This document shows, in pieces, positions 1 to 64,000 of a stretch of DNA of 64,000 nt. Under the pieces are notes generated by a model. The model worked only from the letters and a program-made list of their open reading frames with translations, had not been told where the DNA came from and did no database searches. The stretch's first letter is position 1. The number at the start of each line of letters is the position of its first letter. The translations under genes were made by a program, and so were the position numbers. Origin of the DNA: Syncephalis fuscata. Taxonomy: Eukaryota > Zoopagomycota > Zoopagomycetes > Zoopagales > Piptocephalidaceae. The DNA lies in contig JAHLTZ010000009.1 of the NCBI GenBank assembly GCA_025786725.1, forward strand, positions 620,001-684,000, written 5' to 3'.

Positions 1-339
1 GAAACAAAAACGTTCAGGTGACGTGATGTCAAACAACCTTCATTCGTTTCCTCTTCAAATCATAAATGAAATTGGACTAAAACTGGCCCATTCGATGACG
101 ATTATTACCAGAAATGCAGTTCATGTATATTGTGCATTTAATGCTATATTCTTTTATTTCATTATTCTATTGATGCAAGGGAGAGTATATTTAATTTAGT
201 AAAATAATATAGATTCAAATGAATAATGTGTGTGTGTATGTTTAAAAGAATTGAATTGAAATCCATAAAGATATAACTACCAGAAAAAGAAAATTTATTT
301 ATAAAATACATTATAGTATAATATATATATATAATGGAA

Positions 340-520
340 ATAATATGAATAGATAGAAAATATATGCATACTGGATAATGAATCTACAATGATGAGTAGT
401 TTGATGACTGATGTTACCCAGTTTCATGTTCAATTACGCGAATGCTATCCAATTTAGTCATTTATCCTCCAAATAATAATCAATGGCCAATAATTTTTTA
501 ATTAACAAAAATAACTTTAA
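340..520. repeat. Dispersed AT-rich repeat, family C (fragment)
   Basis: Partial copy of a dispersed AT-rich element. Other copies lie at about 50,760-50,870, 51,351-51,804, 54,476-54,930 and 54,990-55,200. The shared core runs from the TATGCATAYTGGATAAT region to GTTTCATGTTCAATT. It has no convincing coding content; boundaries were judged by eye. Confidence 0.45.
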
Positions 521-1179
521 TGATATCATTTGCTGGTAACACCATTGGTGTTTATCTATAAATGCATGTGCAGTGCATTCGAATGAATGTGCGTGTGATA
601 GATTCATTCCTAAGACTCGGTGTCATTATCGTATACATTGGGTGTGCATAGAGATACAAGTTTGCACTCGCACGATATACAAGTTTATTGTATATGACAT
701 AAATTTTAATATAATACGCTACTAATGGGGCGATATTATCCAAAGTGAAACGGCCTGACCGCAGCTATGTTTAGTCATTTACTGCGTACAGTAGCTAGTA
801 ATTAGCTGCAGTCCTCATTAATATTCCGTAAATACAATATAATATTTGTATCGATGATATATCTGTAAGCCAAGATTTCAAGCCATCTCTTTTACATTCT
901 ACCCCGTGTCTCAAACATATAAATACACATTTCTTCTATATGCTAATTATGCATATGACACTTGTACTATCACATTGTTACATCTTTTTGACCCTAAATC
1001 ATTATGCAATGTAATTACTATGAAGCCCAAGAAGATTGATATGTCATATATTACATAGCGATCAGCTATTACACTTACCTTTGACTTGATTAATACTAGT
1101 AGATCTATAGTGCTAAATTATTTCAAGCATCCTGTAATTTCAGCATACCATACTCTAAAACTGGCCATTTACCAGGCCT

Positions 1180-1330
1180 TTATTCATATGGATACAAAAT
1201 AAGTTATTTGCTGTCATGCGGCTGGCAACAGGATAACAAACACACTGCTATCCCGTTTAGTATCATTGTTGCCCCAGTTGCAGTTTCTGACACGCACAAC
1301 AGGATTATTATCGTTGATCATTAGCTTGTT
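1180..1330 (+). promoter_or_regulatory. Conserved upstream module of the 7TM family (copy 1)
   Basis: About 140-290 bp before the start codon there is a block with AGGCCTTTATT, TGTCATG-GGCT, TATCC-GTTTAGTA and GCACAACAGG words. The same words recur, in the same order and at similar distance, before copies 3, 4 and 6. Conservation of noncoding sequence beside copies of differing intactness suggests a promoter, but it could simply have been carried along by duplication. Confidence 0.4.
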
Positions 1331-1470
1331 CATAGTATAATTGGTGCATGGTAGCCATGCCGTGCGCTCTTGATTTGCATCTACTTCTTGAACTCTTCCA
1401 TCAGTCTTTTTGTTTAACACACATCCGCGCATTATTTTACATTTTATTGCTGTTATCTAAAGTTTTTATA

Positions 1471-2462
1471 ATGCCAATCATTAATTATAATGACCCAAGA
1501 TACACAGAATGGATGAATAGCAACATACAAGCACTGGGGGCTCGTATTCATTTGCTTGGTGAAGTGTACATGCTTGATTTCTTTATGGATGCCACTGGCG
1601 ACATTCCAAACAACGCCTTCGAGTATCTGGTGTACAAACCCAAATTATAACGCACATGGTAGTGTTATGTATATTTGCACGCAACTTTATTGTGGCCGGC
1701 AAAATGGTCATATCACGGTCTCGTAGCATTGCATCGTGGTGCTGTTTAGTTCCATCTGTCTCGGGCATTATGTCGGTTTTATTGGCTATACTTATGTATT
1801 TGAATTTAGGCATTAATTGTCGGGCTATGGTATGGTTTTTCATATTCAATGTGTCATTGACAATGCTTGGTAATAGTTCAGTACTTTACAAAAAGTTTAT
1901 TTGATACTCTGTCGAAAAAAATGGATATTATACATTGGTATTCCGGCTATGATGGCACAGCTTGCATTTGTTTTCATTACCATTTATGACAGCTTTATTG
2001 TTTTGGAAGAAGGACTCGGCTGCATGACCTACTATCCTGAATTCATACTATGGTATTGGTTTAGCGTCAACGTGCCAATCAACGTAATATTTTCGACTAT
2101 ATTTTGCCGCGCTGCCTTAAAGCAATATCGTATATTTGGGGCAAAATCATGGAAGAAATTAGCAAGCGATGGAATACAAGCAATGTCTCTGGCTACATTA
2201 TGCAATATTATCGGTCCTATTATTACAATTGTATCCAAGGGTAAAATCAACAGTGACTTGTTTTTTATTGTAGACTGGTAAGCAATGTTACCTAATTGTT
2301 TACATATAGCTTATATAGATATATAGCGTTGTTGTTACAACAATATTAATCAATCATTGCAAAAATACCACTAGGAATATCAATTCTGCCCGCCATCCAA
2401 AAACCAGCCACATGCTCAATATATCTCAAATTGTCACCGCAGTATCTTTAGATCGCCAATAA
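1471..2462 (+). pseudogene. 7TM family protein, copy 1 (broken)
   Basis: Member of the six-copy 7TM family whose intact form is at 7,651-8,641. It begins MPIINYNDPRYTEW and keeps the family layout: an N-terminal segment with HLLGE and ATGDI, then hydrophobic segments, then exon 2. Exon 1 carries a net 1-bp deletion near 1,607-1,615 (just after ATGDI) and a net 2-bp insertion near 1,885-1,890, so three reading frames are needed. The intron (GTAAGC from about 2,279, ending TATATAG near 2,332) and exon 2 (to TAA at 2,460-2,462) stay open and similar to the other copies. Two separate lesions make true decay more likely than a single base-calling error. Confidence 0.75.
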
Positions 2463-2631
2463 TTTTACGTATTGTTATTTGTATTACTAATAAATTGGAA
2501 ATTTGAATAATTATACTATTATGGTTAATCAGCCATTTGATTAGCATAATTATAATACCTTTTTTACTAAAATTGTTACGCGTCACACTAAATAATTTAG
2601 CAAATTAATTGTAAATAATTAGAGTAAGTAG

Positions 2632-3093
2632 TTTAAATATCGCTTATTAGATAAATTTAAAAAGCGAATGTATAATCCTTTACATTACAAAAAGAAATTG
2701 ATGATTGGCTGTCTCATGCCTAAATTCAATTGGAATTTTATCACTATTTCTTGCTTTGTATATGAAAACATAATGTATGTTTGTAACAAAATGTCTATTA
2801 TAGCCATCAATTACAGCTCTACTCTGTTGGTTGTTATTAAATCATTACCGTTACATATGATTTCTATCACTGCCAGTAAAGCTTCATTGATCTTTACTGC
2901 TTATTGCGGTTCTTTTATTTCTTATTGCTATTTCTATTGTTCTATCTCTTTCTAGTTGTTCTATTCGGTAGTGCATCATACAATAACCTCAAATGTAATA
3001 ATATAAATACACGCATGTTTTAACAATTAATAAAAATTGTTACGCAATTCTAAGACTTTGTTTTTATTTTACACTAGCACGTGTTTTAGTAAT
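2632..3093 (+). repeat. Repeat block A, copy 1
   Basis: A ~460 bp block that recurs inverted at 29,279-29,750 with only a few differences, and as a decayed fragment at about 31,925-32,100. It holds an open frame (2,668-2,955, 95 codons, hydrophobic and Cys/Ser/Ile-rich) that is kept open in the inverted copy, with about two or three substitutions. I do not recognise the product. The frame may be a relic or chance, because the third copy is degenerate. Confidence 0.7.
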
Positions 3094-3699
3094 GCAACGG
3101 CCTTGCTGCATCTTTCGGTTACAACTTTCGCAAATAAAAAGTACTTCAAATATTAACCATATATTTTGGCTACTAGGTATAACTATTCATGTCGAGCTTA
3201 GACATATGTGAAAATCTAAATACAAATTGCATTTGTTGCCAGCTAAGAATTTAGGCGAACTGTTCCAGTTTTTGGTTTAGAATCATTAAAATAAAACGAA
3301 ACATGGTCTGGACAGACTTGCCGCAGCTGTGCACTTGTACTGCTGTTAAATACAAAAGCTTACCAAAAATATAATATACTTTTTTATAGATTGTTTGTCA
3401 ACATTAATGTTGTAATGTTACTGTAGAGCATTATTATTTTTGGTTTCAGCGGTTTATCAACACCAATATTATTTAACTTGTGAATGCTGTCAGATTTGAA
3501 TGGCGTGTAGTGCTGCAGCTAAGGCCGTGTAGATACTTGACTAAACATGCATGTGCCCATATCGCCTATCATGCATAAGGTGGTAAAACTGATAGTGATC
3601 TTTACTCGAATATTCCATTGCAAAGTATTCAAATTTATGCTCCCGCATTTTATTACCTAGCCATTTAACTCTATTATTTTTGTTATATACAAAATCAAA
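3094..3699. other. Intergenic spacer between repeat A and 7TM copy 2
   Basis: AT-rich, without a supported gene. The part from about 3,533 onward belongs to repeat block B and is repeated inverted up to 31,312. The stretch 3,094-3,532 has no counterpart between A and B at the other locus. Confidence 0.4.
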
Positions 3700-5035
3700 A
3701 TGCCGTTTATTAATTATAGCGATCTAAAGCAAACCGAGTGGAAACATGATGCTACAAAGCAATGGGGTATTCCGCTTAATCCACTTGGTGAAATGAGTGT
3801 ACTTGATTTCTTGATGCAAGTCACAGGACATATCAATGAACAACGCATTCGTTTAATGGGCATACAAATTCAAATTGTATTTGCTGTTACAATGATATAT
3901 GTTTTTTCACAAAATATTTATATAGCTGCCAAAATGGCTATGTCGAGACCGCATAGAATGCTTTCATGGTGCTGTTCAATACTTGCTGTTTCTGGTGCTA
4001 TATATAACATAATGTTTATATGTATGCTGACGGGCCATGGCCTTAATTGTAGAATGCTGATATGGTCGGCCGGTGTTTTTAATTCGATAGCAATGGTTTG
4101 CAATAGCCTGATTCTTCTTTTAAAAGTCAATTTGGTTCTTTATTATAAAAAGTGAATTACTTACATCGGTATTCTTCTTGTATTGCCACAGCTAAGCTAT
4201 AGTGGTATTGCGATATACTACAGCTTTGCTTCTTTCAATACCAAATTCGGCTGCGAGGTCTATTATCCACCTATTTTACTTTGGTACTGGCTTGGCGTAA
4301 ATACACCAATCAACATGTTCTTTTCAGCCATTTTCTGTCGTATTGCTTTTAAGCAATACCGTCTATTTGGGTCTGACGCATGGAAACGGCTAGCACGAGA
4401 TGGAATACAGGCGATGTGTCTAGCTATATTAGCCAATCTTGTTTGCTGTGCTGTTATAATTACTAGTTTCGGCAATACTAATCTTGATATACTTTTTCCT
4501 GTTGATTGGTAAGCATCGATAATTAATTATACACATATAACTAAGCTATTTGTAGGATGCTTGTTGCAACTATATTGATTAGACATTGTCAGAGGATGGG
4601 AAACAACGATAATTCTGCATATCGTCCTAAAACAAGTCATATGATTAATTTATCGCAAATCGTCACAGCAAAATAAATAAGTTGATGCATTGGCATGGCA
4701 CATCTATATAGCTTTCTATAATGCAGCTTTTATAATAAGTAATATATCAAAGCAGCCTGATATTACTTTATTAAGTATTGCAACTGCCTATTCATTTATA
4801 GAGCATTTATACAATATACCACACTTTAATATTAATATTGTGATATTGCTATAGCACAGTATTACTCCTAATGTTAAAATTCGATCAATTATTACTTTAT
4901 TTAGCTTCCAATTACTGCCAGATTTGAATGATGTGCGGCCCTGCAGCAGGGATCGGCATATGGTCATTTGAGCGCGTCATGCGCCCACACGGGTTGTTAT
5001 GTATGAAGCACAAAACTTGTAATGGCTTTTGCTGA
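3533..5035 (+). repeat. Repeat block B, copy 1 (contains 7TM copy 2)
   Basis: A ~1.5 kb segment found again in inverted orientation at 29,810-31,312. The match covers upstream sequence, both exons and the intron of the 7TM gene, and ~350 bp downstream up to the word CTTGTAATGG. By eye only scattered substitutions and a few indels separate the copies, so the duplication is recent. Confidence 0.8.
3700..4676 (+). pseudogene. 7TM family protein, copy 2 (single nonsense codon)
   Basis: Begins MPFINYSDLKQTEW. Exon 1 is 3,700-4,508, exactly 809 nt as in the intact copy. The intron starts GTAAGC at 4,509 and ends TTTGTAG at 4,555; exon 2 is 4,556-4,676, giving a 309-residue product if the stop is ignored. 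The only lesion is a TGA at 4,153-4,155 where the inverted twin at 30.2-31.1 kb reads TGG (Trp), at the start of the fourth membrane segment. A substitution is not a typical homopolymer error, so this looks like a real nonsense mutation or a young pseudogene. A TTG or internal restart is possible but unlikely. Confidence 0.75.
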
Positions 5036-5499
5036 TGTCGTAACGATTATTCACGTTTATATTTCTATGTTTCTACTGCTCAAACAGCCTTTTACCTACT
5101 ATATTGTACATGAACCCAACATCTATTCTTATATAAAAATGTTAACAGCTTGCTTATATTGTCACAGCTAGTCTATGATTTTATTATGTAATATTGCAGC
5201 TTTTTATTTTAAAAGTAATTTGCTTGTCCAGTATTTAAATTTATATACACTAACGCTATTTCTGTAATACAAAAGTGTTTGTAAAAAAGGTTTTATTGAT
5301 TTAGCTAATAAAAATAGGATATATACTAATATCTTAATAAGAATTAAATGATTAAACAGCACATTACAGGCCTAAGATTACGCGCTATAGAATAAAACGT
5401 GCAACGTCAGTGTAACAGAATTGTAGAACACACAATATACCAGTTGAAAAAACCGCAAAGGTTTGCCCACCTTTAGCTATTCTGCTTCACTTTTCTATA
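5036..5499. other. Intergenic region upstream of the F-box-like gene
   Basis: AT-rich, no ORF of note. It is downstream of repeat block B and in front of the gene starting at 5,500. A pyrimidine-rich stretch (about 5,466-5,498) precedes the ATG. Nothing else is recognisable. Confidence 0.35.
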
Positions 5500-7086
5500 A
5501 TGGCTTCTAGTACCACTAAGCAATACGCAACAAGCAGGCTACTAGCTGTAGTTTACCAACTTCCGCCCACCAAACTTACACAGCTTATTCTACATGTTGG
5601 CTTTACTGCAACGATACAACTAAGCCTGAGCTGTCGCACGTTAAAAGAGAAAATACAAGGCGATGTTATATTGTGGCAGTGCCTTTACCAAGATCGGTTT
5701 TTAAATGGACTGCGCCGAGTTAAAGAATGGGATTTTGTGTATTGGTGTGCCAGAGACCAATTTTTAGCCGATAACATGCCGATAGAGTCAACTGCATTGC
5801 TAGAAAAGCTTGATTGGTATGATGTATATCGTCGACGAATCACCACTGAGCAGAACTGGCGTAGTGGCCACTCAAAACGCATTGTATTTTCATATCCTTG
5901 TGGGTGGAAATATAAAAGAATTTCTCTTAAGCAGCTATCTGCGAATGCTGTGCTGCTTTCCAATTTGTACAAAGGCAACGACGATGAGTCAGGCCATAAC
6001 AGTATAGTAGAAAATAACGATGATTTAAGCAATAATGCCATGCCAAAAAAAGTCAAAAGTAGGTTTCAAGTAAATATTCTAGGAACCACGCCAATACCTT
6101 TGGTTATAAACCAGAATGATATTAAAGATACAGCAGAATCAGAAATGATACCAACTATAAAATCCATAGACTTTTATGATAAGCTTCGTGACGGAAGCTA
6201 TGGATTGACTGATCGATTTGCAATTGTGATCAGCACAGAACTAGATGCAAAGCTCATGAGAGTTTACACTCGCAATGACTTTAAGCTACGATACACGTCA
6301 GAGCTACCATCTGATTTTGTTCTTGAAGCAGTCAACGGACAATGGGCTGTATTCTCGCGTAAAGACTGGGTAAAACGTAAAACCCTTCAAGTAATTGCAT
6401 ATGATTTGGAGAAAAACAAGCAGTACGTTAACGAATTTAAAAAGACTATGAGTGCAATTTGCATTTATGAAGCAACTCGTAGCTATGTGACTATATACGC
6501 TATGTTTAATGATGATTATAATTGCAAGCTTCAGTGGAGCTTGCATCGAGTTTCACAAGATGGATTAATGCAAAAATTACAACAAGGAGAATATGAGATT
6601 GGATATAGATCTAACCGTGTCTTTACCACAACATCAGAGTTTTCACATATAAAAGTTAGCACCAATCCCCAAGGATATGACATTTTCCCCCATCTACACA
6701 CACTTTCATTAACAAAAAAAGACGAGATTGAACTAGATGAAATGCACGGAATACCACTATCAGTTGAAGAAAAGGAAATGAGAGGTGTTATTTACTCTGA
6801 ATTGTTAAAGAAGAAGGACTCTGACCACGAAGTATTGGTTTTTAATAATGGCTTTGATTGGTCATCGGTAGTCAAGTATCAGCATATTATTGGAAATCTT
6901 TTCTTTGTTTTTCAGAAAAATAACGAGAATTTGGATCAGTTACTTGTGGATATGAGCTGTGGAAAAGTTATACGAAAAATTGATGCTGTTAATATAAAGC
7001 ATATATTTTATATTTTAATGACAGGCATCATAATTATTGACGAAAATAGTTTGACGATAGAAACAGTTAACTATGGAGCTATTTAG
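5500..7086 (+). CDS. F-box-like protein, uncharacterised
   Basis: A single uninterrupted frame of 528 residues, unusual here because most neighbours have introns. Residues about 18-60 (QLPPTKLTQLILHVGF then LSLSCRTLKEKI and LWQCLYQDRF) resemble an F-box or F-box-like helix bundle: a leucine/proline-rich start, a hydrophobic middle, then the W-x-x-L-Y-Q-x-R ending common to these domains. Such domains bind Skp1 in SCF ubiquitin ligases. The remainder (about 100-528) has alternating short beta-like stretches, a low-complexity acidic/Asn segment near 155-185 and no motif I can name; a degenerate beta-propeller is conceivable. The start was chosen as the first ATG after the pyrimidine-rich leader. 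Nothing in the sequence identifies the target protein. Confidence 0.6.
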   Translation: MASSTTKQYATSRLLAVVYQLPPTKLTQLILHVGFTATIQLSLSCRTLKEKIQGDVILWQCLYQDRFLNGLRRVKEWDFVYWCARDQFLADNMPIESTALLEKLDWYDVYRRRITTEQNWRSGHSKRIVFSYPCGWKYKRISLKQLSANAVLLSNLYKGNDDESGHNSIVENNDDLSNNAMPKKVKSRFQVNILGTTPIPLVINQNDIKDTAESEMIPTIKSIDFYDKLRDGSYGLTDRFAIVISTELDAKLMRVYTRNDFKLRYTSELPSDFVLEAVNGQWAVFSRKDWVKRKTLQVIAYDLEKNKQYVNEFKKTMSAICIYEATRSYVTIYAMFNDDYNCKLQWSLHRVSQDGLMQKLQQGEYEIGYRSNRVFTTTSEFSHIKVSTNPQGYDIFPHLHTLSLTKKDEIELDEMHGIPLSVEEKEMRGVIYSELLKKKDSDHEVLVFNNGFDWSSVVKYQHIIGNLFFVFQKNNENLDQLLVDMSCGKVIRKIDAVNIKHIFYILMTGIIIIDENSLTIETVNYGAI

Positions 7087-7650
7087 ACGAAATTTCTGTT
7101 TTATAATATTTCATATAATAAACTATTTATAGGTGCTAAAAAATAAAATACATAAGCAATTTAAATATTATTTACTGGATAAATCTAATGACGTCTATAA
7201 AAACTATACGCTCATATAGTACACAATGATTGATCAAATCCATGGCTGCAATTTAGTTTAGTCAATCATAGTAGGTTTGTATTATTGAATTATTCCAATT
7301 AGTCCGTAATTTTGCTTTAACGTATTTCAAAGCCGCTCACTTATCAACTTCTTTGTTTTTATGCATGCACAATAAACTATGCTTCTATCACATGGCATAC
7401 GGATAGCACACGTACATTGCGTTATCCAATTTAGTACCACTGTCACCCATGTTTGCATTCTCGATATGTATAACAGGTTTAGCATATCGGGCCGTTGAAT
7501 TTCACGTTATAAGCAAAACCTGGTAGCTGTAGATTAGACTTCTAAATTCCATCTGTTTTTCTGTTATTTCATTAATATTGTTTATTTAACATATACCAAC
7601 ATATTTAGTATTTTATACAATATTAGTGATATCTGTACTACGTATCCATA
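7087..7650. other. Intergenic region and conserved 7TM upstream module (copy 3)
   Basis: Positions about 7,145-7,190 share the TTTACTGGATAAATCTAA boundary word with the repeats at 31.93 kb. Positions about 7,340-7,500 carry the conserved upstream module (GCACAATAAACTATGCTTCT, TATCCAATTTAGTACCA, GTATAACAGGTTTA) seen before the other family members, here 150-310 bp before the ATG. No gene is seen. Confidence 0.45.
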
Positions 7651-8641
7651 ATGCCAATCGTTGATTACGAAGACCCAGCATATGCTGAATGGGCAAATAG
7701 CAGCGTAAAACAGTGGGAAGTTCGCCTTCATCCGCTTGGCGAAACGTATGTATTTGATTTTTTTATGGAAGCCACCGGTGACATTGACAAACAGCGTCTT
7801 CGACTGTTTGGTATACAAGTTCAAATTGTAATGCATGTTATAGTGCTTTATATATTTGCACGCAACCTTGCTATTGCTCGTAAAATGGTCATGCTACTAC
7901 CTCGTAGTCTGATGTCATGGTGCTGTTTAGCTTCCTCAGCCTCAAGTGTCGTGTCCATCACGATGGCTGTATTTATGTTTGTCAATTTTCCTATTAACTG
8001 TCGAATCATGACATGGCTTTTTATATCCAGTATCTCAATTAATATGATGGGCAATAGCTTAATACTCCTTCAAAAGGTTTATCTGGCACTTTGCCAAAAG
8101 AATTGGATAGTCTATATCAGTATCCCAGTAATAGCAGCGCAATTTGCATTCACTTTTATTTTTACGTATAACAGCTATGTTATATTGGAAGAAAAGGTTG
8201 GCTGCATGAATTATTACCCCCAGTTCGTTCTGTGGTACTGGTTCATAGTTAACGTACCAATCAACGTGATATTTTCGGCAATATTTTGCTACATTGCTTT
8301 AAAGCACTATCGTATACTTGGATCAGAAGTATGGAAGCGGTTGGCACGCGATGGGATACAAGCAATGTCTCTGGCTACGTTATGTAACATTATTGGACCT
8401 ATTATTACAATTGTGCCTATAAGCAAAAGCAACACTGATCTATTTTTTCTTATAGATTGGTAAGTGGAAACAGTTGGTTATTTACATGTAATTTATATAT
8501 ATATATAGGATGGTTGTCACAACAATATTAATTAATCATTGCCAGAATGCTAGTAAAAACATTGATACTGCACACAACCCAAAAACCTACCATATGCTTA
8601 ATATATCCCAAATTGCCACCGTAAAATCATTAGACTATTAA
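7651..8641 (+). CDS. Seven-transmembrane protein of a lineage-specific family (intact copy 3)
   Basis: Two exons, 7,651-8,459 (809 nt) and 8,509-8,641 (133 nt), joined across a 49-bp GTAAGT...TATATAG intron, give 313 residues. Read without splicing, the frame stops one codon after DW. With splicing it continues into MVVTTILINHCQN and a hydrophilic tail, and the other copies show the same exon 2. Hydrophobic segments lie at about 58-76, 88-112, 116-143, 152-178, 192-218 and 230-253; the seventh (LFFLIDWMVVTTILINHC) is formed only across the splice junction. Family-conserved parts are the N-terminal DP-Y-EW, HPLGE and ATGDI motifs, the GC-N/TYYP-LWYW loop before segment 5, and RDGIQAM before segment 6. 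The architecture suggests a 7TM receptor-like protein, but no known receptor motif is evident. This is the only copy without a lesion. Confidence 0.8.
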
Positions 8642-9401
8642 TAAATAGACCTATTATTATTATTATTATTTATGAAAGAATCATAGAGTATTTTCATATC
8701 TACTCGAGCATGGTTGGCATTTACTATAAATCCCCAGGAAAGTAAAACTTTTTACGCAATCAATTGTAATAATTTAGATAGTTGACGAGTTGATTAAATT
8801 AAATTGCGTTTAAATCATTATTCATAACAAATTATAATACTTTAAATAATTTACAGCAACAATAATATGAAATAACATTTATCTATTTATCATATTTTAT
8901 TGTAAGTAACATGGAATACTATTTAATATCTATTTTGATATTAAAAATAGCGCAGATTAATTAAGACTGATTGATTCAATTAAAGCTGATATGACACTGC
9001 TTCAACAAGCCATTTCTTAGTATTAAAAACTAATCGACGATTTATTGTTTGCGTTATTAATTTTTTTTGCCCCCAGTTTAAAGCTAGGGAGTCAAAATAC
9101 AATAGCTTTATATACTAAATGAATACAAATACTTGCTATTTTATGTGTGGGTAATCAACCAATTCTACTTGACTTGAAAAGTGACTTGATTACAATCATC
9201 CTATAGAACTGAGAAACAGAACGCGCATGTGTGTTTTTACACCTATTTAGACGTTGACAAACTATCTTTGTTTTGTCTTATTTTTATTACAATCTTGTGA
9301 GCTGTTTTTGGTGGATGAAACATTATTGGCAGTTTGCTAGCCTGTAGATCTTTTGCAAATCCTATTCTTTGCATTCCACTAAAACAAAGCTATCCGCCAC
9401 T
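8642..9401. other. Intergenic region between 7TM copy 3 and the CBP80 gene
   Basis: AT-rich with a short ATT repeat near 8,653-8,670. No gene or RNA is recognised. The last ~100 bp are the probable promoter and leader of the gene at 9,402. Confidence 0.35.
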
Positions 9402-12400
9402 ATGGATCACCACGGAGAACAGAGACGAGGACGTAAGTAGCAGCTTATCGCGATATTAAGCCCAGATACCTGGCTATTGTTTGCAACCAAATTGACAATT
9501 ATTTTAACATACTGGTGCAGATGTTGGTCGTAACGCGCATCGTGAAGATCAGCGACGATCTCACCACGCTAAACCTTATGATCGACGCGGCGGTGGCGGT
9601 GGACGTGCAGGTGGAGGTAAACCACATGAATCGCAACAAGAAGAGAGCGCCGAACAGCGTATATCGTCGTTTCTTATAAGAGTCGGTGATAAGGTCGGTA
9701 TCAGTTTGTACAGATGGTATTTAAATTGACAACCTGTACGACATTTAGGTAAATCAAACGTTTAAAGATAGTATGGAAGCATTGGCCAAAATTGTCGATC
9801 GTGAATATCGTCAACACTCGGAATTGATTCTTAAAACAATGCGGGCCTGGTAAATTTGATGATTATAATATGTGGTGTTTATATTGATTATCTACACATT
9901 TGATAGTATTACCGAATTGCCCATGAAATCGGGTATATATGCCACATTTGTTGGTGTTATTAACCGACGATCACCAGATACAGCTGAATTATTTGTACGT
10001 ATGGCGGCCGATGCTTTACAACAAGCATTAAATCGAGCCAATTGGCGTCAAGTGAAAATACTGGTAAATATAACTGTAATATATATATATATATAATTAA
10101 CTTAAATCTACTATACTAGCTTCGTTTTTTTAGTGAATTATTCAATGCTAATGTGATTTCAAATTCGGAATATACAAAGCTTTTGCGTTGTTTTACCACC
10201 GTATTTGAAGAGCCACAACTACGACGTGTAAGTGTAGTATAATATGGGTATAATAATAATAATAATAATAATAATGTTTATAATAATATATAGGATCGTG
10301 CTGATTGTATTGCCTATATACTTATGGATACTTTAGTATATGTACGTTTAACAATTCTATTCTTTCAATTCATACTAATATCTGTTGATTGACAATTACA
10401 GTCAGCATTGGAATTTAAAAAACGCGCATCCACTGAATTAGATGGTGTACTTTCAGTCTTAGAGGTTTATATTCGGGCTCGTCAACAACAACCAGCCCAT
10501 ACCGATATGTTAAAAGTATTCCAAGGACCTGCTGCACCATATCCACAAGAAGAGGTAAAGAATAAACGTATAAGTAATATAATGATTAACTAATAATTTG
10601 ATAGACCATCTTATTGCTATGGCAACAACTAACACAATTACGGGAAGATAATTGGGAACTGCCTATGCTTCCCAAAGTATACACTATAATGGAGGATTTA
10701 TTAGTAAATAACCGCCAGGTAAATAATAATCTATATCAATTATATTCGACACTGTTATTAAAACTATTTAGCACTCTTTACCGGCTATTAAAATACCAGA
10801 TGATAACTTGAATGTAGTATATCCTATATCTAATCTAGTCTTTCGTCTTTTTGCCGATGATCAGGTATATAAACTGAGGTTATAGCAATATTGTTGATAT
10901 GTTAATCATTATACATTTCTAGTCGGCCGCTTTACCTATTTCTATGCCATCTGGTACAGCCATTGCTCGTCACGTATTACGAGACATTATTGTAGATTTG
11001 CTTGAATTATACGAAGTGAATCGAAAGGAATGTCTCAAGTATTTGGTTAGTCTACGAGAATACTTCCAACCGGCCACCTTCTATATTCCTACTCCAGCAA
11101 AGGAAGGAGGTGCTGAAGGAGATGAAGATACAACTATGCCAGAGATTACATCTGACGTAGGTGGATGGCGTTTAGATGCTATTATTATTGAAGTAAGTGT
11201 TTGTAATAAAGAAATAGATTAATACAAATAACATAACAATATATTAACTATTGTATTATTAATTAGATAGTATTGGGTAAATTGTTTGAATTACCAGCAC
11301 CAGAACAAAAACTCGTGTATTACGGTGTTATTTTAATGGAAATGTGTAAGGTTGTTCCGGATACTTTTCCTTTAGTCATATCCTTTTAATGATTATATAT
11401 ATATACCATTATTATTATTACTAAATAGTAATAACAGGTTTAATAGCTTAACTTAATTTATGTACTTTGGACGTGCCATTAGTTTATTATTCGACAGTGT
11501 TGAACAAATGGACGTTGGTTGTATGTATCGATTATGCGACTTTTTCGTACATCATCTAAGTAATTTTGCATTTCATTGGAATTGGTCGGAATGGTAAGTA
11601 GATAGAAGTGTAGATTAACTACAGTATGTATAGCTTATTATGTATTATGTTAATAGGTCATCGGTATTACAGTTGGATAGAACAAATCCTAAGCGTGTAT
11701 TTGTCCGAGAAACACTTAATAAAACAATCCAGTAAGTATTTACAACTATATAATATAATCTAGTCTACTTACACTGGTTTATAGACTATCCTACTACGAT
11801 CGTATTAAGACAAATTTGCCCGAAGAGATGCTTGTTATGATTCCACCAGTAACACCAGGTCCTCGATTCCGGTTTGGTGGACAGGCTGCTGCCAAAGCGA
11901 GTAAGTCAACTTTTGCCCATCATAGTTATGCTAGTTATTACTTTAAGCTAATTATAGATATTAATAGATCCAGAGCAAGTAGCATTAGCCAATGCACTAT
12001 TAGACAAATTGAGAACACGATCTGAACTTAGCGAGGTTCGTGCGCTCTTGAACGAATTTGTAATTGGTAGTGGAGCGGAAGATGGTGGTGAAGATGCTAA
12101 CGGCGCTACTGTGGATGAAGAACGACAACGACTGGCCCGTGAAGTGCTCTTCCAATGTGTACTATTGATGGGCAGTAAAAGCTTTAGTCATATGATGAAC
12201 ATTACAGAACGGTAATTTAGCTTATTAAGCCATGCTGTATACTGATTATAGTACTTTGTAGCTGTCTTCCTTTATTGAAAGAATACTCGGCCGAAAGTGA
12301 ATCTAAACTTCAAGTAATACGCATTGCTGAAGCATTCTGGTTTGAAAACACTCAGGTTGGCTACTATTAATCCATTAGCTATAATGTATATATTAATCAT

Positions 12401-13201
12401 AGTTTTAAATCTTTTAAAACAGTTTTTTGGAATTATTATGGATCGATTCCTTATTTATCGATTAGTAGATCCCATCAGTGTAGTACAATGGCTATTTGAC
12501 GATAAACATATGCCACACTTTGATCGATTCCACTACTGGGTGATAATGCATCGCATGCTATCCAAGGTGGTTAGTAAAGTGCAGGATACACAGAAGAAAT
12601 TGATTCAAGCTCGAGAGGCACACATTACAAATGAATCACGTCGCATGGTAGATGGTAGGTTGTGATGTATGATAAAGTATGTATACAGTATAGGGTAACT
12701 ATTAAACCAATAGTCATGGATGAAGAATTAGAACAACAGCGCATGGAGAAAGAAGCCATTGCTCAGTTGGAATCTACATACGATGCAGTCACTCGTGAAC
12801 AGAAAGAAGTATTTCTTAGTCTATTCCAGGTAAATTGTTTATTAATAGTTGCTAATAAGAATGCTGATTAATAGTTTAATTAATTGTAGAGCTTCTCAAG
12901 AGTTATTACACTTAAGTTGGCTGAATTTGATCAGCAAGGTGTTGACGCCAACACACAGCCATGGTGTTACTGGACTATGGGATGGATGCGTGATTTTGGA
13001 CGCTACGTAAGTGGTTTACGTATTTTAATAGAAATATACTAATTTATCACTTGTATTTAGTACTACAAGCTAGTAGAGCCTTTAGTACCAACACTTTCAA
13101 GCATTGTATTCACCAGTGAAACAGATCCACGTGTCAACCATATATTTGAACAAATATGTCAATTGATAAATGACCGACGAGAACCACTTCAGCTACAATA
13201 A
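9402..13201 (+). CDS. NCBP1: Nuclear cap-binding protein subunit 1 (CBP80), 20 exons
   Basis: Large subunit of the nuclear cap-binding complex, which binds capped RNA-polymerase-II transcripts with CBP20 and acts in splicing, export and decay. Twenty exons can be chained in frame: 9402-9432, 9521-9693, 9749-9849, 9907-10063, 10120-10227, 10294-10341, 10402-10554, 10605-10718, 10772-10864, 10923-11192, 11267-11377, 11466-11593, 11657-11731, 11785-11900, 11968-12211, 12262-12355, 12423-12654, 12714-12829, 12890-13006, 13061-13201. They sum to 2,622 nt, 873 residues, close to family length. An Arg/Gly/His-rich start (about 1-45) precedes the MIF4G-like domain (RVGDKVNQTF, ITELPMKSGIYATFVGVIN, LRFFSELFNANVIS). 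Middle and C-terminal MIF4G-like regions follow (VHHLSNFAFHWNW, SYYDRIK, FFGIIMDRFLIYRLVDP, QLINDRREPL). Eighteen introns are GT-AG. The second has a weak GTCGGT donor, and the eleventh is AT-AC (separate entry). No frameshift is needed. Confidence 0.93.
11378..11465 (+). other. Probable U12-type AT-AC intron in the CBP80 gene
   Basis: No GT-AG pair can join exons 11 and 12: the frame upstream of TTTGGACG has stops and no AG. The sequence instead has ATATCCTTTT immediately after GTC (11,378), which is the U12 AT-AC donor consensus. It has CTTAACTT at 11,447-11,454, matching the U12 branch site core, and ends GTAC at 11,465, about 14 nt past the branch A. Removing these 88 bp keeps the frame and gives a gap-free match to the family (FPLV then FGRAISLLFDSVEQM). 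This was read directly from sequence; splicing itself is unproven. Confidence 0.85.
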
Positions 13202-13309
13202 TGAGTATGGATGCTTGATAGTGTGGAATGAATAAAATGATTTCACGAGATTTATAAATGATTTATTGTCACAAATAACTAAGAAATGTGGAGTTACGCA
13301 CAAGTGCAT
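13202..13309. other. Shared 3' region of two convergent genes
   Basis: The CBP80 stop (13,199-13,201) and the stop of the minus-strand gene (13,310) face each other across 108 bp. AATAAA-like words occur (GAATAAAATG near 13,228), so transcripts may overlap at their 3' ends. Confidence 0.5.
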
Positions 13310-14647
13310 TTACCGATCATCGGCTAATAGTAAAGTATTACTGCCGTCGCGTGATTCGGCCAATCGTTCAAGGGCAATGACCATTCGTTCAGTGGCCAGT
13401 GTATTACGTTCAGTTAGTTCAAGTAGTCGGTCAAGGCGTTCCTTTAATCCCTCGCCTAATACACGATCGCGTGCACGTTCTTGAGAAAGCCAGTCCACTG
13501 TTGTTGTATTGTCTATATCAAGTAGATTGCTACTTGATTGGAGCCGGCTACGTTTGAATGGACGTGGATTCGCGCTACTACCTCCACCGGTCCCTTGATG
13601 GCTATTGCCTAGTCGGTGAGAATGCTGCTGCTGATGGTGGTGATGAGTTGGTGACACTACTGATTGTTCTATCAGTGTTTCTGCTTGTGAGGCACTGGCA
13701 TCAGCAGATGGATTGGGTGCACTTAGTAGTTGGAATAGACTATCGAGTGTCCTATCATTCGATTCAACATCTTCATCGTCATCTAGACCGACAGCTGCAC
13801 CGGCCGTAACACGCTGTAAACTTGTTGCATCGCCACCAGCGCCTGCATGATGACCATGATGTGATGGATTAGGAATAGTATCAACATCACCAAGTACATA
13901 GGCAAGCTCGTCGTAAAATGGCCACGAGTCAATAATATCCGGACCATTATACTCGTGGCCGGCGGCCAATGCCACGCGATAAGTACGTTGACGTCTATAT
14001 TCGTTTTTAAGATTACGCCATCGCCAGCGACATTGCTCGGCCGATCGCTCAAATCCAAATTGTCGTAAATGATCGCTAAACATACCAAATAAAAAGCCTT
14101 TGTTATGGGCAGATGACTTTAGATCGTCCAGATGGCTAACGGCAATTTCAATTAGTAGGCGCGTTTCACGTTCGCGCCATAACGAGCGTGAATGACCCGT
14201 CTTGCGCTGTTTAATATCCCTATCGGCTAACAAGTCGCCCATTGTACGGCTCGATGACATATTAAGCAGTGATCGGCCATTGCCGGTAGTAGCAGGTGGT
14301 GCGCTATAAGGTACATGTGATGCTTGAATAACCGCCCGTTGACTTTGTGGTGTGTGTGGTAAATGCTGCGCCGACTGTGATGGTGATGGTTGTTGTTGTT
14401 GTTGCTGCTGCTGCTGTTGTTGTTGTTGTTGCTGTTGTACTTGGCGTTGTTCAGTTAGTATTTGAACATCTTCATCTTCATCAAAATCATCCTCTTCGTG
14501 TTCCATATCATCGTTATTATTAATATTGATATCGTTATCTTTTTCATCATTGCCGTTGCCGCCTCGACCTAGTGCACTTCTATCGTGGTGCTCCACGACA
14601 AGCTGCGTCTGAGAGCGACGGCCTGTAGTCACGTTAAGATTATCCAT
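13310..14647 (-). CDS. Trihelix (Myb/SANT-like) DNA-binding protein with polyglutamine tract
   Basis: An intronless frame of 445 residues. Residues about 155-222 form a trihelix/Myb-like DNA-binding fold: WRERETRLLIEIAVSH, then SAEQCRWRWRNLKNEYRRQR. The second segment is the typical last helix, with W residues replacing the Myb tryptophans. The N-terminus has an acidic Asp/Asn/Glu region (about 35-65) followed by an uninterrupted run of 17 glutamines and a Ser/Pro-rich stretch. The C-terminus (about 385-435) is a leucine-rich probable coiled coil (RLDRLLELTERN). Such proteins act as transcription factors or chromatin-associated regulators; the target is unknown. It is convergent with the CBP80 gene. 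Confidence 0.75.
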   Translation of the reverse strand: MDNLNVTTGRRSQTQLVVEHHDRSALGRGGNGNDEKDNDININNNDDMEHEEDDFDEDEDVQILTEQRQVQQQQQQQQQQQQQQQQPSPSQSAQHLPHTPQSQRAVIQASHVPYSAPPATTGNGRSLLNMSSSRTMGDLLADRDIKQRKTGHSRSLWRERETRLLIEIAVSHLDDLKSSAHNKGFLFGMFSDHLRQFGFERSAEQCRWRWRNLKNEYRRQRTYRVALAAGHEYNGPDIIDSWPFYDELAYVLGDVDTIPNPSHHGHHAGAGGDATSLQRVTAGAAVGLDDDEDVESNDRTLDSLFQLLSAPNPSADASASQAETLIEQSVVSPTHHHHQQQHSHRLGNSHQGTGGGSSANPRPFKRSRLQSSSNLLDIDNTTTVDWLSQERARDRVLGEGLKERLDRLLELTERNTLATERMVIALERLAESRDGSNTLLLADDR

Positions 14648-15305
14648 ATCTGTGTCACAACCAGTATGGCGTGGCGTATTTTAGTATTAATATTAGTGTG
14701 TTTGTATATAGTTTCTAAGCTACTATCGTGCTAATAGATATCGGCTTTACCTTAACTAGACTTGTTTGATATAGTGTTGAAGCAATACGCTATTTGTATA
14801 TTAGTTGCAAAGACTAATCCGTTATAATCGCGTTCAGAAGTAAAAGCGGTCTTTTTGCTATTGTCAAGGCAATCAGAGCTGGCTCAATTCGTCGGTAAGC
14901 TAATGCTCGGCTTTATCGCCTAGGTGCTAAACAGTAGTGTAGTTGCCGCTCACCTATAGCAAAGCAATAGGACAATTGTAAAATGAACTGGCGTGTTTCT
15001 TATGTAGAAACTGTACTGAACCAAGGAAAAAGAGGTGTGAAAAAAAGGATTCGACCATTTCAATTCGGATCTAAACTGATCTGCAGTCATTGTGAATGGG
15101 TGTCATAATAATAACAGTAATAATTAATTGTAATTACAATTGTAATAAAAGGTCGTTCTTATTTGCCGCAAATGGAACTGGCAAATTAAAACTGTATTCT
15201 TTCTGTTTATTATTATACAAATATATTTGTTTATAACTATTATTAGAAAATTGTTAATAAGTTATTTAGTATAGAGCCAAGCGCAATTAAAGTTTATATT
15301 TATTA
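14648..15305. other. Intergenic region upstream of the duplicated barrel/inhibitor units
   Basis: Probable promoter of the minus-strand trihelix gene at its left side. From about 15,125 (the AATTGTAATAAAAGG word) it is the start of duplication unit 1, matching 16,705 onward. No gene is seen. Confidence 0.4.
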
Positions 15306-15307
15306 AA

Positions 15308-15475
15308 AAAGGCCTTCTAGGCCCTTGTTATGCACTTCTACCGGGCTATTATATTTATCAAAAAGAAAACATTCTAGGCCCTTGTTATGCACTTTTACCG
15401 GGCTATTACATTTATCGAAAAAAACATTCTAGGCCCTTGTTATGTATTTCTACCAGACTATAACGTTTGGACAGA
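15308..15475 (+). repeat. Three tandem ~56-bp promoter repeats
   Basis: Three consecutive units centred on TTCTAGGCCCTTGTTATG followed by ACTTYTACCGGGCTATTA lie just upstream of the TATA box of the first barrel gene. Unit 2 of the gene duplication keeps only one diverged unit (about 16,883-16,935). The three are more alike to each other than to the single one, so the amplification is local and recent. Confidence 0.8.
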
Positions 15476-15489
15476 AAAGCTAAATCTAC

Positions 15490-15496
15490 TATATAA
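15490..15496 (+). promoter_or_regulatory. TATA box of barrel gene 1
   Basis: TATATAA in the context CTACTATATAAGCCCGA, 113 bp before the ATG at 15,603. The paralogue has the same context (CTACTATATAAACCCGA) at 16,956, 115 bp before its ATG, so both the box and its distance are conserved. Confidence 0.7.
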
Positions 15497-15602
15497 GCCC
15501 GATGTAAATGCAATTTTATTCAATACTTCATTCACTCAACTACGTTCTTCATCAGTATCAGCTTTACTTTTTTCTTTTACTGCAAACATTCAGCACCTCA
15601 AC

Positions 15603-16004
15603 ATGCATATCGTATCACTTATCTCAATGGCCATTGTCTCAGTCGCTGGGTTAATGGCCGTCAGTGTCGTCTTGGCCGACACTCTTCCTCAAAAATCCGA
15701 AGGCATAGCCAGGATTTATGATCCTTTTGTACCCAGCAGCTGCGGCGCTTCCAATCCACCTACCGCTTTTGTGGCCGGTATTGGGGATTCTTACTTTACT
15801 ACACAAAATCCCAACAAAGACCCATTGTGCGGCAAGTGTATCAAGGTCACTAGTCCATCCGGCAGTGTAAAGGTCCACATCATGGATAAGTGCATGGTCT
15901 GTGGCCGAGATGATGTTGTTTTATCGGAAGCCGCACTCAACGCTATTGGTGGTATTAGAAATAGTACTCTCCTAATCACCTGGGAAGCATCAAATTGTTT
16001 TTAG
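15603..16004 (+). CDS. Small secreted double-psi beta-barrel (RlpA/barwin-like) protein 1
   Basis: 133 residues. The start was set at MHIVSL because the following 20-25 residues form a signal peptide (hydrophobic, then AVSVVLA), homologous to the paralogue's start; the upstream in-frame codons are promoter. The mature part is a compact double-psi barrel: an SSCGA segment, a YFTTQNPNKDPLCGKCIKV strand, VHIMDKCMVCGRDDVVLSEA with the aspartate and paired cysteines typical of the fold, and a terminal Cys. Six cysteines can form three disulfides. Relatives are small secreted fungal proteins that act at the wall or as effectors; no catalytic activity can be assigned. The first strands are shortened and divergent relative to copy 2. 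Confidence 0.82.
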   Translation: MHIVSLISMAIVSVAGLMAVSVVLADTLPQKSEGIARIYDPFVPSSCGASNPPTAFVAGIGDSYFTTQNPNKDPLCGKCIKVTSPSGSVKVHIMDKCMVCGRDDVVLSEAALNAIGGIRNSTLLITWEASNCF

Positions 16005-16285
16005 GCGCTTATTTTACATTTTAGCTAGTTGTCCAACCGTATCAGCAATAACAATAATAATGACACTTTGACTGAATGAATGAATCAAAGTATGTCATTG
16101 CTTAAGCTTTTTCGAGCACAAATATCTGTTATGTCTTTATTTGTTTATAAATAAACAATCAATTCACACGATATAAATGTGCCAATGTGATTTATGAACA
16201 AGTGTATTTATTGTATATTACTATTGCAAGCTACAGAGTAGATAATAGCTGTCAGTGTAAATACAGAATAATCCATGCCAGCTAA

Positions 16286-16533
16286 CTAGTCCGATATATC
16301 AATATAGTCGATGATATGGGCCAAAGGTATTTCATCTAATGATTATAATAAGTAAATAGCTATGTACATGTAAGGATTTTACCTTTACGGATAAGTAGAT
16401 TGGCAAAAGTAAAGCTCTTAGTGCTGGTGTTGTATTTCTTAGTAATATAGGCCCCTTTACTCTGTAAGTATCTTAATAAATCTTCACGATCCTTATCGCT
16501 TGTATTATCCTTTAAAACAACTTCATACGCCAT
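16286..16533 (-). CDS. I9-type protease inhibitor (Pbi2-like), copy 1
   Basis: Two exons on the minus strand, 16,533-16,383 and 16,335-16,286, with a 47-bp intron (GTAAAATC to CATTAG), giving 66 residues. The product starts MAYEVVLKDNTSDKDREDLL and ends PLAHIIDYIDISD. This is the layout of the inhibitor I9/subtilisin-propeptide fold: a first beta strand with VVLKD, an alpha helix, a KSFTFANLL strand, then a D-YID-D tail that occupies the protease. Yeast Pbi2 and Pleurotus inhibitors of the same size act on subtilisin-like proteases such as proteinase B. No signal peptide is present in this form, so it is probably cytosolic. The longer upstream in-frame extension is rejected because the homologous region is promoter-like. 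It is convergent with barrel gene 1. Confidence 0.82.
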
Positions 16534-16955
16534 ATTGATAGCAATGGAAATAGCACTGTGAATTGACAATAGACAAGAGTTTAAAGTAAATGATGTAGAA
16601 GGATAATAAAAAGATGAATAAATAGACGCAATACGTATTTGTACCACTTGACACGTCATTTTTAATGCACACCGATAGCAGTATAATCTATTAAATTATC
16701 AATAATTATAATAATTGTAATAAAGGTTTACTTTTATTTGTCGCAAATGTAACTGGCAAATTAAAAACTGCATCCCTTTTGTTTCTTACTATAGGGATGT
16801 ATTTGCGCATGGCTATTATTAGAAATTTATTAATAGAGTATTTAGTGTAGGACCATGTATCACCAGAGTTCACGTTTGTCAACAAAAGGCCTCCATAGCT
16901 TCTAATATGTACTTCTATCAGTTTATGACATCATGGTCAGGGAAATTAAATCTAC

Positions 16956-16962
16956 TATATAA
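16956..16962 (+). promoter_or_regulatory. TATA box of barrel gene 2
   Basis: TATATAA, 115 bp before the ATG at 17,071, in the same context as in the paralogue. A pyrimidine-rich leader (about 16,985-17,050) follows. Confidence 0.7.
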
Positions 16963-17070
16963 ACCCGACATAGTTACGGCTCTCATTTAATACTTCATTC
17001 GCTCAATTACGTTCTTCACCTGTATCAAATTTACTTTTCTTGTTTTATTACGAACACTCAGCACTTCAAC

Positions 17071-17481
17071 ATGCATACTCTATCACTTATTTCAATTGCT
17101 ATTGCCTCAGTCGCTGGATTGATGGCCGTCAATGCCGCCTCGGTCAGCAACCTTCGTCTAACCGGCAAACATAGTGGTAGTGCCTCGTTTTATATTCTTA
17201 CGGGAGGATACAGCACCTGTGGTACTATCGAGCAAGGCGGCAGACCCGTGGCCGGTATTTCTCCTTCCTATTTTACTACACCAAATCCCAACAAAGATCC
17301 ATGGTGCTCCAAGTGCGTCAAGGTCACTGGTCCAAAAGGCAGCGTAGTTGTCCATATCGTGGACAAGTGCATGAGCTGTGGTCCAGACGATATCAATTTA
17401 TCGGAAGGCGCATTCAAGGTTATTGGTGACACTGATGATGGTCGTGTCCCAGCCACATGGGAAGAAGCCCCATGCGCTTAG
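17071..17481 (+). CDS. Small secreted double-psi beta-barrel protein 2
   Basis: 136 residues. Signal peptide about 1-22 (HTLSLISIAIASVAGLMAVNA). The barrel opens with GSASFYILTGGYSTCGTIEQ, closer to the family than copy 1, then YFTTPNPNKDPWCSKCVKV, VHIVDKCMSCGPDDINLSEGAF and a terminal CA. It has six cysteines. It is paralogous to the gene at 15,603 but well diverged, with a replaced segment after the signal peptide. Likely wall-associated or an effector; no activity can be assigned. Confidence 0.85.
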   Translation: MHTLSLISIAIASVAGLMAVNAASVSNLRLTGKHSGSASFYILTGGYSTCGTIEQGGRPVAGISPSYFTTPNPNKDPWCSKCVKVTGPKGSVVVHIVDKCMSCGPDDINLSEGAFKVIGDTDDGRVPATWEEAPCA

Positions 17482-17764
17482 GTGGTTTTTCTTCACTTTA
17501 GCTAGTTGTGTCCAACCGTATCAGCAATAACAATAATAATGACACATTGACTGAATGAATGAATCAAAGTATGTCATTGCTTAAGCTTATTTGAGCACAA
17601 ATATCTGTTATGTCTTTATTTGTTTATAAATAAACAATCAATTCACACGATATAAATGTGCCAATGTGATTTATGAACAAGTGTAATTATTGCATATTAC
17701 TATTGCAAGCTACAGAGTAGATAATAGCTGTCAGTGTAAATACAGAATAATCCATGCCAGCTAA

Positions 17765-18012
17765 CTAGTCCGATATATCAATATAGTCGATGATATGGGC
17801 CAAAGGTATTTCATCTAATGATTATAATAAGTAAATAGCTATGTACATGTAAGGATTTTACCTTTACGGATAAGTAGATTGGCAAAAGTAAAGCTCTTAG
17901 TGCTGGTGTTGTATTTCTTAGTAATATAGGCCCCTTTACTCTGTAAGTATCTTAATAAATCTTCACGATCCTTATCGCTTGTATTATCCTTTAAAACAAC
18001 TTCATACGCCAT
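17765..18012 (-). CDS. I9-type protease inhibitor (Pbi2-like), copy 2
   Basis: Exons 18,012-17,862 and 17,814-17,765, 47-bp intron, 66 residues. Its coding sequence and intron are essentially identical to copy 1, including the D-YID-D tail. The near-identity contrasts with the divergence of the neighbouring barrel genes and points to recent homogenisation. Confidence 0.82.
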
Positions 18013-18170
18013 ATTGATAGCAATGGAAATAGCACTGTGAATTGACAATAGACAAGAGTTTAAAGTAAATAATATAGAAGGATAATAAAAAGATGAATAA
18101 ATAGACGCAATACGTATTTGTACCACTTGACACGTCATTTTTAATGCACACCGATAGCAGTATAATCTAT

Positions 18171-19370
18171 TAAATTGTCGATTGGTTATTTTACTGTAAA
18201 ATAGGTGAGAATATTTTATTCATGCAGACTGATTGAATTTTGAGTGATTTATGCAGCAACACTCTGCCATGCTAATACTCGGCATTCCATATGATTTTAC
18301 AAGTTTTTAGTATTTGCAAGTTTATTAATAGCAATATTTTATAGACAATTCATTATTGACTTATAGATAATTGCTAGATAATGCTAAAAGATATAGATTA
18401 TTAATTAGTTAATATGACCAGTATAATCAACTCATTCATGTATTATAATAATAAGACTGTTTATAAATAGATTATGATAAATAGATCATAATAAATAAAT
18501 TATAATAAATAAAGGGCAGTATATAGATCAAAGGCAACAAAGTAAATAATGATATGGCCATTGTTTATGATTATAAATAAAATGATAATTGAAGCTGATG
18601 GCAAAGCAGTGTGTACTCGTGTGTGTGCACTTGTGTGAATGAGTGAACGAGTGATAGTAATGAACGCACATTCAAATACTTTTACACCACCACTCTAATC
18701 AACATCGTTTTATTGTTATTGCTGTTATTGTCGCTCTCATATCAATCTTTTTTGACAGTGTCCTATTTTTATCGCTTTTTGTTTGTCGAATTCCTATTAT
18801 TGTATTGCGCCGTTCACGTCAAGTAATGAAACACGATACCACTTTGACCTGTGTCGTGGACATTTACATTATCTTGCACAGCTACTATCGTCACTTTTAA
18901 TAGTTTGCACGCACCTGCATACACACATATACGGTAAGAGGAACAGGGTATAGGGCGAATATGGCGTTTCTTATGGTTGCAGCTTGAAAGGTTTCGATGA
19001 CGACTGCATCGTTAGCCGAGACGGCAGTAGCGTTGAGTGCACCGTGCATAACTAGACGAGTACAAGCAGACGGATAGACGGGCATACTTATAGTGTTATA
19101 GGATGCGATGGCGACCGACGAGTAGCTGCACAAGTACAGTACCGGCTATTGCTACTTATTGCTACTATCAATGCTGCTGCTAGTTACATTGCCAATAGCT
19201 GCACGGCCACACCTATCAACAACAATTCTTGGCACAATAACAACTATAGTGGTAATAGGGACAGCACTGCAATGCGGCGTCTTTGATCTGTTTATTGGCT
19301 ATAATAGCGATTATTATCGATACTAATCATATTCTATTGTGTGTACTTTTGTACTAGTAGTTTCGTGGGC
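18171..19370. other. Intergenic region upstream of the TBC gene
   Basis: AT-rich, with an imperfect AATAAATAGATTATGAT-like tandem stretch near 18,465-18,515. The last ~450 bp are less AT-rich and probably hold the promoter and leader of the TBC gene. The minus-strand ORF at 18,897-19,133 shows no family resemblance and is not called. Confidence 0.4.
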
Positions 19371-22300
19371 ATGTCGCCAGTGGACGATCAAGTAGAGGCT
19401 GTTACCAGCACGGTAGCTATAGCCGATACTATCGCTACTACACCTATCAATACGGAAAGTCAAACAAGCTCAATTGTACTACCAGCCTCGACTTCTACTA
19501 CTACTGCTATGGTGGCCAACGATAGCCAGATTAGCACTAATACACCTTCTATAGGTATTATGGCCATTCCTCATGAGTTTAGCGATTTACAATGTCGCCA
19601 GTTGGAGGAGCTGGCCAGTCTTCATAAGCTCAGCGATTCGGACTTGGAAGGCTATATTACAAGCAATGAAACAGCAACTGGACAACTTTCGGTGGTGCAA
19701 TTACTTCGTCTTTTGTCCGCTGGCTACGACCGTGCTCGTCAAAGTGTAGACGAAAAACAGCATGAGTTGGTTACACTGCATGCGGAATTTGCTCGTCAAC
19801 AAGAGCGTCTTTGGCAACTTGATCGCTCGGTAACACTGCTGCAACGACAAGTGATCACCCGTCGACAGCAAATGAATCGATCGTTATCGGAACAACAGGA
19901 ATTGGCTGTGCAGTCAATCTCTACTGAACAAAGCCAGCTACAACGAGAAATTGATTCACATCCAATACCGCAAATCAAAGTGAAACCAGTTCGACATAAA
20001 ACAAGTTTAAAGCAGGTCGAAGAGACAGAGGATGACATAGACCCGTTAAATGGGCATATAGAGAGCAGTTTATGCTCAGAAGATGATGAACTCGATCGAT
20101 TACCATTCGACGATGTCGATATGAATGAAGCTAGTCATCAGCACCACAAAAGCCGTAATATAGAGTCACGGGATAGATCGAGCCATTTGGACAGGTCTCA
20201 GCTTGATCAAGACTCGTTTCTTAATTCATATAAGCGATGGAGACCACGACGTGGCCGACGGCACAGTTCACTTCATCGTAATGCTCTTCGACGTGATAGT
20301 GGGCCACGAAGTTTTGCCGAAGAGTATGATTCAGATCTTGACGCTGAAGATACAATGTGGTTCTCGTGTGGCTCACCGGCCAGTTCTGGCGATGAACAAG
20401 TGCCAATTGGATCAATGACAAAGTCATCAATGGAAACTGGATCATCAATAGGCGGGATTAGTCTTACAGGTTCGTTATCAAGCGGTGCACTGCCTAGAAA
20501 GTCTTATTTTACCAGTGATAATGGCACAACTCGTCGGCCCATTGCACTGTCTTCTATAGGTCGTCCCTATTCAATGACAGCAACATCAAGTGGTGATCAT
20601 AGTCAGGATCGTTTTAATAAAGGTTATATGCAAAAGGGTAAATCACCAGCATTGCTAGATGAAGCTGCAGAAGCAGATCGACAAGCTACAGTCATATCAC
20701 CACGGGCCCGTAGCTCACTTGAGAAATGGACAGCCGGCTTATTAACATGGCGAATGAGTTCAGCACCATCTATTGCACGTGAATCAGATCTAAATAGCCA
20801 ACAGCAACAAGAAACAGCAGCTATAAATAATCAGCATGCATCTAAACACTTACCGACAACATCAGCATCAACCGAGCATAGTTTGCCAATATCGGTTAAT
20901 GCAGAAACGTTAAAGTCTCGCTTTTTACAAGAACCATTGCTTTCTACATTAAAAGAAGAGCATGCATTAAAAAACAGTATAGCTGTAGCACCTACAGCTG
21001 TCAAAACGGCTATTGCAGCTCCATCACGGTCTCGTTCACCAGTATCCGGTCATTTTAGTATATCTCAGTCTTTATCAGCATCGCCACAATCAACATCGAC
21101 TTCTATCTTAAGTACAGCAGTAGCTGCTGCTGCACAACAACTGGCTATTTCTGGTCGATTAAATCTATCGGCCAAATCAACAGCCACCACCCAAGAACAA
21201 CGACCGCATAGTATAATATCGACAGTAAGCAATGATCATCGTGACTCAACATTAACGGCTATTTCGTCATATGATACTGAATCGATATTTACCGATGCCA
21301 CATCTGCTACTAATACTCATAATACATCAGCACCCGGTGTTCCTTTACACTTTAAAGCAATTGCCATTGCAGCTAAATTGATCAGCGGTGGTCAGTTAAA
21401 TTCAACTGATATTTATAGTAATTCAAAGCGAGGTATTGCTCGTTGGACAGTTGGATTACTGGCTCATCAACCGTTTTCTATTTTTAATGAAGAGCCGCCA
21501 TCATCTTCATCGCGTAAAACATCATCTGCTTCTGTAACAATGAAAGCAGCGGTAGCAGCATCAGCAGCAGCAACAAATAATACAGATTCGAAATATTATG
21601 CAAAAACATTAAATAGTGAAACTAATACAGAAAACACAACTAGTTCCAGCGATACAATTGATATGTTACAATCACGTTCATCGGCACATTCATCTCATAA
21701 AAACAGCTCACGTCGTCGTACTCCACCCACTGCGCTACCATTGATGTCTAGTGGATCGACTACATTGGCCAGTACAGAATTAAGTGGACTATCGCCGGCT
21801 ACAACATCGTTTACCAGTGCCCATGCCATTACAACAGCAATGAATACTGTTCCTAGCGGCAGTGTAAGCGGCAATGGTGGCAATAGTAGCAGTAGCAGTA
21901 TTTGTAATAGTATAGAGCTACCATTATCATCACCGCCTCATTCGCCTACCGTGGCAACTGTACGTGCCTCTTCTTCAGGTACAGTAGTTACACTTCGTGG
22001 GCAGGCCAGCACATCTAGTGCAGGCCAACATGTATTGCATTCAAGTAAAAGCGGAGCAGCACGTGGTCTACTGGCTCAATTGGCTGAACAACACGATACA
22101 ATTCAAGATGCGATTATGGAACGATGGTCAAAGTTTGCACATGCGCCAGAACCAGCATCGCCACTCTCTGCTCCCGCATCTTTACACGTTACAACATCAT
22201 CAGCAAGCATTGCAAGTCCATTAAATGAAGAACTGAATAAACCATCGAAAGAAGACAAAGTGGATATAAAAATAGAAGAGCCAGTGGAAGAGTATGACTA

Positions 22301-23896
22301 TATCAACTGTCTTAATAAGAGTCGTGCCAAACATAGCTATCTGGATAGCCAACAGAGTACAGCCGATACTAATCGTGAACACAATACAGACCATGGTAAT
22401 AAAACGGCCGATATAGTAGATAATGATGCCACTATACGTGTTAAAGGCTCAATGACATCGGCATATTTGCATCGATGCCAACAACACCTATACAACATAT
22501 AGTAATGGAGAATTTGCCAGAAGGCATATTGGCCCGTCGAATACGAAATATGTCTAAAAAGGAACGGAAACCATTAAGGCAGTTGGTACGAGCAGGTGTA
22601 CCGGCACAGTTAAGGTAAGCTTTTGCTAAGCAATTAGTTGTAACAGTTATAATAGTAATAACAACATATAATCTAACTATTTAATTATTTAATTATTATA
22701 GACCACAAGTAAGTAATTAACAATAAAGCAAATGGATTAACTAATCTAATATACAATTATTTATTAGATATGGCTAGAATGTTCTGGCGCCTATGATATT
22801 CGACAGCCAAACTATTACCGACATTTACTTGATAATTATGTTGGACAGACATCAAATTGTATGAATCAAATTGAAATGGTAATACTGTTGATGATAGTGG
22901 TCAATGTAATAAATACTAATATATCATAGGATGTACATCGTACTATGCCGGATAACATTTTCTTTGGCGGTGATGGTCCGGGCGTCTGTAAATTACGTCG
23001 AGTACTAACAGCCTATAGTTGGTAAGTAAAATTAATGTATCTACACTCTAACCAACTGTCTTCAATATAGGCATAATCCTACAATTGGCTATTGTCAAGG
23101 TAAGTAGCAATGTTTTTAAGAAGAAATAGCCATGTCATAATCTATTAACAATTATAATTGATATCGAATATAGGTATGAATGTGATGGCTGCTACATTGT
23201 TATTAGTATTTCCTACTTCAGAAGAGAATGCCTTCTGGATACTTGTTTATTTATTAGAGCATATTATACCTGATGGTTACCATACACACCAATTAATGGC
23301 GGCACAGGCTGATCAGCGTGTACTTGAAGAGTTGTGTCGAGATAGTTCACCTCAGCTGGCTGGGCACTTGAAAGCATGCGGTGTTGATATGGCAGCAGTG
23401 ACTATTAGTTGGTTTCTATCGATATTTGCCGAAAGTATGCCATTAGAAGTAGGTTGACTGGATAGACACCAGTATGATATATTAACCAACCAACGAATTT
23501 ATATATCCATTTATAATATTTAGACTTTATTACGTGTATGGGACATGGTATTGGTTGAAGGTTTTTTGGCACTGTTCCGTATATCAGTGGCGCTGCTTCA
23601 TTTACACGAACGCGATATGCTTAAATTACATAGCACCGCGGCACTGTACGCTTGTTTAAAAGGTGCACCCGCCCGTACTCGACGACCTGAACGTCTACTA
23701 CAACTGGCATTTGGCCGATTAAGATCTGTAGTACGAGATGAAGTGGTTAAAACGCGTCGTGCACATCATACACAAGTATTGTGTGAAGAATATGCTTGTA
23801 TGTCATTGCCTTGATTATTGTTTTTGTTTTTTGTATATCATTTGCATTCATTTTTCATTTGCAGTATACGTGGAAATGCTCCATAAACATAAGTAA
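19371..23896 (+). CDS. TBC-domain Rab GTPase-activating protein with ~1,000-residue N-terminal extension
   Basis: Nine exons: 19371-22395, 22503-22614, 22702-22708 (7-nt microexon), 22768-22878, 22930-23021, 23071-23099, 23174-23448, 23524-23797, 23865-23896. They sum to 3,957 nt, 1,318 residues. The C-terminal third is a TBC domain: LVRAGVPAQLRPQIW, IEMDVHRTMPDN (arginine finger in the IxxDxxR motif), NPTIGYCQGMN (glutamine finger in YCQ), then PDGY and LLRVWD. These catalytic residues predict GAP activity on a Rab. The N-terminal ~1,000 residues, in one exon, are Ser/Thr/Ala-rich and probably disordered, with a coiled coil near 130-200 and two related short motifs (EKWTAGLLTW and ARWTVGLLAHQ). 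The exon 1/2 junction (GTAATA to ATATAG) is inferred: without it the frame ends at 22,502 before the TBC domain. Overall resemblance is to TBC1D2-like GAPs. Confidence 0.88.
22702..22708 (+). other. 7-nt microexon of the TBC gene
   Basis: ACCACAA lies between TTATAG and GTAAGT. It supplies the last base of an Arg codon, then Pro and Gln, giving LRPQIW, the conserved start of TBC domains. Skipping it would shift the frame and remove the Pro-Gln, so inclusion is needed for a normal domain. Confidence 0.8.
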
Positions 23897-25154
23897 AACG
23901 ATACTTGTATTGATTATTAATTATGCTGTTTAGTGATATATTTGTATTGCAAAAAGTAATACCTAATTATTATAATGTAAAACTAGTGAATATTTATCTA
24001 TATTAACAATAGTGTTTGTTGTACTATAAATCATTTATTTTATATCATTGTGTTATTGGATTACTAATTAATTACCTACATTGTAGAACTAATGAGTATT
24101 ATAATATAAATCATCTACTTTGTATTGTTGGACTATTGATTACCCGTAAATTAGAAATTACGCGGGTCATAAATATGGCAATTGAACTATTACCGATAGG
24201 AAAGGGGAATAGACATGTCATTGTTGTTTGATTTCGTGCTCAGCAGCTTTGTTTGTTCACATCAATAAACATTTGCCATTGCCAATAATAGATCTAAAAC
24301 GTCAGTTGCTGTATTATCTCCTCATTGGCTATATACTAGTCGAGTAATAGAACTTGGCTTTAATTCGGACTGTGTAAAATGCTCTAAAAATGCGCAGTCA
24401 AATAAATCGATTGGTTATGGGCATGGCAATGCTTAGATGGAGCAGAGACGATCCCATATGCTGTATCCCTTACATTACTGCTTTTAGCATCCGTCTTGTG
24501 ACCGCGTCACTCTCAAATTAGCAATAAAAATTGAGCAATAAACTCAGAAAGGCAGGGCAAATCACCCGAACTGTTTAACCAGGCCATTCTATAGAAGTGT
24601 ATTCTCAGAAATAAATACCACAACGTCCTAAGCGTTTTATCTCCGGTGCCCGTTTTGTCATTGAAGCTCCTATTTACTATTTTTTATGACTTCCATTTAG
24701 GATGCTCTTTCCCAGCACTTCGCCAGCTAATGCTTTTATGCGAACGCCATATTGTTACCGTCCACTATTTTGTCTTGTTTCCTCTTCGCCATATAGTTTT
24801 ATCTAGTATCTTGGGATTTGCTTGGATAGCATTTCGTCCTGGACGTACATCTCTGCTAAAAGTACTTTTCTCCTACGCACGCGTTTTTTATGTTTGCGTA
24901 TTAGCCGTGTTAAATCATCCTACCGATTGCCATTATTCTGGTCCGTTATTAATTAATTATCCTTATATTAAACGGCTATAGTACAGTACTGGAATTGCCT
25001 CCAGTATTTCTACTGCCAAATATCCACCTGTGTGTTTTGTTGATACACAGTTGTGTAGCAATTTGCTTTGTTCAATTATTGTGTTATAAAGACAGTTGCT
25101 GAAGCTAGAACATTTAAATTACAACAACTACCATTGCCGCCCTCCCCTCACTCT
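23897..25154. other. Intergenic region between TBC and OPT genes
   Basis: AT-rich sequence without a supported gene. A 111-codon frame at 24,646-24,981 is hydrophobic and pyrimidine-driven, lacks homology signals and is not called. The last ~150 bp are probably the 5' leader of the OPT gene. Confidence 0.4.
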
Positions 25155-25235
25155 GTAAGTGTAAATTAACATTGATTGATGATTGGCTATCAATTTACGT
25201 AATCTAACCAATATGTTGGTAACTTTTACACACAG
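25155..25235 (+). other. Probable 5'-UTR intron of OPT gene 1
   Basis: A strong donor (CTCTGTAAGTGT) at 25,155, a branch-like CTAACC near 25,204 and an acceptor TTACACACAG at 25,235 frame an 81-bp intron ending 60 bp before the ATG. Removing it changes no codon, so this rests on splice signals alone. Confidence 0.55.
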
Positions 25236-25295
25236 TAATTCTACCGCTACTGCCTACAAAGCATCTGCGGATTAAATCAGTTTATTAACCAATCA

Positions 25296-28037
25296 ATGTC
25301 ACAGCAAGGATCTACAGGACGAGTACGTAGTCCACCAGGATATAGCGAGATGGATGAATCTCGCCGTACTACCTTTATTCCAGGCACTCCTGGTTGGGAA
25401 CAAGCTAACCAGGAAATGAGCGAATTTAACAATGGCAACCAGTCAGAGATGTATTACGCACAAAGTGCGGGTATTAACTCCGAAGTTGCCGGTGATCCTA
25501 TTCAATCATCAGGCGATTATAATAGCACACTTGCCTCGGCCAATGGTCGATTTTCGCCAAACCAATCGCCGCAACACTATGCGACTGAGTATTCGGATGT
25601 CACTGCCGACTTTAACACCTCAAGCCAACGCCAATACTTGGTCGATGGCCAAAAGGAAAGCAACGGCACGTATACTTACGCCAATGAATACTCGCAGTAC
25701 CTTGACCATCAAACTGCTGATGAAATGGAGATGCCACAATACAGCCAGTTCACTGATGAGAAGCAAAGCCATAATAACTTCAGTCAATTTGGTACTCAAG
25801 GTCCAAGTTTCTTTGATGAGGATTTATCAGGTCCTAATGGCCGCCCTCGTCCCGTTGAAGAAGAGTCGTCCGAGGAAGAAGAAGATGACGATGAAGAGGA
25901 TGATGAAGAAGATGAGAACTCACCGATTGAAATTGTTGCCGCAACTGTCTCGACCTTCGATGACCCGACGTTGCCTAGCTTAACATTCCGTTTCTGGGTC
26001 CTTGGTACGTTCTTTACCGTCCTTGGCGCTGGTGTATCGCAAATATTTTACTTCCGTTCCAATGCCATTATTTTCTCTGTATTCTTTGTACAGCTGATTT
26101 CATATCCAATGGGTATACTTATGGCCATGTCATTGCCACGTCGTCAGTTCAACGTTCTCGGTTGGAGCTTCTCGTTTAATCCCGGGCCATTCAACATGAA
26201 AGAACATATGTTGATTGGTGTATCGGCAAATACGGGCGGTACTGCAGCCTACGCTATTGACATTATTGCCGTGCAACGCTTGTTCTATGGTCGCCATGTT
26301 GGTCCACTTGAGGCAATTCTACTGCTATTGACCACGCAATGTATTGGTTATGGTATGGCCGGTATGCTGCGCCGTTTCCTCGTTACACCTGCCAGTATGA
26401 TTTGGCCATCTAACTTGGTGCAAGTGGCGCTGTACAACACTTTGCATGGCACTGAACCAGCCAATCAAGGTATGAAGCGCCAAACCTTCTTCATGATTGT
26501 GGCCTGTGCAACCTTTGTCTACCAATTGCTGCCATTCTACATCGCTCCAATTCTTTCGTCAATGGCCATTCTTTGCTGGATCGCTCCAAAGAACGGCGTG
26601 GCTCAGCTATTTGGCAGCGGCTACCAAGGTCTTGGTATGCTTAACTTTTCGTTTGATTGGTCGGCCGTCGGCTCATTCGGTCCATTGTACACACCATGGT
26701 GGGCTCAGCTTAACTTCTTCTTCGGTACTATAGTCACTTTGTGGATCGTTGCTCCTATCATGTACTTCAACAATGTATGGGAGGCCAAGCGTTTTGATCT
26801 AGTAACCCCAGAACAATTCGACGAAGATGGTGGTGAATTTGATATTATGCGTGTACTTACCAGCGATTTGGAACTTGACGAGCCTCGATTGGCCGCCTAC
26901 TCTAATTTGCGTATGTCTCCAGTATTTGCCTTAACCTATGGCACTGCCTTCATGATTATTACTGCTACACTTACGCACGTATTCCTTTACTACCGCCACT
27001 CGATCTACCGCCAATTTAAGGCATCCCGTACCGAAAAAGAAGATATCCACACTCGTTTGATGCGTGCCTATCCCGATGTACCCATCAGCTGGTATGCTGG
27101 TATATTTGTTATTATGCTTGTTGCAGCTATCATTGTGTGCGAAGTCTATCCAATCAAACTACCATGGTGGGCACTTCTACTTGCCTTAGCAATCTCGGCA
27201 TACTTGTACTGCCTATTGGTATTATCCAAGCTGTCAGTAACAATCGTGTTGGTTTGAACGTTATTACCGAGCTGATTTGCGGCTACATGTTGCCTGGTCG
27301 TCCAATTGCCAATGTTGCCTTCAAGGTCTATGGCTACATGACTATGTTCCAATGCCTGCTACTCGTTGAAGATATGAAACTTGGACACTACATGAAGATC
27401 CTCCACGCAAAATGTTTATCGTGCAACTGTGGGGCACCATTGTGGGTGCATTAGTCAATTATGGCGTTCTAGAATGGCTCGTTACCTCCAAGTTCGATAT
27501 TCTAAGCGGTAAAACACCCGATCCTAGTGGTCAATGGGAAGCACGTAATACGAAGATTTTCTTCTCTGCTTCTATCATTTGGGGTGTTATGGGACCGGCC
27601 CGTGTATTCGGACAAGGTTCGCCATATGAAGTCTCTTGTGGTTCTTCTTGGTCGGTGCGCTCTTGCCTGTTCCTTTCTACTTGCTCCACAAGAAGTATCC
27701 CAATGGCAAGTGGCATTTGATCAACATTCCAATCATGGGTATTGGTACTTTTGCCGTACCACAGTCGCCCGCCAACTTTATCTTCTCGGGCTTCATTGTG
27801 GCATTTGTCTTCCAGTACTATTTGTACCGTCGCCATCACGGCTGGTGGAAACGATACAATTACGTACTTAGTGCAGCCTTGGATGCTGGCACACAGATTT
27901 GTATCATGTTTGTCGTCGTTGCCTTGTCAGATACACCGTTCCCCGTCTGGATTGGTAACTCACGGCCAAGTGTCGAGATCTGTGATCTTAGCTTGCTTGA
28001 ACGTGAGATGCCGGCACAGGTTGATTTTAGCACGTAA
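25296..28037 (+). CDS. OPT-family oligopeptide transporter 1 (three frameshifts)
   Basis: Proton-coupled oligopeptide/metal-chelate transporter of the plasma membrane. The N-terminal ~215 residues are hydrophilic, Asn/Gln/Ser-rich, ending in a Glu/Asp run (about 189-207). Then IVAATVSTFDDPTLPSLTFRFW opens the transporter domain, with the OPT signature FNPGPFNMKEH and some 13-14 membrane segments. The frame breaks three times, near 27,200, 27,401 and 27,630. At each point one base is missing from a short run, and adding three bases makes the CDS 915 codons. The second break lies exactly in the KIPPR motif. The downstream frames keep perfect family similarity (GYMLPGRPIANVAFK, MFIVQLWGTIVGALVN, WWKRYNYVLSAALDAG). 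The clean homology on both sides favours assembly error over a true pseudogene. It is a paralogue of the gene at 57,474. Confidence 0.85.
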
Positions 28038-28652
28038 ATTACGTGAAACAGCCGCAACATTAATGGGAGGATACTTTCTTTATTTACAACTCTTTCGCAG
28101 ATGATTGTACATTGATTGTGGCTACACACAATGTATAATGACTTTGGATTTCCACACTGTATACGCTGAGTTTTGGATACTTACAAACTATACACACTAC
28201 CACTATTACTACACGCTATTTTCCTATTAATACAAATAAACGATTTATTCGTTTTCACTGAAAATACTGCTAATAAAAATGTTGAAATATTACAAATGTT
28301 TTTGAAAGTGCAATTCAATTGCTAGTTTAGCCTTTGCATTGTGGTTGACAATTTTCATTGTTTATTCTATTGAAATCTATGCTGTCATTTTCGTTGTTCT
28401 GTACTATTGATGAGCAATGGCCTTTGCAATCGCAAAACGTATTCATTGTTCTAAAATAGAATACAATGCACAGTTTATTATTTCTATAAGAATTTAATTA
28501 CTTTGTTTTATAAATAGTTTTGTAATATCGTTTTAATATAAATATGCCACATTAAATCGACTTTAGCTTGGAAATAAACAGCATTTCTTGTATTAACTTT
28601 AGCTAAAGCATTTCAGCATCGCTTGCATTTCTTTTAACTAGGCCGTTTCAAC
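28038..28652. other. Intergenic region between OPT gene 1 and the FAS1 gene
   Basis: AT-rich, with AATAAA words shortly after the OPT stop (about 28,235) that could serve polyadenylation. No gene is recognised. Confidence 0.35.
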
Positions 28653-29247
28653 ATGTTTGTCGCTTTTTACACTTTTGTTGTATTTGCAGCTTCTACAGTA
28701 GCCGCCTTGCCATTTAACTCGCTAGATGAAGCTTTGGATAGCTTGACCGGCCGTGGTGTTATGGAGCCTTGGATGAATGTTGACAATTCAATTGGCAAGG
28801 ACCTAGCCAGTCTCAGATCATCTGTATCTATGGAGATATTCTACAACAATTTAAAATCATTCGATAAAGCCGTGGTCAATGAGTGTCTAAATGGAAAAGC
28901 AGGACTGTATTTATCCCAATAGATTCTGCCTTCTCACCCAACGTAGACGTTGATGCATCGTCAACTAAGCCAAATGCCCACATGTATCTAAATCATTTTT
29001 ACTGCAGCGAAGGACTTGATATCAACAGTCTAAGGGTAAATTGGAGCTCAACACTGGCATGAAAAACAAGGGTAACTACAATGTAGTTGTCAGACGAGTT
29101 AGCACAGGAGAACTATGGGCAAACTGTGCCAAGGTTATTGGCGAACCCATAGTTTTAAACAAGAACGTTTTCTACATAGTAGATCGTTTTTTCCCTGGTA
29201 GAAGTCAGTTTAGTATAGCCAGAAAGGACTATTGTCAGCCTCGTTAA
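28653..29247 (+). CDS. Secreted fasciclin (FAS1)-domain protein (two frameshifts)
   Basis: Signal peptide 1-18 (VAFYTFVVFAASTVAALP). The frame is interrupted near 28,903 and 29,035; adding one base at each gives 199 codons in total. Between the breaks the middle frame reads VFIPIDSAFSPN, the first conserved block of FAS1 domains (a TVFAPTDEAF-like strand). After the second break NVFYIVDRFF matches the second block (the IHVIDRVL-like strand), with LELNTGM and a VIGEPIVLNKN strand in between. FAS1 proteins are extracellular adhesion or wall proteins. Only one short FAS1 domain is present and I see no GPI signal. Both breaks are losses of one base from AA or GGGG, so assembly error is likely. 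Confidence 0.62.
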
Positions 29248-29278
29248 TAAAAATTAGATAATAGTAATCAAAATGCCA

Positions 29279-29750
29279 TTGACATTACTAAAAACACGTG
29301 CTAGTGTAAAATGAGAAACAAAAACTTAGAATTGTGTAGCAATTTTTATTAATTGTTAAAACATGCGTGTATTTATATTATTACATTTGAGGTTATTGTA
29401 TGATGCACTACCGAATAGAACAACTAGAAAGAGATAGAACAATAGAAATAGCAATAAGAAATAAAAGAACCGCAATAAGCAGTAAAGATCAATGAAGCTT
29501 TACTGGCAGTGATAGAAATCATATGTAACGGTAATGATTTAATAACAACCAACAGAGTAGAGCTGTAATTGATGGCTATAATAGACATTTTACTACAAAC
29601 ATACATTATGTTTTCATATACAAAGCAAGAAATAGTGATAAAATTCCAACTGAATTTAGGCGTGAGACAGCCAATCATCAATTTCTTTTTGTAATGTAAA
29701 AATTATACATTCGCTCTTTTAAATTTATCTAATAAGCGATATTTAAATTG
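29279..29750 (-). repeat. Repeat block A, inverted copy
   Basis: Inverted counterpart of 2,632-3,093. It contains the same hydrophobic frame on the minus strand (29,681-29,424), with a few substitutions (T for M, S for N). It lies directly beside block B here, whereas at the first locus ~440 bp separate them and the order is reversed. Confidence 0.7.
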
Positions 29751-29809
29751 TTTATGTATTTAACTAACATTTTATTAATCCATTTAACTTTATAGTAACA
29801 GACACAATG

Positions 29810-31312
29810 GCGGCAAAATCCATTACAAGTTTTGTGCTTCATACATAACAACCCGTGTGGGCGCATGACGCGTTCAAATGACCATATGCCGATACCTGCT
29901 GCAGGGCCGCACATCATTCAAATCTGGCAGTAATTGGAAGCTAAATAAAGTAATAATTGATTGAATTTTAACATTAGGAGTAATACTGTGCTATAGCAAC
30001 ATCACAATATTAATATTAAAGTATGGTGTATTGTATAAATGCTCTATAAATGAATAGGCAATTGCAATACTTAATAAAGTAATATCAGACTGATTTGATA
30101 TATTACTTATTATAAAAGCTGCATTCATAGAAAACTATATAGATGTGCCATGCCAATGCATCAACTTATTTATTTTGCTGTGACGATTTGCGATAAATTA
30201 ATCATATGACTTGTTTTAGGACGATATGCAGAATTATCGTTGTTTCCCATCCTCTGACAATGTCTAATCAATATAGTTGCAACAAGCATCCTACAAATAG
30301 CTTAGTTATATGTGTATAATTAATTATTGTGCTTACCAATCAACAGGAAAAAGTATATCAAGATTAGTATTGCCGAAACTAGTAATTATAACAGCACAGC
30401 AAACAAGATTGGCTAATATAGCTAGACACATCGCCTGTATTCCATCTCGTGCTAGCCGTTTCCATGCATCAGACCCAAATAGACGGTATTGCTTAAAAGC
30501 AATACGACAGAAAATGGCTGAAAAGAACACGTTGATTGGTGTATTTACTCCAAGCCAGTACCAAAGTAAAATAGGTGGATAATAGACCTCGCAGCCGAGT
30601 TTGGTATTGAAAGAAGCAAAGCTGTAGTATATCGCAATACCACTATAGCTTAGCTGTGGCAATACAAGAAGAATACCGATGTAAGTAATCCACTTTTTAT
30701 GATAAAGAACCAAATTGACTTTTAAAAGAAGAATCAGGCTATTGCAAACCATTGCTATCGAATTAAAAACACCGGCCGACCATATCAGCATTCTACAATT
30801 AAGGCCATGGCCCGTCACATACATATAAACATTATGTTATATATAGCACCAGAAACAGCAAGTATTGAACAGCACCATGAAAGCATTCTATGCGGTCTCG
30901 ACATAGCCATTTTGGCAGCTATATAAATATTTTGTGAAAAAACATATATCATTGTAACAGCAAATACAATTTGAATTTGTATGCCCATTAAACGAATGCG
31001 TTGTTCATTGATATGTCCTGTGACTTGCATCAAGAAATCAAGTACACTCATTTCACCAAGTGGATTAAGCGGAATACCCCATTGCTTTGTAGCATTATGT
31101 TCCACTCGGTTTGCTTTAGATCGCTATAATTAATAAACGGCATTTTGATTTTGTATATAACAAAAATAATAGAGTTAAATGGCTAGGTAATAAAATGCGG
31201 GAGCATAAATTTGAATACTTTGCGATGAAACATTCGAGTAAAGGCCATTACCAGTTTTACCACCTTATGCATGATAGGCGATGTGGGCACATGCGTGTTC
31301 AGTCAAGTATGT
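29810..31312 (-). repeat. Repeat block B, inverted copy (contains 7TM copy 5)
   Basis: Inverted counterpart of 3,533-5,035, highly similar along its whole length, including the introns and flanks of the 7TM gene. Confidence 0.8.
30170..31143 (-). pseudogene. 7TM family protein, copy 5 (two 1-bp deletions)
   Basis: Twin of copy 2. The start ATG is at 31,143-31,141, exon 1 runs to the GTAAGC donor near 30,336, and exon 2 ends at TAA 30,172-30,170. Relative to copy 2 one A is lost near 31,105 (codons after TEW) and one C near 30,825 (within the second/third membrane segment), so three frames are needed. At the site where copy 2 has TGA this copy keeps TGG. The loss in an A run could be a sequencing error; the C loss is outside a homopolymer. 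Confidence 0.7.
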
Positions 31313-31924
31313 ACATAACATTAACTGCAAAACCCTTGAGCTAAAACACGCAACAGCTACCAGCTAAATAAAAATAGTAATTGATAGATTACTAAGATTA
31401 AAATAATACTATGCTACAGCAACATTGTAGTATTGATGTTAACAAATAATATATAGAAAAGAAGTTCGCTAAGTTTTTGCAAGATATTGCATTCAACAAC
31501 GGCATAGTGGTATGCCTCGCCAACCCACGCAACTCGGGGCATGCTATGCATAGTTTTATTTTTAGTCGCTTTAGGTTGACAATCAAGACCGCTCGCCTGA
31601 ATTCTTAATCTACAATAAACACTTCCTGCAATTAAACACCCACATGTATCTAGCATTAATCTGGCTAGAGAAACTACAGACAACAATAGATATTATTATT
31701 GAAGTACACTTGTTTTATTTGAATCATCTAGTCGAGTCAAATGAATATTTTAAAAAGCAAGCACTATATTGATGTGTGTAACCTAACTTTTATTTACAGC
31801 TACGATACAAAGCAAAAATAAAGCTAGGCACAAGTTGCGTTAAATATCTGTTGTTTATTATATTGCGCGCTTAATGTAGCTATCCATTCTAGTATCATTT
31901 TTATAAATAAAATACATTAGTTAA

Positions 31925-32100
31925 ATACATAAACAATTTGAATATTATTTACTGGATAAATCTAAAAAGCGAATATATAACCAGTTGCATTACGGAGAGA
32001 ACTTGATGACTGGCTGGTTTCTTGTCTAAATTCAATCAAACTTTAGCACATTTCTTGCTTCGTATATGAAAACATGATGTATGTTTTTTGCATCTATCAC
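31925..32100 (+). repeat. Repeat block A, third decayed fragment
   Basis: Begins with TTTACTGGATAAATCTAAAAAGCGAAT and continues through diverged versions of the A words (TGATGACTGGCTG, TATGAAAACATGATGTATGT). It then diverges. The open frame of A is not preserved. Confidence 0.55.
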
Positions 32101-32171
32101 ACTACAATTTCATATCATTTTACAAGTTTGGCATTTTAGTACGGCACGTATTTTACGCTTTGATTTAGTAA

Positions 32172-32330
32172 TCACCATGCTCTCCAATGTTCTATTTTTA
32201 CGCTTGTTACAAATCTAGCTTTCTTAAGCTCACCAACGTAAATAAATTTAATAGAACCATTAGATTTATTGGCCATTCTCTTGGTGGCTTTAGTGATTCG
32301 CCGTGTAGGGGCAGATGGATTGCCTTTCAT
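32172..32330 (-). CDS. Unrecognised small basic ORF (52 residues)
   Basis: ATG at 32,330, stop at 32,172. The predicted peptide is strongly basic (MKGNPSAPTRRITKATKRMA at the start, ending KIEHWRAW) and looks more protein-like than the surrounding AT-rich DNA. It could be the remnant of a larger gene or a chance frame. No domain is recognised. Confidence 0.2.
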   Translation of the reverse strand: MKGNPSAPTRRITKATKRMANKSNGSIKFIYVGELKKARFVTSVKIEHWRAW

Positions 32331-33096
32331 TAGTGCGCTAAATTACCATTATTAAAATCAATGATCGTTTTTTGCAAGGTGTGGCAAGCTTTTTGAGTGA
32401 CAAAAAATTTATTTAGCTTTTTCGAAAGCAAACAATATAATAAGCAACCTTTTTACGAAATCAGTTATAATGATTTGAATAATTAACAAGGCGACTAATT
32501 TGATTATGTTTAAATCGCTATTTGTCATTTGCACCCACTTCCTATTACACTTTCCACTGCCGCTGCATGTTACAACCGTATAATATTTTATTGTACAATT
32601 ATCCCTAATTATAAATTATTATGTAATACATTTACTATGAAATCCAGGAAAGATCGGTATGTTTTTATAATACACCTAGATTAACTAATATACTTATCTT
32701 CAGCTTAGTTAATTCTAATAACTCTATAATACTTAATCATCTCAATTATTTTGTAATGCTATTTTAATGAATTCTAAAGCCGAATTTATTCGAGGCCTTT
32801 GTTTGTATTAATGCACAACCGACTATTCTGCTATCATGTGGCTCATGAACAGCATGATATATGCACGCTGCTGTTTATTTTAATACTATTATAGCCTCTG
32901 AGCTAGTTTTGAGATGCATAGCAGGTTTATTACTATAGTTCAGTAGACTGTTTATATATAGTCAAAGCCTGTAACTGTAGATTGGGCTCTTGGCTGTATT
33001 TACTCCTTCAATTACTCATTCAAAGCTATTATCAACACAAATTAACATATTTATTATTGTACATCGTATTATTGATACTTATATTACTTGCTCGCA

Positions 33097-34079
33097 ATGC
33101 CAACATTTAACTATACTAGCCAGAGATATGCTGAATGGCTCAACAGCGATATGAGACAATTTGAAAATCGTCTTATCCACTTGATGAAAAGCGCATATTT
33201 GATTATTTTACGGAAGCTTCTGATGACATTGCTAAGCTGCATCTTCGGTTGTTTGGTGCACAAATTCAGATTGTAATGTTTTTATAGCGTCTTTTATCTT
33301 TGGACGCAATGTTATTATTGCTAGCAGAATGACCATATCGCGACCTCGTAATATAATCTCATGGTCTTGCTTAATTCCCTCTGCTTCGGGCATTATAACT
33401 AGTGTGATGTCTTTAGCCATGTTTATTGGATTTTCTACTAATTGTCGAGTTATGATATGGTTCTTTGGAATCAGTTATCACTTACAACGATTGGCAATAG
33501 CTTAATATTGCTTCAAAAGGTTTATTTGGCGCTTTTTCGAAAAAAATGATATTGTATACTAGTGTTCCGCTTATAATAGCACAACTCGCCTATGCATTCA
33601 TTATGATTTGTTGCAACTTTACCACCATAGAGGAAGCAGGTGGCTGTGTAAATTACTATCCTTGGTTTCTTCTTTGGTACTGGTTTAGCGTTAATATATC
33701 AATCAACGTAATATTCTCAGCTATATTTTTCCGTGTTGCTCAAAACAGTATCGTTTATTTGGATCGGATGCATGGAAGAAATTAGCAAGCGATGGAATAC
33801 AGACAATGCTTTTGGCCACACCATGCAGCATTATCTGTTCTACTTTCATCATTACATCTATGGCTAAAATTAACAATAATACATTTTTCATTGTGGAGTG
33901 GTAAGTGGTGCTAGTTAATTATTTACATATAGTTTATACATATCTAGGATGGCCGTTACAACAATACTGGCCAATTAGTGCCGAAATATGGCAAAAGCGT
34001 TAGGTTTGCAAACCAGCCAAGAACCAGCCATATGGTTAATTTATCCGAGATTACCACTGCAAAATCTATAAATTGTTGA
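33097..34079 (+). pseudogene. 7TM family protein, copy 4 (heavily decayed)
   Basis: Starts MPTFNYTSQRYAEW, then loses frame several times (around 33,175, 33,285, 33,465 and 33,750) and has a stop early in exon 2 (GCC AAT TAG). Recognisable pieces include the CVNYYP-LLWYWFSVN loop, the exon 1 ending VEW and the GTAAGT intron (33,901-33,947). With so many lesions it is a true pseudogene. Confidence 0.8.
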
Positions 34080-34493
34080 TTCATATTCATGTCATTTATT
34101 GTACTAGCGTATACGTACTGTGCGCCATTTGTTTCTAATTTCCAAAAGCTTATGATTTTTGTTATATTGTCGTAAGTTGGCCTTTCAGTCCAACTGATTG
34201 TATGTTTCAAAAATATGCCTCATTTCTATATTTAAAATACACGGGTAACATACGTTTAGTATAAATACCTAGATAACTTTTTTATAGTAAATTATTGGTA
34301 TTCTCGTTTATAATATCTTATAGCTATATAGTTAATCTCATCATAAATAATGTAGCAAATGCAGCAATGCTACCAAAAATAGCTATAGTTTTACTAATTA
34401 AATGATTTATCGACTGTTACAAAACAATTATTTAAATTGGCAATTTAAAAGTTTATTCATAATACAAACATAACTTGCTTAGTCATTAAAGAT

Positions 34494-35474
34494 TTAAGAT
34501 TTTGCGGTGGCAATTTGAGATATATTTAGCATATGGCTAGTTTTTGGATGATGTGCAAAATCGATATTTTTGCTAGTACTTTGACAATGATTGATTAATA
34601 TTGTTGTAACAACAACGCTATATATCTATATAAGCTATATGTAAACAATTAGGTAACATTGCTTACCAGTCTACAATAAAAAACAAGTCAGTATTGATTT
34701 TGTCCTTAGGTACAATTGTAATAATAGGACCGATAATATTGCATAATGTAGCCAGAGACATTGCTTGTATTCCATCGCTTGCTAATTTCTTCCATGATTT
34801 TGCCCCAAATATACGATATTGCTTTAAAGCAACACGGCAAAATATAACCGAAAATATTACATTGATTGGCACACTAACACTAAACCAATACCATAGCGTG
34901 AATTGGGAATAGTAGGTCATGCAGCCGACTTTTTCCTCTAATGCAACAAAGCTGTTATAGATGAGAATGAAGACAAATGTGAACTGCGCTATTACAATTG
35001 GAATACTAATGTATAGTATCCATTTTTGCCGACAAAGCACTAAATAAACTTTTTGGAGAAGTATTAAGCTACTACTAAGCATTGTTAATGACATACTAAA
35101 TGCGACAACCATAGCGTAGATCGACAACTAATTGGTAAACCCATGTACGTAGACATAACCATTAGAACAGATATAATGCCTGAAAGTGAAGGAACCAAGC
35201 AGCACCATGATACCATGCTACGGGGTCGTGATATAATCATTTTACTGGCCATAATAAGATTGTGTACATATATATATAACACTATAGTATATGTTATCAC
35301 TTGAATTTGTATACCATGCAGCCGAAAGCGTTGTATAGCAATGTCACCAGTGGCTTCCACAAGGAAATCAAATATGCGCTTTTCTCCAAGTGGATGGAGG
35401 CGGACTCCGAGTTGCTTTATGTCACTATTGGCCCATTCAGAATACTTTGGGTCACTATAGTCGATCAACAGCAT
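34494..35474 (-). CDS. 7TM family protein, copy 6 (one frameshift, perhaps functional)
   Basis: Start ATG at 35,474 (MLLIDYSDPKYSEW). Exon 1 is 35,474-34,667, 808 nt against 809 nt in the intact copies. The intron is 49 bp (34,666-34,618) and exon 2 is 34,617-34,494. The single defect is one T missing from a T run near 35,107, inside the third membrane segment after CRSTLW. Adding it restores 310 residues with all family motifs (HPLGE, ATGDI, YWFSVSVPINVIFS, RDGIQAM) and the segment 7 that spans the intron. Given the many similar errors in the window it is probably a functional gene. Confidence 0.7.
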
Positions 35475-36780
35475 TATAGACAAAAATCTGGTAATAATAA
35501 TAATAATAATAAAACGTAAAATAGCGTGTTGCTGTGCGTTAAGTAAAAAGCAAACTGGATAGTCAAGAAGTAAGATAATTCAGAGATATGCTCCACAGCA
35601 GTCATATTCCAGTTATATTACAAACAGACCGATGGACTATGGTAGTAAACCTGTTATGCATGTCGAAAATGCGAGGTGAGCGAATTGATATTAAACTGGA
35701 TAACAGCGTACGTGCACGCAGTTGCAATCCACATGACAGTAAAATGGCCTGTTATGCGCTTGTGCAAATAAAGGCCTCGTTAAAGTCGATTTAGCATACA
35801 TAAAAATCACATTACAAAATAATTGAAATGATTTAGTATCATAAAGCTATCGACATTAACCAAACCAAGTCAAAATGAGTGTATTGAATAGTCACTGTGT
35901 ACCATATGAACATATCGTTACTTTCTAGACGTCATATTGGTTGTAGCGCATAGTAATTTATAGTCAAAGCGGGTAATGGCGGGATAATACAAAAATCCAT
36001 GAAATTGTAACATACTGTGACAGAAACACGCTCTATATCACCGAGACATGAAGCAGAGTACAAAAAACTTGTATCGTTACACGCACTGAAGAGCATAACA
36101 GCAACAAGTCATAGAGACGAATATATTGCGTATGCGTTTATTCAGTCCTACCTGTTAATCAGCTTTATTTTTTTGCTAATAGCTATATTCTTTGTGAATT
36201 TTGATTCAATTTACACAAGCATGCTATACATTTATCGTTAATATACATTCTAAACTATCTAGGTATAATTATGTTTAATAATAATTAAATGCAAATCAAT
36301 TACCAACGCTATAATGTTTCAAGTTTATCACAACGATGGCTGTGGTATATGATTTTAGATAAATGTAAATTTGCAATGCTTTAAAAAACGAGATGATTAG
36401 TGAATATTTATGAAAGTAGTATCAGTGTTAAAAGGTGTATTCATTGATGTACTTTTCATAAATAAATAAAATAAAATCGTATATAATTAACGGTAGATTG
36501 TTGAAAGATATCGCAAAGATCAAACAATCTTACGGCGATAGCAATGAAGAGTCTGAAAGCAAGGATGAGAAATGAAGAACTGAAGGATAAAAATGAGAGA
36601 GAAATGCAAATGAACTAGACAAAATATCAAGAATATGCGTACACTAAAACAGGCCGGCTGTAGTGAGGAATGCACCAACAGCAGGAATAATAATAATAAT
36701 AATAAAAGGAACGGTAGTAACAGCAGCAGTACTTATTAAAATACTAAATATTTGACCGATCAATTGATCATGCCATTGTT
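35475..36780. other. Intergenic region with the upstream module of 7TM copy 6
   Basis: Positions about 35,620-35,790 carry, in reverse orientation, the module found before the other 7TM copies (TATCCAGTTTAATATCA, GCATAACAGGTTTA, AGGCCTTTATT), 150-310 bp from the start codon. The rest is AT-rich; (ATA)n near 36,685-36,705. Small ORFs at 35,588-35,794 and 36,017-36,241 have no support; the first overlaps the module. Confidence 0.45.
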
Positions 36781-38948
36781 TTAATCTAGCTTACGTGCTG
36801 CTCCAACACGCGTAATGGTACGTGTTGTGACATTGCCCGTATGCTTGGTCGAGTTATTACCAGTAGCACGTTTGCTAGTGGTTGCTGATAGTGCCAAACC
36901 AGTAGTTGCTGCCGCTGCCGTAGTTAAGAATTTATTACTTGCTGTTTGTGCACCACCATTATTTTGTCTAGAGTTTAAGGTATTACTGCCACTTGGCTTA
37001 CCAGCCGATGAACGTCTTTCTCGCGGTAATCGATGTCGTTGTGTCCATATAGCATCAAAGGCACGTTGACGATCCGCTTCTACTGCATGAGCCGCCTCAC
37101 TTTGGCTAAGCTCGCTTAGGAATCGTGCCATACCAAAATCAATAAACTGCGGTGTAAACGTATAGGATACAGCGGCCGGTGCATCAGGTCGTTGAGAGGT
37201 TATATCACCTGGCTCCATAGTACCGGCTGGCCCATCAGCAAATCCATTGCCACGCCCATTGCTAGATCTACGACCACCAAATAGCGAACGAATGGAATTG
37301 CGTGTAGAGAACATAGCTAATCCTAGACCGCTATTACTACCCTCTTGAGTTGTAGCTGGTGTGATAGGAAAGCCAAAGCCAAATAGTCCATCGCTGTCAC
37401 TGGCACCAGATGTTGATTCGGCATAGGTGTTAGTTGGTCCGCCTAAGCCAGACAGTGGACCTGGTAAACGACGAAGGAAACATGTATACCGTTTCCACCA
37501 AGGAATCTTTGGCTCAACTCTATATCTAATATTGCCTGCATGTACATCACTATGTGCCATACCGCGTCGATGAATAGCCCGAGTCACTGCGTGGCGTGTT
37601 TTAATGGCCAGTTTGCGTAAACGGGCCTCTGAAGTAATCAATCCTTGATCTACCAACTCTTGCGGCTCTAATCCAGCCACATAGTCCATCACAAGTGCAT
37701 CGCGGCCATCGCCCAATGGGACCTCACCTCGAAGCATGCCCATACGACGTAGTGCACGTGCTTCATGTCCTTTTCGATGACCAAATAATCCGGCCCGACG
37801 CATTACCTTCAAGTTCTCTTCTTCTGTAGTATGTGGAAACTTTATGGCTACCAAATCGGATGGATCATCATATTAACACCTAGATAAACGCGGCCAAAGT
37901 GTCCTGGACCTCCAAGAGGCTGGCTGGGATGGTATCTAAAGGTCAACCCATCTGTAACCTTAAGAAACTTTGCCTGAGCATCGTCGGTAACATGTGGCAC
38001 AGCATAAAGAGATTGTGGCCGTGCATGACTAATTGAAGGGCGAGGAGAGTTATTTCGGCTTAGTTGGTTAGTAGCATTGGTTAATGAAGGTCGTCGACTG
38101 CCAGGTGCTGGTGCCATAAGAATGCCACGAATAGGCGATGTTGGTGAACTGGCTGATGCTGCTGCGGCAGCTGGAATAACACTGCCTCGTTTGACTGCTC
38201 CATTGTTGTAGGTAGCGGGTGCTTCTTTGCTAAGTGACCCTTCTATTGCTGTTGTTTTATTACTTTGCCTTAACTTGTGCGCATCAGCTGCACTCCACGA
38301 ATTCTGTCGTGTCAATTTGTGTGCAGATGCTGGTGCTACATCTGTCGACCATCTTACTGAGCGTACTGACGAGGCTGAAGATGAAAAATGACCCGATTGA
38401 CGACGTGATGCGGGTGCACTTGGGTTTTTACGTGTAGCCGCTCGTTCTAATACAATTGAAAACAAATCATGCGACATGATGATATTTGGTAATGCGTTGG
38501 ATGAAGTAGCATTATTGTCATCGCTACTAGAAGTTGAATTTGATTTATCTTTCTCTGTCGTCTTATTGTGCATAGACTGTTATTGATACGGCCGTATCTA
38601 TTGTTAGCGTTACTCAAATATACACTCAATATTACTTACCTTTACACTTGATGGTATTGATGATGTTGTGGAATTTGATGATATGGATGGAGTTATTAAC
38701 GCCGTTTCATTTGAAATAGCTGGCACTTCTGTTTTAGATTCCATTGCTGCATTTGACTGATTGGCAGTTGCACCTTTTGTTGTTGAAGCTATTAACTTGC
38801 CCGTGTTGCTATTTATGTCTTTAATATTGATGGATGTAATAGCTGGTATGGTCTCTGTCATGCTATTTCCATAACGATTCAAAGGTGCCTTTTCTTGGTT
38901 GACGTTTAGCGATAGGTCTGTGTTGGACGATGCCAGCTCTGTAGGCAT
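36781..38948 (-). CDS. Divergent protein-kinase-like protein with large insertion before DFG (one frameshift)
   Basis: Exons 38,948-38,640 and 38,576-36,781 (63-bp intron, GTAAGT to AACAG), about 701 residues. The first ~320 are Ser/Thr/Ala-rich and disordered. The kinase-like part then shows the glycine loop (LGGPGHFGRVYLG), the VAIKFP lysine motif, a hinge-like ALVMDYV, the catalytic loop HSDVHAGN and FIDFGMARF. About 130 residues separate the catalytic-loop Asn from DFG, against roughly 15-20 normally; the insert is low-complexity. Between the glycine loop and VAIK one base is missing in a C run near 37,858, and restoring it rejoins HP and DLVAIK. The catalytic Asp, Lys and DFG are present, so activity is possible; HSDVHAGN is unlike canonical HRD loops. 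The C-terminus is basic and Ser/Thr/Ala-rich. Family assignment beyond kinase-like is not possible. An acceptor-like TATATATTAG just before the ATG hints at an upstream noncoding exon. Confidence 0.65.
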
Positions 38949-40063
38949 GACAACTAATATATAAATACTTTAAAGTAGTGCCTCGCTTCTTGTTACGTTA
39001 TTACCGAGTATGCAATAACCGTAAATAATAAATGAATAATGAGACTATGCCTAGTGTATATTATCGTTAATCAATGGACACAATAACAAATATAATAGGA
39101 AATGGAAATAATAATAATAAGAACAATAAAAACAATAAAACGCTAATAATAACAAAAACAAAAGATGATAACACCTTACGATAGTGTTAGAATAGGTAAA
39201 GTCGTTTAAAAGTCGTCGCTGCCGTCTTTGTCTGCGCTCTTTAGCCGCTACTGTTAGTAATCGCGAAAAAGAGCAGAGGCAAAGACTGATTTCGTCCAGG
39301 GCCAGCCGACAGACTATATAGATTAGAAAAGCCGATGATTGAATGTGTGATCGGCTTAGAGCTACACGTCACACGTTTACGAACACACTTAATTATATGC
39401 AGATAAGCAATTTAGTGTGCTAGTAAAAGAAAAGTTAAAAAAGGGATATGTTGCTGTTAGAGATTGTCGTTGAGGTGAAAAGGAAAGACTTAAAGTAAAA
39501 CGACTACTAAAGGCGGGGGAAAGAGGAAAAGAAACGCAGTAAAGTGAGATGCAATGAAACGATCAAGGAAAGAAATAGAGCCGCAAAGTGAAATAACACA
39601 CCGCATATAAGCCAAGGAAAAAGGAGGACAATAAAGCGAGAGTTAGAGTGTGAGAGAGAGAGAAAGTAGGCGAATCTTAGCCAAGGTGGTTGGATACAAG
39701 CGTGCGTTTATCAAATAGGGCACACTTCAACATGGCACGGCTTTTGGTCTTTTCTTGATTCGGAGAAAGAAAAGCCACGCGTTTAAGAATGGATAGGCAG
39801 GTGTGCGCTGTCATGGACAATTACGGCCATCATTGGTCGATGCCAGTATAACAAAAAAACGCATAATGTTACTGTTATTACAACAACAGCTGTTGTCACT
39901 GTTTTACTATTTTAGCCGTTGCAGATCAACGAAAAAGCGTGGAAAAAGTAAATATGCGCAAAATAAAACCTGTTGCATGATTATAGTCTCATTTTTCCGT
40001 AACCGTGACATACTTACATGCGTTGCAACAATCAAAAAGCCGACAAATGTGTGTGCGTGCGTA

Positions 40064-40098
<35 letters not shown>

Positions 40099-41262
40099 TG
40101 AAGATGTGTTTGTGTACAGAATACACCCACTATATATGGCCACTTTTATAATCTATCCAGCTAGCTAGATAAACGCACATGCTTATATGACTTTGCTATT
40201 GATGCAGGCGTGCCAAGAAAAAGGCTTAAGTAAAAGCGTATCATTTAAAACTCAACCCATACTTGTCAGTACAACACCTTTGTGCATATACACACATATA
40301 TATATATAGAAATATGCATAGAAGCATCTAAAGTAGCTGTAACAACAGCAGTAATAGTCTATTTTTACAATAGCTACTATATCATTCCGTATGACTGTCT
40401 TTATGGTAGCGCTATATGTTATAGACAATGACAAAACCAAATGCAACGCTTTCATTACAGGTCAAGACTTCCCTCTTCCTCTCGCTCTCAACAAAGAATA
40501 TATACGTACCTGTACTTTGGTTGTTTGCTGTATATCGATAAGATACTGGCTACTGGCTAGTAAACAATGGATATACGCAATAATCCTATTACTTGTTACT
40601 TATACAACTAACGTATTCTTAATAGGCTATGTGGCAGAGATAATGATATAAACAAGAATAAAACAATAGTACCAGAAAACTAATGACTTCGGTGATAGTA
40701 AAACAAGTTGTGTGTGTGTGTGAAAGAAAGAGAAAACGAAGTTGGATCGTGTGGGCAGTAGTAGAAAACGAGGTCCAACTTATACGAGAATATAAAAACC
40801 GATGGCGTTTTAACGTGCCGACAGTGTTACGAATCATCGTATAAATACTGGTAATAATAAAAATATTCATAATAATAAGGACTATTCTGGACATGGTGAA
40901 GCACGACTGTTTTTCCCGCTACCATGACTCACTTACCTTGCAGACTGGCAGAAATGTTCGGTCAACTGAGTACTATTTTCTTTCCCCAGTGACGTGTGCA
41001 CTACCTGCCGTACTACGGTAACTACAGCATAAACCACGATAGTATGAGACATTATGAGTCGGTGGCTACTAAATAGGCTATGCTATTGATAGCATTCAAA
41101 TCCAGTCGCTATTTTTAATTGTTAATCTTTGTTTATCTTTATTCCAATTCCACTCTATCCTATTAGGTAGATGATCCACGTGTGTAAAGATAAATTGAAA
41201 GGCAAACAATGCAAATATGATTTATTAAGAAAGCTAGTGATTACCACTATGGCCGTGTTGGT
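38949..41262. other. Long intergenic region, probably 5' region of the kinase-like gene
   Basis: No coding gene is supported across 2.3 kb. It holds a purine-rich stretch (about 39,440-39,670, with GAGAGAGAGAGAAAG), a (GT)n microsatellite (about 40,066-40,095), several CT- or GA-rich runs and donor-like words on the minus strand (for example near 40,930). These fit a long leader or 5'-UTR exon for the minus-strand gene ending at 36,781. Frames here (39,803-40,168, 40,391-40,651 and others) are driven by the simple repeats and rejected. Confidence 0.4.
40066..40095 (+). repeat. (GT)n microsatellite
   Basis: About fifteen GT units following a GTGTGCGTGCGTATTTGTGT stretch. On the opposite strand it creates a spurious Thr-His repeat frame. 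Confidence 0.9.
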
Positions 41263-43290
41263 TCAATGGCGTGTTGGCCATCGTTGAATGATTACCAACA
41301 CTACATTGGATATATCTTCATTGCCTGAAGAAGCAAATGCGTTGAGTAAGGCCTGGGGGGATAATACACCTAATGTAGTGGGATCTAATCCACTGGCTGC
41401 AGCAATTGCTTCTAAATTGCCTAAACTGGCAAATGTAGCATTACTGTTGCTATTATTATTACCGTTGTTGTTGCTATTGTTGTTGTTGTGGTGCTGGCGG
41501 TGGTTGTTTTGATGTGGATGGCCAGTTGGGTTGACATCTTGCGAATGTGGCGATAAGCCTGCTCTATCCGTATTTGTTAATAAATCTTGTGCTTGATTTG
41601 TTGTCGATTCGTTACTGATAGGCAGTGTTGGCGGTGGATGCAGTGCATTTGAAATAGAATGCGTTGTGTTGCTGTAGCAGCGGCTGCCGTTGTGGTCGTT
41701 GGGGCGGCAGCCGTGGTAGGATGGGTGTTGGGATAGCCTGACATGGCTAAATTGGTCAATTGAAGCAAATCGGATGAAGATACAGTGCCAGATGCAGCTA
41801 GTTGCGCTACAGCGGACGGGCTTATTCCTAATTGAGCCACTAGCTGCGCAATCTGCGGTGTCATGTTGATTGAAGACGCGGCTGAATAGCTGGCCGACTC
41901 TGCTGTAGTTTGCAACGATACGGAAGGTGGCACAGCAGAAATGCCCGTTGCCGCTGCTGTTGTTCCTGTCACTGCTGTTGTTGTGGTTGCCATCTATCAT
42001 TCTATTAATAATTGATGGATTAATTACTATATTTATTTATTAGCTTACTTGTGGCGGCATTGTAGTAGCCACATTCATCGGGTAATTCATAGGTAGTCCT
42101 CCATGAGACCCCATCATTATATTTTGAGACATTGTTGCTGTAGATGGCTGTATCTGTGCCTGTGCCTGTGGCTGTGGTGGCTGTAATGGCAGATGATTTG
42201 TCGTTGAAGATGCGCCCATCACCATTGGAGCACCAGAAAGTCGTCCTGGCAATGTTATACCGGTTCCGCCAAATACAAAGGGTGGCAACGGCTGATAAGA
42301 ACCTACGCTGCCAATACCTGCTTGTTGATCCATAACACGTACTACTTTGGTAGCCTCGTTAACTCGCTTCCGCTTTCGTAAATCTCCCGATAAAGCCATA
42401 CTCTGGTCGCTATCAGCATGGCCATGGCCTGTGGTAATGCCTGTCGTTGAATTAAATGCGCGTTCTCGTTCTGCTTGGTGTAATCGTTCAAATGCGTTGC
42501 GGCTTTGTCGTTCCATTTCCGTTCTCCATACTTGCGTCTGTTCTTCTTGAGCCTTTCTGGCCGTTGTAAGCAGTCCATTAATTCGTTCTGACAAGGCTGT
42601 TGGCGCGTTAACACTGATGGGTGCTAACTGTGCATGTGGCACGCTTGGTGCCGGTAAACTGGCCTTGATAATTAAGACTTCGTCTCTTTACAACTAATAG
42701 CTACTTACTTTATCTGGCTTCAAATGATAATCGGCAACACTGGCTAAATAGATTAGATTGGATTGTAGCCGTGCTTGATAGCTAGCCATAGTAAGCATAT
42801 AATATTATTAATAGACTAGTCAATACTTACATGGCATAATCTGGATCTTGAAACCATCCTCTGTTTTGATATTCAACGCATAACCGAATCAACTCCATAT
42901 TAACTTGTAATACCTGTAATAATTTTATTATAATAACAGTTGTAATAGTTGTAATATGTCTATTATTATTATTATTCTATACATTCTTTTTTATACTTAC
43001 AGTTTCAACAACTCGAGGTGAAAGTTCAGCTACAAAACTTGGTCGATCCACTTCATCCGTAACAGCATCATCAACATCTCGTTTAATATTCTTCTTTGGC
43101 TTTTTAGATAAATCACCACCGATACCATCTCTATGATCATCATTTCGGCTGCTGATTCATTGGGCGACATACTAACTTCGAAATCACCCTCGTCTTCCTC
43201 TTCCTCTTCCTCTTCTTCGTCAACTTCGCGATTCTGATTTGGAATCGACTGTGTTGCAAGCAAATGTTGCGATTCGTACATATTCGCCAT
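41263..43290 (-). CDS. SSXT/SS18-like protein, probable SWI/SNF-associated subunit (two frameshifts)
   Basis: Five exons: 43290-43001, 42913-42831, 42781-42709, 42663-42049, 41993-41263. With one base added near 43,144 and one near 41,670 they total 598 codons. Exon 1 has an acidic run (EEEEEEEEDEGDFE). The exon 1-3 junctions build an SSXT-type domain (about residues 85-150): SPRVVET, then NMELIRLCVEYQNRGWFQDPDY, YQARLQSNLIYLASVADYHL. This matches the pattern of human SS18 and plant GIF (N-x-x-L-I-x-x-x-x-x-x-Q-N-x-G, Y-Q-x-x-L-x-x-N-L-x-Y-L-A-x-x-A-D). A coiled coil (ARKAQEEQTQVWRTEMERQS) follows, then Gln/Pro and Met-rich low complexity and an Ala/Thr/Asn-rich C-terminus. SS18 proteins are coactivators in SWI/SNF complexes. 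Divergent from threonine synthase, with ~630 bp between starts. The two indels are in A runs and likely errors. Confidence 0.7.
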
Positions 43291-43916
43291 CGTTATATTG
43301 TATTCCTATTGATTGTAGTAGGATCGCGGTAAACAACAAAGAATTCTTGACTGAATATTTTGATGAGTTACAGCAGTGCTATAAAAGTAGTATGTTATTG
43401 TTCTTAAGTAACCTTTGAGCCTAGTCAATAACAGCTTGTAACTAATAAGATTACGAACACGCTTTTAATAACTGTACCTATATACTCGTGTAAGTAAAAG
43501 ATAGGTCAATAGGCGACAAAAAAAAGAAAGATGCTGACCGTCAAAAGTTAAAACAATGGCTTAATCATATTTGTGTTAAATGCCATTTCTCAGTAAATAT
43601 GAGTTAATTAAAAAGTACGCGCATTTTATCCCTTAATTACATACTTGTAAATAACCATTTAACATGGATGCGGTCATTTATAATTACACTAAAGTATATC
43701 ATTATACGCCAGTATTATTGTTAAACAATGTTGTTAAATGTAATGTAAAACCTTATCTCAATCACTTTATTTATTATGTGTATGTGAAGATAACGATTAT
43801 CGATCAGTAGTCATCAGTATATAATAATGATAATGGATATCGGCTTTGTTTGCCGGTCATTCCCAACTTGCTTCTTTTCATACTCCCACTAGTGCACATC
43901 GTCTATTGGCTTCATC
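43291..43916. promoter_or_regulatory. Bidirectional promoter region (SSXT-like gene / threonine synthase)
   Basis: A 626-bp AT-rich gap between two divergent start codons. A pyrimidine-rich leader (about 43,862-43,893) precedes the threonine synthase ATG. No Gcn4-type TGACTC site is seen close to the start. Confidence 0.5.
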
Positions 43917-45625
43917 ATGTATTATCGTTCAACGCGTGGCTCGGTAGAAGGCCGCACCTTTGAAGAGGCTGTGCTAGGTGGATTGGCACTTGATGGTGGA
44001 CTATACATCCCCGAGCAAATACCAGCCGTGACCACGGACCAACTTGCGCAATGGCGCCACTTGTCATTTGCTCAGCTGGCAGCCGAACTATTTGCCTTGT
44101 ATGTTGATGACAATGAAATAAGCAAGGCGCAGCTTTTAGACCTTAGCACGCGTAGTTATGCTACTTTCCGTCATGCTGATATTACACCTATTTGCCAACT
44201 AAGCAAAACGAATCGTTTAAGCGTGCTGGAGCTTTTCCATGGGCCAACCTTTGCATTCAAAGATGTAGCACTCCAGTTTTTGGGCAACTTATTCGAGTTC
44301 TTTTTGCAGCGTCGCAACAAGAACAAAGGACCCAGCGATAAAAGAGAACGCATTACTGTGGTAGGTGCCACTAGCGGCGACACGGGCAGGTAAGTAAAGC
44401 TTTGTTTAATTAGTTATAGCTCAGAGTTATATATATATATACTAATAAATTGTAATTAGTGCGGCTATCTATGGTCTACGTGGTAAACAAGATATTTCAG
44501 TTTTTATTCTACATCCACGTGGTCGTGTGTCGCCAGTGCAAGAACGACAAATGACAACGGTGCTAGATACTAATGTGCATAATGTAGCGGTAGAAGGAAC
44601 ATTTGACGATTGCCAGGTAAGTTAATTGTTGCACTAATAATTAGTAATGTTTATTTCATTTCATTAATCATTTTGTAGGATATTGTGAAGCAATTATTTG
44701 CTGATGTCGAGTTCCGTGATCAATATCGTCTTGGTGCTGTAAATAGCATTAACTGGGCGCGTATTCTTGCACAAACTGCCTATTACTTTTATGCCTATTT
44801 TAAAGCTGAAGAACAAGGATTAAAACGTGCAGATGAACAGCTCATTTTCTCAGTGCCTACCGGTAACTTTGGCGATATTCTAGCTGGGTTCTATGCACAA
44901 CGTATGGGGCTGCCTATTCGTTTAATATGTGCAACAAATCAAAATGACATTTTAGATCGATTTTTCCGAACGGGTATCTACAGCAAATCGGCTGAGGGGG
45001 TGGCAGAGACATGGGCCCCTGCGATGGATATCTGTGTTAGTTCTAATTTTGAACGTTTGGCATGGTACTTGGCGCGTGATACTGTTGTGCAAATTGATGG
45101 CCAAGGCCCAGAAGCAGACAAGAAGCGAGATCAAGAAGCTAGCGCTGTAGTGGCTGCATGGTGGACATCACTAAAAAGCCACAACGGATTCCAAGTGGAT
45201 GAAGAGACGGTTGCCAATGCAGCCAAGACCTTTTTATCAGTAATGGTATCGAATGATGAGACACTTGAAACGATTCGTTCATGGTATGAGCGCAGTGCGA
45301 AAGAAAACGGCGCGCCTTACGTGTTGGATCCACACACAGCAGTTGGCGTTAAAGCAGTAGAGAAGCTACGTGCAGAACGATCCGACTGCGACGGGCCAAT
45401 AATTTGTTTATCTACTGCACACCCTGCTAAATTTGACGAGGCGGTGGAAAAGGCTCTTCATCATCCAACGGTAACCACGACATTCTCGCTTGCAATATTC
45501 GTCCTACAGAAATACAAGCACTTGCTAATAAGGAGCAACGCTGTCAGCAAGTACCAGCTGCTGAGAAAGAACTGGTGAAAGCTGTTGTACGTCAAGGATT
45601 AAAGAATGAAGGTGTGCAAGTTTAG
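43917..45625 (+). CDS. THR4: Threonine synthase (one frameshift near the C-terminus)
   Basis: PLP-dependent enzyme making threonine from O-phosphohomoserine, the last step of threonine biosynthesis in the cytosol. Exons 43917-44389, 44460-44616 and 44679-45625. With one A restored near 45,494 they give 526 codons, the usual fungal length. Residues 1-40 (YRSTRG, GGLALDGGLYIPE) are the family N-terminus. Lys115 in HGPTFAFKDVALQ is the PLP lysine. VGATSGDTGSAAIYG binds the phosphate group, and PTGNFGDILAGFYA is the second conserved block. After the break the other frame continues NIRPTEIQALANKEQRC to the stop, as in relatives. The lesion is one base from an A run in an otherwise intact essential biosynthetic gene, so it is almost certainly an assembly error. 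Confidence 0.93.
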
Positions 45626-47576
45626 GATTTTGTTTTTAATAATAATAAAAGCCAGTAACTTTGCGATTTAACTAGCACTATTCTAATTAAAATATAGATT
45701 ATCTCATTTTTGATAATCAAAATACTATGGTTAATTTGTCTAATAAATTTAATGATTATTATTTAACTCTGCAAGTGTTTTTATAATTGAAACAGTATAT
45801 ACAGATCGGTACAAATGTTTGATGCACTTTGCTGTACCATTTAAGCCCCAAACTATTATGAATAAACTGAGCTATATTTAGAAAAATAAAACGACTATGG
45901 GAGTTAAACAGTTGTAAATGAGCGATTTCAGCATTTATAAACGGTAATTAGGTAAATAGCTAATAATTACTATTTTAAATTAAAAAATAATCCATTTTGA
46001 GTGTTGCTACAGACACGAATAGCTGCGCTAATAGAGCCATCATATTCCAACGAGTGTATTACAATAGCACGTTTGTAAATATACTGATTAAAATCGTCAT
46101 TGTTGTTGCTGTTTTAGTACAATTACCGCGAGACTGGCGCTGCTGATAACACATGGCTGCCTCATTAATAATGCCTTCCTCGTTCTCGTTTCAAAATGCA
46201 TTGTCAAATAGCCCATCCATGTAATTACAAAAACCTGTATTTACTGCACTTCATTTTTACGCATCCAATGATTTGTTTACTAGCTTTATGTAGAATTTTT
46301 CGGATTAATTTGCTTTTTTACCGCCGATCAGTCAATAACACTGTATTTTTGAGCGCCTTAATCGTTTCCCCGCGGCACTTCCGTATGCATTACCATATAT
46401 AGCTAGCAATTATATCATCTTATAGAAATTCAGCAATAAAACTTTTATTCTTGCTTTTTTGGTTATAATAAAATGTAAATGCTTTGGGTGTTGCTGTAGG
46501 ATTTTATAATGAAACGCATGAAGGTATCGGTGGGTCTCCCGATCCAATATTAATCGTCCTACTTGTGATTATTATTTTCGATAACACCAAGTTTGTTCTC
46601 CGTATAACAGCAGAAAGTCTGTTTCAACTGCCACTGAGCTTCGATATTTGCAATATAAATATATACATACATCGATTTAAAGCTTTAAATAATAGCATAC
46701 TACTGTAAGGTGGCATAAACGAGCAACTTTTTAGCTTTAAGGCAGCCACATTTAGGCGGCTGAATGGCGTGACAAGCATAGCAATAAATGTCTCTGAACA
46801 CGATGTGCGCTACATGCACCAATAGCATTACTTACAGCTAAGGCATTTTGTGATTTGATTGGCTATATTGTACATGTGTGCTGTAACAAGGAGTCACATT
46901 GCTCTACAGCCATACAAAATCCTTAGCTGAACTCGGCAAACCCGAATTCAGGGCCATATATAGATCGGTTACAGCTCATTGTACTGGTGGTTGGTTAGAA
47001 GTGCTCTTTGTTTATTGTTCATAGCACAAAGCAATTGGCCTATATTGGAGCAAGATGCCGCCCATAAGGCTATTCATAAACGCCAATTATTAGGACGGAT
47101 TTACTTAAAGAAAAAAAACGCTATTTATCGTTTGTTCATTGTCCTTTTGTCCACATCAACGAGAGAACCCCGTGCCTAAGTTGTACGAATAAAAGCATTG
47201 TTATCATAACCTGTTTCACGCTGCAAAGTCGCATTGAATGTGTAGGGCAGCATACATTGTTAGAACCAGTTGTGTCCAGATTTAGCAGCAGCCATTAATT
47301 GTTCTATTGCTCAATAACCCGTCAAGTGAACAACGACCATACCGGCATTCTATATAAATATCTCATGCCTCAGACGCCAACTCGCCATCCTCGCCTTCAG
47401 CTTCCACTAATACCCTTTTTTAAATCTCTTGAACCAACCAACCCACCTTGATATACTCGTATCTACTGTCGTATTTTTATATCACATTTACTTAAATTAG
47501 TGCACACATACTGTGTTGCTAATAGTTTCCTATTTGATATAGTGCTTGATTCAGTGAATCATTATTCAATTTCACA
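45626..47576. other. Intergenic region between threonine synthase and the CAP protein gene
   Basis: AT-rich and without a supported gene over ~1.9 kb. Small frames (46,196-46,402; 46,484-46,708; 46,979-47,179) lack family features. TATATAAA at 47,351-47,358 and a pyrimidine-rich stretch around 47,385-47,470 make the last ~230 bp the probable promoter and leader of the CAP gene. Confidence 0.4.
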
Positions 47577-48439
47577 ATGCGTGCCCCACTATTAATTACT
47601 GCCTGCGTTGCAGCTATCCTTAGCTCGCACCATGTTGCCGCCTACGATCGTAATCTGATGTTATGTCTTGTTAATACTGCTCGAGCGGTACGTGGTCTTC
47701 CTGCTTTGGGAGACAGCCCTGAATTAGATCAAGCAGCTCAGGTGCATTGCAACGACTCAGCAAACAGAGGACAACAAGGCCACGCTGGCAGCGATGGCTC
47801 AAACTATGTTGCTCGAATTCTCCGCTTTACCCAAAAATTTTTGAGAAAGGGAGAGAATCTTACATATGGTTTCCCAACAGAGAAAGCAGCTATGGAATCA
47901 TGGATGGGCTCTGCAATACATTATGCAAATATCATGTTATCAGACGCAACTCACATGGGCTCAGCTGTGGCCTATAGCGGCAGCGGCGTTCCATATTATA
48001 CTCAAACCTTTGGTGGAGATGGTCAACAGCATCAATTCCCAGTCTGTCCAAGCTGGAAAGATGCTTTAACCAGTGCTATTAAAGGCTTTGGCCAAAGCAA
48101 CCAGGCACCTAGTCCTGCACCAGTTCAAAAAGCTGACCCTGCACCAGTTGCTCCAGCTGCCCCTGTTGCTCCAGCTGCTCCAGTTCAATATTTTGCTCCA
48201 GCTGCTCCAGCTGCTCCAGTTTACGTTCCTGCTCCAGCTGCTCCAGTTACGTTCCAGCTCCAGTTGCACAACCAGCTCCAGTTGTTCAAACTCCACCTAC
48301 TTCCACCTACTCCAAGGGCTTGCCATTAGACTGGACATGCATTAAGACCTCAAGCAATGGCAACTGCTACCGCTGGAAGAAATGCTGTATAAACGGCCGC
48401 AAATGGTCTTGCACAGAAAAGTGGGTCGGTCAACCATAA
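47577..48439 (+). CDS. Secreted CAP (SCP/PR-1-like) protein with Pro/Ala repeats and Cys-rich tail (one frameshift)
   Basis: Signal peptide 1-22 (LLITACVAAILSSHHVAA). The CAP domain spans about 25-165: NTARAVRGLPAL, HCNDSANRGQQGHAG, GENLTYGF, MESWMGSAIHYANIM, HMGSAVAYSGSGVPYYTQTFGG, all hallmarks of the fold. Then come PVAPAA/APAAPV repeats (about 180-235). One T is missing near 48,248 (GTTAC where the previous repeat unit has GTTTAC); restoring it gives 288 codons. The rejoined frame then ends in a Cys/Trp/Lys-rich module (DWTCIKTSSNGNCYRWKKCC and WSCTEKW). CAP proteins of fungi are extracellular and bind sterols or lipids. The C-terminal module looks like a small separate disulfide domain on a flexible linker, perhaps for wall binding. 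Confidence 0.85.
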
Positions 48440-48769
48440 AGACTGCCTATTTTAATTATTGTGAATGGTGCTTTGAAAGCACTTTAAATAAAGTATTGTG
48501 ACAATTTTAATAATATTTACATAGCTACATAACATGCAATGAAATACAGTTAAGACTAAGTCTTTATTCAAATACGAGCATCATTTATTAGCGCATAAAA
48601 TTGAGCCGTATTTTATTGAATTTGTAAGTAAAAAATGATAATAAACTAGCTTCCATCATAAAGCAATAAGAAATAGTTGATATAATGTTTACAAAACTAA
48701 AGATAATTATAGATACAGATAACAAATTAGATGAAATCTATTTAATATTGCAACATTTATAAAATATAA

Positions 48770-49678
48770 TCACTTGCTAGCGGCATGTTTTAACGTATCC
48801 AACTGATCACCAATTGACGTTAGTGATTCATAATAATTGCTAAATGTAGCCACCATTCCAGTTAATTGAGCAAGTGCCTCCGTCTAATATACACACACAA
48901 ATTAGATATTATCATTATTATACGCTATTTAAACATCACGCACTCACCATTTTATCATTGAAAACTGGCACATCTTGTAGCCACGTTGTGATATCCGTGT
49001 TAACAGTATACTGACTTAGTGATTTAGCCATTTCTTGGAAAAGCCCAACAAGCGCACTAGTATCCATAGCATGAAGGTAAATTATCACAGTCATACGAAT
49101 AACCAGCAATTACCGTTGTTGAGAGGGTGCCACAAGTAAATGACCTCCAATATACGGCTGCTTAAGCATACCAAGAAACGTAGTGCGCTGATCCAGCAAT
49201 GTACTGAATTGTTCTGTTATTTTCTTCAGCTCAATTACCCGTTGTTCTAAATAAATAGCATGCTCCTAAGTTTCTATACTCGCTGTACAGCTAGTTACTT
49301 TACCAACTGAGATGACGTGAAGTACGTCGGCCGTATCCCTTTGCCATTGATACAAATTCAGTTTACCTTGTAGCTAGTACAGTTCTATAGTCAAGCATAT
49401 TATTTGTATGCGCAACCTACCTCCCATAGCTGTTTTTCCAGTACAATTAGTTCATAGAATGCACCTGCTAGCTGTGTCATGTCATCTGCCTCAACATGTT
49501 CGCGTTTCGCAGCCTTTAATAAAGCAAGACTATTAGGCATACGTCAAAGATGAGACAGTGGAATGCTTACCGGTACTGGAATCTTAAATTCATTTGCTAA
49601 ATGTATAACACGGCTATAGTCTAGTACACGAGTAGACGGTGCGCGTAATGATTTATCGGCACCGCGTCTGGTTGTCAT
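48770..49678 (-). CDS. Probable HAUS augmin-like complex subunit 2, six small exons
   Basis: Exons 49678-49571, 49513-49421, 49373-49304, 49246-49114, 49056-48948 and 48883-48770 chain in frame with canonical GT-AG introns of about 50-65 bp to 627 nt, 208 residues, with no lesion. The protein is helical and coiled-coil-like. Resemblances to HAUS2 are the RDTADVLHV segment (LEKDTADVVHP in the human protein), the following coiled coil, LLDQRTTFLGMLKQP (a KEKRSLRQRLLKP-like block), then TTWLQDVPVFNDKMTEALAQL near the end. Lengths are similar (human 235). Augmin recruits gamma-tubulin to existing spindle microtubules; it is absent from yeasts but present in several other fungi. The match is by memory of motifs, so the call is moderate; another small coiled-coil spindle or kinetochore subunit is the alternative. 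Confidence 0.5.
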
Positions 49679-51350
49679 ATCTGTAGTGCGTATATTATAT
49701 TAAACAAAAGATTTTATTTGGTTAAAAGGCAATATTAAAATTTAGCACTAATAAAGATATCAGCTATTAATGAAATATATTACACTAAACGAGAATTTTT
49801 CATCACTAAATATAATTATTGAATTGAAACTATTGTGCTTTGATTGTTACATTTTTTATTTATTTATTTCACTTTCTTTTTCTTAATACTTTTAAATACG
49901 ATTAAACACTTATTCATCACTATAACATGTATAATATCACATCCAACATTAATAATTTATGTGTAATTATCAATACAATAATGTAATTAATTAGTTATCT
50001 TTATTATTGCTTTAATATATAATATATTGTCCTTCATTTAGTCAGATTGCTATAGGAAAAGTGGCTGTTTAATAAACAACTTTATAATAATTATATTAAT
50101 CTTGATCTTACATCACAAATATGCCCAAAATGCAATAGTAGAATATTAGAAAGTAAAAAGATCATTTAGATGCAATAACAACAATGCGGAACGGTATGAA
50201 ATTGCGATCATATGACCTATTAATATTCGGTCAATCTTTCTACACATGACTAACAACAGCAATGATCAACCTCAAATGTATTAATGAAATCAAATGGTAT
50301 GTTACATTATTTATTCAATCAATTTATTAACAATATTTTAATAAATGTAATATAACTATGCTGTGCATAACGGCATGACTCTGATTGAAACAAATTGTGC
50401 TTTGGGGACAGATGTGGAGCAAAGTAAAATCCAACCATAACCTTTAAATAAATAGTGTAACATATCATTTGATTTTTTAAAACATTCAAGACCAATCATT
50501 ATTGGCTTTGTGTAGGAAGATTAATTGAATATTAATAGAAGCGATATGATCGATTCCATATCATTCCGCAATCGTTGTTGTTGCATTAATATATACATGC
50601 TATGTACCATTTTATTTTTAGCTTTTAACTTTTAGTACTTGTTAATTGAGTTAAATAAACTGCATCATCATATAAAATATTGTGTGTCATTTAACACTAT
50701 TATACAATTAATTGAATTTATTGCTATTTAGTATGGTTTGAGTACCAAATGACTAATATTTAATAATATGCAATTTATTGAACATGATGATGGGTGGTAA
50801 GTGACATCAATCATCAAATACTCATCATTGTAAAGTTATTATCCAGTATACATATATCATCACAGTATGTGTTATTACTATGTATACCCGTCATTTGCTT
50901 GATCAACATTAAAACATAACTAATTGACAAGCTTTAGTTTATTTATAAATAATCTTAATAAAACAATTCAATTCATATTATATTATTTATTCTACCAATA
51001 TAATTCAGTAAACAAACTAAGTGCGATATTTCAATATTTATTAATAAAAAGCTGGAATCATACCGACAACGGTTATAGACAGCGTATAGCCAATATATAA
51101 TAAAATGATAAGCATTATAATGAATAGGCAATATTGAACGAGATTAGCAATATTCAAGTTATTGAGCATTAGCCTAATGAACGAGATGATTGACATTAGT
51201 CGAACTTTTTTAATATTAAAGCTAGAACTGAACGGACAACTGCAATAGCTAACGCGTATATACTAGACAATAAAACGATATATAATATAAAAATATACGG
51301 TGTTAAATGACGATTAGTTATGTTAAAGTTAATGAGCATATATGCATGAT
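49679..51350. other. AT-rich intergenic region with repeat fragments
   Basis: Very AT-rich, no gene seen. About 50,760-50,870 is a fragment of repeat family C (GAACATGATGATGGGTGG then ATTATCCAGTATACATA). Positions 51,060-51,340 include two imperfect direct copies of a segment with ATTAGCTATT-like and CTAGAACTGAA-like words leading into the inverted-repeat arm. Confidence 0.4.
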
Positions 51351-51804
51351 CAATGAGCGGAATTAGCTGAGATTTATTAATAATAAAGCTAGAACAAAAC
51401 AAAAACAGTTTTGAATACAAAAAGACTATGCAAGTATAGAATGATACATAAAATGATGTTAACGTTATAGTGTGTATAATGTAATGAGTGGAATAAGTAC
51501 AGTGTATTGATACATATAAACAATAGAATGTATCTAGTATATCGTAGAATGTTATATAGTAGCGTGGGATAAAATGGGAATGATATGCGTGAATAGAATA
51601 TATATGTGTACTGAGTATATGCATATTGGATAATAAATCTATGATGATGAGTATTTTGGACCCTGATGTGAATTACTCCTAGTTTCATGTTCAATAGAAA
51701 GAAAGTTTAATTTAAAGTGTAAATATTGTTAAATGTAGTCATTTGACCACCAAACAAAACATTAAATAGTTAATAAGAATATTAAGATTTACATATTTTA
51801 TTTT
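51351..51804 (+). repeat. Left arm of ~450-bp inverted repeat around the molybdate transporter gene
   Basis: Reads from GAGCGGAATTAGCTGAGA to TTTACATATTTTATT. Its reverse complement is found almost unchanged at 54,476-54,930. The long minus-strand frames within it (51,196-51,694) occur because the arm is AT-rich, and they reappear in the other arm. Confidence 0.85.
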
Positions 51805-51856
51805 ATTGCCAATAAAAAAACAGCAATGTTAATAAAAATTTATTTACTACTATAAT

Positions 51857-53384
51857 TTAAGCATTATGCCCGCTAGATGAGCCAACAAACACTTGAACCT
51901 TGTCAGGATCGATCTGTTCTTCACGGTGCCATTGCTTATTATCATGTATATTTAATGCTTTTTCACTATTTTTTGATGAGCCAGACTGTTGATTTGGTAA
52001 TGGTGACTGGGAGTTCTGTGCAGATGTAGTAGTCGATGAATCGGCAGACATTTTTACTCGCTGCACGTATAATAGTAAATGACATGCTATGCCCGATAGA
52101 AAGCCAATACCATCGTGTTTGAATGCTATTAGCATGCCTGCAGACATAATCAACGTGGTGAAGTTGTCTCGTTGTTCCATTTCCGATGCTTCTTTGCGGG
52201 CATAGGTACGTGCAGAGCATGCAAGTTCAGCACCACTAATGAACAACATTACACCAAGAAGTGATTGCGGAAAGCTTCCAAGCAAGCCCGTTAATGTGCC
52301 GCCAAACAGTAGTCCTATTATAATCTTGAATATGCCAAGAAGCATGACACTGGCACCGGATCTAGCACCAAATCGATACTGGCCTGCTAATCCACCAGAG
52401 CCATGGCAATATGGCGTGGAGCCAAAGAAGCAGCCGATTAAATTCATAAGGCCTACCGATATGGCAACTTCACGGGCCGATAATAGTGGACGATCAGGAA
52501 ATAAGTCACCAGCCAAATGAACTAGTGCCACTACTGAATTAAGTGTTGTTAAAGGCAGTTGGCCCAGTCCTGCTTTCAAAAATCCGTTTAAAAATTCGGA
52601 TGGCGTAGGTGCCGATGGTGACGGAAAGTCGGCAAACTGGAACGTTGGCCAATTTGGCGCTTTTGGATAGTTGTTTTTTCGTGCTACGCCGATGTAAACC
52701 AGCGAAAGAATTAACCCCAATACAAAGATGCCAAGTGCTAGCGGAACACGAGGCTGCTGTAGAGGGCAAAGCAAACAAGAGAGCTAATAAAGCCCATTCG
52801 TAGTTGTCCCACCATTGCCAGCGAGAGCCGCCCCACACAAGCTTGTCAAGCCCTGCTGCTGCCTTAATACATAGTGTTATACCAGTACCAAGCTGGATGC
52901 CTTTAACGATACATGGTGGCGTGACTCGGGCCACCCATGTTATTAGGCCCGATGCACCCAGTATAAATACAATGACGCCTACGGAAATACCTGCTCCACT
53001 GACCTCGCCGGCACTAAGGTTCTGAGCTAGAGCTACGGCTGCAATGGCTATTTATACGTTATAAACACATCGTTGTTATAATATTGTGCCAATTATAACC
53101 GTACCTTTCATAGGCTGTACACATACAGGAATACCAAAGCGCCAGCCGCTAATGATATTCCATAACCCACCAAACACCAAAGATGCTGTGATAGATATCT
53201 ATACTGCTATTAGCATATCGTCTTTCAGGCTGTTGTTTTTTAGCTTACCTGCCGGATACAGAGAGTGCCGTAATAATTGGCAATAAAGTGCCCAAGTCGC
53301 CAAAGCCGCCGCTTAGTTCACGCAAAGTGCATGCGTGCTTTATCTGCGACCAGGACTGTGTAAAACGCCTGACCAGTCAACCAT
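51857..53384 (-). CDS. Molybdate transporter (MOT1/SulP-related), two or three frame breaks
   Basis: Membrane transporter for molybdate, needed for molybdenum cofactor. Three exons, 53384-53249, 53198-53105 and 53047-51857, about 473 residues. The MOT1 hallmarks are ELSGGFGDLGTLLPI in exon 1, FGIPVCVQPMKAIAA across the exon 2/3 junction, and PYCHGSGGLAGQYRFGARSG, the strongest family signature. About ten hydrophobic segments are present, and the C-terminal ~70 residues are hydrophilic. To keep the frame one base must be added near the exon 1/2 junction (53,198-53,250) and one removed near 52,760 (CCC). A further base in TTTT near 53,358 would be needed if the ATG at 53,384 is right; an upstream exon is an alternative. 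The 5' end is therefore uncertain. The gene sits between two long inverted-repeat arms. Confidence 0.82.
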
Positions 53385-54475
53385 ATTGCTTAAATAAAAT
53401 ACTAAACTGAACTGAAAAATAAAAGAAAGAGGTGCGTAATAGTAAAAATAAACATATTTTTCACACTCCAAATATAGCTAGAGATCTAATGACTGGCATT
53501 ACTTTGCATCCCCAGGGCAGCAAATCATTTTACGCAATCGACCATAATAATTCGATTAATTGATTTGTGTTTAAGTGATATTATAATAAATATTAATAAA
53601 TGTAATAACATTATTATTTCCATAAAACAGAATTAAATGTAGCAAACATTGTATTAGTAATACTATTAAATTTAAATAAAACTCACATTTGCTATCCAAA
53701 CAGTCTCCTAAGAGCCTGAATCCGCCCAAAAAAGTCACATTATTGCGCCATATAATATGGCAAGTGAAACTTACAAGGATGGTTGTATATTTTTATTTAA
53801 AAGTTGTTAATCTCCGTTGTGTATTAAATTTTGTATAAAGCTATGTTGTGATCTATTGTATTGTAGTAACTATAGATCACTATTTAGCTAATTCGTTTTG
53901 TATTACTTTAGTAGCTATATAAGCTGTGTGTTTTTTGTATTCGTAATAAGGTGATCAGTTTTATTAAGAATACTAAAGAAACATAGCCTATATGGCTACT
54001 AGTGTAATAAAGTAGATTGTGTCATTATGGTTGGTTCTATATACATATGATTTAAAATGGTATATATACAAGGTGTAGTTTAGAATAGGTATGTTTACAA
54101 GTATTTTATTTAACATTCAATGAATACTGTTGCTTATATACTAAATCTAATGCTTAAAGTTTAGTTGTCAATTATAATATCATGTTCTATGATAATGACA
54201 TTTGTTTATGCATTGATATTCATCCTTCTTATTTTACCAGTGACATTGTTCTATGAATATATTTGGATTTATTGTTTGTTATCTATTTTTCTTATTACAC
54301 TCATTGTTTTACTGATAACATTGTTCTATGAATATATTTGCTTCTATGCTATTAATTTATTTTTATTTTATTTTACCACTTAAGCAATTCCCTTATCTGT
54401 ATTTCAATTTTTTCACTCTTTTATGTACAATGTGATTCACTTTATGACTTGTATATATTACATTATTTATTAATT
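53385..54475. other. AT-rich spacer inside the inverted repeat
   Basis: No gene. Positions about 54,230-54,360 contain two imperfect direct copies of a ~75-bp segment (ACATTGTTCTATGAATATAT in each). These create the hydrophobic frame 54,165-54,383, which is rejected as a gene. Confidence 0.4.
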
Positions 54476-54930
54476 AAATAAAATATGTAAATCTTAATAT
54501 TCTTATTAACTATTTAATGTTTTGTTTGGTGGTCAAATGACTACATTTAACAATATTTACACTTTAAATTAAACTTTCTTTCTATTGAACATGAAACTAG
54601 GAGTAATTCACATCAGGGTCCAAAATACTCATCATCATAGATTTATTATCCAATATGCATATACTCAGTACACATATATATTCTATTCACGCATATCATT
54701 CCCATTTTATCCACGCTACTATATAACATTCTACGATATACTAGATACATTCTATTGTTTATATGTATCAATACACTGTACTTATTCCACTCATTACATT
54801 ATACACACTATAACGTTAACATCATTTTATGTATCATTCTATACTTGCATAGTCTTTTTGTATTGAAAACTGGTTTTATTTTTGTTCTAGCTGTATTATT
54901 AATAAATCTCAACTAATTCCGCTCATTCAT
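54476..54930 (-). repeat. Right arm of the inverted repeat
   Basis: Reverse complement of 51,351-51,804 with very few differences, for example one missing base near 54,713. The arms are separated by about 2.67 kb. Confidence 0.85.
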
Positions 54931-57473
54931 TTAGCAAGCTATATGTAATTGAAACCTATAATAATATGATGTATTCAGTATAGCATAAAATAGTATATAA
55001 TGGTATAGGCATACATTGGTAACGATATAAATGAATAGAATATATATACCGGATAATCAATATATGACGATAAGTATTTTAATGCATGATATCGTTTATT
55101 ACCCAGTTTCATAGTCAATTGCACAAATGCTATTAAATTTATTCATTTGACCATTAAATCGCTCTAAATAATTAATAAACTGTTTATAAAATTAGTATAA
55201 ATAAATCTGAATTGACTATTAATTCAGCAGTCTAAACTTGAGGCACAAATATGTAAAGATAAATTAAATATCTAATGTGTGTTGATCATAGTTTCAAAAA
55301 TGTTAATTCTCATATCAAAACCATGCTTAATGTAAACGCCTTTATTCAAATACATTTTAGTCAATATAATCAATTTATTGCATCTTCAATGGTTTAAGTA
55401 ATTCCGTAAAGCTATTTAAAACGACACAGTCCTTTAGTTTTTTACATGTAAATACGATAAACTTTGCATTGCTTGGTAAAATATTTAAGGTAAATATTTG
55501 GCCTTTCCTGCAATGTTTTATTAGCAATAAATTTTTTTAATTGCTCGCAAGATACATGCTCGTAGATAAGACAGTGGGTATATAGCGGTTTAATGATTTT
55601 TTTAATAACAAATAGTCTTGACTGTGTCTTGGATTCTTTTTTAGTATTGAATTGATATAACAACTTCATGATATATACCCTCCCCCCTAGATTGTTTATT
55701 TTATTTTTAACTTCAAGCAGTATTTAAAAAGTATGTAAGCCTTTTGTTACTTTTATATAAGCTACACTCTTGCATTAATGGCATTGGTTTCAGTTGTAGC
55801 TTTTTGGAAGTTTGTCGTACATTTAATAAAGATATCTTTTTCTTGTCATTTTGTATCACCAAGGCCTTCGCGAAGATTTGCTGTATTCCATCCAACTTCC
55901 TTAGTTAATCCGTGTTTTTTGTTTTTCTAAATTATCTATATGTTTTTATCAACTCCGGTAGGTAAATTTCTATCTATCAAACGCACATAAGTGTTAATAC
56001 TAATAATGATTATAATCTATAGCTTACCATCAAACACTACACGTACGACACTACCTATTGGTATACTAGCTAGTATCACGGCCATACAAGCGGCAGAAAT
56101 AACAAAAACACCAAACTTGTTTTACTGAAAGCGGCGTTTTGTTATCTATATGCGTCGCCCAAAGTAAAAGTTAAAAGATTAAGTTGTGTAATATTCTGAA
56201 AACAGCCACCAATTATTGTAGAATTTATATCCAACTGAGCACAAGACAATTGCAGCTTAAATAGCATTGACTTAGAATGGAATATTGATTGGTTTAGGAT
56301 ATAAATGGTATATCGGAAACATTTGCGTTTAGTATTTCAAAACTCAAACTGTTATTATGTACACTTTTTGTATGTTTTTTGTAATTGTCACATTGTAGGT
56401 ATAAGCTTTACTACAATTTTGCAATACATACAACATGCTTGCGATTTGATCAAAAAAATGTAATATTGTTTAATGATTTAGTCTACAGACAACTCTAGTT
56501 TGTCAAAAATTAGTCAATATAATAAATTTAGCGAATCCATTAAATTGCTAGACAGTCTTTTGGCAATATTCAGTATCCTAAAGATTCAGTTGCATTTTTA
56601 ACCAATCAGTTAGCGTATTGTAGTATGACTACGAATCACATGTAGTACAAAGAAAATAGTGGTATTGTAGTTATTGTAAATTACCATTGCCATAAAACAA
56701 CTTGGAAGCATTTTAGTCGCAACGGTTAGCCTATTTATAGTTTTTCTATACATATAGTTATATTGTAACTCGAGTTTTATCAATATATTGACTAATATTG
56801 ATTGTATGTCGATACCAATATCCTAATGATTCATGTTATGAAGATATCGTTGTTAGTATTATATATGCCAAGCTATTATCCATTTACACTATTTAAATTT
56901 AAAAAAGTATCAAAATTGTTACTTAGATTTATGTATTCTATGCGTGTCATTGTTTGTCAAGCACAATGCTGATGCGTAGCCGTATTTGAATAACGTGATA
57001 ATTGGATTTTTCATTAAAAACAATCAATAACCTTATACACATTGTATTATACGCATAAATTATGAAATTTTATTACAATGGCATTGTCTATATAAATAAA
57101 CGATAAGCAATTATTGCACAGCGTAAATGATAACAAAACATCTATACTTGATTACCATTGCCAATAATAAGCCTTTACTGTTATAGATTAGCTAATTACT
57201 TTTGTGTGAAACTAATGATAGTTCGTTTGCTATGCTAGTTGCTTACCATGTAATATACAGCCGAAATGCTTAACTGCGTAGGTAGTCATTGTAATTAGGT
57301 TGTTAATTAATTTAAAACTACCCGGTCAACGAACTCTATATTAATATATATATCATCACTATGCGAACACTTCCTCGTAACCACGCTATATACACTTTTA
57401 TTGTTATTGTTATTATGCTAATTATCTCAACGCAATAGCTTTTCCATTTTAATACTTGTTTTAAACATCAAAT
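54931..57473. other. Long AT-rich intergenic region
   Basis: About 54,990-55,200 is a diverged family C repeat (GGATAATCAATATATGACGA, TACCCAGTTTCATAGTCAATT). Apart from the two small frames listed separately no coding sequence is recognised. The final ~150 bp lead into OPT gene 2. Confidence 0.4.
55442..55895 (-). other. Two small unrecognised minus-strand frames
   Basis: Frames of 75 codons (55,669-55,442; Lys/Ile/Tyr-rich, starting MKLLYQFNTKKE) and 60 codons (55,895-55,713; MDGIQQIFAKALVIQNDKKK) lie close together. Their codon content is somewhat more protein-like than the flanks and they could be exons or relics of one gene, but there is no domain or clear splice pair linking them. Confidence 0.2.
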
Positions 57474-59713
57474 ATGACTAAGACAGAGCAGAATATAGTT
57501 GAAACGTCGCTATTGAGCTCTGGTGGCGATATATCGCCAGATGAAAAGCATTCGCTAAATGAAACCGACACCGACAGTACACTTGATGAAAAACAAGACA
57601 TTTATACGCATGAAAATAAGCCTCTTTATATCAACGAGCATGGAGAAGAGGATTCGCCTTACTTAATAGTACGCGCTACCGTCAGCAACCAGGATGACCC
57701 CTCGCTGCCAACGTTAACCTTTCGTTTCTGGCTAATTGCCATACCATTGACATTTTTGTCTCTATTTTTAATCAAATATTCTGGTTTCGTACCTTTAGCA
57801 TCGGCATATCGAGCATCATTGTACAGTTGATTACTCTACCAATAGGCCGCATACTTCATAAATGGCTACCCGATAAACTGATGGGCTTTGGCAAGTTTCG
57901 ATTTTCGCTTAATCCCGGTCCGTTCAACTCTAAAGAGCACGCGCTTATCATTGTTTGTATAAGCGCAGCTACCTCCGTAGCCTACGCCGTTGACATTATT
58001 GTCATTAAAAAGGTGTTTTACAAGCAGGATACGCCAATCATTGGGTCGATTCTACTTACGCTAACGACACAATGCATCGGCTACGGTCTTGCGGGTGTCT
58101 GTTACAAATATCTTGTACGACCTGCGGCTATGATCTGGCCTTCTAACCTGGTTATGGTTGCGCTATTTCGCACGTTCCACGAAGAAGATACAAGTCCAAG
58201 TAAAGGATCGTCACGCATGCGCTTCTTTCTCCTAGTAACACTTGGCAGTGCTGTTTACTACTTTTTACCGGGCTATCTAATGACCATGCTGTCAAGCATT
58301 TCTATCCTATGTCTAGCAATGCCAAATAATCAATTGGCTAATCAATTGGGATCCTATACAAAAGGACTGGGCCTACTTAGTTTCTCGCTCGATTGGAATG
58401 CCATTTTAAATCCACTTATGACGCCGTTCTGGGCCATTGCCAATACTTTTGTAGGATTTGCACTTATGGCATGGTTAATCTGGCCTTTGGGCTATTATAA
58501 TAACATTTGGGACGCATTGGAATATCCATTCTACGGCTCAAAATTATATACAGATAAAGGCGCTAAATACCCATCGCTCGACCTACTCAATCCTAATCTA
58601 TCGCTTAACGAGGAAAAGTACTCGGCTGTAGGTGCACCTAGAATGACTTTTATGTTTGCCATTACCTACGGTTTGGGATTTGCCGGACTTGCCGCTGTTA
58701 TTATGCATGTAGCACTGCATTATGGTGTCGAGATTGTGCAGCGCTTTCGCGAATCTCGCAGCTCCGACGATGATATCCACGCCAAACTGATGAATCTTTA
58801 TGCTGAAGTACCTCAATGGTGGTATTTAGTTTCACTGGGCATCAGTATAGCACTATCAATTTTCACTTGCGAATATTATGGCACTGATTTACCTTGGTGG
58901 GGCCTATTACTTGCCGTAGGACTGGCTGCGATCTTTCTACTGCCTATTGGTATCATTACAGCCATTTCAAACCAGACACCTGGCCTTAATATCATAACCG
59001 AATTCGTTATTGGCTTTATTATGCCGGGTAAACCAATAGCTAACGTCACGTTTAAAACATATGGCTACATCGGCATGGTACAGGCCATCTCATTTCTAGG
59101 CGATCTCAAGCTAGGCCATTATATGAAGATACCACCACGACATATGTTTACCGCACAAGTTGTAGGTACACTTATTGCCGGCACTGTCAACGTCCTTACA
59201 GCCTACTGGATGTTTGGTCATATGCCCGATGTGTGTACAACACAAGCTTGGTATTGTCGTGGTGCTCACGTCTTTTTTTCAGCATCGGTTATTTGGGGTG
59301 TTATCGGGCCTAATCGTATGTTTGGCACTGAAGGCTACTATTCGGCACTAATGTGGTGCTTCCTTGTCGGTCTACTATTGCCAATACCTTTCTGGCTTAT
59401 TACACGTCGTTATCCAAATAGCTGGGTCAGATTTATTAATATTCCCGTGCTACTTGCTGGCACTGCTGGCATGCCACCTGCCTATCCTGGCATCTATCCT
59501 ATGTACATTCTACTTGGCTTCATTTTCCAATTCTATCTTTTCCGATACCGACAACAATGGTGGGCACGGTACAACTATATTCTATCGGCCGGTCTGGATG
59601 CCGGTGTAGCTATTAGTAGTTTTGCCATTTTCTTCCTGCTAACGCAGAATAATATACAGCTTGATTGGTGGGGCAATCAATCTGATTGTCCATTGTTAGA
59701 AAATACGCTCTAA
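57474..59713 (+). CDS. OPT-family oligopeptide transporter 2 (one frameshift)
   Basis: Paralogue of the gene at 25,296 with a much shorter hydrophilic N-terminus (about 60 residues). The domain opens at SPYLIVRATVSNQDDPSLPTLTFRFW. One T is missing in the TTTTT run at 57,765-57,769, between TFLSLF and NQIFWFR. Adding it gives 747 codons and the same spacing as in OPT 1. After that the frame is clean: LNPGPFNSKEH, GYIGMVQA, MKIPPRHMF (OPT signature) and the RYNYILSAGLDAGVA block before the terminus, with about 14 membrane segments. It probably imports peptides or related compounds with protons. The N-terminal part and the rest were one gene; the break is likely an assembly error. Confidence 0.9.
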
Positions 59714-60500
59714 TTTCGTTAAGTACATTTTATTTGCATATCAAATCGACATCGTTTTTTGTATTTGCTTGTACACATATCGGACTTAATGACTATGGTT
59801 GCATTTAATGGCTCTGATTTAGTTACTGTACCATACACTACAAATAGACTTTTGCAATAAATAAAAGATACGTTTATATGCACAGTATTTCACATCAATT
59901 TCGGCTTTTAATAAACTGCACTAATGTATATGCTTTATTACTTAAGTTGCCATTTACATTACAACGACCTTCTAATATCCTAAACTAGGCACGTGACTTA
60001 CCTTCTCGCCTCACCAATCATAGACGTCCACGGCGTAAGCATTGTGGCTGGTCGATTGACAACCAGCTATGAACTTCACAAAGACACCGGCCAATCACAC
60101 AGTGGCCATACGCGTACCCCTTAGAACAACTCGCGACGCTCCGCTACTTCATAAGCGCGCTCTCCGCCCCCGTCGAAGCTAATCTTGCACTTATACTACT
60201 CTTCATCTCTTTCATCTCTTTCTACACTTCTCACACACTCAACTGTTCTTCTCACAGTTATCCGCGTATATCTTATCTATTGATAGCAAAATCATAAGAC
60301 AGGCGGTAAGTGTTGCAAAGGGGCGCTGGTTAAGGAGCAGAACGACCATTAAGGAGGTCTGATAGCCACTGACTGAGAATAAGGTGCCTTACATACACTA
60401 TATGCTAACAATCCAGCTATCTATACTATCTTTGTCGAACCATTTAGTTATCCTGATATAAACTTGCAACCGTTTCATTTATTCTACTTGGCCTATTACA
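59714..60500. promoter_or_regulatory. Promoter region of the Mss51-like gene with CACGTG and CCAAT elements
   Basis: The upstream region contains CACGTGAC at 59,990-59,997, CCAAT words near 60,015 (CACCAATCATAG) and 60,090 (GGCCAATCAC), and a long pyrimidine stretch (about 60,195-60,260). It is noticeably less AT-rich than other gaps. CCAAT boxes are bound by the Hap complex, which in yeasts controls respiratory genes and would fit a mitochondrial product; that link is inference. Confidence 0.45.
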
Positions 60501-61725
60501 ATGACTGTTGCTGCTGCCACTGCCTCCGCCAGTACGCCGGCCGATGACAAGAAGCGTGTACAGGCTGCCGTTGCGGCGCATCGGCAAGCTGGCTACAAGT
60601 GCGTCCAGTGCCGTGGTACATTAAAGACCGATAAGACTCTATGCGGTGCCTGCCGTGGTGTCTTTTACTGCAGGTAATGGCGATAAACAAATAAAACGCA
60701 TAGATAGACGCGTGGCAATAATAAACTCCATACTAATACAGTATATGCTTTTTATTAACAGCAAAGAATGCCAAGTTCAGCACTGGCGCTCAAACCATAA
60801 AATTGCCTGTCAATTATACTCGCATATTCTTTCAAAATCCACCACCAAAGATTTGCCATTTACCTTCCCATTGCGTGTAAAGCCATCCAAGTATGATGAA
60901 TGGCTTGCCGGCCGCAACGTGCTCGACAAAGGTCTTTGGCGCCGTGAAGCCGAGGGTGCATCCAAATACGCCTACGGTGAATTGCCAGCCGTTCCAGCCA
61001 AGGAACTCTGGGTACTCCCTGAGGAGGACTTGCCAGCTCCCGTATGCAAATCTTTGGCTAAGGGACAAGCTGAGTCACCTGCCGAGGTGCTTAACAACTG
61101 GGACGACTACTACAAGTTCCGGCAGCTACCTTCAAAGTCCCCTGTTGCCGTCCTTCTATCTCTCCCACTCACTATCTACTACGTCATTACCCAGTGCTTG
61201 TCAGAGAAGGTCCAGAAGCGCAAGGAATTACGTATTCACTTGCTAGGTGCTGAAAAGGAACTTGACCAGCTGCCCATTCTTGCAGAACTGGCCTATCTTT
61301 TGCCAGATACCAAGTTTAATATCACACTTATTGGTCCAAATGTATTGGATGACATGAAGGCCGATGACCCACATCCTAATATTCGCCTTTCATTCCGTCG
61401 TGGCTACTACCACGAATTGTGCCAATTGGACGGAGGTAAGCGTTTGCGTCCAGCTGATCTTGTTGTTGCGCCCGATGCTTCGCTTGAGACAAATGCCAAC
61501 TGGCGTCCAACGGTTCATCTGCTCGTACAACAACACGTGCCTTCCTTCTTTACCGATCGTTGTGAAACCAGTACTTTGAATGCTACACGTCTTTTCGCCA
61601 CAGTCGGTGCACATGAAGCCTTCCCTGTCCGTTTGAATCCATTCCGTTCTCCAGTCTGGCATGAAGCCGAAGTACATGCAATGCCATGCTACGTTAACGG
61701 ATTCTTGCAGGCCATTAACCTGTAA
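60501..61725 (+). CDS. MSS51: Mss51-like MYND zinc-finger protein
   Basis: Exons 60501-60673 and 60762-61725 give 378 residues. The MYND finger is assembled across the intron: CVQCRGTLKTDKTLCGACRG, then VFYCSKECQVQHWRSNHKIAC, with all zinc-binding Cys/His in order. The C-terminal ~260 residues (LRIHLLGAEKELD, LPDTKFNITLIGPN, RRGYYHELC, DLVVAPDASLE, RLFATVGAHEAFPVRLNPF) match the Mss51 C-terminal domain. In yeast Mss51 is the translational activator of COX1 and couples it to complex IV assembly; animal relatives have other roles. The first ~20 residues are Ala/Thr-rich with few acidic residues, compatible with mitochondrial import. The start is the first ATG of the exon. Confidence 0.82.
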
Positions 61726-62404
61726 GAAGTTGTTAATTTGGAAAGTACGAGAAAGAACTACAAACGCAGCAGTTAAACTTTTCTTTTTTATAATACAACA
61801 TCACATCATTCCATTATAATAATAATAGCAATAGTTGTAATAATAATTGTAATTGTAATGATTGTAATTGTAGTAATAATATTAATAGTAGTCGCAACAA
61901 TAATGGTAACAACATTAAAAATAACAATAAAAGCAGTAAAGTAACAATAGCTGTAATAATAACGATCGTAATAATTATAGTAATAATTGCTTGTTTATTT
62001 AACACAATCAAATAGCCAAGACTATAAATATAACTAATATAAATAGTAAAAAAACAATACCACAAATTAACCGGTAAGTACGACTTGTGCATAGCAATTG
62101 TTACCACGCTGTTTAAAACAATCGTTTTATTTAACTGGTAGAAACACTTGGCGGTTAAATATCAGCTCTTTTAATTGACTTTTACTCTACCAAACCTTAA
62201 CATAACCTTGAAGACCATTGCTTTTCCACTTCTATATTAGTGAACCAATTTTGTTTCTTGCCTGTTTACTGTTAGTTATTGCCATTAACTAGTCTATTAG
62301 CCGCACTTTCTATTCAAAATATTAACGCGTCAACTCTAACCTATTCCCTTGAGTATTTATGTACTGTGTATTCCATTAACACTTCAGCCTTTAACTACAA
62401 CAGA
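61726..62404. other. Intergenic region with (AAT/AAC)n-rich stretch
   Basis: Positions about 61,815-61,985 are dominated by TAATAAT/GTAATTG trinucleotide-like repeats, which create a poly-leucine minus-strand frame that is not a gene. A pyrimidine-rich leader precedes the next gene. Confidence 0.5.
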
Positions 62405-64000
62405 ATGCCTCGAAATGGCGAGGAAATTCTTACCGAAGCCTTTCATCGGCGAGAATACCGTTATTTAGACGACGAACAAGACTTTAACGATCATCTAGAC
62501 GATGAAACAACCAATGAAGAAGACGAGAACAACCATAATGAAGAAGGCGACGACGAGAACAGTAACAACAGCAACGAGGAAGAAGACAGCCGTGTATTAG
62601 GCCAGTTACACCCGAAGTCACCTTTACTCTTGGCGAATAAGACACAGTCAAATAGTCCACAGCCATTATTGTATAATAATAATAATAATAATAACACTGA
62701 TGTTAATAACACTGGTGTTAGTAACAATGACATGACTCCAATTCAATTTATTGCATTATCAAATGTTACAGAAGAGCAATTATCAAGTGGCCATCATATT
62801 GTTAATCAGTCCGAACAGCCAAATGCGCCCATCAATGGTCATACAAATACAAATGAACTCCATCCAACTATACCTGTTTCTATGGGCCGTTTAAGTCTAG
62901 CATTGGCCGATAACTTGGCAGATACTTATATAGGTAATTTACTTACCAGTGCTGTTTATATCAAATAGTTAGTTAATGTATACATATATAATAGACAGTT
63001 ATAGTGGGCAAATATCAACGATATCCAATGCTCGAAAGCGTCAATCACTGGACTTGTCTAACCAAACAGATAAAACACAGCCTATTGATATGCCAACACA
63101 TTTAAGAGACCAAACATTATCAGATGGAAGAAGCCAATTAAGCCGCAGTCTTAGTCCATCTTTATTAATGTCTGCTACTAATAATAATAATAATAATAAT
63201 GATGATGATGATGTATCATCAAGTAATAGAATGAATGAAATGGCCACAGTATTACTTAGTGATGATGATGAAGAAGCATGTCATTTAAAACAAGGAAAAC
63301 AAATAGCACGATCAAAATCAATTCATCGTCGCTCTGCCAGTTACGGTAATCCATTACAAATATCTACTAACATAGCATCTACATTACACAATATGGCATC
63401 AGTAGACGATACGACAGACACTGCTACACCCACTACACCTACTACACCTACTACACCGCTTAAAACAAAGAAGCCTATGGACAGTAAAACCATGGCTAAA
63501 ATGAAAAGAAAATCTATTGAATTTTCCAATAATCTTACCTGTGTTATTTGCTGTGACTATTATCAACAGCCGGTGCGTCTACGTCGTTGTCGTCATTTAT
63601 TCTGTAGACCATGTATTCTAGCCTCATTGGCCCGTACAAGCACCTGTCCTATTTGTAGAACAAAGACCCGTCAACGTGATTTGGTACCATCAGTACGTAC
63701 AGGCAAACTAGTCGATGCCTACAAGTAAGATGTGATTACGCACCCCGTTGTCGATGGATTGGTCAACGCATAGCACTCGATCAACATTTAAGTGTGGACT
63801 GTCGAGAAGTATTGGTGCCATGTTCAGCGGATCCATTACATCCCGACTGCGCCGATAAATATCCACGTCGTAAAATTAATGCCCATCGACGTATTTGTCG
63901 TTGGCGTATGACACCATGTGCCTTTGGCTGTGGTGAATTATTCTATGATACACGTGCACTTACGCTTCATTGTCAACAACAGTGTTTGAATCGTACAGTG
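62405..64000 (+). CDS. RING plus TRAF-type zinc-finger protein, probable E3 ubiquitin ligase (partial, one frameshift)
   Basis: Exon 1 62405-62933, 61-bp intron (GTAATT to ATATAATAG), exon 2 from 62,995 to the window end. The N-terminal ~340 residues are low-complexity: acidic (ETTNEEDENNHNEE), poly-Asn, Ser-rich. A RING finger follows: CVICCDYYQQPVRLRRCRHL, then FCRPC and CPIC. One base is missing near 63,725 (AAGTAAG where AAGGTAAG keeps frame: YKVRCDY). Beyond it the frame stays open with further Cys/His modules (CRWIGQRIALDQH, DCREVLVPC, RICRWRMTPCAFGC, LTLHCQQQC), typical of TRAF-type fingers. RING-TRAF proteins are E3 ligases or signalling adaptors. The start was chosen at MPRNGEE, and the C-terminus lies outside the window. 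Confidence 0.8.

Follow-up and report, generated by a model that had tools for sequence, protein, structure and literature searches.

The CBP80 gene of Syncephalis fuscata, a fungus placed by the NCBI taxonomy in the Zoopagomycota, Zoopagales, and Piptocephalidaceae, raises the question of how its exons 11 and 12 are joined across 88 nucleotides that begin with AT and end with AC. The gene lies within a stretch of 64,000 nucleotides, here called the window, and coordinates refer to this window unless a contig is named. On the evidence of sequence, we put the probability that positions 11378 to 11465 form a U12-type (minor) AT-AC spliceosomal intron at about 95%. A sequence-only reading of the window had proposed that this fungal cap-binding protein gene contains such an intron, and its proposal is borne out by splice motifs, homology, an identical public protein, snRNA candidates, a PDCD7 fragment, and similar introns elsewhere in the genome.

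Intron 11 of the CBP80 gene

The gene and the elements around its eleventh intron are as follows.
9402-13201, + strand: gene for CBP80, nuclear cap-binding protein subunit 1; 20 exons, 19 introns, 873 amino acids
11267-11377, + strand: exon 11, ending ...PDTFPLV
11378-11465, + strand: probable U12-type AT-AC intron 11; 88 nt, phase 0, absent from the public protein
11378-11386, + strand: putative 5' splice site ATATCCTTT, from sequence and duplex calculation
11447-11452, + strand: putative branch-site core CTTAAC, with the presumed branch A (11451) at a distance of 14 nt from the intron end
11464-11465, + strand: putative 3' splice site AC, from sequence
11466-11593, + strand: exon 12, beginning FGRAISLLF...

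The spliced model translates as an open frame from ATG to stop, and its 873-residue product is identical at 873 of 873 amino acids to a public S. fuscata protein (P0001), so the public gene model already excises intron 11. The product matches the human CBP80 chains of the PDB and carries the Pfam domains MIF4G, MIF4G_like, and MIF4G_like_2 at residues 57-271, 335-534, and 566-830, in the order found in CBP80. The model's 20 exons are separated by 18 GT-AG introns and a single AT-AC intron, intron 11, in agreement with the earlier count of 18 other GT-AG junctions; the acceptor of intron 4, at 10119, keeps the frame. Two of the GT-AG introns, at 9694-9748 and 12356-12422, have unusual donors (GTCGGT and GTTGGC).

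The consensus motifs of U12-type introns are RTATCCTTT at the donor and TTCCTTRAC at the branch site. At intron 11 the junction letters read GTC/ATATCCTTTTAA ... AATAGCTTAACTTAATTTATGTAC/TTT, and the donor ATATCCTTT agrees with RTATCCTTT at nine of nine positions, exactly at the intron start, compared with three to five of nine for the 18 GT-AG introns of the same gene. Given the base composition of introns, RTATCCTTT would turn up at any single fixed position with a probability of 1.6e-5. The sequence-only reading had held that both donor and branch core fit the minor-spliceosome consensus, which stands for the donor and for the intact core CTTAAC, whereas TAGCTTAAC, the full branch element, agrees with TTCCTTRAC at no more than seven of nine positions. 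One base can slide at the boundaries, and excision of 11377-11464 (CA-TA) yields the same mRNA as excision of 11378-11465 (AT-AC); the AT-AC boundaries were therefore chosen on consensus.

As had been claimed, removal of the 88 bases preserves the frame and leaves a gap-free match to the family. The alignment to human CBP80 has no gap at the junction (PLV/FGR to PQV/LAQ), and the same holds for the proteins of Dissophora, Glomus, and Kwoniella.

Candidate minor spliceosome components in the genome

The S. fuscata assembly comprises 28,950,602 bases in 299 contigs. The snRNA search to which the earlier proposal pointed was successful in part. A U11 candidate scores 47.5 bits (Rfam cut-off 39), begins AAAAAGG, and has an Sm-like element, ATAATTTTT; a U6atac candidate with AAAGGAGAGA scores 37.8 bits (cut-off 33). 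The U12 candidate, at 34.6 bits, falls below its cut-off of 53 but is full length, with GAGTAAGGA kept and an Sm-like AATATTTG. None of the three snRNAs was matched among 14 control genomes, which, with at least 11 of them bacterial or archaeal, serve only as a guard against false matches.

The component not recovered was U4atac: an Rfam search of the S. fuscata genome at E 0.001, run without a positive-control genome, returned nothing, and at E 10 it gave one match of 21 bits (E 2.78), a level at which 11 of the 14 prokaryote-type controls also match. We also searched with three patterns built from complementarity to the S. fuscata U6atac and from the layout of human U4atac. Pattern 1 hit the antisense strand of U6atac itself; pattern 2 gave one match, and pattern 3 one match compared with one for its reversed control. 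An Rfam scan of the pattern loci at E 1 identified no U4atac.

Among proteins confined to the minor spliceosome, PDCD7 (U11-59K) is represented in the genome by a C-terminal fragment. PDCD7 was among the proteins suggested for checking, and the fragment exceeds the cut-off of 27 both in the genome search (29.2 bits) and as a peptide (32.6 bits); it matches the human PDCD7 chain 8r7n_D with an E value of 0.0024. A search of the genome for CCDC84/CENATAC, run without a positive control, found none. That S. fuscata has a working minor spliceosome, as the sequence-only reading had held, remains an inference, with U4atac not recovered and the U12 candidate below its cut-off.

By analogy with animals and plants, intron 11 would be spliced in cells in the following order. 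U11 would recognize the donor ATATCCTTT, and U12 would recognize CTTAAC, from which the branch A would bulge. U4atac/U6atac, with U4atac presumed present in S. fuscata, would then join together with U5, and U6atac would take the place of U11 at the donor. The intron would leave as a lariat, with exons 11 and 12 ligated in phase 0. The sequence of the donor complements the 5' end of U11 and the AAAGGA of U6atac, and that of the branch core complements GAGTAAGGA of U12. Among 500 shuffled intron elements, the calculated duplex energy was reached by 4 for U11, 25 for U6atac, and 104 for U12, so only the U11 duplex is clearly unusual, and duplex energies alone are weak evidence.

Alternative readings and related introns

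Contig C27 has the CBP80 gene a second time (L044, C27:5500-11000), identical to the window copy at 3977 of 4005 aligned columns (99.3%) and perhaps representing the other haplotype. Near-identical or identical candidate introns likewise recur between the contig pairs C14/C267, C46/C262, C85/C229, and C161/C225. Together with the second CBP80 copy, these recurrences indicate that parts of the genome seem to have been assembled twice.

A protein from the sister species Syncephalis plumigaleata (P0002, public) is ≈69 to 71% identical to S. fuscata CBP80 and holds 10 extra residues, ISFIVCLFVY, precisely at the intron 11 junction. Translated S. fuscata intron 11 opens with ISF and closes with FMY, which suggests that the same intron is present in S. 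plumigaleata and that both of its ends were kept in the public gene model, which apparently misreads it. Residues close to the boundary of exons 4 and 5 are missing from P0002 as well, a further sign of a rough gene model, and both the insert and this gap are probably annotation errors.

Having AT-AC ends does not in itself establish the minor class, since AT-AC introns of the major class exist in human (PMC8280824), and intron 11 might thus be excised by the major (U2) spliceosome. The nine-of-nine U12 donor, CTTAAC at 14 nt from the intron end, and the minor snRNA candidates in the genome speak against this reading, which we regard as very improbable. Still further from likely is that the AT-AC ends are an accident of alignment and that a GT-AG intron with other boundaries lies here. 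The sequence-only reading went too far in stating that no GT-AG pair can join exons 11 and 12, as this is true at the homologous place but nine GT-AG joins of these exons keep the frame open. Each of them, however, costs at least 17 codons out of the 79 in exons 11 and 12, from a stretch that aligns without gaps to human and other fungal proteins, and P0001 uses none of them.

No more credible is a broken gene or an assembly error in which the 88 bases are an unspliced insertion. The C27 copy has the same element, which in intron 11 differs from that of the window copy at one substituted base and in one unit of a 3-nt repeat; the C27 copy keeps both intron signals and, with the element removed, has an open 873-amino acid frame. 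The S. plumigaleata protein has its insert at the same place. A U12-type AT-AC intron thus remains the reading that we prefer.

We regard the CBP80 AT-AC intron as real with high confidence; in kind it is ordinary, as several early-branching fungi are known to have such introns, and it is the lineage that is new. Rhizopus and Phycomyces belong to a fungal group other than that of Syncephalis. Both AT-AC and GT-AG U12 introns have been described in Rhizopus oryzae and Phycomyces blakesleeanus (PMC2846911), which resemble S. fuscata in having AT-AC U12 introns but have few U12 introns, about 4 in Rhizopus and about 20 in Phycomyces as cited in PMC10639083. Two early-diverging fungi are like S. 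fuscata in having many U12-type introns: Larue et al. (2023; PMC10639083) count 205 minor introns for Rhizophagus irregularis and 249 for Basidiobolus meristosporus, and they report all four minor snRNAs in Rhizophagus. These published cases (PMC10639083 and PMC2846911) agree with the earlier statement that U12 introns are known in some early-diverging fungi. Syncephalis is unnamed in the main text of PMC10639083, whose supplementary tables may still hold an entry, and we found no report on Syncephalis with U12 or the spliceosome in the main texts of the open-access papers searched. In plants, a U12 intron, intron 4, is conserved in CBP20 genes (PMC5932401). CBP20 is the partner subunit of CBP80 in the cap-binding complex and is encoded by a different gene, and the likeness implies no shared origin.

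With the S. fuscata intron, a lineage of the Zoopagales joins the small number of fungi in which there are signs of minor splicing. Pronounced loss of minor introns has been reconstructed in the ancestor of the Zoopagomycota (PMC10639083), and with a compact assembly of 28.95 Mb the minor introns retained in S. fuscata can be counted and this loss tested.

Candidate minor introns across the genome

A genome scan for RTATCCTTT gave an excess, with 801 occurrences on both strands compared with 547 for the reversed pattern. TATCCTTT followed after 16 to 76 nt by CTTAAC occurs 76 times, compared with 15 for the reversed pattern. Of these 76 motif pairs we read 75, as 74 loci plus the one in the window; the letters of the remaining pair (C225:1013) are identical to those of C161. 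The loci contain 79 occurrences, or 76 once identical contexts are removed, with a few duplicates left from overlapping loci. Across these 76 rows, a few duplicates included, the base preceding TATCCTTT is A in 38, G in 31, T in 4, and C in 3, and hence A or G in 69 of 76.

The distinct candidate introns number 73, and 72 after setting aside L056, which has no acceptor in range. We picked each acceptor without regard to the donor base, ranking by coding score and mildly favoring a distance of 13 nt from the branch. The resulting end pairs are AT-AC (28), AT-AG (7), GT-AG (23), and GT-AC (8), a nonrandom association (Fisher p = 1.7e-5) over 66 AT or GT introns that include the window intron and a few near-copies; the six others begin with TT or CT.

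We scanned with Pfam the 48 rejoined candidates above a coding-score floor, leaving out the window intron, its copy (L025), and the near-copy (L064). Twenty-six of them exceed the curated cut-off of a Pfam family across the join, with at least nine residues on both sides, a criterion that cannot pin down the exact acceptor and was applied without a mock-join control. By end pair these are AT-AC (11), AT-AG (2), GT-AG (10), and, as first scored, GT-AC (3):
L070: AT-AC, HECT
L075: AT-AC, SMC hinge
L019: AT-AC, WD40
L091: AT-AC, GOST_TM
L032: AT-AC, Brix
L012: AT-AC, GCP
L077: AT-AC, YL1
L081: AT-AC, syntaxin 6/10/61
L016: AT-AC, ChAPs
L040: AT-AC, RNF220
L065: AT-AC, importin-beta N
L029: AT-AG, KTI12
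L079: AT-AG, CDC45, with an insertion
L067: GT-AG, EIF3I
L068: GT-AG, NTP_transferase
L054: GT-AG, NUC153
L049: GT-AG, Vps35
L017: GT-AG, OB_NTP_bind
L069: GT-AG, La
L027: GT-AG, Trs85
L073: GT-AG, CBM_48
L023: GT-AG, M18
L086: GT-AG, Ost5
L038: first GT-AC, better as GT-AG (88.8 versus 82.9 bits)
L050: first GT-AC, better as GT-AG (162.5 versus 152.8 bits)
L087: first GT-AC, better as GT-AG (37.0 versus 29.6 bits)

That the last three score better as GT-AG shows the automatic choice of acceptor to be rough. The other 22 of the 48 have no qualifying match; among them, the match of L039 (TCP-1) spans the join but reads as misjoined, and L059 spans its family only below the cut-off, and neither was counted.

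The excess of motif pairs (76 minus 15) suggests at least some tens of minor introns and the donor excess (801 minus 547) leaves room for a few hundred, both excesses being inflated by partly duplicated contigs. CENATAC promotes splicing of AT-AN minor introns in human cells (PMC8280824). It is conceivable, though we think it unlikely, that Syncephalis has retained ancestral minor introns in large number, perhaps in the hundreds and with AT-AC ends abundant among them, and splices AT-AC introns without a recognizable CENATAC; if so, the pronounced loss in the Zoopagomycota ancestor would need revision.

The KTI12 (L029) and CDC45 (L079) loci hold candidate AT-AG minor introns, a rarer end pair. 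At L065 (C229:63583-66640), two AT-AC candidates lie on one strand at 1500 and 2579, 1.1 kb apart, the first within the importin-beta N-terminal domain, and they are possibly two minor introns of one gene.
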